Positions 1-32,745 of a stretch of DNA of 32,745 bases are shown here, in pieces. The stretch is from a virus. The notes below the pieces were generated by a model. That model did not search any database and was not told the origin of the DNA. It was given only the letters and a program-made list of their open reading frames with translations. Position 1 is the stretch's first letter; each line of letters starts with the position of its first letter. Location of the stretch: positions 1 to 32,745 of IMG/VR virus record IMGVR_UViG_3300041405_000398; one strand, given 5' to 3'. The translations under genes were made by a program, and so were the position numbers.

Positions 1-1395
1 ATGATGGAAGAAGCAAAGAATTTTGCGGTTGTTTTCAACGGGGAGCTACTTGCTACTCTACCGCCCAATTTATTGAAAGAATTCCTACACAATGAAATAG
101 ACCATTGGAATTGGTTGCGAAAAATTCAAGAAGCGGGACAAGTAGGGGAGGAACTATATAAAAAATTCATCCTTAAGCATATTGAACCAATCATCCATGA
201 CATTGAACAAACATCAACGGTTCATGGTTCTTCTAATATTATCGAAACTACCTATCCCTTTTTTTCAAGCACGAGCAAAGAAGGGAAACTTGTTGAAAAT
301 ACGAGAAAGAAATTTGGAGATATGACTGCAGCACTCCTACTCGTATATCTGTCATCAAGCAGCAAAACGGTAATTTCATCTACCCCCGCACTTCAAGAGA
401 TATTCAAGACTGGCGTTTATTCGTACGAACAAGCCATTGCCTTAAAAATTGCCACTACACACCTGGACTTTGGTATTTTCGGGGAAAAGATAGACACTTC
501 GTTTACAAAATTATTGGAAAAGTCTGAAACCCAAATAAGTGCGTCCATCGATAGAGTTAAAGAAAAAGAAAAAACTCTAGCCGAACGAATGATATCAATT
601 GATTCAGAACACCGAGAATGGACTAGTAAAGCGGAACAAGTACTAGCCCGGAGGATGGACCTATACAAAGACCTTGCAAAAAAAACTCGGAACGAGGCTA
701 AGGACTCGCTAGACGAAGCAAGGGAGTCTTTGAAGAATGCAAAAAAAGATGTCGATTCCGCTTATGCGGCATATCACGCCGAAGTTGATTTAAATGCTTC
801 AGTTGAATACTGGACTGCCAGATGCCGCTCCCACAAGCACTCCAAGCGTATTTGGTTGGGATTAACATTAGCTTTCATGATAATGACATTTGGAGCACTA
901 GTTTCTTATTATTATTATGGAGCAGCATCTGGACTTTCGAGCCATAAAATAATATCTGCACAGGCAACTGCCTCTGAGATAACTACCAACAGTTCTAAAG
1001 GCCCAGCACCAACCACTTCCACCGATCCAAAAGCAGACGTCACTACTCAAGCGCCTAACCTAGTTAATATAATCGGTAAAAGCCCCTCTGAAATTTCTCT
1101 GATAGTCACAGACCTTGCAGGCGCAGCGTTGTTAATCGCACTGTTTGGAGTCTTAATTAGAATTGGATTGCGACAGTTCAACACATACTCTCACTTTGAG
1201 CTTGAATCGGCTGAGCGGATAACCTTTATCAAGACATACATAGCATTATTATCCGAAGGCAAATTGAAAGGTGACGATGACAGGAAGGTGATTCTAGAAA
1301 GCCTCTTTAGAAGCTCTCAGCCTGGAACATCATCTGAAATACCTTTCTCCAGCCCTATAGAGCTTGTCTTAAAGACGCTTGATAGCAAAAAATAA
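1..1395 (+). CDS. Cargo (moron) protein with coiled coil and two membrane segments, function unknown
   Basis: I do not recognise this 464-residue protein with certainty. It has a mostly helical N-terminal half, a charged coiled-coil-like stretch at about residues 160-265 (rich in K, E, D, R and A), a first membrane segment at about 284-306, a Ser/Thr/Pro-rich linker at 310-360, a second membrane segment at about 366-389 and a short cytoplasmic-type tail. This suggests an inner-membrane protein with large soluble ends. The gene is clearly more AT-rich than all its neighbours, stands on the opposite strand to the late operon, and lies beyond the last fibre gene, a classic place for lysogenic-conversion or phage-exclusion genes. 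The window starts exactly at an ATG, so no ribosome binding site can be seen and the true start could be upstream. A defence or superinfection-exclusion role is inference from position and composition only. Confidence 0.8.
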   Translation: MMEEAKNFAVVFNGELLATLPPNLLKEFLHNEIDHWNWLRKIQEAGQVGEELYKKFILKHIEPIIHDIEQTSTVHGSSNIIETTYPFFSSTSKEGKLVENTRKKFGDMTAALLLVYLSSSSKTVISSTPALQEIFKTGVYSYEQAIALKIATTHLDFGIFGEKIDTSFTKLLEKSETQISASIDRVKEKEKTLAERMISIDSEHREWTSKAEQVLARRMDLYKDLAKKTRNEAKDSLDEARESLKNAKKDVDSAYAAYHAEVDLNASVEYWTARCRSHKHSKRIWLGLTLAFMIMTFGALVSYYYYGAASGLSSHKIISAQATASEITTNSSKGPAPTTSTDPKADVTTQAPNLVNIIGKSPSEISLIVTDLAGAALLIALFGVLIRIGLRQFNTYSHFELESAERITFIKTYIALLSEGKLKGDDDRKVILESLFRSSQPGTSSEIPFSSPIELVLKTLDSKK

Positions 1396-1401
1396 GAATA
1401 A

Positions 1402-1429
1402 AAAAGCCCGCTTCTGCGGGTTTTTTTTA
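1402..1429. terminator. Bidirectional rho-independent terminator
   Basis: A GC stem CCCGC/GCGGG (1407-1411 with 1416-1420) and a 4-base TTCT loop are flanked by an A tract on the left and eight T on the right, so the structure works in both directions. It lies between the stop of the plus-strand cargo gene and the stop of the minus-strand late operon, and would end both transcripts. Confidence 0.88.
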
Positions 1430-1455
1430 AACTCTTCTTACAATCTACAAATTAT

Positions 1456-2196
1456 TCAGTATGTAAGAAGCATTTTCTCCAACTCCGTGATCTCGGAGGC
1501 AGTGAGGGCTCTATTAAAAGCCAGCATCCCTCCATGCAGGCTGTAACGCCCAGTCTGAGCTCCTGCATCGTTCACCAGGCCGTATTGCAGGCTTGGGTGA
1601 ACCGCCGTGGTGGCGAACGCCGCATTGGGAATGTTCAACTCGTAGACGCCATTGACGCGGATTTTTACAGTGCCGGTGGCAGCATTCCACACGAACACGA
1701 CAATGGTCTGTGCAGCGGCACTGAGCAGTGGCCCTTGATACAGCGCGGGATTCGAGGTGAAGCCCCCCAATTTGAAGTACAGCCTTCCGCTGTCGTCATT
1801 TCGAATCCACCACGGATTCGTGCCGCCATATGACGACATGCCCAACAAATCGTCGACGATGGCGCAAACCGTCAGCCCACCCTCCCAGCTCGGTACCGTC
1901 GCGCGCCAGATAGAGTTTGGGCTACCGATAACCACGGCAGGGCAGCCTGCTGGCAGAGGGCTAATACTGATCCCGACTTGAGCGCTGTTACGCAGCTGCA
2001 GGTCAATGTCAGGTCGACGGTCCCATAGAGCCTGAGGCTGTGCTCCAGGAACACGACCATGGAGATCGTCGATGTACGGCCAGAAGATATTCCCGTCGAT
2101 GTTGGCTACCGCGATCTCTTCTGGTGAAACATCCATGGGTATATTGGCGATAACGCCAGGAACAGCGCCGATAAAGGTGGCGGAGCGTTGGACCAT
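1456..2196 (-). CDS. LamG/concanavalin-like phage tail protein
   Basis: Predicted 246-residue protein and last gene of the late operon. The C-terminal half has the pattern of a laminin-G/concanavalin-like beta-sandwich: a 'TGTVKIRVNG' hairpin, a 'RYSLHGGMLAFNRALT' segment and a closing 'ASEITELEKMLL' helix are typical of phage and bacterial LamG-3-type carbohydrate-binding modules. It probably decorates or extends the receptor-binding fibre encoded just upstream. The reading frame is open to 2283, but the ATG at 2196 is chosen because AAGGA stands about seven bases before it. This start overlaps the end of the fibre gene upstream (stop at 2207) not at all, leaving a gap of ten bases. The exact ligand cannot be told from sequence. 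Confidence 0.78.
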   Translation of the reverse strand: MVQRSATFIGAVPGVIANIPMDVSPEEIAVANIDGNIFWPYIDDLHGRVPGAQPQALWDRRPDIDLQLRNSAQVGISISPLPAGCPAVVIGSPNSIWRATVPSWEGGLTVCAIVDDLLGMSSYGGTNPWWIRNDDSGRLYFKLGGFTSNPALYQGPLLSAAAQTIVVFVWNAATGTVKIRVNGVYELNIPNAAFATTAVHPSLQYGLVNDAGAQTGRYSLHGGMLAFNRALTASEITELEKMLLTY

Positions 2197-2206
2197 GATG
2201 AAATCC

Positions 2207-4099
2207 TTAGTTGAGCGCGAATACCTTCGCGGCGCTGAAGTTGTACAGTGGATCGTTATCAAAGCTGGAGCGCTCGCGTTCATCCGAGTCGCGGACTGCG
2301 CCGCCTAACACTTCGCCGATCGCATATTTCAGTTTTGTCCCAGTAGCTGGAGCGGCAGAGAGTGTGATGGTCAGGCTGGTTTGATCGGAGTTTACGGTGA
2401 CAGTCATGATCGACACGTTGGTGTCGCTCACATAGAAACCGTATTTCCCGCTCGGGTTCTTCCCTCTCACGGTGTCGAGCACGATCGGGCCAATCGGGCC
2501 CGGCGTCGCGGCAGTGCCATCCACGGTGTTGTTGTAAGCGACAGTGATTTGACTGCCCTGCAGCACCGCTGAGGTTGGACGCAGGCAGTCCCAACGCTGC
2601 CCCTTCAGCCAGAAGCGCTTAGCTCGGGCCTTCAGCTCGCCGACTTTCACGTAGCCTTCGGCCATCAGGTGGGAGCCGTCGTAGTACGCAAACTGATATT
2701 TGGGTGCATAAAGGCAAAAGTCCTGCTCTGTTTCGTGCAGGTGAACCATGGCCATGGCCACGCCTTCGGCGCCGGTCATGCCGGTATTAGTCTGCGAGAA
2801 CATGCAGCGGATCGAACGGCGTGATTGCCCGGTCAATGCCACGGCATCGTCGCGGAAGTTGCTCAGCCACTCCCTCAGATATCCCTCATAGGTCGCCTGC
2901 GGTGTATTCACCTCCGACTCACCGTGCATGACGTCCAGATCGCCGACCCGGTAGGTCCAGCCCCGCTGTTCGCAGAGGAACTGCGCGGCCGTCATGGCGT
3001 TGAACATGGCCTGCCAGACCGTCGTCCCCTTCTTGATCTGTGAGTAGGTCGCGTTGCCACGCCCAGAAACAATGGGCAGCAGCCGTACGTTGTCGTCCCC
3101 GTCGGCTTTGAGTTTCGAGTACAGCCGGTTGGTGTATGAGGACCAGATGGTTTCACCACACACTTCACCATCAAAGCGCTCATGGATCGGCTCGAGGCCC
3201 GTGAATTCTTCAACGGTGGGTGGCGTGTAATTACCGGCGTTCACGAACACGCGAACCCCAATGGGAGAAAGCATCAAGCAACGGTCACCGTGCACTGAGG
3301 GTGCGGCGCTGAAGACTTGACCGGATAGCGGCCCCCCAGGCACGGTGTTAATCGTGCCGCGACTGGCAATAGAGAGCGATTGCCCGGTACCAACATCCCC
3401 CAAGACCAACATCGGAGACGCTGAAGCCTTGATCAACGGCGCCTCGCTGGTCTCATAAACCCCCGCCCTGGTGGTGTACCACTTGTACATGCCGCCGACG
3501 ACCAGGCCACTGACGATGTCGAGAGGGCCGCGGGGGATCCGCTTATCCTGCGCACCATTGATCGCGCTGATCAGATTCGGATTCACGATGTTCTGCAGCA
3601 CCCGGTTGCTGGCCGCCAGTGCGTCAGCACTGGGGTATTGTTTGATGTACAAGGCAGCGCCACTGCTGTTCCGATACAAAGTCAGGTAGGCCGATTGCTC
3701 CACGCTCGGCACACTGAAATATTGGTTATTGGCGGTCGCCACCAGGCCGGCAGCGGTATCCGCGTACAGCCCGGCCGAGAGTTGCGCCGCGTCCCGAGCG
3801 ACCTCGGCCCTAGCGGCTGCAGCGTTCGCCGCGTCGACGGTTTCACTCACATCGTTGCATTGCACAATGATGCGGTAACTGCGATCGCCCTTGGTCACCA
3901 GTAGGTCATACAGTCCGTTCGGTGCCGCGAACTTGATGGCGCCCTGAGCGTCTGCGGTAAACGGGTTGGGCAGGGGCGTCCCATTAGCACGGCGCAGACT
4001 TGCAACCAGGGTCTCGGTGCCGCGCTGATAGAGGTAGCAGGTCGCGCCTGCCATTGCGTTGCCGGCGGCGTCCTGGGCGAAGAAGTTCTTCAGTTCCAC
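2207..4099 (-). CDS. Tail fibre/spike protein with SGNH-hydrolase (esterase) domain
   Basis: A 630-residue protein in three parts. Residues 1-85 look like a particle-binding N-terminal domain ('FFAQDAAGNAMAGATCYLYQ'). Residues 90-125 form an Ala-rich helical stretch. Residues about 228-500 look like an SGNH/GDSL esterase: a GQS block at 239-241 (candidate nucleophile Ser241), a G-E-S block at 394-395 with H392 before it, and a D474-G-S-H477 pair matching the DxxH catalytic motif. The rest (510-630) is beta-rich. Such enzymes usually deacetylate surface polysaccharide (O-antigen or capsule) during adsorption. The start is a GTG at 4099, preceded by AAGGA at good spacing; the ATG two bases away is out of frame. 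The esterase assignment rests on motif order, so substrate and activity are inference. Confidence 0.78.
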   Translation of the reverse strand: MELKNFFAQDAAGNAMAGATCYLYQRGTETLVASLRRANGTPLPNPFTADAQGAIKFAAPNGLYDLLVTKGDRSYRIIVQCNDVSETVDAANAAAARAEVARDAAQLSAGLYADTAAGLVATANNQYFSVPSVEQSAYLTLYRNSSGAALYIKQYPSADALAASNRVLQNIVNPNLISAINGAQDKRIPRGPLDIVSGLVVGGMYKWYTTRAGVYETSEAPLIKASASPMLVLGDVGTGQSLSIASRGTINTVPGGPLSGQVFSAAPSVHGDRCLMLSPIGVRVFVNAGNYTPPTVEEFTGLEPIHERFDGEVCGETIWSSYTNRLYSKLKADGDDNVRLLPIVSGRGNATYSQIKKGTTVWQAMFNAMTAAQFLCEQRGWTYRVGDLDVMHGESEVNTPQATYEGYLREWLSNFRDDAVALTGQSRRSIRCMFSQTNTGMTGAEGVAMAMVHLHETEQDFCLYAPKYQFAYYDGSHLMAEGYVKVGELKARAKRFWLKGQRWDCLRPTSAVLQGSQITVAYNNTVDGTAATPGPIGPIVLDTVRGKNPSGKYGFYVSDTNVSIMTVTVNSDQTSLTITLSAAPATGTKLKYAIGEVLGGAVRDSDERERSSFDNDPLYNFSAAKVFALN

Positions 4100-4114
4100 A
4101 TCGTCATCCTTTGG

Positions 4115-5068
4115 TTATGCGGTGATTGGCTTCAGCAGCGCAGCGAGCAAAGCGGCGGTACCGGCCTTTTGAGTAAATTCGGTCGCGTCAGCAGGACTCG
4201 GGGTTGGTCCCGGTACATGCGTATGCGCGGCCAATTGCGTGTTCATTTCCTGCACCAGGTCGAGCAGGTCGCAGAGAACCTGCAGAACATTTACCCCCTC
4301 AGAACCCAGCCAGGTCTTTTGCGCAAGACTGTGGCGAACCCCTTCAATCCGCTCGTGCATCTCACCGCCCACCGTCAGGTTGAGCTTCTGACCCACCACC
4401 TGGTTGAGGTCACGCCCGGTGGCCAGATGCAGATCGTCAACAGCGGCCAGGCTTGCGCTCCCGCCTGATAACAACTTGAGCGCGCCAAGCGCCTCGATCT
4501 TCTTGATGCCCCCGACTGTCTCGCTCGAATGGTCGTCCACCTCCACCGTGCTGCTCTGGTGGCGTTCGGCATTGGTCAGGCTTTCAACTTCGCGATCGAT
4601 CGACTTGTCACGAATCCGGCCTTCGGTCTGGCGCAGCCAGTTGCCGTCGGCGTCGACCCGCTGCTGAGTCGTCTCGCTGTGTTGCCACACCTGATCGCCC
4701 TTCGGTACCTTCGGCAGGCTCAGCCCGTGCGGCAGGATTGCCTGAATAAACGGCTTGCTCGGTAGGCCATAGGCGAAACACACGACAACTCGGGTGCCTT
4801 CTTCGGGGAAAGCAAAAAAGCCCATCTCGTCGCCGCCCATTGGCATGGGCAGCGGGACGCCGGCCAGCACAGGCAGTCGCGGATCTGGCTCGTCGTCCTC
4901 GCCCAGCAGCTCAAGGTCCACCGCAAAACGCGGACGGAAGTCGTCGCAAATGCCGGCGCCGGCTGGGGCATCGGCCACACCCACGACCCGGGCAAAGCGC
5001 GGCAGGTGATAACCGCCGGTGAGTTCGGGGAATTGCCGCTCTACACTGCGGCGGATTGCGTCTTCCAT
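4115..5068 (-). CDS. V: Baseplate assembly protein V / tail spike
   Basis: A 317-residue protein with the layout of P2 gpV-type membrane-piercing spikes. The N-terminal part contains an OB-fold with 'MGFFAFPEEGTRVVVCFA' followed by 'KPFIQAILPHG', then a repetitive beta-rich region ('VGQKLNLTVGGEMHERIEG') expected to form the trimeric beta-helix, and a C-terminal 'AAHTHVPGP' segment seen in many spike tips. The frame is open to 5251, but the ATG at 5068 begins a family-like N-terminus (MEDAIRRSVERQFPEL). It overlaps the 3' end of the hub gene by 28 bases. Position directly after the hub gene fits the order found in contractile tails. Confidence 0.88.
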   Translation of the reverse strand: MEDAIRRSVERQFPELTGGYHLPRFARVVGVADAPAGAGICDDFRPRFAVDLELLGEDDEPDPRLPVLAGVPLPMPMGGDEMGFFAFPEEGTRVVVCFAYGLPSKPFIQAILPHGLSLPKVPKGDQVWQHSETTQQRVDADGNWLRQTEGRIRDKSIDREVESLTNAERHQSSTVEVDDHSSETVGGIKKIEALGALKLLSGGSASLAAVDDLHLATGRDLNQVVGQKLNLTVGGEMHERIEGVRHSLAQKTWLGSEGVNVLQVLCDLLDLVQEMNTQLAAHTHVPGPTPSPADATEFTQKAGTAALLAALLKPITA

Positions 5069-5751
5069 CGGATCGCCATTTGGTTGCCGGTGAGCGTCAC
5101 CTGGGTGATCCGCTCGCCTTGGTTGATGGATGCACCTGGTCGCAACCCCGGAAGGGCCGCGATCATCGCGCTCTGATTGTTTTGGTAGTCGTTGAACAGC
5201 TCGACCGGCAGCTGCAGCGGCGATCGGGTACCGAAAAAGCTGTCGGTCCAACTGCCCACAAACACTTCGCCGTCGCCCTGCTGCTGCCAGATGAAGTCGC
5301 TGATCCCGAACACACGGGGCAAGCTGTCCATGGCCTGATAGCCGGCGGCCAGGTTGTAAAAAAACGGGGCTTTGACTTTGGCATAAGCCTCGTCTGGTAC
5401 TCGGAAGCTCAGCCCGGTTTTCTGGCTGATCTCGGCCAGTACCGTGCTCAGATCTGCATGGCGCAGGTTGAGCGGTAATGAGTTGGCCAGGATCGCGGCG
5501 AGCTCGCGACAGAAAAGCACCTGCTCAATCGCATTGGACGACGTGCAGCGCTCGACGTAGCCAATGAAGTGGCGCTGCAGTGGGTTGTCGTTGTAGCCGA
5601 TATCGAGAGTTACCAACCCCTTTACCGGTGCCGCCGCCCGGATGGTAAGCGTGGCCCTGCCGGGGGTTCTCAGCTCGAGGCGAACGTCGTCGCTGACCAA
5701 GGGGTACACAGCGCCGCCAATGGTCAACACCTTGTGCAGTTTCATGCTCAT
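5041..5751 (-). CDS. Baseplate hub protein (gpD / Mu gp44-like)
   Basis: A 236-residue protein, probably the hub that connects the tail tube to the spike. It starts with a beta-rich domain, followed by 'DIGYNDNPLQRHFIGYVERC', a typical hub-domain strand pair, and a 'DLSTVLAEISQKTGL' helix as in late-control-D/gp44-type proteins. It is shorter than P2 gpD (about 390 residues), so it belongs to a compact hub type. The start at 5751 overlaps the stop of the upstream gene as ATGA, and a second ATG lies two codons downstream (MSM). It is followed immediately by the spike gene. The fold assignment is by pattern and gene order, without a profile search. Confidence 0.72.
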   Translation of the reverse strand: MSMKLHKVLTIGGAVYPLVSDDVRLELRTPGRATLTIRAAAPVKGLVTLDIGYNDNPLQRHFIGYVERCTSSNAIEQVLFCRELAAILANSLPLNLRHADLSTVLAEISQKTGLSFRVPDEAYAKVKAPFFYNLAAGYQAMDSLPRVFGISDFIWQQQGDGEVFVGSWTDSFFGTRSPLQLPVELFNDYQNNQSAMIAALPGLRPGASINQGERITQVTLTGNQMAIRWKTQSAAV

Positions 5752-6290
5752 GACACACCGCCCAGGTAGTTATCGAGTTTCTTCAACGTGGCCTCGAACC
5801 CTGACAACTCCTGCCCTGCCTCGCCGATTTCACCCGCACCTGGTGCAGTAACGGACTGCCCCGGGGCACCTTGCTGAGTCACGCCCTTACCGGCCCGGCG
5901 CGTCTCGACCCGCTCGGGGTTCGAGAGCTTTTCCGACAGCGTGAACTGAACGAGCCAAGCTCTCAGGGAATCATCCTCCCGGGCGCTGACGCCGTCGGTG
6001 AACTGCACCTGGCGCACGCCAAACGCGGACGCGGTGTCATTGACGACCCGGTAGGTTTTGAGCTGGCCACCGGTGCCGGTCGCTTCTGCCAGGCGCATCA
6101 GGTTGCGTAGATACGCGTTATCGACGAATGGGATTTGCAGCGTGACCGCAAGGGTCTTGGGCTTGAACCCTTTGTGAGCCGAATCGGTGTTGCTGGTCTG
6201 TCCGGACAGATCGTCGCTTTCGATTCGCAGGTTGGCAGTGACCTTGAGGTTTTTGCCGCGTACCTGTTCGCCATCGAGCAATAAGGTCAT
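5748..6290 (-). CDS. Putative baseplate/tail complex protein
   Basis: A 180-residue protein of the late operon. The N-terminal 125 residues are beta-rich with a conserved-looking 'KGFKPKTLAVTLQIPFVDNAYLRNLMRLAE' core, which resembles small tail/baseplate adaptor proteins. The C-terminal tail is Gly/Ala/Pro-rich and ends with a short helix. ATG 6290 overlaps the stop of the upstream gene as ATGA. An upstream in-frame ATG at 6365 would extend into that gene and is not needed. It sits directly before the hub gene, so a baseplate adaptor role is likely, but the function is inferred from place. Confidence 0.65.
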   Translation of the reverse strand: MTLLLDGEQVRGKNLKVTANLRIESDDLSGQTSNTDSAHKGFKPKTLAVTLQIPFVDNAYLRNLMRLAEATGTGGQLKTYRVVNDTASAFGVRQVQFTDGVSAREDDSLRAWLVQFTLSEKLSNPERVETRRAGKGVTQQGAPGQSVTAPGAGEIGEAGQELSGFEATLKKLDNYLGGVS

Positions 6291-7207
6291 AGGCCCACCA
6301 ATTCGCGAACAAAGCCCAAGCCTTTCAGGGATCCGACCAGGAGCACTCCAGCGGACAATCCCCACTCATGACCTGGTGCATCGCCCTGCAGCAGCTGGCG
6401 ACGTAATTCGGCGGCATTACCCGGGCCGATCAGGCGTGCGCGCATGGTGTCGTCAGCGGCGCCGCCGGCGAATTGCGACTTGAGGTTGGCCAATTTCTGC
6501 GCCTGTGCCTGTGCCTGACTGGCTTTGCGCGCGGCCATCTTGGCCAGGTCTGCCATCGGCGAACTGTCCGCGTAGCTCTCCAGTGCAGACAGCTGACTGT
6601 TCAGGGCCTGGGTGGCAGCCTTGGTCACGGTGCAACGCTCCAGGGGCAGAGTCCCCCAACGCGGCAGTGTGCCGGCGGTGGGCAGTTCCCACTTTTCAGC
6701 GTCCAAAGAAAACAGGTTTTTCGCTCGGCGTTCGGCGCGCTGCAGGTCTGGCATGGGCAGCACAGCGTTGAAGCGGGACAAGGTCGCCGCAAACTTGTCG
6801 TAGCGTGTGCCTAGGAACATCACGACCAAGGCGTATTGCGAGCCCGCCGGACGACTGTCGTCACCCGTGTCTTCCAATTTCTCGCCAAGCTGCTGCAGCA
6901 AGTTAGGCGCGGACAGGTATCGCTGGTAGCCGCGGCCCTGCCCCACACCACTTTGGAACGGCGTCACCACCAGGCAGGCCGGCACCTCGCCCAGGGCATC
7001 GGTCAAACCTGCGCGGCCAGCGGCGACGGCGGCTTCGGCGGCGGCACCGACCGGCCCCGGTGAGGTGGTGGCCGAGTCGGCCAGGCCTTCCAGGCGTTGC
7101 CCGGTGCTGGCCAGCTCGCTGCTGGCCAAATCCTTGGCGGCCTCGAGGTCGGTGAGCCACTGGGTGGACTGCTCCGGCCAGCGCATGGTGATGGGGGCCC
7201 AATTCAT
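6287..7207 (-). CDS. Structural protein of unknown role (tail/baseplate region)
   Basis: A 306-residue protein that I do not recognise as a named family. It is Ala-rich and largely helical: residues about 20-80 and 205-260 carry long helices ('ARKASQAQAQAQKLANLKSQF'), and the end is hydrophobic ('LLVGSLKGLGFVRELVGL'). It lies between the fibre assembly protein and the putative baseplate protein, with ATGA overlaps on both sides, so it is made together with baseplate proteins. The ATG at 7207 is preferred over the one at 7225 because it forms the overlap. A tail-tip or baseplate role is inferred from context. Confidence 0.62.
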   Translation of the reverse strand: MNWAPITMRWPEQSTQWLTDLEAAKDLASSELASTGQRLEGLADSATTSPGPVGAAAEAAVAAGRAGLTDALGEVPACLVVTPFQSGVGQGRGYQRYLSAPNLLQQLGEKLEDTGDDSRPAGSQYALVVMFLGTRYDKFAATLSRFNAVLPMPDLQRAERRAKNLFSLDAEKWELPTAGTLPRWGTLPLERCTVTKAATQALNSQLSALESYADSSPMADLAKMAARKASQAQAQAQKLANLKSQFAGGAADDTMRARLIGPGNAAELRRQLLQGDAPGHEWGLSAGVLLVGSLKGLGFVRELVGL

Positions 7208-7914
7208 ACTGGCGCGGACTCCCACGACACTGCGTTGAGCGCGTCTAATTCCGAAGCTGCTCGCGCCGCTGCCAAGGCTTGCTTGAGGTCGTTGGCCTTG
7301 CGCAGGCGCTGCAATTTGAACTCGGTGAATTCATTGCTGACCTGTAGCAGCTGTTCGCTGGAGTGATCCCGGAAGTCGATCACCCCGGATTCATCACGGC
7401 AGCCATAACCGCCGCCAAAGCCGCGCAGGATCAAGCCGGTCAGGTTCAACTGGTCCTCGATCGCCGAGTCATAGAAAAAGCGGCCGCCCAACGCTGCTGA
7501 CCAAAATCCGCCGGTGATCTCCTGCAGACAGGCCAAATTGATCGTCGCAACTTGAGCGGTATAGCGCAGCTCAATCACGGCCGGGACATCGTCAACCCAA
7601 TGGCCATTGCCCCAGATCTGTCCAGGACCCGGCACTTCCAGTGTGTAACCTTTCGGCAACGAGCCCGCACGCTCGATCACCAAGGGCTCGCGAGTTTCAA
7701 CGTTGTAGGCCGTCAACCCTTGGTAGGAGTCAACGAGCTGCCAGCGCCGGCCATCCCAAAACGCTGCTTTTTTATCGGGTACCACTGGCGGCGCGACTTC
7801 CACGCAACCCCCAGGAATCAGCCAGACACCCGGCTCCAGTGGCGAGCGATCGGCCACTTTTTTGCCGGTAAAGATGCCCAGGTGATCGGTTTGATAGACG
7901 ACTTTGGTATCCAT
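7204..7914 (-). CDS. Tail fibre assembly protein (DUF4376-like)
   Basis: A 236-residue protein encoded directly after the main tail fibre, the usual place of the fibre chaperone. The N-terminal half has the assembly-protein pattern 'AAFWDGRRWQLVDSYQGLTAYN' and a 'GHWVDDVP' turn. The C-terminal half ('INLACLQEITGGFWSAALGGRFFYDS', then 'GVIDFRDHSSEQLLQVSNEF') matches the DUF4376 module found on many Pseudomonas fibre-associated proteins. Only eight bases separate it from the fibre stop, and its own stop overlaps the next ATG. The ribosome binding site is weak, suggesting coupled translation. Confidence 0.75.
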   Translation of the reverse strand: MDTKVVYQTDHLGIFTGKKVADRSPLEPGVWLIPGGCVEVAPPVVPDKKAAFWDGRRWQLVDSYQGLTAYNVETREPLVIERAGSLPKGYTLEVPGPGQIWGNGHWVDDVPAVIELRYTAQVATINLACLQEITGGFWSAALGGRFFYDSAIEDQLNLTGLILRGFGGGYGCRDESGVIDFRDHSSEQLLQVSNEFTEFKLQRLRKANDLKQALAAARAASELDALNAVSWESAPV

Positions 7915-7922
7915 GGCAGGTC

Positions 7923-9608
7923 TCAGTACTTAATACAGGCGAGGAAAGCGATGTTTTGCGGACGCGTTTCTGTCCCGCCGGCGTAACCAACGGTGATGGC
8001 GTGACTGTGATCAGCGACGCCCGCGACCGAGACGGTGTGGCTGTGATCGGCGACGCCGTCGACCGAGACGCTGTGGCTGTGCGCTCCACCATCACTGGTC
8101 AATTTGTCGTGAACCCCTTCCTCGCCGAAATTTACGATGTTCCGCGGCTCCCACACATCGCCGGCGATATCGACACCGTCAGGTGTGAACGAACCCGATC
8201 GCACGCTATGGGCATGGTTACCTGCGCTACCCGTTGAAGCCGTGTGAGAGTGGCTGCCCGCTGCGCCGGTAGAGGCCGTGTGCGCGTGGCCACCGGCACC
8301 TGCAGAGCTGCCGCCGTGGTTGTGGCTGCGCGTTTCGTCTGCTTGCAAGCTACCCAAAATCCGGCCGGCATCGATGCCACGGCCATCGTCGAGGACACGA
8401 ATGAATTTGCCGCGAGGGTCAGGCAAATTGAATGTACTGACGCCGTCACCGGCGCCGTAGGTGGTACCGATTTTCGCGAAGAGCGCGGCATACACCGTGC
8501 GCGAGACCGCTGCACCATTAGCCCGAAACCAACCAGGCGGTGGCGTGGCCATGGCAAACGTGCCGATACGCCCAACCTCGGAGTCAGCAATAATCTTGCG
8601 CAGCGCGTTGAGCGCCTTGGTGGTGGCGAGAACCTCGCTGCTGTCAGTGCCTGGGTCATCGCTCTTAGCATTCGGCAATTCGCCCAGGTCGACATCGTCC
8701 TTGGTCGTCGCCCGGGCGCGCAGGTTCTCGTAATCGCCGTTGCGCAAAGCGAATTGCTTGACCAGGGCGCCGGTGATGGGCTCGCTGACCCGTAGGTCGG
8801 CGATCGTGCCCGAGACGTCAACGTTGGCCAGCTGCACTACGTAGTGGGCGGTCCCGTTGCTGTCGACGTAGTCCGTTTTGATCTCACCAAAAACCACTTG
8901 CCAAGTAGCGACCGCGTCGCTGCCTTCGCGGGCCAGTGCGACGTCAAGCCAGGCTTTGGCCGGTAATGCTGGTAATTGGGCCTGAACAGGTTCGGCCAGC
9001 TCGACGCGGATGCCCTCCACATAGGTAATCCCCGCTTTGACCTGGTACAGCCCGAAGCTACGCTCCATCTGCAGGCTGTCGGCCAGAAAGCAGACACGGC
9101 CAAACACATCGCGATTGCTCATGCGCTCGCGCCGATCGATGCCGTTCAGCCGCACCGTAAAGTCGTGCTGCCAGGTGCTGGCGTCGACGGTGATGCCGGT
9201 CAGCGCCTGGGCGCCGTTGAACTCCACCAGGAAGTTGCGGGTGACGTTATTGCCGATCTGCAGGGGCGGAATGTTCTTGCGCTTCTGCTGTACCGGTACG
9301 GTCGCAACCGCCAGCAATTCACCACCGACCGCTTCCAGACCGATCCAATTGAAGTCCCAGTCACCCACATCCGAACCCACCATCAGGCTGTAGATCACCT
9401 GGTTGGGGCTGACATAGCCTTTGCGGTCGTAGGCTTTGGTGAAGACGATTTGCTCCGCCGGCGGCTTGCCGGCTGCGCGATCGACCGGGGCGTTCGGGTC
9501 AAGGCCTGGCACCAGGGCCAGAACGAAGCGAGCAATCTCCAGCTTCTCCCCAGCGCCTTGCTTTTGGGCAATCAGACTCTCGCCGGCAAGGGTAATGCTA
9601 GCTCCCAT
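7923..9608 (-). CDS. Tail fibre protein (collar domain, gpH-like) with HxH repeats
   Basis: The main tail fibre, 561 residues. Residues 1-160 form the baseplate-attachment domain typical of gpH-type fibres (starts 'MGASITLAGESLIAQKQGAG'). A phage tail-collar domain lies at about 346-405 ('PPPGWFRANGAAVSR', 'TTYGAGDGVSTFNLPDPRGKF'). The receptor-binding end is Gly/Ser-rich with seven HxH motifs at residues 429, 441, 453, 465, 510, 522 and 534, an arrangement known from T4 gp37-type tips, where His pairs bind metal. The end 'TRPQNIAFLACIKY' is the usual tip closure. ATG 9608 has AGGAG at good spacing. It follows gene I and precedes its assembly protein. Confidence 0.9.
   Translation of the reverse strand: MGASITLAGESLIAQKQGAGEKLEIARFVLALVPGLDPNAPVDRAAGKPPAEQIVFTKAYDRKGYVSPNQVIYSLMVGSDVGDWDFNWIGLEAVGGELLAVATVPVQQKRKNIPPLQIGNNVTRNFLVEFNGAQALTGITVDASTWQHDFTVRLNGIDRRERMSNRDVFGRVCFLADSLQMERSFGLYQVKAGITYVEGIRVELAEPVQAQLPALPAKAWLDVALAREGSDAVATWQVVFGEIKTDYVDSNGTAHYVVQLANVDVSGTIADLRVSEPITGALVKQFALRNGDYENLRARATTKDDVDLGELPNAKSDDPGTDSSEVLATTKALNALRKIIADSEVGRIGTFAMATPPPGWFRANGAAVSRTVYAALFAKIGTTYGAGDGVSTFNLPDPRGKFIRVLDDGRGIDAGRILGSLQADETRSHNHGGSSAGAGGHAHTASTGAAGSHSHTASTGSAGNHAHSVRSGSFTPDGVDIAGDVWEPRNIVNFGEEGVHDKLTSDGGAHSHSVSVDGVADHSHTVSVAGVADHSHAITVGYAGGTETRPQNIAFLACIKY
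8001..8324 (-). repeat. 36-bp in-gene repeats coding HxH motifs
   Basis: Two blocks of imperfect 36-base repeats within the tail fibre gene, 8208-8324 (four units) and 8001-8081 (three units). Each unit codes one HxH motif, and the motifs are exactly 12 residues apart within a block. They are protein repeats, not a CRISPR array. Confidence 0.75.
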
Positions 9609-9616
9609 GGGTGCTC

Positions 9617-10207
9617 CTAAAATGGGTTCAAAAAGGTGAGGATTGCGAGCTCATTGATCACGACCAGGCGGCTTGCACTGTCGTCCAGCGTGGCAATCAG
9701 GGTCTGCTGGTCGTCGTTGAAGTCGGCCACGCCGATGTTCAGCGTTACCGGGGTGATCGTGACGAAGTCGTACCGCCGGCAGGTGCGGCCGTATTGCTGC
9801 ATCAGGACGCGCAGCAACACCGGGTTTTCACTCAATTGCTTGTCGGACAGGTGCAGCAGGACCACGTCCCAATCGAGCCCTGGCAGGCGCTCCTGGATCT
9901 CCACATAACCCACGCCCAGGCGCTCGAAAATGCGCACCATGCCAGCGGTGCTGCCGGCGTCCACGGCATTAATGAAGGCGTACTTCACCCGCAGCCGGTA
10001 CAACCTTTCGGGCTCGCCGTGGAAGCGCTGAATGTCGCGCTGCCAGGCCAGCAGGTCGAGCACGCTCAGGTGGCAGGTCTCTGCGTCAATTTGCAGCAAC
10101 GGCCAGTGCAGCCAGTTTTCGACTTTGCTCCACCAGGCTTGCGCGGCCGCTTTGAGCTTGGCCAGCTCCGGCCCGTCGAGCCAGAAAGGAAGGCTCAACT
10201 TAAGCAT
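9617..10207 (-). CDS. I: Baseplate protein I (tail protein I family)
   Basis: A 196-residue wedge protein of the baseplate. The pattern 'CHLSVLDLLAWQRDIQRFHGEPERLYRLRVKYAF' followed by 'GSTAGMVRIFERLG' is typical of the P2 gpI/tail protein I family, in which the protein joins gpJ at the baseplate wedge and anchors the fibre. Length is close to P2 gpI (about 176). It overlaps the end of gene J by eight bases (ATG 10207, stop of J at 10200) and is followed by the fibre gene, the normal J-I-H order. Confidence 0.87.
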   Translation of the reverse strand: MLKLSLPFWLDGPELAKLKAAAQAWWSKVENWLHWPLLQIDAETCHLSVLDLLAWQRDIQRFHGEPERLYRLRVKYAFINAVDAGSTAGMVRIFERLGVGYVEIQERLPGLDWDVVLLHLSDKQLSENPVLLRVLMQQYGRTCRRYDFVTITPVTLNIGVADFNDDQQTLIATLDDSASRLVVINELAILTFLNPF

Positions 10208-11381
10208 TCAAAACCACCTCAACCCCAGACAGGCGCGGGATGGTAAGTTCTGAAATGATGTCGACGTTGTCGAACTTCAGCGAGTCGATGCCCGGGAATT
10301 GCTGGTGCAGCTCCTCGCCCAATCGACTGAAGGAAAACCGGGACTGGGGATGGGTCAGCGTCGGCGCCGGCTTGAAGTCGCTTTCCGTGCTTTCGCGGAA
10401 TGCGGCGCGGATGTAAAGCTCGATGTCGGCCTTCAAGGCTGGATGACGTTCGGCACCCACTTCGGCCTTGGGCCAGATCGTCACGCTTACGGCGTGCAAC
10501 GTGGCGGGCATCTCCAGCACCAACAGGTCATCCCCGTGGCCATGGTTGCCCTGGTCGCGGATGTAGCTGTTGATTTCAGCCAGGAAGGTGTCCGCCGGCG
10601 AGTCGGCTTCGAACAGTACTAAGGCATTGGCACTGCCAGGGCCCCGAGGTGCGTTGTGCTCGAAGTAGACGCCATCCGGCTGCACGCCCGGGAAGGCGGC
10701 GATCATTGCACGGTATACCGCGTCGGTGTGCCACTGGTTGACTGCCGAGAATTGGTTGCGCACACGCAGGCGCAGTTCGTCGTCGGGCTCGGTGTCGGCG
10801 CCGGGCTGGCTCAGCCAGCCGTCAGCGTTCACCACCTGGACCACCCCGGGAACGGGTTCGGGAAGAATCGAAAAGTAACCTGGTGCGAGATTGAATCCGC
10901 TGCCGGCTTGTTTCGCCCTGGCCAACACGCGGATCTGCGATTCCCCATCGGCAAAGCTGGCCGCTGCCACCGTCACCAGTTCGTACACGTTGCCGTTGAT
11001 CGCGATCGATTGCACACGGGTACCGGCCGGGATTTCCAGAAGGCCGGCCAGCGCACTGCGGGTGAACAGCAGCAACCCCTCGGCCTTGGTCGCAGGCTTT
11101 CGGGTGACGTTAACCGCCCAGGCCAGCATGTCCAGCCAGGCCTTCTCAGCCGTTTTCACGAAGAAGTTCGGCAAAACGGTGCTGGCGATAAAGTCGATCA
11201 ACCACATCACGGGCTTGGTCACCAAAGCGGTGATCACCCGCCAGAACGGAGACCAGGCGCTGGTGTTGCTCAACTTGCTGCCCTGAGCGACCACTTCCAG
11301 CTCCCAGGCTGCACGCAGCTTGGCCTCGGTGGTCGGAATGCCGGCGTCACTCAATGCCTGTTTGAAATCTACGTCACTCAC
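10200..11381 (-). CDS. J: Baseplate protein J
   Basis: A 393-residue baseplate wedge protein of the gpJ family. It shows the family's N-terminal helical region, a central 'LLEIPAGTRVQSIAINGNVYELV' module, and the 'GADTEPDDELRLRVRNQFSAVNQWHTDAVYRAMIAAFPGV' block that marks Baseplate_J proteins. The start is a GTG at 11381, overlapping the stop of the upstream W-like gene as GTGA. It is longer than P2 gpJ (about 302) and more like Mu gp47-type proteins. It acts at the rim of the baseplate with gpI. Confidence 0.9.
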   Translation of the reverse strand: MSDVDFKQALSDAGIPTTEAKLRAAWELEVVAQGSKLSNTSAWSPFWRVITALVTKPVMWLIDFIASTVLPNFFVKTAEKAWLDMLAWAVNVTRKPATKAEGLLLFTRSALAGLLEIPAGTRVQSIAINGNVYELVTVAAASFADGESQIRVLARAKQAGSGFNLAPGYFSILPEPVPGVVQVVNADGWLSQPGADTEPDDELRLRVRNQFSAVNQWHTDAVYRAMIAAFPGVQPDGVYFEHNAPRGPGSANALVLFEADSPADTFLAEINSYIRDQGNHGHGDDLLVLEMPATLHAVSVTIWPKAEVGAERHPALKADIELYIRAAFRESTESDFKPAPTLTHPQSRFSFSRLGEELHQQFPGIDSLKFDNVDIISELTIPRLSGVEVVLNA

Positions 11382-11695
11382 AACACTACCTCGACAGATC
11401 CGAAATCAACGGTTTGGGCCGTAACCAGGTACTTGCCCTTCCCTTCCTCAAGGATCCGCACCGTGCCCGGTACCAGGCGCACGTCGGTCTCGACCAGCAG
11501 TTCTAATTGCTGAATGCAGTCGGCTTGCCGGAAGCGGTCACGCTCGGCCACCAACGTCACCAGGAGGCCGCTTTCGCGGATCATGTGACCGATGTCCTGG
11601 GCAATGCTGGCCCGATCGTCCACCAGCAGCGGCTGGCTCGAGGGGTCCAGGGTCAGGTCGTTATTGGTGATCAGCAGATCGATGTAGAGGCTCAT
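11378..11695 (-). CDS. Baseplate W-like protein (DUF2590-like)
   Basis: A 105-residue protein whose place (after tape measure, before J) and pattern ('DLTLDPSSQPLLVDDRASIAQDIGHMIRESGLL' followed by 'RFRQADCIQQLELLVETD') match small baseplate wedge proteins related to P2 gpW / T4 gp25, in the form annotated as DUF2590 in kappa-like phages. ATG 11695 overlaps the tape measure stop as ATGA, and its stop overlaps the GTG of gene J. The family name is from memory and would need a profile search. Confidence 0.72.
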   Translation of the reverse strand: MSLYIDLLITNNDLTLDPSSQPLLVDDRASIAQDIGHMIRESGLLVTLVAERDRFRQADCIQQLELLVETDVRLVPGTVRILEEGKGKYLVTAQTVDFGSVEVVL

Positions 11696-13674
11696 CCGCC
11701 TACCCCCATCGCGACCATGTTTTCGAGCTCCAACGGGGTCATTGGCTTGGCGGTATGGATGTTCACGTTCTCGACGTGCGTGCCCTTGTTCTGGTTGCTG
11801 GTGTTCTGAATGCGGGTCAGCAGCCCACCAGGCGGCACAGCAGAAGGCCGCGCCGGGGAAAGGCTAGGGATTGCCGCATTGATAGTCTGTTTCGCTTTCT
11901 GTGCGGCCTGGGCGGTATTGGCTGCATTCATAGCCGCATCGACACCCGGCACTTCGGGCATCCCACCGAAGCGCGCCTCGATGTTCACGCCCGGGATGCT
12001 GTTGATCATCTCGATCAGGCTGTTGATGGCCTTGTAGAAGACGCCGACGATGCTGTCCCAGGCGCCCTTGGCCATGGCTGACCAGCCGCCCATGGAGCTG
12101 AACCAGTCGGACAGCGTCTTGAACTGATCGCTGACCCATTTGAAGGCGTCACTGTTGAGCAGCGCGGCGGTCCATTCGTCCCAGTAGTAGACGGCAGCGA
12201 TCACAGCCGCGACCAATGCGACCACACCCGCCACGATCAACACCACCGGGTTGGCCAGCAGCGCCGCGTTGACCAGCCAGATCGCGCCCTGCCACATCAG
12301 CATGACGCCACGGACGATGGTCAACCCCGCGCTCAGCAGGTAGATGACAGCGATGTAGGCCAAGATCGCCAGCTTCTGCAGCACGAAGCTGGCAGCGGTG
12401 CGCAAGTTCAATAACTGCACCACCTTCCAGACCGTCATCACTCCCAACCAGGTCATGCGGCTGATACCGATCACCAGGGTGAGCGCCGACATGGCGGCGA
12501 TAATCCCGAACACGGTCAGCGTGGTGATGCCAATGATTCGGGCGATGTTCGGGAACAACAGCGTCCAGCGACTCAGGGCCGCCCCGATCGCAACCAGTTT
12601 GTCCATCAGAGGGGCCAGGATCGGGATCAGCACTTGACCAAAGGTGATGCGCAGCGCTTCGACCGCCGCCCCGAATTGCTGCCAGGGGTCGACCATGGAC
12701 TTGGCCATGTTCTCGGCGTTCTCAAGACCCCGGACTTTGCCCAGCCGGTCCATGCCGTTGCGCAGGCGCTCGGTGTCCTTGGTCAGCGCGGTGATTACCC
12801 GAGCGCCCTCCCCGCCAAAGGCCTCGATCAGCTTGGCGCCGGTCGACGCGCTGTTCAGGTCGCCAAACTTGCCTTCCAGCTTGCCAAGGATGTCGAGCAT
12901 CGGCAGTAATTTGCCGTTTTGGTCGACGAATTTGAGGCCGAGTTTTTCCGACGCGCCGCCGATGTTCTCGAAGAATGATTTGTAGATGCCGCCGGCGTCC
13001 CCGCCTTCCATGGTGCTGCTAAGCGAGCCGATAACCGCGAACTGCTCGGCCAGGTCCACCCCGAACGTCGTAGCGATCGAGCCGACTTCCTTGAAGGCGT
13101 CCTTGAGCTGGGCGCCGTCGGTGCGAAACAGCTGCACCGCCAGTGCTGTCTGGCCACCAAGTTTCTCAACCCATTCGCCTTTGCCCATCGCATCGGCTTG
13201 GCCTTTGAACAGGTTGTACATGGTGCCCACGTAAGCGGTCATGGTGTCCGCGTCGGACTTGGTCGCCTTGGCCAGCAGGTTGCTGGTGTTGGTGAACGTG
13301 GCCAGCTGGTCGCCGGTCAGGCCTTTGATCGCGCCTTCAATCACGTACGCAGACGCCACAAAATCCCGGGCGTTCTCACCGTAGGCCACCGAAAACTCCA
13401 GCGACTTGCGATTCAGCGCGTTCAACGCGTCCTCGGCCACGCCCAGCGATTTAACCTCGCCCAGGGCGCGGTTCATTTCCAAGGCAGGTGCCAACGATTG
13501 CGTGATTGCTACGCCGGCGCCCACCATGCCGCCCAGCCCCAGGCCCATCGTCTTGATGTTCTTTTCGCTCTTCTCGGCAAGGTCGGAGAACCCCATTTTC
13601 ACTTTGCCCAGGGGCGCGGTGACCTTGTCAGTCAGGCTCAAGATGAAGGCCAGGCGGGCGGCGCGGTCAGCCAT
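11692..13674 (-). CDS. Tail tape measure protein
   Basis: A 660-residue tape measure protein, which sets tail length and is ejected with the DNA. The N-terminal 340 residues carry the TP901-type core ('RNGMDRLGKVRGLENAENMAKSM', 'AFGGEGARVITAL'). From about 355 to 500 there are several hydrophobic segments, including 'NPVVLIVAGVVALVAAVIAAVYYWDEW', a common tape-measure motif. The C-terminus is Ala/Pro-rich. At 660 residues it predicts a fairly short tail by the usual rule of about 1.5 angstrom per residue. ATG 13674 lies six bases after the stop of the chaperone fusion product. Confidence 0.92.
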   Translation of the reverse strand: MADRAARLAFILSLTDKVTAPLGKVKMGFSDLAEKSEKNIKTMGLGLGGMVGAGVAITQSLAPALEMNRALGEVKSLGVAEDALNALNRKSLEFSVAYGENARDFVASAYVIEGAIKGLTGDQLATFTNTSNLLAKATKSDADTMTAYVGTMYNLFKGQADAMGKGEWVEKLGGQTALAVQLFRTDGAQLKDAFKEVGSIATTFGVDLAEQFAVIGSLSSTMEGGDAGGIYKSFFENIGGASEKLGLKFVDQNGKLLPMLDILGKLEGKFGDLNSASTGAKLIEAFGGEGARVITALTKDTERLRNGMDRLGKVRGLENAENMAKSMVDPWQQFGAAVEALRITFGQVLIPILAPLMDKLVAIGAALSRWTLLFPNIARIIGITTLTVFGIIAAMSALTLVIGISRMTWLGVMTVWKVVQLLNLRTAASFVLQKLAILAYIAVIYLLSAGLTIVRGVMLMWQGAIWLVNAALLANPVVLIVAGVVALVAAVIAAVYYWDEWTAALLNSDAFKWVSDQFKTLSDWFSSMGGWSAMAKGAWDSIVGVFYKAINSLIEMINSIPGVNIEARFGGMPEVPGVDAAMNAANTAQAAQKAKQTINAAIPSLSPARPSAVPPGGLLTRIQNTSNQNKGTHVENVNIHTAKPMTPLELENMVAMGVGG

Positions 13675-13680
13675 GTGCGG

Positions 13681-14132
13681 TTATCCGTTCAATGCGTAAG
13701 CGATGCCGTTAGCAACGGCCATTTCCATGCGTCTCCAGTGCTCGTCCTCCAGCCACTTGGCGGTACCCATCACCTCAGGTGTGGGCTCCGCGCCAGGTAG
13801 CCAGCGACTGGACAGGGCCATCAGTTGGCCCAATCCGTCTTCACTTAGGCGCTCAGCGTGCTCGAGGGCTTTTTTACGATCACTTCGATGTCCGGCGCGT
13901 ATTCCTCGAGCAGCGCGCCAGAGATCTGCATCGTCATCACCGGGTTGAGCAGTACTTTGCGCAGCTCGTCCCGCTCAGCGTGCAGCCCGGTGTTGATCAG
14001 CAGGTTGTGCGACGGCGACACCTTGTTGTTGGCCGTCATGGCGTTGAAGTACTTGGTCACGTCCTGGGGCGTCAGGGAGAAGGTGAATTCTTTGTCGCCA
14101 ACTTCCAGGGTGATTTCGCGTTTCTCGGTCAT
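13681..14132 (-). CDS. Tail assembly chaperone, -1 frameshift fusion product
   Basis: The short chaperone frame (start 14132) contains A AAA AAG at 13875-13869. A -1 slip there continues into an open frame that ends at 13681, giving 88 + 62 = 150 residues. The extension has its own protein character ('LMALSSRWLPGAEPTPEVM', then 'WLEDEHWRRMEMAVANGIAY') and has no start with a ribosome binding site. It ends just before the tape measure gene. This is the classic G/GT (lambda) or E/E+E' (P2) arrangement, in which a minor fusion protein recruits tail tube subunits to the tape measure. The extension is not found by simple gene calling because it lacks a start. Confidence 0.82.
13845..14132 (-). CDS. 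Tail assembly chaperone (short, unshifted form)
   Basis: A 95-residue protein, the major product of the chaperone gene. The sequence (MTEKREITLEVGDKEFTFSL, then 'DVTKYFNAMTANNKVSPSHNLL') fits the phage tail assembly chaperone families of P2-like and kappa-like phages. It wraps or stabilises the tape measure before tube polymerisation. GGAAC upstream of ATG 14132 is a fair ribosome binding site. The last seven residues follow the slippery site, so they are absent from the fusion form. Confidence 0.85.
   Translation of the reverse strand: MTEKREITLEVGDKEFTFSLTPQDVTKYFNAMTANNKVSPSHNLLINTGLHAERDELRKVLLNPVMTMQISGALLEEYAPDIEVIVKKPSSTLSA
13869..13875 (-). other. -1 ribosomal frameshift slippery site A AAA AAG
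   Basis: The heptamer A AAA AAG is exactly in the X XXY YYZ register of the chaperone frame (GTA AAA AAG). It is the same heptamer as in E. coli dnaX. I see no strong downstream hairpin by eye, although weak pairing is possible. The open -1 frame with a real protein beyond it is the main support. Confidence 0.85.
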
Positions 14133-14163
14133 CTTGTTGTTCCATTTGATTGAAGGGTGACGG

Positions 14164-14631
14164 TCAGCGCAGGCAGATCCGGCGCACGTGGTCCTGCAGG
14201 CCCAGGATCATTTGCCGGCTGAGGGCGAGTTGATCTCTGAGGGTGAAATAATCCGATCGAGCGTCTGCTGCGAGTTCGGCGGGGCCTGCATCAGCCACGC
14301 CGCCGGCGCCGGTCTGGTGGGACTTGGGACTGCTGCAGGTGGCATGGACGAGCAGCCGCTGACTGCCATTGCCAACAGCGCGGCGCAGGACATCGTTTTG
14401 ATTGCGCTCATTGGTGAGCTCCTGAGTGCGTTGAAGATCGATCGCTTCGCTCGCGGCCAACATCTCGCCGCTGATTCGCGCCGCTTCGCGCAGGCCGGTG
14501 ACTTCGCTTTGGGCGAGATCGCGTTCACTGCGAGCGGTGTCGCGGTCCTGTACGACCTGGATGAACCAGAACAATGGAATCAGCCCGGTCAGAGCCACCA
14601 CGAGAAATAGTCGGAACGGGGTTATGGTCAT
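14164..14631 (-). CDS. Inner-membrane spanin (Rz-like, DUF2514-type)
   Basis: A 155-residue i-spanin. The N-terminus has one membrane segment at about residues 6-27, followed by a periplasmic helical domain ('DRDTARSERDLAQSEVTGLREAARI') that should form a coiled coil. The C-terminal half is again helical. In Gram-negative lysis the i-spanin spans the periplasm with the o-spanin and fuses the inner and outer membranes. ATG 14631 overlaps the endolysin stop as ATGA, with GGAG nine bases upstream; the ATG at 14640 would be too close to it. The open frame runs far upstream (to 14895), but inside the endolysin gene. The o-spanin is embedded in a second frame. Confidence 0.82.
   Translation of the reverse strand: MTITPFRLFLVVALTGLIPLFWFIQVVQDRDTARSERDLAQSEVTGLREAARISGEMLAASEAIDLQRTQELTNERNQNDVLRRAVGNGSQRLLVHATCSSPKSHQTGAGGVADAGPAELAADARSDYFTLRDQLALSRQMILGLQDHVRRICLR
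14208..14411 (-). CDS. Outer-membrane lipoprotein spanin (Rz1-like), embedded in Rz
   Basis: A 67-residue lipoprotein encoded entirely within the Rz-like gene in another frame. The signal peptide MSAIKTMSCAALLAMAVSGC ends in a lipobox with the acylated Cys at residue 20 (V-S-G-C). The mature part is short and Pro-rich ('MPPAAVPSPTRPAPAA'), as in Rz1 proteins. AGGAG stands seven bases before ATG 14411, a better ribosome binding site than many in this operon. It would be anchored in the outer membrane and contact the i-spanin. The ordinary gene callers tend to miss such genes. Confidence 0.85.
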   Translation of the reverse strand: MSAIKTMSCAALLAMAVSGCSSMPPAAVPSPTRPAPAAWLMQAPPNSQQTLDRIISPSEINSPSAGK

Positions 14632-15155
14632 TTCGCGCATAGCTCCGCTTCTGCCAGACGGCGCGCATGCAGGCCGCGCACGAACAGCTTTTGGCCCTTG
14701 GAATCGGTGATGAACGCCCAGACCGGTGTTTTGCCGTCGGGGCCCCAGGCCAATGCGTTGCAGCCGTCCTGGATCCGTCCGGCATTGATCAGCCCCACGG
14801 CCCGACTGGCGCACGTGCTCGGCACACCGAAGTTGTGGCCATGGCTGCTCAAGGCATCGAAGGTGTTCTGCCCGATCGCCTGATTCGTCAGGCAATCGGC
14901 GAGAGCCAATTGGCCTTTCTCGATCACCAGCTGCTCCACCTGGTCACAGCGAGCGTCTGACCAGTAATCCCCGATCACGACTGGATAAGGGCTGGTATGA
15001 CGGGTGATGCCTTTGCACACCGTGGGCAGGCCACGGGCCAAAGCGTCGGGATACACAACGTTCTGGCCCTGGCCTTCCCACTTGCCCAGAAAACCGAGCA
15101 AAGAAGCGCTGGCCAGCGCAATGGCGCCGGCGGCGATCTTGATGCGCAGGTTCAT
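14628..15155 (-). CDS. Endolysin, GH24 lysozyme with SAR-type N-terminus
   Basis: A 175-residue phage lysozyme that cuts the glycan strands of peptidoglycan. Residues about 4-24 are a weakly hydrophobic Ala/Ser/Gly-rich segment, as in signal-arrest-release (SAR) endolysins. The GH24 catalytic site is recognisable: Glu27 in 'KWEGQ', Asp37 and Thr45 in 'PTVCKGITR'. The spacing between Glu and Thr is slightly longer than in T4 or P21 lysozymes. Cys residues at 47, 70 and further down may regulate activation, as in P1 Lyz or P21. ATG 15155 overlaps the holin frame's natural stop as ATGA. A SAR endolysin usually works with a pinholin, which agrees with the small gene upstream. Confidence 0.88.
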   Translation of the reverse strand: MNLRIKIAAGAIALASASLLGFLGKWEGQGQNVVYPDALARGLPTVCKGITRHTSPYPVVIGDYWSDARCDQVEQLVIEKGQLALADCLTNQAIGQNTFDALSSHGHNFGVPSTCASRAVGLINAGRIQDGCNALAWGPDGKTPVWAFITDSKGQKLFVRGLHARRLAEAELCAK

Positions 15156-15357
15156 AACTTGCCCTTCCAGTCGCGCAGCATTTGTTGATACTTGGGACCA
15201 GCAGCACGATCTGCAGCACCATATAAAGCGCGGTCAGCATGTAGGCGACCGCTGACCAGTCGACGGTACCGGTCACACCGGTAGCTGCCACGCCGATTGC
15301 CGGTGACGCCTTGACGAATGCAATCGCTGTGTCCTGAGCAGCCTGATTCGTGCTCAT
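15152..15357 (-). pseudogene. Small holin (pinholin-like), frameshifted near its end
   Basis: The frame from ATG 15357 reads as a small membrane protein with a hydrophobic segment at about residues 33-54 ('WSAVAYMLTALYMVLQIVLLV') and a weaker one before it. After Val54-Pro55 the frame goes on into a basic, meaningless tail that ends only at 14944, inside the endolysin gene. The -1 frame gives a natural end: K-Y-Q-Q-M-L-R-D-W-K-G-K-L and a stop that overlaps the endolysin ATG as ATGA. Adding one C within 15194-15196 would restore a 68-residue protein of pinholin size. So one base seems lost, by mutation or by sequencing error. The sequence around the break is not a canonical slippery site. GAGG precedes the ATG. 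Confidence 0.78.
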
Positions 15358-15566
15358 CGGCGAACCTCTCTCTCAAAAATTGACTGGCATGGCACGCAAC
15401 GCAAGATCCCGCCGAGCGCCTGGCGCGCGTTCGGGATCTCACCGTCACAGTCCAGGCATTCGCTACGGCTTGGCCCGATCGGGCGCGGCTGAGCCAACTG
15501 CGCGGCAATCGCCTGGTCGCGCTGGCGTTGCTCCGTGGCTTGGGCGCGATCGAACGGGCAAGTCAT
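15354..15566 (-). CDS. TraR/DksA-like C4 zinc-finger protein
   Basis: A 70-residue protein with a C4 zinc finger ('ECLDCDGEIPNARQA' and then 'RCVPCQ', spacing C-x2-C-x17-C-x2-C), the hallmark of short TraR/DksA proteins, and an N-terminal helix ('RAQATEQRQRDQAIAAQLA'). These bind in the secondary channel of RNA polymerase and modulate transcription without ppGpp. It sits between the tail tube and holin genes, with overlaps at both ends (1 base before, ATGA after), a common location in P2-like Pseudomonas phages. Confidence 0.88.
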   Translation of the reverse strand: MTCPFDRAQATEQRQRDQAIAAQLAQPRPIGPSRSECLDCDGEIPNARQALGGILRCVPCQSIFEREVRR

Positions 15567-16015
15567 CAGCGCAGACCCTCGATCTCAGCAGCGGCCAGGT
15601 ACGGCACGCCATTGATGCGAATGAAGTCCGGACTGGTGACGTCGAACGGCACCTTATGCTTGGATTTTTCGCCACCTTTCTGGTCGATCCCCAGCAGGCT
15701 GGAGACCTTCAATTTGCAGCCGAAGGCCTCGACGCGCAGTTCTTCCTCACCTGCCTTGGCAAAGAAAACGATGTCGAACGTTTCCAGCCCGCGAAAACTC
15801 CCTGCAGTGCGCGCCGCCTCGATCAGCAGGTTGAAGTTGCTGGTGTCGAACTCGAACTCACCGCTAGCCGAGACATCGCCGTCGACGTGGCCATCAGGCA
15901 CGCCCTTGCTCTGCGCCACGGCAGTGTTGTCCGTGACATCCAGGGTGCAGTTCTCAACGTGGACCTGCAGATCACCCAGGTTCACGTCGAAGTTTTTGCC
16001 GCCAATACGTGACAT
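15566..16015 (-). CDS. Tail tube protein (DUF2597-like)
   Basis: A 149-residue protein following the sheath gene, the standard place of the tail tube subunit. The sequence begins 'MSRIGGKNFDVNLGDLQVHV' and has alternating strands ('ASGEFEFDTSNFNLLIEAARTAG', 'FDIVFFAKAGEEELRVEAFGC') as expected from tube proteins, and resembles the DUF2597 family found in kappa-like phages. GGAG is nine bases before ATG 16015. The tube polymerises around the tape measure inside the sheath. Family name is from memory. Confidence 0.75.
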   Translation of the reverse strand: MSRIGGKNFDVNLGDLQVHVENCTLDVTDNTAVAQSKGVPDGHVDGDVSASGEFEFDTSNFNLLIEAARTAGSFRGLETFDIVFFAKAGEEELRVEAFGCKLKVSSLLGIDQKGGEKSKHKVPFDVTSPDFIRINGVPYLAAAEIEGLR

Positions 16016-16021
16016 AGGGGA

Positions 16022-17137
16022 TTACTCCGAATCGTCGGTGGAAAGATCGAGGGCGATGTTTGCCGTCAGGTCCTTCGGGCAATTGAGCGGTCGGATCTTG
16101 ATGTAGAGCTCGACCTTGGTTTTGCTGAGCCACACCAGGACGATGTCGCCGTCCTTCGGCGCCTCGATCTCACCAGGGAACACTTGACCGGCGAACGTGG
16201 CGGACTTGGCCATCTGGCGCAGGGGTTTCATCAGCGCACTGATAGCGGCGGCCACGCTGTTGGGGGTGTTGTTCAGGCGGCGATCGGCTACGCGACGAAT
16301 CAGCAGCGGGCGTACCTGGCGTGCGGCTTTGTCAGCCAGGCGCAAGTACTCCACCACTTGGAAGTCGCTGGCAGGGGCATCAAGCATGTTGCCGTCGCCC
16401 CAGAACACGCCCGGATAATCCGGATAGGTCTGCGACACAGAGAAACGCGCCTTGTCCAACTCCGCACGGATAGCGGATGGGAGCGGCACACCTTCAAGGT
16501 CACTGGGGATAGCCCCCAAGCCCAGTACGGCGCCGGAAGCCACACGCATTGGACTGTCGGCAATACTCACAGCAGCGTTCGCCAATCGACCAGCCAGCAC
16601 GCCCAGGTCATTGCCGTGCAGCTGAGGCACCACCAGGACACGCGGCGCGGCAAGCCCCGTGGTAATTGCTCGCTGCTCGACCAGGTATTGATCCCAAGTC
16701 TGCAGCACGGTGATGCCGGCACTGGCCGCCATCACGAAAGCCCGACGGCCGTAGACGTTATTCAGAGCGATCGCCGCGTCATGCATGGCCGACAGTTGCG
16801 CTGCAGCCGTCACCGGCTTGGTGATTACCACTCCCTCGACGGAGTATCCCTGCTGTTGGGCCTGTTCCAGTGCTTCGGACCATTCACCATCCGCCGCGAT
16901 CGGCGCAGCCAGGCAGGCCCAACGATCGCCGCCGTTCAGCTTCGCGGCAGTGATCTGGGTTTTCAGATCACTGGCCGGAATGCCGAGCGCGCTGTCCAGG
17001 TCGCTGTCGGTGTTCAAAGGAATAAGCTGTCCGAGGCTCTTCGCGCCGGTGCCAATGAAAAGGAAATAGCGCTCGATCTCAGTCACGGCACCTTGGCCCA
17101 GATTGAGATTGTTTACGCTGACTTTGCCAAGTGCCAT
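16022..17137 (-). CDS. Tail sheath protein (DUF2586-like)
   Basis: A 371-residue protein that I take as the contractile sheath. It opens 'MALGKVSVNNLNLGQGAVTEIERYFLF', contains an alpha/beta core ('GYSVEGVVITKPV', 'RAFVMAASAGITVLQTW') and ends with a 'DGDIVLVWLSKTKVELYIKIRPLNCPKDLTANIALDL' strand set, which is the pattern of sheath C-termini that exchange strands. It matches DUF2586, the sheath of kappa-like phages, which differs from P2 gpFI. GAGG precedes ATG 17137 at six bases. Presence shows that the tail is contractile (myovirus). Confidence 0.8.
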   Translation of the reverse strand: MALGKVSVNNLNLGQGAVTEIERYFLFIGTGAKSLGQLIPLNTDSDLDSALGIPASDLKTQITAAKLNGGDRWACLAAPIAADGEWSEALEQAQQQGYSVEGVVITKPVTAAAQLSAMHDAAIALNNVYGRRAFVMAASAGITVLQTWDQYLVEQRAITTGLAAPRVLVVPQLHGNDLGVLAGRLANAAVSIADSPMRVASGAVLGLGAIPSDLEGVPLPSAIRAELDKARFSVSQTYPDYPGVFWGDGNMLDAPASDFQVVEYLRLADKAARQVRPLLIRRVADRRLNNTPNSVAAAISALMKPLRQMAKSATFAGQVFPGEIEAPKDGDIVLVWLSKTKVELYIKIRPLNCPKDLTANIALDLSTDDSE

Positions 17138-17148
17138 GCAGTGCCTCG

Positions 17149-17832
17149 CTAGCGGGGAGAATTAAGGATTTGTTGGAGCACCTGGTTCAGCAGCAGGCCG
17201 GTGTCGCGTTCGGTGCTGACCCCGATGAACTGGCGCTTGGGCAAGGTGATTTCCCAGCTCTGGGCGCCGCTGCTCTCGGCTTTTTCATCGTCCAGGATCC
17301 GGATCAGCAGGCCAGCCTTGGCATAATTCACATGCTCTTGAATCCACGCCACAGACGGACGCGTGAGGCTTTTTTTGCCTTCCTGGCGCACCTTGAAGCC
17401 CAGCCTGCGCAGCCGTTTGGCCTGTTTTTCCGTAGCAGCCAGACCGACGGGGACGATGTTCCACTTGCGCATTTGGGCGGCGGTGCGGCGCTCGCTGACG
17501 CCGTGGTGCTGCTGCGATGCGACCCAGCTGGTCAGTGCGTTGCGCCAACCCAACTCGGCCTCATTGGCGTTCACGCGAGTGACCACCATCAGCTTGGCCA
17601 GGCCGGCTTCCATCTTTTTTTTGCCCTTGGCGGATCCTTTGCGCGCCTCGAACGGCGTGCCGTCCAGGTTCTGCTGGTCTCTCGCCCGCTTACGGCTCAT
17701 TGTCCGTACGCGCTTGGTGACGTTATTGAGCAGGCGCCGGCGCAGCTGCGGCGGCAGGCTTAGCAATGCCAGCTGCTCACGAATGCCCAAATAGCCGCGG
17801 GCATCGAGCTCGAACGTGCTACGCCCGGCCAT
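17149..17832 (-). CDS. S: Phage virion morphogenesis / tail completion protein S
   Basis: A 227-residue protein of the P2 gpS / virion morphogenesis family. 'RRLLNNVTKRVRTMSRKRARDQQNLDGTPFEARK' is the usual signature: a basic helix followed by D-G-x-P-F/Y. It helps finish the tail so that it can join the head. It is somewhat longer than P2 gpS (about 150). It overlaps the end of gene R by 14 bases and precedes the sheath gene. Confidence 0.85.
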   Translation of the reverse strand: MAGRSTFELDARGYLGIREQLALLSLPPQLRRRLLNNVTKRVRTMSRKRARDQQNLDGTPFEARKGSAKGKKKMEAGLAKLMVVTRVNANEAELGWRNALTSWVASQQHHGVSERRTAAQMRKWNIVPVGLAATEKQAKRLRRLGFKVRQEGKKSLTRPSVAWIQEHVNYAKAGLLIRILDDEKAESSGAQSWEITLPKRQFIGVSTERDTGLLLNQVLQQILNSPR

Positions 17833-18265
17833 AACTCGCCACCTCGCCGTGCTCAGCTATCCACAGATCAAAGGGGACAAACGCCCAGGTCTTACCGAAG
17901 GCCTCAATCTCGCCGGCGGGATCCTCGGCCAGGTATTGCGGCTCGTTGAACTCAAGGGTGATGTCCACGTCGGCCAGGTCGTTGTCGAGCATCGTGATGT
18001 CGAACTTCGGCGCCGGCAGTTCGTCGCGCTCCTGGTCATTGTTTTCAAGCCAGCTGCCCACCAATGCCATTAGGCGGCCGGGGTGATCGGCGAAACGCTC
18101 CAGGGCGATCGTCGCGCTGTAACGCATGTCACCCATGTGCAGGCCGTCGACGTCGGGCTTCCAGATCAGGTCCAGGTTCACCTGGTCGGTCCAGCTGTCG
18201 AGCTGCTCCGGCAGCACCAACTGACGCTCGAGCAGGTACGTGGTGAGAGCGCGCAGTTTGATCAC
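17819..18265 (-). CDS. R: Tail completion protein R
   Basis: A 148-residue protein of the P2 gpR family (phage tail completion R). The N-terminus 'MIKLRALTTYLLERQL' followed by 'HMGDMRYSATIALERFADHPGRLMALVGSWLENND' and 'ITMLDNDLADVDITLEFNEP' is highly typical. The start codon is GTG at 18265, overlapping the stop of gene L as GTGA. It acts with gpS in tail completion. Confidence 0.88.
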   Translation of the reverse strand: MIKLRALTTYLLERQLVLPEQLDSWTDQVNLDLIWKPDVDGLHMGDMRYSATIALERFADHPGRLMALVGSWLENNDQERDELPAPKFDITMLDNDLADVDITLEFNEPQYLAEDPAGEIEAFGKTWAFVPFDLWIAEHGEVASYGRA

Positions 18266-18723
18266 AGGAGTGCCGCCGTAATGCGGCCACGGCCCTGAAG
18301 CGATCGCACGGCCTGTTGGCTGAACTCGAGGAAGGTCTCGCCACGCTCGGGCAATTCCTTACCAGTGTTCTCCGCACTGTCACGGCGCGTCACGGTGGCG
18401 AACTGGGTCAACAAGCTGGACTTGGCGCGGCAGTAAACGGCACGCTTGTACGTCGCTGCGTGAAATGTGCGTTCCTGCAGCACCGTAGGGTCTGCAGATT
18501 CCACAGAGGTGATGCCTACGGATTGCCATGCTGCTTTGCGCTTGGCGAGATCCCGGTTGACCTCGATCATTGCCGTGGTCAGATCAGTGGCCAGCATGTC
18601 TACCAGGTACTCCGCCGGCAGGCGGTACCCCTTCTGGAATTCGGACAAGGAGAGGTTCGGCCAGAAGCCGTCGTTCTCGATCGCCTGATCCACAAAGGTG
18701 GTGGGTTTCCCGGAAAAGCTCAT
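18262..18723 (-). CDS. L: Head completion/stabilisation protein L
   Basis: A 153-residue protein of the P2 gpL family. It has 'WPNLSLSEFQKGYRLPAEY' near the N-terminus and 'YKRAVYCRAKSSLLTQFATVTRRDSAENTGKEL' later, the typical helical pair. It binds at the portal vertex after DNA packaging. Gene X (LysM tail protein) and the P2 lysis genes that follow L in P2 are missing here; gene R comes next directly. Confidence 0.88.
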   Translation of the reverse strand: MSFSGKPTTFVDQAIENDGFWPNLSLSEFQKGYRLPAEYLVDMLATDLTTAMIEVNRDLAKRKAAWQSVGITSVESADPTVLQERTFHAATYKRAVYCRAKSSLLTQFATVTRRDSAENTGKELPERGETFLEFSQQAVRSLQGRGRITAALL

Positions 18724-18821
18724 TGCTGGGCACTCAAATAGGGGCGGGAAAACTGTTTCAGTGGGTCAGGCCATAAATGGTTGGCTCACATCCACAGTTT
18801 CTCGCCGGGGGGGGTAGTCGG

Positions 18822-19541
18822 TTATTCGGCGGCTTTCTCAGCCAGTTCTTTTGTCAATGCCTTGCGAGCGCCTTCCAGGCGAGTACCCACACCGATGCCT
18901 TCGTACAGCGCTTCCGCACGTTCGAAGTGGGTGATGGCTTTCGCAAACTCCCGCTGATCCAGCGCGAGAATCCCTATTTGCTTGTGGTAGCGAGCCGGAA
19001 TGCGCTCAAAGAGCTTCCATTCACCGTCCACCAAAGGCAGCAGGTTGGAGAGGTACGGTTCGGGACTTCGTTTGGCCTTGTACTCAGCCTCGGCCCAGTC
19101 GATCACCTCATCAGCGACGAAGGTCGGCACATCACGCTTGAAGCGCTCAGGCAACTGCTGTTCTTGCGACATGGCGAAGTTCGCCAGGTCCAGACCCGCT
19201 TCGAATTGCTCGGTGTCGAACAACCAAACCAGGACCTGCATCACTACCAAGTTCGGGAAACTCAATCCGGAATCGCGGTAGCGCTGCACGTAGTCCAGGT
19301 ACTTGGGCAGCAGGTCGTCACGCTTGAGTTGCTGACGCAGTTCGCGGCTGTTGATCGCGCCAATGCGTTCGAGGTCCTGAGCCAGCGCGTCTTCCATCAG
19401 CTTCAAGTGTTTTTTGCCGTTGGCTGGGCTGGAGAGCGCAGTGGCGGATGAATAAACCATCACCTCGGCACCGGCACGGGCACGGGCAGCCGCTGGCCCT
19501 TCGGCTTGGACGCGGCGCTTGTGCGCCAGTGCCAGGCTCAT
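18822..19541 (-). CDS. M: Terminase small subunit M
   Basis: A 239-residue protein of the P2 gpM family. The pattern 'LKLMEDALAQDLERIGAINSR' followed by 'KYLDYVQRYRDSGLSFPNLVVMQVLVWLFDTEQFEAGLDLANFAM' is characteristic. It recognises the cos/packaging site and works with the large subunit gpP. Its start shares a base with the stop of the capsid gene (TGATG at 19541). A 98-base spacer with an eight-G run separates it from gene L, the longest gap in this part of the operon. Confidence 0.9.
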   Translation of the reverse strand: MSLALAHKRRVQAEGPAAARARAGAEVMVYSSATALSSPANGKKHLKLMEDALAQDLERIGAINSRELRQQLKRDDLLPKYLDYVQRYRDSGLSFPNLVVMQVLVWLFDTEQFEAGLDLANFAMSQEQQLPERFKRDVPTFVADEVIDWAEAEYKAKRSPEPYLSNLLPLVDGEWKLFERIPARYHKQIGILALDQREFAKAITHFERAEALYEGIGVGTRLEGARKALTKELAEKAAE

Positions 19542-20557
19542 CAGACGAGCTCCACGTTTTCGGCTGCGGCGAATTTTTCCAGCTGTTCGATCACGTAGCC
19601 TTCGTTGCGGCCGTTGTAGTCTTCGACGCGAGACCGTTTCGGGTTCTCGATCAAGTGACGACGCCAGCTGCTGTCCTGGAAGTAGATCGACAGGTTGTCC
19701 CAGCTGGTGACGACCACGGCGTTAACCGGGAAGTGAGGCACGGTGAAGGTAGGCAGACCGCCGTAGGTCGCAATGACCTGTGCACTTTCAATACGTTCTT
19801 TCTCGGTGGGCTTGCCGGCCTGGTTGGAGTACAGCTTGGCCTTGTCAGCCGCCAGCAGGTCGCTGCCAACGATGGCGATCAGGTCGCCGCCGTCACGGAA
19901 CACCGAGCTGACCATCTGCTTGACGTCGTGCACCAGGGCGTCGAGATTTTCGTAATCGCCGCCGGCGCCGAGGGTGATTTTCCCAGCAGTGGCGCCCTCC
20001 TCGAGCACCTGCTCAGGGATCTGCTCGCGGGCGATCTGCAACCAGCCCTTGTTGACGTCCTGCAGCATCGGGCTGGTGGCCAGGTTCGTCTGTGGCGCAG
20101 CCGAAACGCCATGCCAGCCGATCATGATGCGGTCGAGGGCGATTTGCTTCTGCACAGCGGCAGAGTAGCGATCGGAGAAGTCCGGGAACTTGGCCCAGCT
20201 GTCGATCTTGGCAAAGGGCAGACCCACGTCCGATTCCGTGTGGAACAGCTCATAACCCAGGCCGTTCAGATCGGAAACGTCCTTGGCTTCGCGGTCGGTG
20301 GTCTTGGTGTTGGTACGGCTGGTCACCGGACCGTTCACGCCGAACATGACCTTCTCGCCCTTGATTTCGGTCACGGGCACGACGTTGATGCGTTCGAGGA
20401 AGTCCGCCCGCTCGGTGATCTTGTCGTTCAGTTCCTGGGCAATGCTCGGCTCGACGTTGAACTGGCGACTCACGTCGACGTTATAGGTCTCGGCGATCGC
20501 CACACAAAGAGCGGTGTACTGCAGCGCTGCACGATTGCTTAAAGATTGCTGGCTCAT
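19541..20557 (-). CDS. N: Major capsid protein N
   Basis: A 338-residue major capsid protein of the P2 gpN family. 'SRQFNVEPSIAQELNDKITERADFL' and 'INVVPVTEIKGEKVMFGVNGPVTSRT' are typical, as is the later 'GDLIAIVGSDLLAADKAKLY'. Length is near that of P2 gpN (357). The ATG at 20557 is chosen because it starts a family-like MSQQS sequence; the same frame is open to 20824 but that part lies in the scaffold gene. It uses the HK97 fold, and its N-terminus is normally trimmed by the scaffold protease. Confidence 0.94.
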   Translation of the reverse strand: MSQQSLSNRAALQYTALCVAIAETYNVDVSRQFNVEPSIAQELNDKITERADFLERINVVPVTEIKGEKVMFGVNGPVTSRTNTKTTDREAKDVSDLNGLGYELFHTESDVGLPFAKIDSWAKFPDFSDRYSAAVQKQIALDRIMIGWHGVSAAPQTNLATSPMLQDVNKGWLQIAREQIPEQVLEEGATAGKITLGAGGDYENLDALVHDVKQMVSSVFRDGGDLIAIVGSDLLAADKAKLYSNQAGKPTEKERIESAQVIATYGGLPTFTVPHFPVNAVVVTSWDNLSIYFQDSSWRRHLIENPKRSRVEDYNGRNEGYVIEQLEKFAAAENVELV

Positions 20558-20558
20558 G

Positions 20559-21467
20559 TCACAGCACCCGCTTTTTGGTGTCGGTGGAACCGGTGGTTTT
20601 CGGCAGTGGCAGACCGGTGGTGGTGTTGAATGCCTTTTCCAGCAGTGCTTCGATGCGATCGAGACGCTTGCTGTCGCCGCCGTTTTTCGCGAACTCGCGA
20701 TCCGTTTCGGCTTCCGCCACGATGGCGTCGACAGCTGCCTTGACGTCATCGACTTCGGTGGTAACCGGGGCGGTGACCTCAACAGCCGCAGGCTCGACCA
20801 CGGCGGCAAGGCCGGCGACGACAAGCGCGAGTTGTTCGGTCAAGGCCTTCAGCGCCTTGGCTGTAGCTTCATCCATTGGGGGTTTGCTCTCGGTGGTGGG
20901 GGTCTGGGTCGTTTCGGTTGGGGTTTCTTCAACAGCGAAGCGCTTGAACAAGCGGGTCAGCATGTTGGTCAACACACCGATCTCGCCCTTGGGCGCCTCC
21001 TCCCCCAGCTCGCCGAGAGGGACAGACGCGGCGTAATGCACGGGCTCGCCGGTTTTGCGGGAAAAGTAGAGTTCCTGGGTACCCAGGCTCGCCGGCGAAT
21101 CGGTCACGGCAAGGCCGGACAAGTAGGCTTTGCCGCTGTTTGCGAAGTTCGGGGTGATCTCAATGCTGGTGAACAGCTTCTCGCCCTGATCATTGAGGCA
21201 GAGCAGCTTGTCGTTAGGCTTGAGTTGGGCTTCCAAAGCGACCTGGCCTGGCTCCAGGTCTTCGGATTCTTCAACCAGGCGTACCGCGAAAACGGTGCCG
21301 TAGGATCCAGCCAAACGTTCGTGTTCGGACCAGATCACGGCCGTGTATTTGGCGAGGCTGTAGGTCTCAGCGATATCACGCAGTTCCTGGGGAAGGATCT
21401 CGCGACCATCAGCAGTGGTGCCGCTGGTGGCGACACGTTTCCAGTACGAAACAAGGGAACGGGGCAT
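20559..21467 (-). CDS. O: Capsid scaffolding protein / protease O
   Basis: A 302-residue protein of the P2 gpO family, internal scaffold with an N-terminal protease. 'RVATSGTTADGREI' at the start and 'SIEITPNFANSGKAYLSGLAVTDSPASLGT' match the protease part (the conserved Ser lies in the last block). A Pro/Thr linker (about residues 190-205) and a long Ala/Val-rich C-terminal helix form the scaffold. I prefer ATG 21467 because of family alignment; a GTG at 21542 in the same frame is an alternative and would add 25 residues. It is the first gene of the long leftward late operon. Confidence 0.88.
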   Translation of the reverse strand: MPRSLVSYWKRVATSGTTADGREILPQELRDIAETYSLAKYTAVIWSEHERLAGSYGTVFAVRLVEESEDLEPGQVALEAQLKPNDKLLCLNDQGEKLFTSIEITPNFANSGKAYLSGLAVTDSPASLGTQELYFSRKTGEPVHYAASVPLGELGEEAPKGEIGVLTNMLTRLFKRFAVEETPTETTQTPTTESKPPMDEATAKALKALTEQLALVVAGLAAVVEPAAVEVTAPVTTEVDDVKAAVDAIVAEAETDREFAKNGGDSKRLDRIEALLEKAFNTTTGLPLPKTTGSTDTKKRVL

Positions 21468-21612
21468 GGGCGATAACTGCGCTCGATCGGTGATTTGAGC
21501 CGCCAAGATAGGGGTCGGCTTAGCACCAAACAAACGGTTCACTTTTGCGTTGGTCCTATTTCACCGTTCGAGGTTTAACGCAGATTTTAAGCGCACGTTT
21601 CGAGTGTTTTCG

Positions 21613-21627
21613 CCGCATAGACTGCGG
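21613..21627. promoter_or_regulatory. Dyad in the divergent late promoter region
   Basis: CCGCA-N5-TGCGG is a perfect 5-bp dyad between the divergent scaffold (O) and large terminase (P) genes, just before the ATG of P. A TAAAAT hexamer for leftward transcription lies at 21589-21584. I do not find an exact P2-type Ogr site (TGT-N12-ACA), so binding of the phage's own Ogr-like activator is only a possibility. Confidence 0.35.
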
Positions 21628-21629
21628 AC

Positions 21630-23627
21630 ATGCCATACGCCCCCGAACTTAAAGAAGCCGCCAAACGCCTTTATTTACGCCGCTGCAAGCCGCGTGAAAT
21701 TCAGGCGCAATTGTCCCTGCCCAACATCCGGATCGTTTACTACTGGATCCGCCAGGGTGAGTGGGACGACATGCTGTCGGATGAAGAACCACTGACGGCG
21801 GTCGGGCGGCGCATCACTCTACTTTTGGACAAAGCCACTTCGCTAACCAAAGGCGACCTGGACGAACTCGACCGGCTGACCACCATCCGTGATCGGCTGA
21901 TCAAGCAGTCAGTTAAACCCGCAACGGCGCCGATCGGAGATCTGCCGGCAGACGATGGCCATCGCAAAGAAGGGCAACGCAGCGAGCGGCGTGACCGCAG
22001 CGATCGCAATGAGAAAGGCGGCAAGAAACGCGAGAAGAAGGCGAAAAACGAAGTCGGCGACCTGACGGAGGTCGACTTCCTCGACAAGTTCATCAGCAAG
22101 ATGTACGGCTATCAGAAAGAGCTGTTCGCAGCTAAACAGAACCCGCTGACCAGTCGAATCCGCAACATCCTGAAAAGCCGTCAGGTGGGCCTGACCTACT
22201 ACTTCGCAGGCGAAGCGTTCATGGACGCCGTGCTGACCGGCGATAATCAGATATTCCTGTCGGCCAGCCGCGCCCAGTCCGAGATCTTCCGCAGCTACAT
22301 CATCTCGTTTGCCCAGGAATGGTTTGGTCTGGAGCTTACGGGCAACCCGATCGTGCTCAGCAAAGACGGCAAGCCGTGGGCAGAACTGCGCTTTCTCAGC
22401 ACCAACAGCAGCACCGCCCAGGGTCACCATGGCCACGTCTACGTCGACGAGTACTTCTGGATTCGCGACTTTGAAAAGCTGAACACCGTTGCCAGCGCCA
22501 TGGCCACCCACAAAAAGTGGCGCAAGACCTACTTTTCAACGCCCAGCGCCGTGTCGCACCAGGCGTACCCGTTCTGGACCGGCGAGAAATTCCGCAACAG
22601 CAAACGCAAAAACGCGAAGGATCCGTGGCCGAGCGAAGCACAGGCTGCTGCTGGCTCGCTCTGTCCGGACGGGCAATGGCGCAAGGTCATCACGATCCTC
22701 GACGCCATCGCCGGCGGCTGTGATCTGTTCGACCTCGAGCAGCTGCAGTTGGAGTACGACGAGGACAAGTTTCAGCAGCTGTTCATGTGCAAGTTCATCG
22801 ACAGCACGCAGAGCGCCTTCTCCCTGGTCGACCTCGAGCGCTGTTACTCCGACCTGTCGTTGTGGACCGACTACGACCCGGACGAGCCGCGTCCATTCGG
22901 CAACAGCCCGGTGTGGATTGGCTACGACCCCAGCCGCACCCGCGACGACGCCAGCTGCGTGGTCATCGCCCCGCCGTTGGAGGATGGCGGCAAGTTCCGG
23001 ATTCTGGAGAAGTACAGCTGGCGGGGGCAGTCGTTCAAGTACCAGGCGGACCAGGTCAAGAAACTCACCGAGCGCTTCAACGTCCAGCACATCGGTATCG
23101 ATACCACCGGCATCGGTTACGGCGTGTTCGACCTGGTGCGCGACTTTTACCCGCGTGCGACCTCGATCCACTACAGCCTCGAGACCAAAAACACTCTAGT
23201 GCTCAAGGCCCAGGACACGATTCAGGGCAGCCGGATCGAGTGGGACGCAGGCTGGAACGACATCGCCCAGGCCTTCCTGACGATCAAGCGCGGCACCACT
23301 GGCGGTGGCCAAGTCACCTACAGCGCATCGCGTACCGACGCCTCGGGCCACGCGGACATTGCCTGGGCGATCATGCATGCCCTGGCCCATGAACCTCTCA
23401 ACACCAACAAGCAGCGGCGCAGCCGCTACACATTCAGCGGATCAAGCACCCATGGGCAAACCAGCAAAAACCCAGCAGCAAAAACCGGCCACCGGTCCGA
23501 TGCGAGCATTTCAATTCGGTGCGCCGGAGCAGGTCCTGACCGAAAACATCGGGCACTACCTTGGCGTGTTCGCCACTCACGACGGCCGCACGTACACGCC
23601 ACCGGTGTCGCGCCAAGGCTTGGCTAA
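21630..23627 (+). CDS. P: Terminase large subunit P (reading frame extended at the C-terminus)
   Basis: The DNA packaging motor/nuclease of the P2 gpP family. Residues 1-60 contain a helix-turn-helix-like segment ('KPREIQAQLSLPN'). The ATPase has the variant Walker A region 'LKSRQVGLTYYFAGEA' (181-196) and Walker B 'HGHVYVDEYFW' with D273-E274. The nuclease part shows 'WIGYDPSRTRDDASCVV' and 'IGIDTTGIGYG' acidic blocks. P2 gpP has about 590 residues and this frame 665; the last 58 or so codons lie inside the portal gene in another frame and look like noise. Codon 604 is GGA (23439-23441), one base away from a stop. A packaging protein with a natural end near residue 603 was probably ancestral. 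Confidence 0.9.
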   Translation: MPYAPELKEAAKRLYLRRCKPREIQAQLSLPNIRIVYYWIRQGEWDDMLSDEEPLTAVGRRITLLLDKATSLTKGDLDELDRLTTIRDRLIKQSVKPATAPIGDLPADDGHRKEGQRSERRDRSDRNEKGGKKREKKAKNEVGDLTEVDFLDKFISKMYGYQKELFAAKQNPLTSRIRNILKSRQVGLTYYFAGEAFMDAVLTGDNQIFLSASRAQSEIFRSYIISFAQEWFGLELTGNPIVLSKDGKPWAELRFLSTNSSTAQGHHGHVYVDEYFWIRDFEKLNTVASAMATHKKWRKTYFSTPSAVSHQAYPFWTGEKFRNSKRKNAKDPWPSEAQAAAGSLCPDGQWRKVITILDAIAGGCDLFDLEQLQLEYDEDKFQQLFMCKFIDSTQSAFSLVDLERCYSDLSLWTDYDPDEPRPFGNSPVWIGYDPSRTRDDASCVVIAPPLEDGGKFRILEKYSWRGQSFKYQADQVKKLTERFNVQHIGIDTTGIGYGVFDLVRDFYPRATSIHYSLETKNTLVLKAQDTIQGSRIEWDAGWNDIAQAFLTIKRGTTGGGQVTYSASRTDASGHADIAWAIMHALAHEPLNTNKQRRSRYTFSGSSTHGQTSKNPAAKTGHRSDASISIRCAGAGPDRKHRALPWRVRHSRRPHVHATGVAPRLG

Positions 23628-24486
23628 GCTGCTGCGCGCCAACGCGCACCACGGCGCCATTCCGGGGTTCAAGCGCAACCTGCTGCTGCGTGAGTTCATC
23701 GCCTCCCCAGGTTGTTCGGTTCAGACGATGAGCCGTGCCGGTTTGGATTTCATGGTGTTTGGAGAGGCGTACTTTCGGCGCAACAGAAACGCGTTCGGCC
23801 AAGTGCTGCAAATGGATCACCTGCCCACGATCAACATGCGGGTAAAGGTCGGAGGCGGGTTTGTGATGCTGCAGAAGGACAGCAAAGAGGTGGAGTTCGA
23901 GGAACACGAAGTCGAGCACGTCATGAACTACGACGTGGAGCAGAACATCTACGGCGTGCCCGACTACCTAGGCGGCATGCAGGCACTGCTACTCAACGAG
24001 GCCGCCACCCTCTTCCGCCGGCGCTACTACAGCAACGGCGCGCACGCGGGATACATCTTCTATACCAACGACCCAAACCTGACCGAGGCCGATGAAGAGT
24101 CGCTGCGCGAACAGATCAGCGCCAGCAAAGGTGTGGGCAACTTCCGATCGTTGTTCGTGAACATCCCGGGCGGTACCGAGAAGGCGATTCAGATCATCCC
24201 GGTCGGTGACTTTCAGGCCAAGGACGAATTGGAGAAGGTGAAGAACATCACGCGAAACGATGTGATCGCGGCCTGGCGAATGAACCCTGCGTTGGCCGGC
24301 ATCATCCCGGAAAACAGCGCGGGTTTTGGCGATATCGAAAAGATCGATCGGGTGTACACCAGCAACGAGATTCGGCCGATCTGCCAGCTGTTCAATCAAC
24401 TGAACGACTCGTTGCGGGAAGACAGGCGTTTCACCTGGCGGGAAACCAACCCCCCAGTGGATACCACTGTATCCGGTACGGTTTGA
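23452..24486 (+). CDS. Q: Portal protein Q
   Basis: A 344-residue portal protein of the P2 gpQ/PBSX family, the same length as P2 gpQ. Typical blocks are 'HGAIPGFKRNLLLREFI', 'AGLDFMVFGEAYFRRNRN', 'VPDYLGGMQALLLNEAATLFRRRYYSNGAHAG' and 'RNDVIAAWRMNPALAGIIPE'. Twelve copies form the ring through which DNA enters. The ATG at 23452 starts the conserved N-terminus (MGKPAK); the frame is open upstream to 23305 within the terminase gene. It overlaps the extended terminase frame by 176 bases. Confidence 0.93.
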   Translation: MGKPAKTQQQKPATGPMRAFQFGAPEQVLTENIGHYLGVFATHDGRTYTPPVSRQGLAKLLRANAHHGAIPGFKRNLLLREFIASPGCSVQTMSRAGLDFMVFGEAYFRRNRNAFGQVLQMDHLPTINMRVKVGGGFVMLQKDSKEVEFEEHEVEHVMNYDVEQNIYGVPDYLGGMQALLLNEAATLFRRRYYSNGAHAGYIFYTNDPNLTEADEESLREQISASKGVGNFRSLFVNIPGGTEKAIQIIPVGDFQAKDELEKVKNITRNDVIAAWRMNPALAGIIPENSAGFGDIEKIDRVYTSNEIRPICQLFNQLNDSLREDRRFTWRETNPPVDTTVSGTV

Positions 24487-24490
24487 GGGG

Positions 24491-24514
24491 ATTGCCACTA
24501 CAGGCTGTGGCAAT
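24491..24514. repeat. Perfect 8-bp inverted repeat behind the portal gene
   Basis: ATTGCCAC and GTGGCAAT flank an 8-base loop, five bases after the portal stop and 35 bases before the Ogr-like gene. No T tract follows, so it is not a classical terminator. It could be an operator or an RNA structure that protects or punctuates the P-Q message. Confidence 0.6.
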
Positions 24515-24548
24515 ATGGTGGCGATTGGCTGCCCTGGGGAGGGACACA

Positions 24549-24806
24549 ATGCGAGTTACATGCAAATGCGGGCACAAGGGTCGGATCGCTTCGAGTGAAA
24601 AGCTATCGACGGATTTCGCGAAGCTGTACTGCCAGTGCCTGGATGCAATGTGCGGGCACACATGGGTAGCGCACCTCACTTTTTCACACACGCTGAGCCC
24701 ATCGGCGCAGTCATACGAACGGATGTTGCTTGATCGTTTAAGGAGCTTGCCCAGCGCGAAGCAGCGGGAACTGTTCGAGCAGTTGAGCGCACAGGCGGTG
24801 GCGTGA
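24549..24806 (+). CDS. Ogr/Delta-like zinc-finger late transcription activator
   Basis: An 85-residue protein of the Ogr/Delta family, which in P2 and P4 activates the late promoters by contacting the RNA polymerase alpha subunit. Cys5 and Cys7 near the N-terminus pair with Cys30 and Cys35 ('YCQCLDAMCGHTW'; C-x4-C), and 'FSHTLSPSAQ' is a family signature. P2 Ogr has C-x2-C-x22-C-x4-C; here the first pair is C-x-C, while the x22 and x4 spacings are kept. ATG 24549 is preceded by GGGGAGGG at good spacing. It follows the portal gene, not gene D as in P2. Confidence 0.85.
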   Translation: MRVTCKCGHKGRIASSEKLSTDFAKLYCQCLDAMCGHTWVAHLTFSHTLSPSAQSYERMLLDRLRSLPSAKQRELFEQLSAQAVA

Positions 24807-24815
24807 CGCGCAAAC

Positions 24816-24834
24816 CGCCGACTAGTGGTCGGCG
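24816..24834. terminator. Hairpin between convergent genes
   Basis: CGCCGAC and GTCGGCG form a perfect 7-bp stem with a 5-base loop, ten bases after the stop of the Ogr-like gene and before the convergent minus-strand gene that ends at 24907. No T tract follows on the plus strand, so a terminator role is likely by position but weak by sequence. Confidence 0.45.
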
Positions 24835-24906
24835 ATTGGTAAAGACTCAAGGAATACGAAGACTATGAAAATTTTGATCCATAAAAACCGCTCTGTTGGT
24901 CTTGCA

Positions 24907-25452
24907 TCAGAACTTCGAGAGCCTACGTTGCAACTTCACCACCTCCTTTTCGAGCTCCCGGTACTCCCGCTCGACGGCCGGAGAGAGCTGGACTTCATAT
25001 TGGTCGGCCAAATCACCCTCGTTCAATATTTCAAATCGTCGTTCCATCAATTTGATAAGACGCTTCACGTTGAAACTGTCCACCAACGGCTTTCGGATGT
25101 TATCGATCTGTCTACCGGCGTATTCACGGCTAGGGTCTTCCAAGAAGAGGATGTTGATCAAAGCCATTTCCGGCGGGCGGGGTGTCAAGTCAACGATGCG
25201 TCCCTCAGGATCCTGCCAGACAGCGTGGAACTCAGCTTCGATGATATGAGTGCCTTCCCAAATGGCCCAGCCCGTGAGCTGTTTTCCGCCGTGATGGGCC
25301 ACATGCTCTGGGACGATTGTGAGACATTCCAGCAATGGCTTGTTAGCCAGAGGTTCGTGCGGGATCAGAATGGGGAGTTGTGCCGGAACAACGCTGTCAC
25401 AGAACTTCAGAACATGGGCTGATTGAATGTTTCCTGGTCTTGGTATAGCCAT
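24907..25452 (-). CDS. Unknown protein of the leftward lysogenic unit
   Basis: A 181-residue soluble protein that I cannot name. Its core 'GWAIWEGTHIIEAEFHAVWQDPEGRIVDLTPRP' is well structured and is the kind of block found in small conserved hypothetical proteins that occur near SEC-C-type domains. The C-terminal third is helical and charged ('EREYRELEKEVVKLQRRLSKF'), probably a coiled coil. AAGGA is six bases before ATG 25452. It lies after the 78-residue gene on the same strand, between the late activator and the repressor, so it is probably expressed in the lysogen. The overlapping plus-strand frame (24865-25422) is rejected. Confidence 0.7.
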   Translation of the reverse strand: MAIPRPGNIQSAHVLKFCDSVVPAQLPILIPHEPLANKPLLECLTIVPEHVAHHGGKQLTGWAIWEGTHIIEAEFHAVWQDPEGRIVDLTPRPPEMALINILFLEDPSREYAGRQIDNIRKPLVDSFNVKRLIKLMERRFEILNEGDLADQYEVQLSPAVEREYRELEKEVVKLQRRLSKF

Positions 25453-25517
25453 CTTTACATCCTTTTTCGTTGATCCGTTATGGGTGTTGCGGGTAGGTCA
25501 CTGAAGCGCCGGCCATA

Positions 25518-25754
25518 TCAGGGCCGGCGATCGGTTACATGCAATGGGCTATCAGCGATAGGGCATATCAGCTGCTGGGCCGATTCTTGGGGATTGGTCG
25601 CGAGTACTTGGGACATCCGCCGGAGTTGAAGTTGCTCCTGCTCATTCAACAGGCGGTACAGGCGGATCAGGCGACGTTCAATTTTCGACAGATCCAGCCA
25701 CTCGGACTCATTGGTTTCAACGCTGATGGGTTCAGTTTTCGTGCGATCCAACAT
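25518..25754 (-). CDS. Small unknown protein, probably lysogenic
   Basis: A 78-residue, charged, mostly helical protein ('EWLDLSKIERRLIRLYRLLNEQEQLQLRRMSQVL'), without recognised domain. A clear GGAG stands eight bases before ATG 25754, and an AGTGCATT half-site shared with the repressor operator lies about 16 bases upstream of that ATG. It may be a small regulator or a partner of the downstream protein, with which it seems to form a two-gene unit. Function is unknown. Confidence 0.6.
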   Translation of the reverse strand: MLDRTKTEPISVETNESEWLDLSKIERRLIRLYRLLNEQEQLQLRRMSQVLATNPQESAQQLICPIADSPLHVTDRRP

Positions 25755-25770
25755 GCTTACTACTCCATAA

Positions 25771-25778
25771 AGTGCATT
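25771..25778. promoter_or_regulatory. Repressor half-site candidate
   Basis: AGTGCATT occurs here and in the operator O1 (26241-26248). It lies just upstream of the small minus-strand gene that starts at 25754, where it may overlap a promoter. There is no second TGCA at the N6 distance, so it is only a half-site. Confidence 0.35.
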
Positions 25779-25855
25779 GCTGAATCGACGTTATCGGGGC
25801 AGACACGGGCTTTAGTCAGAGGGGACGACGAATGACGCTCATGGTTTGTAACGGG

Positions 25856-26206
25856 TTAATTCCGATGGCGTGCGGCGTCGTCAGCCATGGCCTGCAGGAA
25901 ACGGCGGATCGCTTCCTGGTCGAACGGCGTGATGCTTCTGAACTGTTTGATCAGGACATCCTCCACCTCATTGAGCGAGTCATGGGTAAGGGTCGTTCGC
26001 ACGCCGTTGAGAATGTACGGGATGTCGAAACCGATCTGGCTGGCAGCTTTGCTCAGATAGGACGCCGTCGCATCGCTTGTTCCCGCCTCATAGTTTGCTT
26101 GGGTGCGCTTGGCGATTCCGAGAGCTTCAGCAACCTGGTTTTGCGTCATGCCGTATCGCTTCCGCTCTTCTTGCAGCCGGGAGCCTATATCTTCAGAAAG
26201 ATGCAA
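25856..26206 (-). CDS. Lysogeny repressor (Cro/CI-type HTH protein)
   Basis: A 116-residue protein with an N-terminal Xre-type helix-turn-helix, residues about 8-65 ('RLQEERKRYGMTQNQVAEALGIAKRTQANYEAG', then 'ASYLSKAASQIGFDIPYILNG'). It lacks a C-terminal LexA-like peptidase domain, so it would not be self-cleaving on SOS. The remaining residues are helical and may dimerise. The start is probably TTG at 26206, because a stop precedes the frame and the next ATG is inside the HTH; GGAT is about nine bases upstream. It is divergent from the Cro-like gene and the two operators lie between them. Confidence 0.85.
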   Translation of the reverse strand: MHLSEDIGSRLQEERKRYGMTQNQVAEALGIAKRTQANYEAGTSDATASYLSKAASQIGFDIPYILNGVRTTLTHDSLNEVEDVLIKQFRSITPFDQEAIRRFLQAMADDAARHRN

Positions 26207-26230
26207 ATTTATTCATCCAGGTCGTTTACA

Positions 26231-26248
26231 AATGCATCAAAGTGCATT
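26231..26248. promoter_or_regulatory. Operator O1 (TGCA-N6-TGCA)
   Basis: AATGCA-N6-TGCATT is a perfect 6-bp dyad in the gap between the divergent repressor and Cro-like genes. It is 32 bp centre to centre from a second TGCA-N6-TGCA site, about three helical turns, so both sites face the same side of the DNA. This is the likely switch operator. Confidence 0.7.
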
Positions 26249-26262
26249 CCACACCACATGAA

Positions 26263-26280
26263 ACTGCACGGAATTGCACT
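26263..26280. promoter_or_regulatory. Operator O2 (TGCA-N6-TGCA)
   Basis: TGCA at 26265-26268 and TGCA at 26275-26278 repeat the spacing of O1. The site ends exactly at the ATG of the Cro-like gene, so a bound repressor would cover its translation start and block rightward transcription. The outer bases are less symmetric than in O1. Confidence 0.6.
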
Positions 26281-26493
26281 ATGCCCAACACATGCATCAC
26301 TGAGCAAGCCCGCAAACAAGCGCGCGAAGCCTTGGAGAAGCGCGGTCAATCCGCGAAGGACTTTGCAGAACTACATGACTTAAATCCCAGCACCGTGTAC
26401 GCGGTGCTGAGTGGCCAGAGCCGTTGTCGCCGTGGGGAGGCACATCGCGCCGCGGTGTTGCTTGGTATCAAAGACGGCGTGATCGAACAGTAA
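26281..26493 (+). CDS. Cro-like DNA-binding protein (BcepMu gp16 family type)
   Basis: A 70-residue protein, first gene of the rightward early operon. 'REALEKRGQSAKDFAELHDLNPSTVYAVLSGQSRCRRGEAHRAAVLLGIK' is the pattern of phage-associated HTH proteins related to BcepMu gp16, which are found opposite to CI-type repressors. ATG 26281 begins right after operator O2; ribosome binding site is weak (ACGGAA). Its place suggests a Cro role, turning off the repressor. Confidence 0.8.
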   Translation: MPNTCITEQARKQAREALEKRGQSAKDFAELHDLNPSTVYAVLSGQSRCRRGEAHRAAVLLGIKDGVIEQ

Positions 26494-26522
26494 TGGCACT
26501 GAGCCACAGGGAAAAGCAGAAC

Positions 26523-27002
26523 ATGAAAAGTTCAGTTCTAAAGACACGCAGGGAAGTAGTCAGCGCCATCATTTGCAGCTATCCCGGCGGGCGGGAATGC
26601 GCTGCTGCGCGTATCGGTTTGGCGTTGAAGAAGTTCGATAATCACGCCTACGAAAACAACAACAGCCGCCCGCTTTCAGACGCCCAGCTCTACCAGCTGG
26701 AGCAGGAAGCCGGCACGCAGCATTTACCCAATTACGTTGCAGCAATGTACGGCGGTTTGTTCGTTCCGGTGGCAGATCCGGAGAGCCTGGACAACGTCGA
26801 GATGTACACCCTATCCGTGAATGTTGCGGCCAAGCGGGGATGTGTTGACCAAGAAATCGCAAAGGCGTTGGCGGACGGCTGCATTTCCGAGACCGAAGCC
26901 GAACACATCCTAAATGCCCACAACCTGCACATGGCAGCACGTCACGCCGAAGTGCTGGCAGCCATCGACCTGTACCGCAACAAATCAGGGGTTACTCAAT
27001 GA
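26523..27002 (+). CDS. YmfL-like / CII-like regulatory protein
   Basis: A 159-residue protein. 'TRREVVSAIICSYPGGRECAAARIGLALKKFDNHAYENN' followed by 'LSDAQLYQLEQEAGTQHLPNYVAAMYGGLFV' is the signature of YmfL/CII-type regulators, which occupy the cII position in many prophages and bind DNA through an HTH. ATG 26523 has AGGGA at some distance; ATG 26493 in the same frame lacks one and would overlap the preceding stop. It overlaps the next gene as ATGA. The C-terminal helix region is probably used for multimerisation. Confidence 0.82.
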   Translation: MKSSVLKTRREVVSAIICSYPGGRECAAARIGLALKKFDNHAYENNNSRPLSDAQLYQLEQEAGTQHLPNYVAAMYGGLFVPVADPESLDNVEMYTLSVNVAAKRGCVDQEIAKALADGCISETEAEHILNAHNLHMAARHAEVLAAIDLYRNKSGVTQ

Positions 27003-27364
27003 ACCATCTGCCTGCGGTACTTGAATACCAGGACGTGCTAAAAGCCGCTGCGCTCGCATTTCTGGAGCGCCACCAATGCGAACACCTGGGCGACGATCAG
27101 CAGCTGTTTGACCGTGCAGTTCAGCACTTGGTGACCGACTACGACGTCTTGACGACCACCGCAGAAAAGCTTGTGCACTTGGCTTGCAGCGATATGTCAG
27201 CGATCCGCGATCGGCAGCGACTGGACATGATCAGCAGCACATCGACGCACACAGTCATCATCGATCCAGCCACCGGTAACGCTTGGGCTGTTCCTGTCAG
27301 CCTGATCTACGAACGCATTCTCAACGCACCGGACAACGGTCGTTTCCGAATAGCCGCACCGTAA
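26999..27364 (+). CDS. Early protein of unknown function
   Basis: A 121-residue protein that I do not recognise. It has two helical stretches ('LKAAALAFLERHQCEHLGDDQQLFDRAVQHLVTDY') and a short beta part ('HTVIIDPATGNAWAVPVSLIYERIL'). It is linked to the YmfL-like gene by ATGA, so the two may be coupled in translation, and lies in the early replication operon. No membrane segment or signal peptide. Confidence 0.7.
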   Translation: MNHLPAVLEYQDVLKAAALAFLERHQCEHLGDDQQLFDRAVQHLVTDYDVLTTTAEKLVHLACSDMSAIRDRQRLDMISSTSTHTVIIDPATGNAWAVPVSLIYERILNAPDNGRFRIAAP

Positions 27365-27436
27365 TACCCACCCACTGAATTGCCCGTCCCGCCGCTGTGG
27401 GTTTGGGTGAGCTGCGCCCGGAATAGAGGTTTGACG

Positions 27437-27682
27437 ATGGAAAACGCCATGAACATCAACGCAAAACTGACACCAGGTCAGGCCCAAGCGCTCTTGGCCA
27501 ACCTGCGCGAGCAATACCGTCTCAGCCTCAATGACCTCTGGTACGCAGATCAGTACCGCATGATTCCCGATGGCTTGCGTCACGGATCAATTCTCGCCAA
27601 TAGCCCGGTGATGGCTGCTCAAAAGCACCTGATCGGCGCCCTAACCCAAAGCCTCGGCCTTAGCCTCAAGGCAGTGAAGTAA
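27437..27682 (+). CDS. Small early protein of unknown function
   Basis: An 81-residue protein, unknown. It has 'LTPGQAQALLANLREQYRLSLNDLWYADQYRM' and a 'GALTQSLGLSLKAVK' end, all helical. ATG 27437 is preceded by GAGG seven bases upstream; the ATG at 27380 in the same frame has no such signal and its extra residues look unstructured. It ends two bases before the replication protein starts, so it may be coupled to it. Confidence 0.65.
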   Translation: MENAMNINAKLTPGQAQALLANLREQYRLSLNDLWYADQYRMIPDGLRHGSILANSPVMAAQKHLIGALTQSLGLSLKAVK

Positions 27683-27684
27683 TC

Positions 27685-30378
27685 ATGAGAGACGATCTGC
27701 GTCACGACGTTCTGCAGCGCATCGAGTCCGAATTCGGCCTCAAACACCGTGCGCCCACCAACTACATGCGTGGGGGAACTTGTCCCAAGTGCAACAAAAA
27801 AGAGCTGTACACCCGTTTCGACAGTCCGTGGCAGCTGATTTGTGGCCGGCAGGAAAAGTGCGGCCACACGGTGCATGTGAAAGAGATCTACGACGACCTC
27901 TTTGAAGACTGGAGCAAGCGCGTTCCAGCTACTGAGAACGCCCCAACGGCGACTGCCCGTGCCTACCTTGAGTTTGCCCGCGGCTTCGATATTTCATTGA
28001 TCGGCGGTTGGTTCACACAGGAAACGTACTACTCGGCCCAGCACGACGCTGGCAGCGCGACGGTACGCTTCGCCCTGGAGAAAGGCGGCTATTGGGAACG
28101 CCTGATCGACAGGCCTTCGCGCTTCGGCAAGATGAAAGCCCGCTTCAAGCCGGGTGAGTCCTACAAGGGCGTGTGGTGGTGCCCGCCGTGCGTCGACGTG
28201 CTCGAGGCGAAAGAGATCTGGATTGTCGAGGGGATTTTTGACGCACTAGCCTTGGTGCATCACAACATCGCCGCCGTGTCGGCAATGTCCTCAAACGCCT
28301 TCCCGGCCGACTCTTTGAACTCGCTGGTAGCTGCTCGCCCGGGCAACCTGCCGAAGTTGGTTTGGGCACTGGATAACGAACTTGGTGCACACGCTTACAC
28401 CAAACGATGGGTCCGTTTGGCCCGTGAACTGGGCTTCACCTGCGAAGCAGCCCAGATCCCCCAGCGGGATAACAGAAAGGTCGACTGGAACGATCTGCAC
28501 CAGCGTTGGCAATTCCTGGACGAAGGCGAGAAGCGTGATGCTCAGGTCGACAAAGACATCACCACCGCCCGGCATCACGGCGCCCTGCTGATCGCTGAGA
28601 ACGCCACCGAGAAAGCGCTGGTGATGTTCGATTGGAAACGCCGAAGCGAATTCCACTTGGAGTTCGGCAATCGCCTGTACTGGTTCAAGCTCGATCTTGA
28701 GAAGTACAACAAGGCAATCCAGGAGCTCGAGGACAGCGACCACCACGATGACCAGCAGCTGAACAACAAACAGATGCGTTCCAAGGCCATGCAGCAGTGC
28801 GGCGCGCTGCAGCGCATCGCGACCTGTAACCCGAAGGCCCTGTACTACCAGGAAAACAAACTCACCGACGAGTCCTGGTACTACTTCCGGATCACGTTCG
28901 CCCACGATGCTGCGCCGATCAAAAACACCTTCACCAGCTCGCAGATCGCCTCGTCTGCAGAGTTCAAGAAGCGGCTGCTCGGCATTGCCCCTGGCGGGAT
29001 GTTCACAGGTACTACCCAGCAGCTGGACGCCTTCATTGAGGAGCAAACCGACGCTCTCAAAACAGTGCAGACCATTGACTTCACCGGTTACACCCGTGAG
29101 CACAGCGCCTACGTCTACGGCGACGTGGCGGTGCGGGATGGGAAAGTGTTCAAGCTGAACGAGGAGGATTTCTTCGACATGGACCGGCTGAGCATCAAGA
29201 CCCTCAGCCAGTCGGTGATCCTCAACCTGAACACGGACCTGGAGAAGTTCGACACCGAGTGGCTGGACATCATCTGGCAATGCTTCGGTGCCAAGGGTCT
29301 AGTCGCGCTCGCCTTCTGGTTCGGCTCGCTGTTCGCCGAGCAGATCCGGCAGCACCAGAAAAGCTACCCCTTCATGGAAATCATCGGTGAGCCAGGCGCC
29401 GGTAAGTCCACGCTGATCGAGTTCCTATGGAAGCTTTGCGGTCGTATCGACTACGAGGGTTTCGACCCAACCAAGGGCACCCCAGTTGCTCGAGCACGGA
29501 ACTTCGCCCAGGTCGGCAACCTTCCGGTGGTGTTGATCGAATCGGAGCGGGAAAAGACCGATGGCAGCCAAACCAAACAGTACGACTGGGACGAACTGAA
29601 AACCGCCTACAACGGACGCAGCGTCCGCTCTACCGGTGTGAAGAACAACGGCAACGACACCCGCGAGCCGCCTTTCCGTGGCGCTGTGGTCATCGGCCAG
29701 AACCACGCGGTGAACGCTTCCGAACCCATTCTGCAACGTCTGGTGCACATCGCCATGACGAAGGACGGGCAAACGCCGCAAACCAAATTGCAGGTGGAAA
29801 AGCTCGAGCGGATGCCGGTCGACCGCGTCAGCGGCTTCCTGGTCAAGTCCACCATGATGGAATGCAAGGTGATGGAGACCGTCCGCGAAAAGGGGCCCAA
29901 ATACGAACAGCAGCTGCTGGCCTTGCCCGAGATCCGCACCGTCCGGATCGCGAAGAATCACGCCCAGCTGCACGCCCTAGTCGATGCCCTGGTGCACGTT
30001 GTCCCACTGAAAAAGCACCAGGTGGACGCGGCCCACGCCGAGATCCAGAGCATGGCCAAGGAGCGCCAGCTGGCGATCAACGCTGATCACCCGATCGTCG
30101 TCGAGTTCTGGGAGCTGTACGAGTACTTGAACAGCACTGCCGGTGGGCTCAACCACTCCCGAAATGACGGCCTGATCGCGGTGAACCTCAACGACTTCGC
30201 CAAGGAAGCCGCCGAGAAACGCCAGAAAGTCCCGGACCTGACTGAGCTCAAGCGCCACCTGAAAACAAGCAAGTGCCCCAAGTTCGTCGAGACCAACAGG
30301 AACGTCTGCTCGGCATGGGATACCGATGCCGCCGACAAACCGAAAACCGTGCGGTGCTGGATTTTCCAGGCTGCTTGA
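27685..30378 (+). CDS. Replication protein: zinc-ribbon, Toprim primase and P-loop ATPase
   Basis: A large 897-residue protein. It has an N-terminal zinc ribbon (Cys33, Cys36, Cys53, Cys59), a Toprim-type domain with the acidic residues in 'IWIVEGIFDALAL' (Glu182) and 'VWALDNE' (Asp230), and later an ATPase with Walker A 'GEPGAGKS' at 568-575 and a Walker B-like 'VVLIESE' at 615-621, followed by an Arg-rich sensor region. This order is that of primase-helicase proteins of temperate phages and satellites, which act at the replication fork. The phage lacks the P2 A initiator, so this protein probably drives replication together with host enzymes. The C-terminal 200 residues are unassigned. Confidence 0.85.
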   Translation: MRDDLRHDVLQRIESEFGLKHRAPTNYMRGGTCPKCNKKELYTRFDSPWQLICGRQEKCGHTVHVKEIYDDLFEDWSKRVPATENAPTATARAYLEFARGFDISLIGGWFTQETYYSAQHDAGSATVRFALEKGGYWERLIDRPSRFGKMKARFKPGESYKGVWWCPPCVDVLEAKEIWIVEGIFDALALVHHNIAAVSAMSSNAFPADSLNSLVAARPGNLPKLVWALDNELGAHAYTKRWVRLARELGFTCEAAQIPQRDNRKVDWNDLHQRWQFLDEGEKRDAQVDKDITTARHHGALLIAENATEKALVMFDWKRRSEFHLEFGNRLYWFKLDLEKYNKAIQELEDSDHHDDQQLNNKQMRSKAMQQCGALQRIATCNPKALYYQENKLTDESWYYFRITFAHDAAPIKNTFTSSQIASSAEFKKRLLGIAPGGMFTGTTQQLDAFIEEQTDALKTVQTIDFTGYTREHSAYVYGDVAVRDGKVFKLNEEDFFDMDRLSIKTLSQSVILNLNTDLEKFDTEWLDIIWQCFGAKGLVALAFWFGSLFAEQIRQHQKSYPFMEIIGEPGAGKSTLIEFLWKLCGRIDYEGFDPTKGTPVARARNFAQVGNLPVVLIESEREKTDGSQTKQYDWDELKTAYNGRSVRSTGVKNNGNDTREPPFRGAVVIGQNHAVNASEPILQRLVHIAMTKDGQTPQTKLQVEKLERMPVDRVSGFLVKSTMMECKVMETVREKGPKYEQQLLALPEIRTVRIAKNHAQLHALVDALVHVVPLKKHQVDAAHAEIQSMAKERQLAINADHPIVVEFWELYEYLNSTAGGLNHSRNDGLIAVNLNDFAKEAAEKRQKVPDLTELKRHLKTSKCPKFVETNRNVCSAWDTDAADKPKTVRCWIFQAA

Positions 30379-30402
30379 TTACCACCAAGGGAGGAATCGC
30401 AG

Positions 30403-30696
30403 ATGCAAGTTCAAGTGTTCATAGGAAACGCCGGTGACGGCAAAACCAGCAAGTTGCAGGAGATCCAAGACCGGCTGATCTCGGCTGGACAAAACACTCC
30501 GATCATTCAAGCCGGGGCATATGGCGAAGACGGGCTACTGCAGATTTTGGAAGTTCGAGCTGCAGGTGGCCAGCGAGAGATCCTGGTGGACGGCTGCAGC
30601 CGCTTGCAGGTTCTGAAGGTTTTGGAGTGGCGGTCATGCGCTGAGGATGACCCGAATTTTGACGACCTGGTTATCCACCTGGCACGCCAGAACTAA
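30403..30696 (+). CDS. Tiny P-loop protein, unknown function
   Basis: A 97-residue protein with a Walker A motif right at its N-terminus ('GNAGDGKTS', residues 8-16) and a Walker B-like 'REILVDGC' (58-65). It resembles the first half of a P-loop NTPase but is far shorter than any that I know. Strong ribosome binding site (AAGGGAGG). It follows the replication protein and might act as an accessory factor, or be a remnant. Function is not known. Confidence 0.7.
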   Translation: MQVQVFIGNAGDGKTSKLQEIQDRLISAGQNTPIIQAGAYGEDGLLQILEVRAAGGQREILVDGCSRLQVLKVLEWRSCAEDDPNFDDLVIHLARQN

Positions 30697-30711
30697 CCGG
30701 ATTTGAAGAGC

Positions 30712-30741
30712 GGTGTCGAGGAGTTGGCCCTCCCCGACACC
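30712..30741. repeat. Imperfect hairpin upstream of the next early gene
   Basis: GGTGTCG and CGACACC (7 bp) enclose GGAG/CTCC (4 bp) with one mismatch and a 6-base loop, 15 bases after the P-loop gene stop and 24 bases before the next ATG. Nothing like a T tract follows. It may be an attenuator, an RNA-processing site or a protein-binding site. Confidence 0.6.
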
Positions 30742-30764
30742 AGCCACCACTGAGGAGCAACACC

Positions 30765-31031
30765 ATGCGAGCACAGCACCAAAGCAGCAGCGAATCGAAG
30801 GCTAACACACTGACTATCGACGTCGCCCCAACGGCTCGCCATTTGATGGCAATCCGAATCGTTGGAACAGCGTTATTCGATTACCAGGTGAGCAAAACCC
30901 CCAATGCGCGGATCCGCCTCGAATGCCTCGCAACCATGGCTCAACAGCTCGGCGACATCAGCGCAACCGAGGCTGCAGTTGTGGCCCGGCTGCTGGCTAA
31001 ACCAATCTCCATCGAAGGAGCAACACTATGA
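30765..31031 (+). CDS. Early protein of unknown function
   Basis: An 88-residue protein, unknown. It begins with a polar, Ser/Gln-rich part and continues in helices ('TARHLMAIRIVGTALFDYQVSK', 'RIRLECLATMAQQLGDISATEAAVVARLLA'). ATG 30765 is preceded by GAGGAG at good spacing. It overlaps the PrtN-like gene as ATGA. Position before the PrtN-like and integrase genes suggests a role in regulation, but nothing in the sequence shows it. Confidence 0.62.
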   Translation: MRAQHQSSSESKANTLTIDVAPTARHLMAIRIVGTALFDYQVSKTPNARIRLECLATMAQQLGDISATEAAVVARLLAKPISIEGATL

Positions 31032-31303
31032 AAACGCTGTTCGTTCTAATGGCCCAGTACAACGGCCAAGTCGTTATTCCTTTGGAAAGAGTCTGCAAGG
31101 ACTACTTCACCCATCTCACCACGGACATGTTCCAACGTAAGGTAGGTGCCGGACAAATAAAAATCCCCATCACGCGCATGGAGCCAAGCCAAAAGAGCGC
31201 GAAGGGTGTTCACATTTCGGATCTGTCTGAATATCTTGATGCGCAGCGCGCTGCGGCTGTTAAAGAGAGCAATCAGTTAAACAGTGCACCACGCAGTAGC
31301 TGA
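31028..31303 (+). CDS. PrtN-family protein (pyocin activator-like)
   Basis: A 91-residue protein whose opening 'MKTLFVLMAQYNGQVVIPLERVCKDYFTHLTTDMFQRKVGAGQIKIPI' is the pattern of the PrtN family. PrtN activates pyocin genes in P. aeruginosa; phage members stand beside the integrase. Here it lies back-to-end against int with one base between the stops, where a Cox/Xis-like protein would be expected. Its DNA-binding domain would thus be used for excision control or for gene activation. ATGA overlap with the preceding gene. Confidence 0.85.
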   Translation: MKTLFVLMAQYNGQVVIPLERVCKDYFTHLTTDMFQRKVGAGQIKIPITRMEPSQKSAKGVHISDLSEYLDAQRAAAVKESNQLNSAPRSS

Positions 31304-31304
31304 T

Positions 31305-32429
31305 TTACTTCAACGTCTTGGCGCCCAGCTTCACGGGCGCCTGTACGATTGTCTCGAACCACTTCCACTTCACATACACATCACCTCGACCGCGCAGATG
31401 AGTGTAACGCCGCATTGAGTTCCAATCCCGATGCCCCGAGACGCTGGCCACCCTAGGAATGTCCCAGTCCATTTCGAAAAGCCGGCTCACGCCATCGTGA
31501 CGCAGATCATGAAAGTGCAGATCCTCGATCCCCAATAGCCGACAAGCCCTAGTCCACGAAGTGGATACAGACTCTGCGCTGTACGGGAAAATCTCGGGTA
31601 ACACCTTGGGCATGGTTTGGAGAATGGCCAATGCTTCTGGTGGTAGATGGCACCAGACATCATTGCCGATTTTCTGGCCTGGGTTTTTCATGTCTCGTAC
31701 CAACACTCGACAACCGGGCTCGTCCAGATCAGACCATTGGATCCGGGTAATCTCTTCCTGGCGCCGAGTTGAAAACAATGCAAACCCAGTCATCTTGAGC
31801 ATGTTGATCGATGTTGGACGGCGGGCCTGAATACCTTGAAAGTGCTTAAGCAGCTCGTCGAGCTCACCCAATGTCGGGCGTCGGTCGCGCTCGCGGCTTT
31901 TCATGTTGTATCCCAGCTTCTTCAACACCCGTCGGGCATCCGTCATTGCGTGTGGATCGACCTCATAGCCCCAAGCAGGTCGAGCGATCGAAAGGACCGC
32001 GCCAAGATGTGCCAGATCATTACCAGCCGTTTGAGGCTGTACATTCCCGCCCTCCTTGCCCATTCGCCATAGCGCGTACTCCACCAACTGCTGACTGTTG
32101 ATATCCTGGTCATTCAATTTGCTTAGATACGATTCACCGATCGCTTTGAGCGTGGCGAGCTTGGTCTTTCCCAAAGGCCGGACCTTCTCCATCTCAAGCA
32201 GATACCGGTCAATCATCTCCTTGACCGTTGTGCCTTTGCGATTTGCCCGCTCGATCGCGCCTGGCTGATCCAATTCTGTTTCGCGTTTCCGAGCCCATGC
32301 CATTGCAGCCTGTTTCCGGGCGAAGGTCTGGCACTCTTGGTAAACTATTGCCCCTTTGTTTTTAAGGCGAATCTGGACGGTGTAACTGACCGATCCGTCG
32401 GCCTTTTTTCTTGCTCTAATAGTTGCCAT
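31305..32429 (-). CDS. int: Tyrosine integrase of the dusA-targeting type
   Basis: A 374-residue tyrosine recombinase. Arm-binding domain at about residues 1-60, core-binding domain at 65-170, catalytic domain from 185. The catalytic residues are visible: Arg223 (in 'STRRQEEI'), Lys248, His307 and Arg310 ('HDLRH'), His333 ('SGHRD') and Tyr342 ('RRYTHL'). It integrates at the start of dusA, 100 bases away, and reads away from it. A consensus -35 TTGACA lies at 32486-32481 but its -10 is not clear. The family of dusA-associated integrases is known from many Gammaproteobacteria and other Proteobacteria. Confidence 0.94.
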   Translation of the reverse strand: MATIRARKKADGSVSYTVQIRLKNKGAIVYQECQTFARKQAAMAWARKRETELDQPGAIERANRKGTTVKEMIDRYLLEMEKVRPLGKTKLATLKAIGESYLSKLNDQDINSQQLVEYALWRMGKEGGNVQPQTAGNDLAHLGAVLSIARPAWGYEVDPHAMTDARRVLKKLGYNMKSRERDRRPTLGELDELLKHFQGIQARRPTSINMLKMTGFALFSTRRQEEITRIQWSDLDEPGCRVLVRDMKNPGQKIGNDVWCHLPPEALAILQTMPKVLPEIFPYSAESVSTSWTRACRLLGIEDLHFHDLRHDGVSRLFEMDWDIPRVASVSGHRDWNSMRRYTHLRGRGDVYVKWKWFETIVQAPVKLGAKTLK

Positions 32430-32436
32430 AAGTGCC

Positions 32437-32473
32437 AGTGGTACAAATGAGAAAGTGAGTGGTACATTTTACC
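32437..32473. repeat. Paired 9-bp direct repeats and dyad upstream of int
   Basis: AGTGGTACA occurs at 32437-32445 and 32458-32466, 21 bp apart (two helical turns), just upstream of the int start. The second copy also makes a GGTA-N5-TACC dyad (32461-32473). They look like binding sites of a dimeric regulator or of the recombination directionality factor, such as the PrtN-like protein. Confidence 0.6.
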
Positions 32474-32485
32474 ACCGACCTGTCA

Positions 32486-32559
32486 AAAACGCCTGAAAAC
32501 GCCCCAGAACCACACAGAACACGCAGAGAAAAATGCTAATTAAAACAGCCACAAACGCC
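32486..32559. repeat. AAACGCC repeats, candidate arm-type sites
   Basis: AAAACGCC occurs at 32486-32493 and 32496-32503, spaced by exactly one helical turn (10 bp), and AAACGCC again at 32553-32559 beside the presumed core. Such repeats next to the integration site are usual for arm binding of Int or Xis. Function is inferred from place and spacing. Confidence 0.5.
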
Positions 32560-32745
32560 CAACACACAAGCTCTGCGCTGTCCCGGAGGTTTTCCGTTGC
32601 GCCCATGATGGACTGGACCGACCGCCACTGCCGCTTCTTCCTGCGCCTGCTGTCCAAACACGCCCTCCTCTACACCGAAATGGTCACCACCGGCGCGCTG
32701 CTCAACGGCGATCACGAGCGCTTCCTGCGGCACAACGAAGCCGAG
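32533..32745 (+). CDS. dusA: tRNA-dihydrouridine synthase A, N-terminal part (runs off the window)
   Basis: The first 71 codons of DusA, a flavin enzyme that reduces uridine 20/20a of tRNAs. The core '[26 protein letters not shown]', followed by '[24 protein letters not shown]', is typical, and A-P-M-M-D-W-T-D belongs to the FMN site. The start is probably ATG 32533, which adds 24 residues before M25-M26; a weak AGAGA precedes it. As the conserved part begins at about residue 16, the first residues and the upstream signals may come from the prophage, which would rebuild the gene after integration. The rest of the gene lies to the right. Confidence 0.88.
32575..32630. other. Presumed attachment site (attR/attL) in dusA
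   Basis: The highly conserved start of dusA around the codons for [13 protein letters not shown] is the known target of dusA-type integrases. Here it lies directly beyond the repeats upstream of int. The exact core can not be fixed without the other end, which is outside the window. Confidence 0.5.

Follow-up and report, generated by a model that had tools for sequence, protein, structure and literature searches.

An AbiZ-related membrane protein with a distinct N-terminal domain, probably a phage-exclusion factor, carried as cargo by P2-like Pseudomonas prophages

Introduction

AbiZ is a classical abortive infection (Abi) protein of lactococci, with a striking phenotype and a mechanism that is still unsettled. 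When infected by phage phi31, Lactococcus carrying AbiZ is reported to lyse about 15 min early and to yield 100-fold fewer phage (PMC7182436, PMC6356687, PMC10884400), and the protein is proposed to act together with the holin (PMC6356687, PMC10884400); the phenotype has been reported from this Gram-positive host only. Tab and Abi-alpha are described as prophage genes that abort infection, Tab at the level of virion assembly and Abi-alpha (DUF4393) by premature lysis (PMC6356687, PMC10884400). In P2-like coliphages, defence hotspots are established (Rousset et al. 2022, PMC9122126), and Peduoviridae of Pseudomonas syringae are reported to carry defences as well (PMC13182921); in the sections of these two papers that were consulted, both concern temperate P2-like phages in which anti-phage systems occupy defined variable loci, and neither names the gene family treated here. 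No mention of DUF6161 was found in the literature searched.

The window analysed here, i.e. the whole stretch of DNA, is the IMG/VR virus record IMGVR_UViG_3300041405_000398 (32,745 bases), a P2-like Pseudomonas prophage. Its closest annotated relative is Pseudomonas phage UFJF_PfPro (Peduoviridae, P2-like), the structural region of which is collinear at 76% identity. A gene at one end of the window appears, on the basis of sequence comparison, to join a membrane module of the AbiZ type to a new N-terminal domain and to be carried as cargo by Pseudomonas prophages. Like AbiZ of Lactococcus (PADLOC PDLC02354; WP_032398699.1), its product has, in this order, a coiled coil, a juxtamembrane segment with YW/FW, two membrane helices and a conserved tail at the C-terminus, and carriage on mobile elements near other Abi genes is common to both. 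The family differs from AbiZ in its N-terminal domain, for which no similarity could be detected, in an extended Ser/Thr/Pro linker separating the helices, in its Gram-negative host and in its prophage location. With Tab and Abi-alpha it would share the abortion of infection by a prophage gene, and with Abi-alpha also early lysis; these are different families, set apart by their descriptions only, and the window protein gave no match to DUF4393 in a Pfam scan. Compared to the hotspots of other P2-like phages, the Pseudomonas slot differs in lying after the baseplate and tail fibre genes, at the attachment end.

Results and Discussion

A cargo gene at the trimmed end of a P2-like prophage

The gene encodes a protein of 464 aa without internal stops, while the longest stop-free run in mononucleotide shuffles of the same 1395 bases had a median of 85 codons and a maximum of 213 (2000 trials). 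Its start codon is plausible, since the homologues described below begin at roughly the same residue. The initial annotation had pointed to a composition unlike the rest of the record, an opposite strand and a private terminator, and all three features are confirmed. The GC content is about 40%, compared to 58-62% in the tail genes, and GC3 is 0.37 compared to 0.59-0.83 in nine other genes of the record. The neighbouring tail genes (1456-2283 and 2207-4099) are encoded antisense to the cargo gene and run towards it. A hairpin (1407-1420) followed by eight T residues (1421-1428) lies between the convergent genes and, as it has a run of A on its other side, this terminator may serve both of them. 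Several traits of a prophage cargo (moron) gene are thus found, namely deviant composition, an own terminator, antisense orientation, and absence or replacement in close relatives. The features of the locus are collected in Table 1.

The gene had also been placed between the tail fibre module and a missing attachment end. The tail-module side of this placement holds, while the "end" itself looks like a trimming boundary, as the record opens with the first letter of the start codon (ATG) of the cargo gene and a second IMG/VR record (L132) is likewise cut exactly at the start codon of its own cargo homologue. The ends of the record thus look like gene-boundary trims by which the attachment side was lost, with the promoter and the attachment site lying outside the record. 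A search for tRNA attachment sites beside the cargo gene found none. On the phage side of the slot, the first 80-230 residues of the tail fibre-like protein are common to 15 viral contigs and the remainder differs, a pattern to be expected if the receptor-binding part is swapped.

Table 1. Features of the cargo gene, its product and the neighbouring prophage genes (positions in the window; aa, residues of the 464-aa protein)
Feature	Position	Strand	Evidence
Cargo CDS, 464 aa, predicted two-pass membrane protein of the DUF6161/AbiZ superfamily	1-1395	+	Intact ORF, homologues
N-terminal alpha domain, aa 1-155; poorly conserved, without detectable similarity to the AbiZ N-terminus; candidate sensor	1-465	+	AlphaFold2, alignment, hhalign
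Coiled coil in one long helix, followed by the conserved juxtamembrane segment (Y270-W271), aa 163-283	487-849	+	AlphaFold2, alignment, hhalign
TM1, aa 284-306, ending in invariant YY..G	850-918	+	Hydropathy, alignment
Ser/Thr/Pro/Ala linker, aa 307-363, variable (29% gaps in the family), probably periplasmic	919-1089	+	Hydropathy, alignment
TM2, aa 364-390, G-A-A-L-L	1090-1170	+	Hydropathy, alignment
Conserved cytosolic tail, aa 391-464, LRQFN...AER..F.KTY.ALL.EGKL..D.DR...LESLFR; common with AbiZ/DUF6161	1171-1392	+	Profiles, hhalign
Terminator, hairpin CCCGC-TTCT-GCGGG and T8 on the + strand, A run before	1407-1428	both	
Convergent tail gene, weak Laminin_G_3-like match; phage-side border of the slot	1456-2283	-	
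Tail fibre-like protein; N-terminus common to 15 viral contigs	2207-4099	-	
Baseplate (gpV-like OB) protein; slot marker in related prophages	4115-5251	-	
Phage integrase, opposite end of the record	31305-32429	-	

Homologues in prophage slots and genomic islands

Neither pattern scans of viral and genome contigs nor tblastn against phages and plasmids found a relative when the single protein was used as query, and Pseudomonas prophage loci were therefore fetched by means of the neighbouring baseplate gene. One of the 79 loci obtained (L043) holds a homologue 31% identical to the window protein, antisense and adjoining the baseplate gene. Profile scans of viral contigs gave ten loci with the cargo gene or a related one, and an HMM search found homologues in six of 398 Pseudomonas genomes, DUF6161 as a whole being present in 11 of these. 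At least 13 distinct homologues, 25-38% identical, are known from these searches, and the idea of an orphan gene was rejected as relatives were recovered both from the prophage-slot loci and by HMM. The full-length members used besides the window protein are those of L043, L104, L105, L106, L107, L108 (identical to L115), L109, L110, L111, L112, L113, L114 and L132. In samples of 369 Gammaproteobacteria and 398 Pseudomonadota genomes, matches outside one Pseudomonas genome (G001) were restricted to the common C-terminal or coil-TM1 parts. Judged by these samples, the complete protein looks largely limited to Pseudomonas.

The homologue occupies the tail-end slot of P2-like prophages in L043, L107, L108/L115, L110, L111 and L132. 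By eye, L109 and L114 were assigned to other tailed-prophage segments and L112 and L113 to Mu-like phages, the homologue of the latter two lying between head genes. The remaining ones (L104, L105 and L106) are located in genomic islands, and in L106 the gene adjoins one encoding a SIR2_2 and nSTAND_NTPase5 protein, with a Mu/Tn7-like transposase close by. The homologue neighbourhoods, which the initial annotation had singled out as a point to check, are accordingly prophage ends, cargo slots and defence islands rather than housekeeping loci.

Two functions other than defence were considered in the light of this distribution. A gene carried by a prophage, and related to one that affects lysis timing (AbiZ), might modulate its own prophage's lysis or growth, or help against satellites. 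However, it is present in a minority of the related prophages, in varied phage types and in chromosomal islands without a phage, and is an antisense, AT-rich gene with its own terminator, which leaves this the least probable of the readings considered. It is also very improbable that the gene is a host fitness or conversion factor unrelated to phages, for instance in membrane stress or signalling, given the sporadic occurrence in the Pseudomonas genomes and the repeated presence of defence genes as neighbours.

Some neighbours of the homologues have features of their own. Two low-GC genes of about 420 aa without a Pfam match stand beside the homologue of L104 (6300-9128), whose island is bordered by type II secretion-like genes. 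A 1293-aa protein, likewise without a Pfam match, is encoded beside the island homologue of L105 (5006-8887) and by eye looks like an NTPase of the STAND type that carries a nuclease-like region at its N-terminus. A canonical DUF6161 gene of a Pseudomonas genome (L138, 922-2154) sits between a Methylase_S gene (type I RM specificity) and a RhuM gene.

Relationship to AbiZ and DUF6161

The window protein matches Pfam DUF6161 (PF19658), chiefly in the C-terminal 60 residues, at 22.8 bits (E 7e-5), below the curated cut-off of 27 bits, and the PADLOC AbiZ model weakly (4.9e-5). The seven members of one alignment of the family (A3) all match DUF6161 at E<=0.1 (best 5e-14), and six of them match PADLOC AbiZ (best 3.2e-10). 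All six homologues of the Pseudomonas genomes exceed the DUF6161 cut-off, some only when two in-frame stretches are summed. A DUF2207_C match of the window protein was set aside, as a single one of the seven A3 members matches that family at E<=0.1. Since the match of the window protein is weak and coiled coils draw false matches, the link to AbiZ was tested separately. Matches to LeoBC, JetC, DrmA, SKA2 and the like look like coiled-coil artefacts, and the AbiZ model also has a match in M. jannaschii.

A protein of the Lactococcus plasmid pUCCL629C (WP_032398699.1; L127, 4404-5702), encoded close to an AbiA gene and named "DUF6161 domain-containing protein" by NCBI, matches the AbiZ model over its full length (2.6e-166) and DUF6161 as well (7.6e-37), which identifies AbiZ as a DUF6161 protein. 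When the window family was aligned with seven AbiZ/DUF6161 proteins by hhalign, the match reached 99.1% (E 8.4e-19). Dissected by part, the cytosolic tail alone gave 8.2e-19 and the coil-TM1 part 3.8e-6, while the two N-domains gave 0.15; reversed and column-shuffled controls were not significant (0.04 or worse). The part held in common is consequently the membrane module with the tail, and the N-terminal domain is a different one. A direct pairwise BLAST with the AbiZ protein reached only E 0.005. That the AbiZ match reflects the coiled coil was rejected, as the signal is carried by the tail, which is not a coil, and survives the reversed and shuffled controls.

Architecture and conservation

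Hydropathy places the two membrane segments at about residues 284-306 and 364-390. The AlphaFold2 model consists of an alpha N-domain, a single long helix (163-305) entering TM1, a disordered loop and a helix at 362-418. A coiled coil, two membrane segments and a Ser/Thr/Pro linker, as read from the sequence before, are therefore recovered, and the linker is also rich in Ala (9 S, 8 T, 4 P and 8 A in the 55 residues 307-361). As the mean pLDDT is 68 and the pTM 0.34 (one model), the model supports the layout only and is uninformative on fold relations; a structure search with it against PDB and BFVD gave no significant matches. Both termini are predicted to be cytosolic.

Pairwise identity among the 13 homologues peaks at 66% in the tail; the two helices reach 40% and 50%, and the juxtamembrane segment 46%. 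The N-domain (21%), the coiled coil (19%) and the linker (20%, heavily gapped) are less conserved. E405, R406, Y413, F436 and R437 are among the invariant residues of the tail. The dN/dS ratios of three close homologue pairs (0.12-0.17) indicate that the gene is under purifying selection. Across 14 loci the only conserved neighbours were phage genes and a pair of small genes in the P2-like prophages, and a toxin-antitoxin or other multi-gene system was dropped for this lack of a conserved partner. The small gene pair (82-99 aa in three loci) is located beyond the cargo gene in L043 (12505-13231), L107 (12809-13353), L110 (3885-4450) and L111 (4826-5370). The conservation pattern and the absence of a partner would fit a single-gene system in which the sensing part evolves fast while the part that works at the membrane stays fixed.

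These data bear on whether the protein acts at phage entry. A membrane protein that is made constitutively and has a periplasmic linker could block DNA injection or the receptor route while the cell survives, and such superinfection exclusion would be in line with the predicted two-pass topology with a periplasmic loop. The slot is also used for surface modification elsewhere, with a glycosyltransferase in UFJF_PfPro and acyltransferases in L010 (identified by eye) and others. However, the linker is the most gapped and among the least conserved parts of the family and is nearly absent in the AbiZ relatives, while conservation is highest on the cytosolic side, in the juxtamembrane and tail segments. 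The poor conservation of the periplasmic part argues against exclusion at entry, which is considered distinctly unlikely.

A probable role in phage exclusion

The AbiZ-related membrane part, together with the occurrence of relatives in phage cargo slots and defence islands, suggests that the cargo gene is probably a phage-exclusion gene, and a defence role of any kind is regarded as highly probable. As a somewhat favoured reading, this would be a lysogenic-conversion (moron) gene of the variable slot between tail module and attachment end, and its single product, of the DUF6161 (AbiZ-type) superfamily, would serve phage exclusion or abortive infection. Since the working part is homologous to that of AbiZ, the likeliest action would be to abort infection from the inner membrane, by lysing the cell early or permeabilising it, and an AbiZ-like lysis or membrane mechanism is given a slight preference. 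The gene would be expressed in the lysogen. The cytosolic N-terminal domain and the long coiled coil would detect an infecting phage, directly or indirectly, whereupon the conserved module (juxtamembrane segment, TM1, TM2 and cytosolic tail) would exert its effect at the inner membrane, most likely as a helper of the invader's holin or by permeabilising the membrane itself, and the infected cell would lyse or die before the progeny mature. As no N-domain in common with AbiZ is detectable, the trigger, and perhaps the outcome, may differ.

An overlapping reading is a suicide effector which answers infection by permeabilising the membrane independently of the holin, with loss of the membrane potential, as in other two-helix abortive-infection effectors. 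This is consistent with a conserved two-helix module fused to a diverging cytosolic domain and coiled coil, and with a single gene devoid of a conserved partner, but the accounts of AbiZ in the sources consulted point to the holin (PMC6356687, PMC10884400), and a Pfam scan of the A3 members recognised no nucleotide-binding or second-messenger domain in the N-domain. A holin-independent effector is considered on balance unlikely. Together with exclusion at entry it is the main rival of abortive infection in the manner of AbiZ.

The earlier proposal of a membrane-linked phage-exclusion effector gains weight from the finding that the module of membrane part and tail is homologous to AbiZ. The gene had also been put forward as an undescribed system; in this respect the module falls within a catalogued Abi family, while neither the N-terminal domain nor the branch in Pseudomonas seems to have been characterised. 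We tentatively propose, as a possibility somewhat short of even, that the two-helix module with its cytosolic "ER..KTYLAL..EGKL...LESLFR" tail is a transferable executor, found from Lactococcus plasmids to Pseudomonas prophages and combined with interchangeable N-terminal sensors, and that the Pseudomonas branch may represent an undescribed prophage-borne class of Gram-negative abortive infection acting on the lysis clock. The placement of AbiZ in DUF6161, together with a prophage-borne branch in Gram-negative bacteria, yields a testable family in which the conserved tail and helices indicate the working part, and Pseudomonas and its phages offer a convenient host for asking whether the holin is the target.

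The tail-end slot as a cargo hotspot

The finding also flags a rich defence slot in Pseudomonas P2-like prophages. Beyond the baseplate gene, at about 10,950-15,000 of loci L019-L097, 66 of 77 related prophage loci hold an AT-rich ORF of at least 150 aa in the same slot, the first one being antisense in 47. The 114 slot cargo ORFs fall into 89 similarity clusters, although some of these ORFs may be host genes. A scan of 108 cargo proteins (the window protein being the 109th) against PADLOC and Pfam gave matches to AbiLi, AriA (PARIS), PtuA (Septu) and HEC-01A, as well as to the AAA_21, GmrSD_N, HEPN, RloB, KAP NTPase, Schlafen and O-acyltransferase families. The tail-end slot of Pseudomonas P2-like prophages is a dense and highly diverse hotspot of defence and other cargo genes, and many of its ORFs may represent uncharacterised systems.
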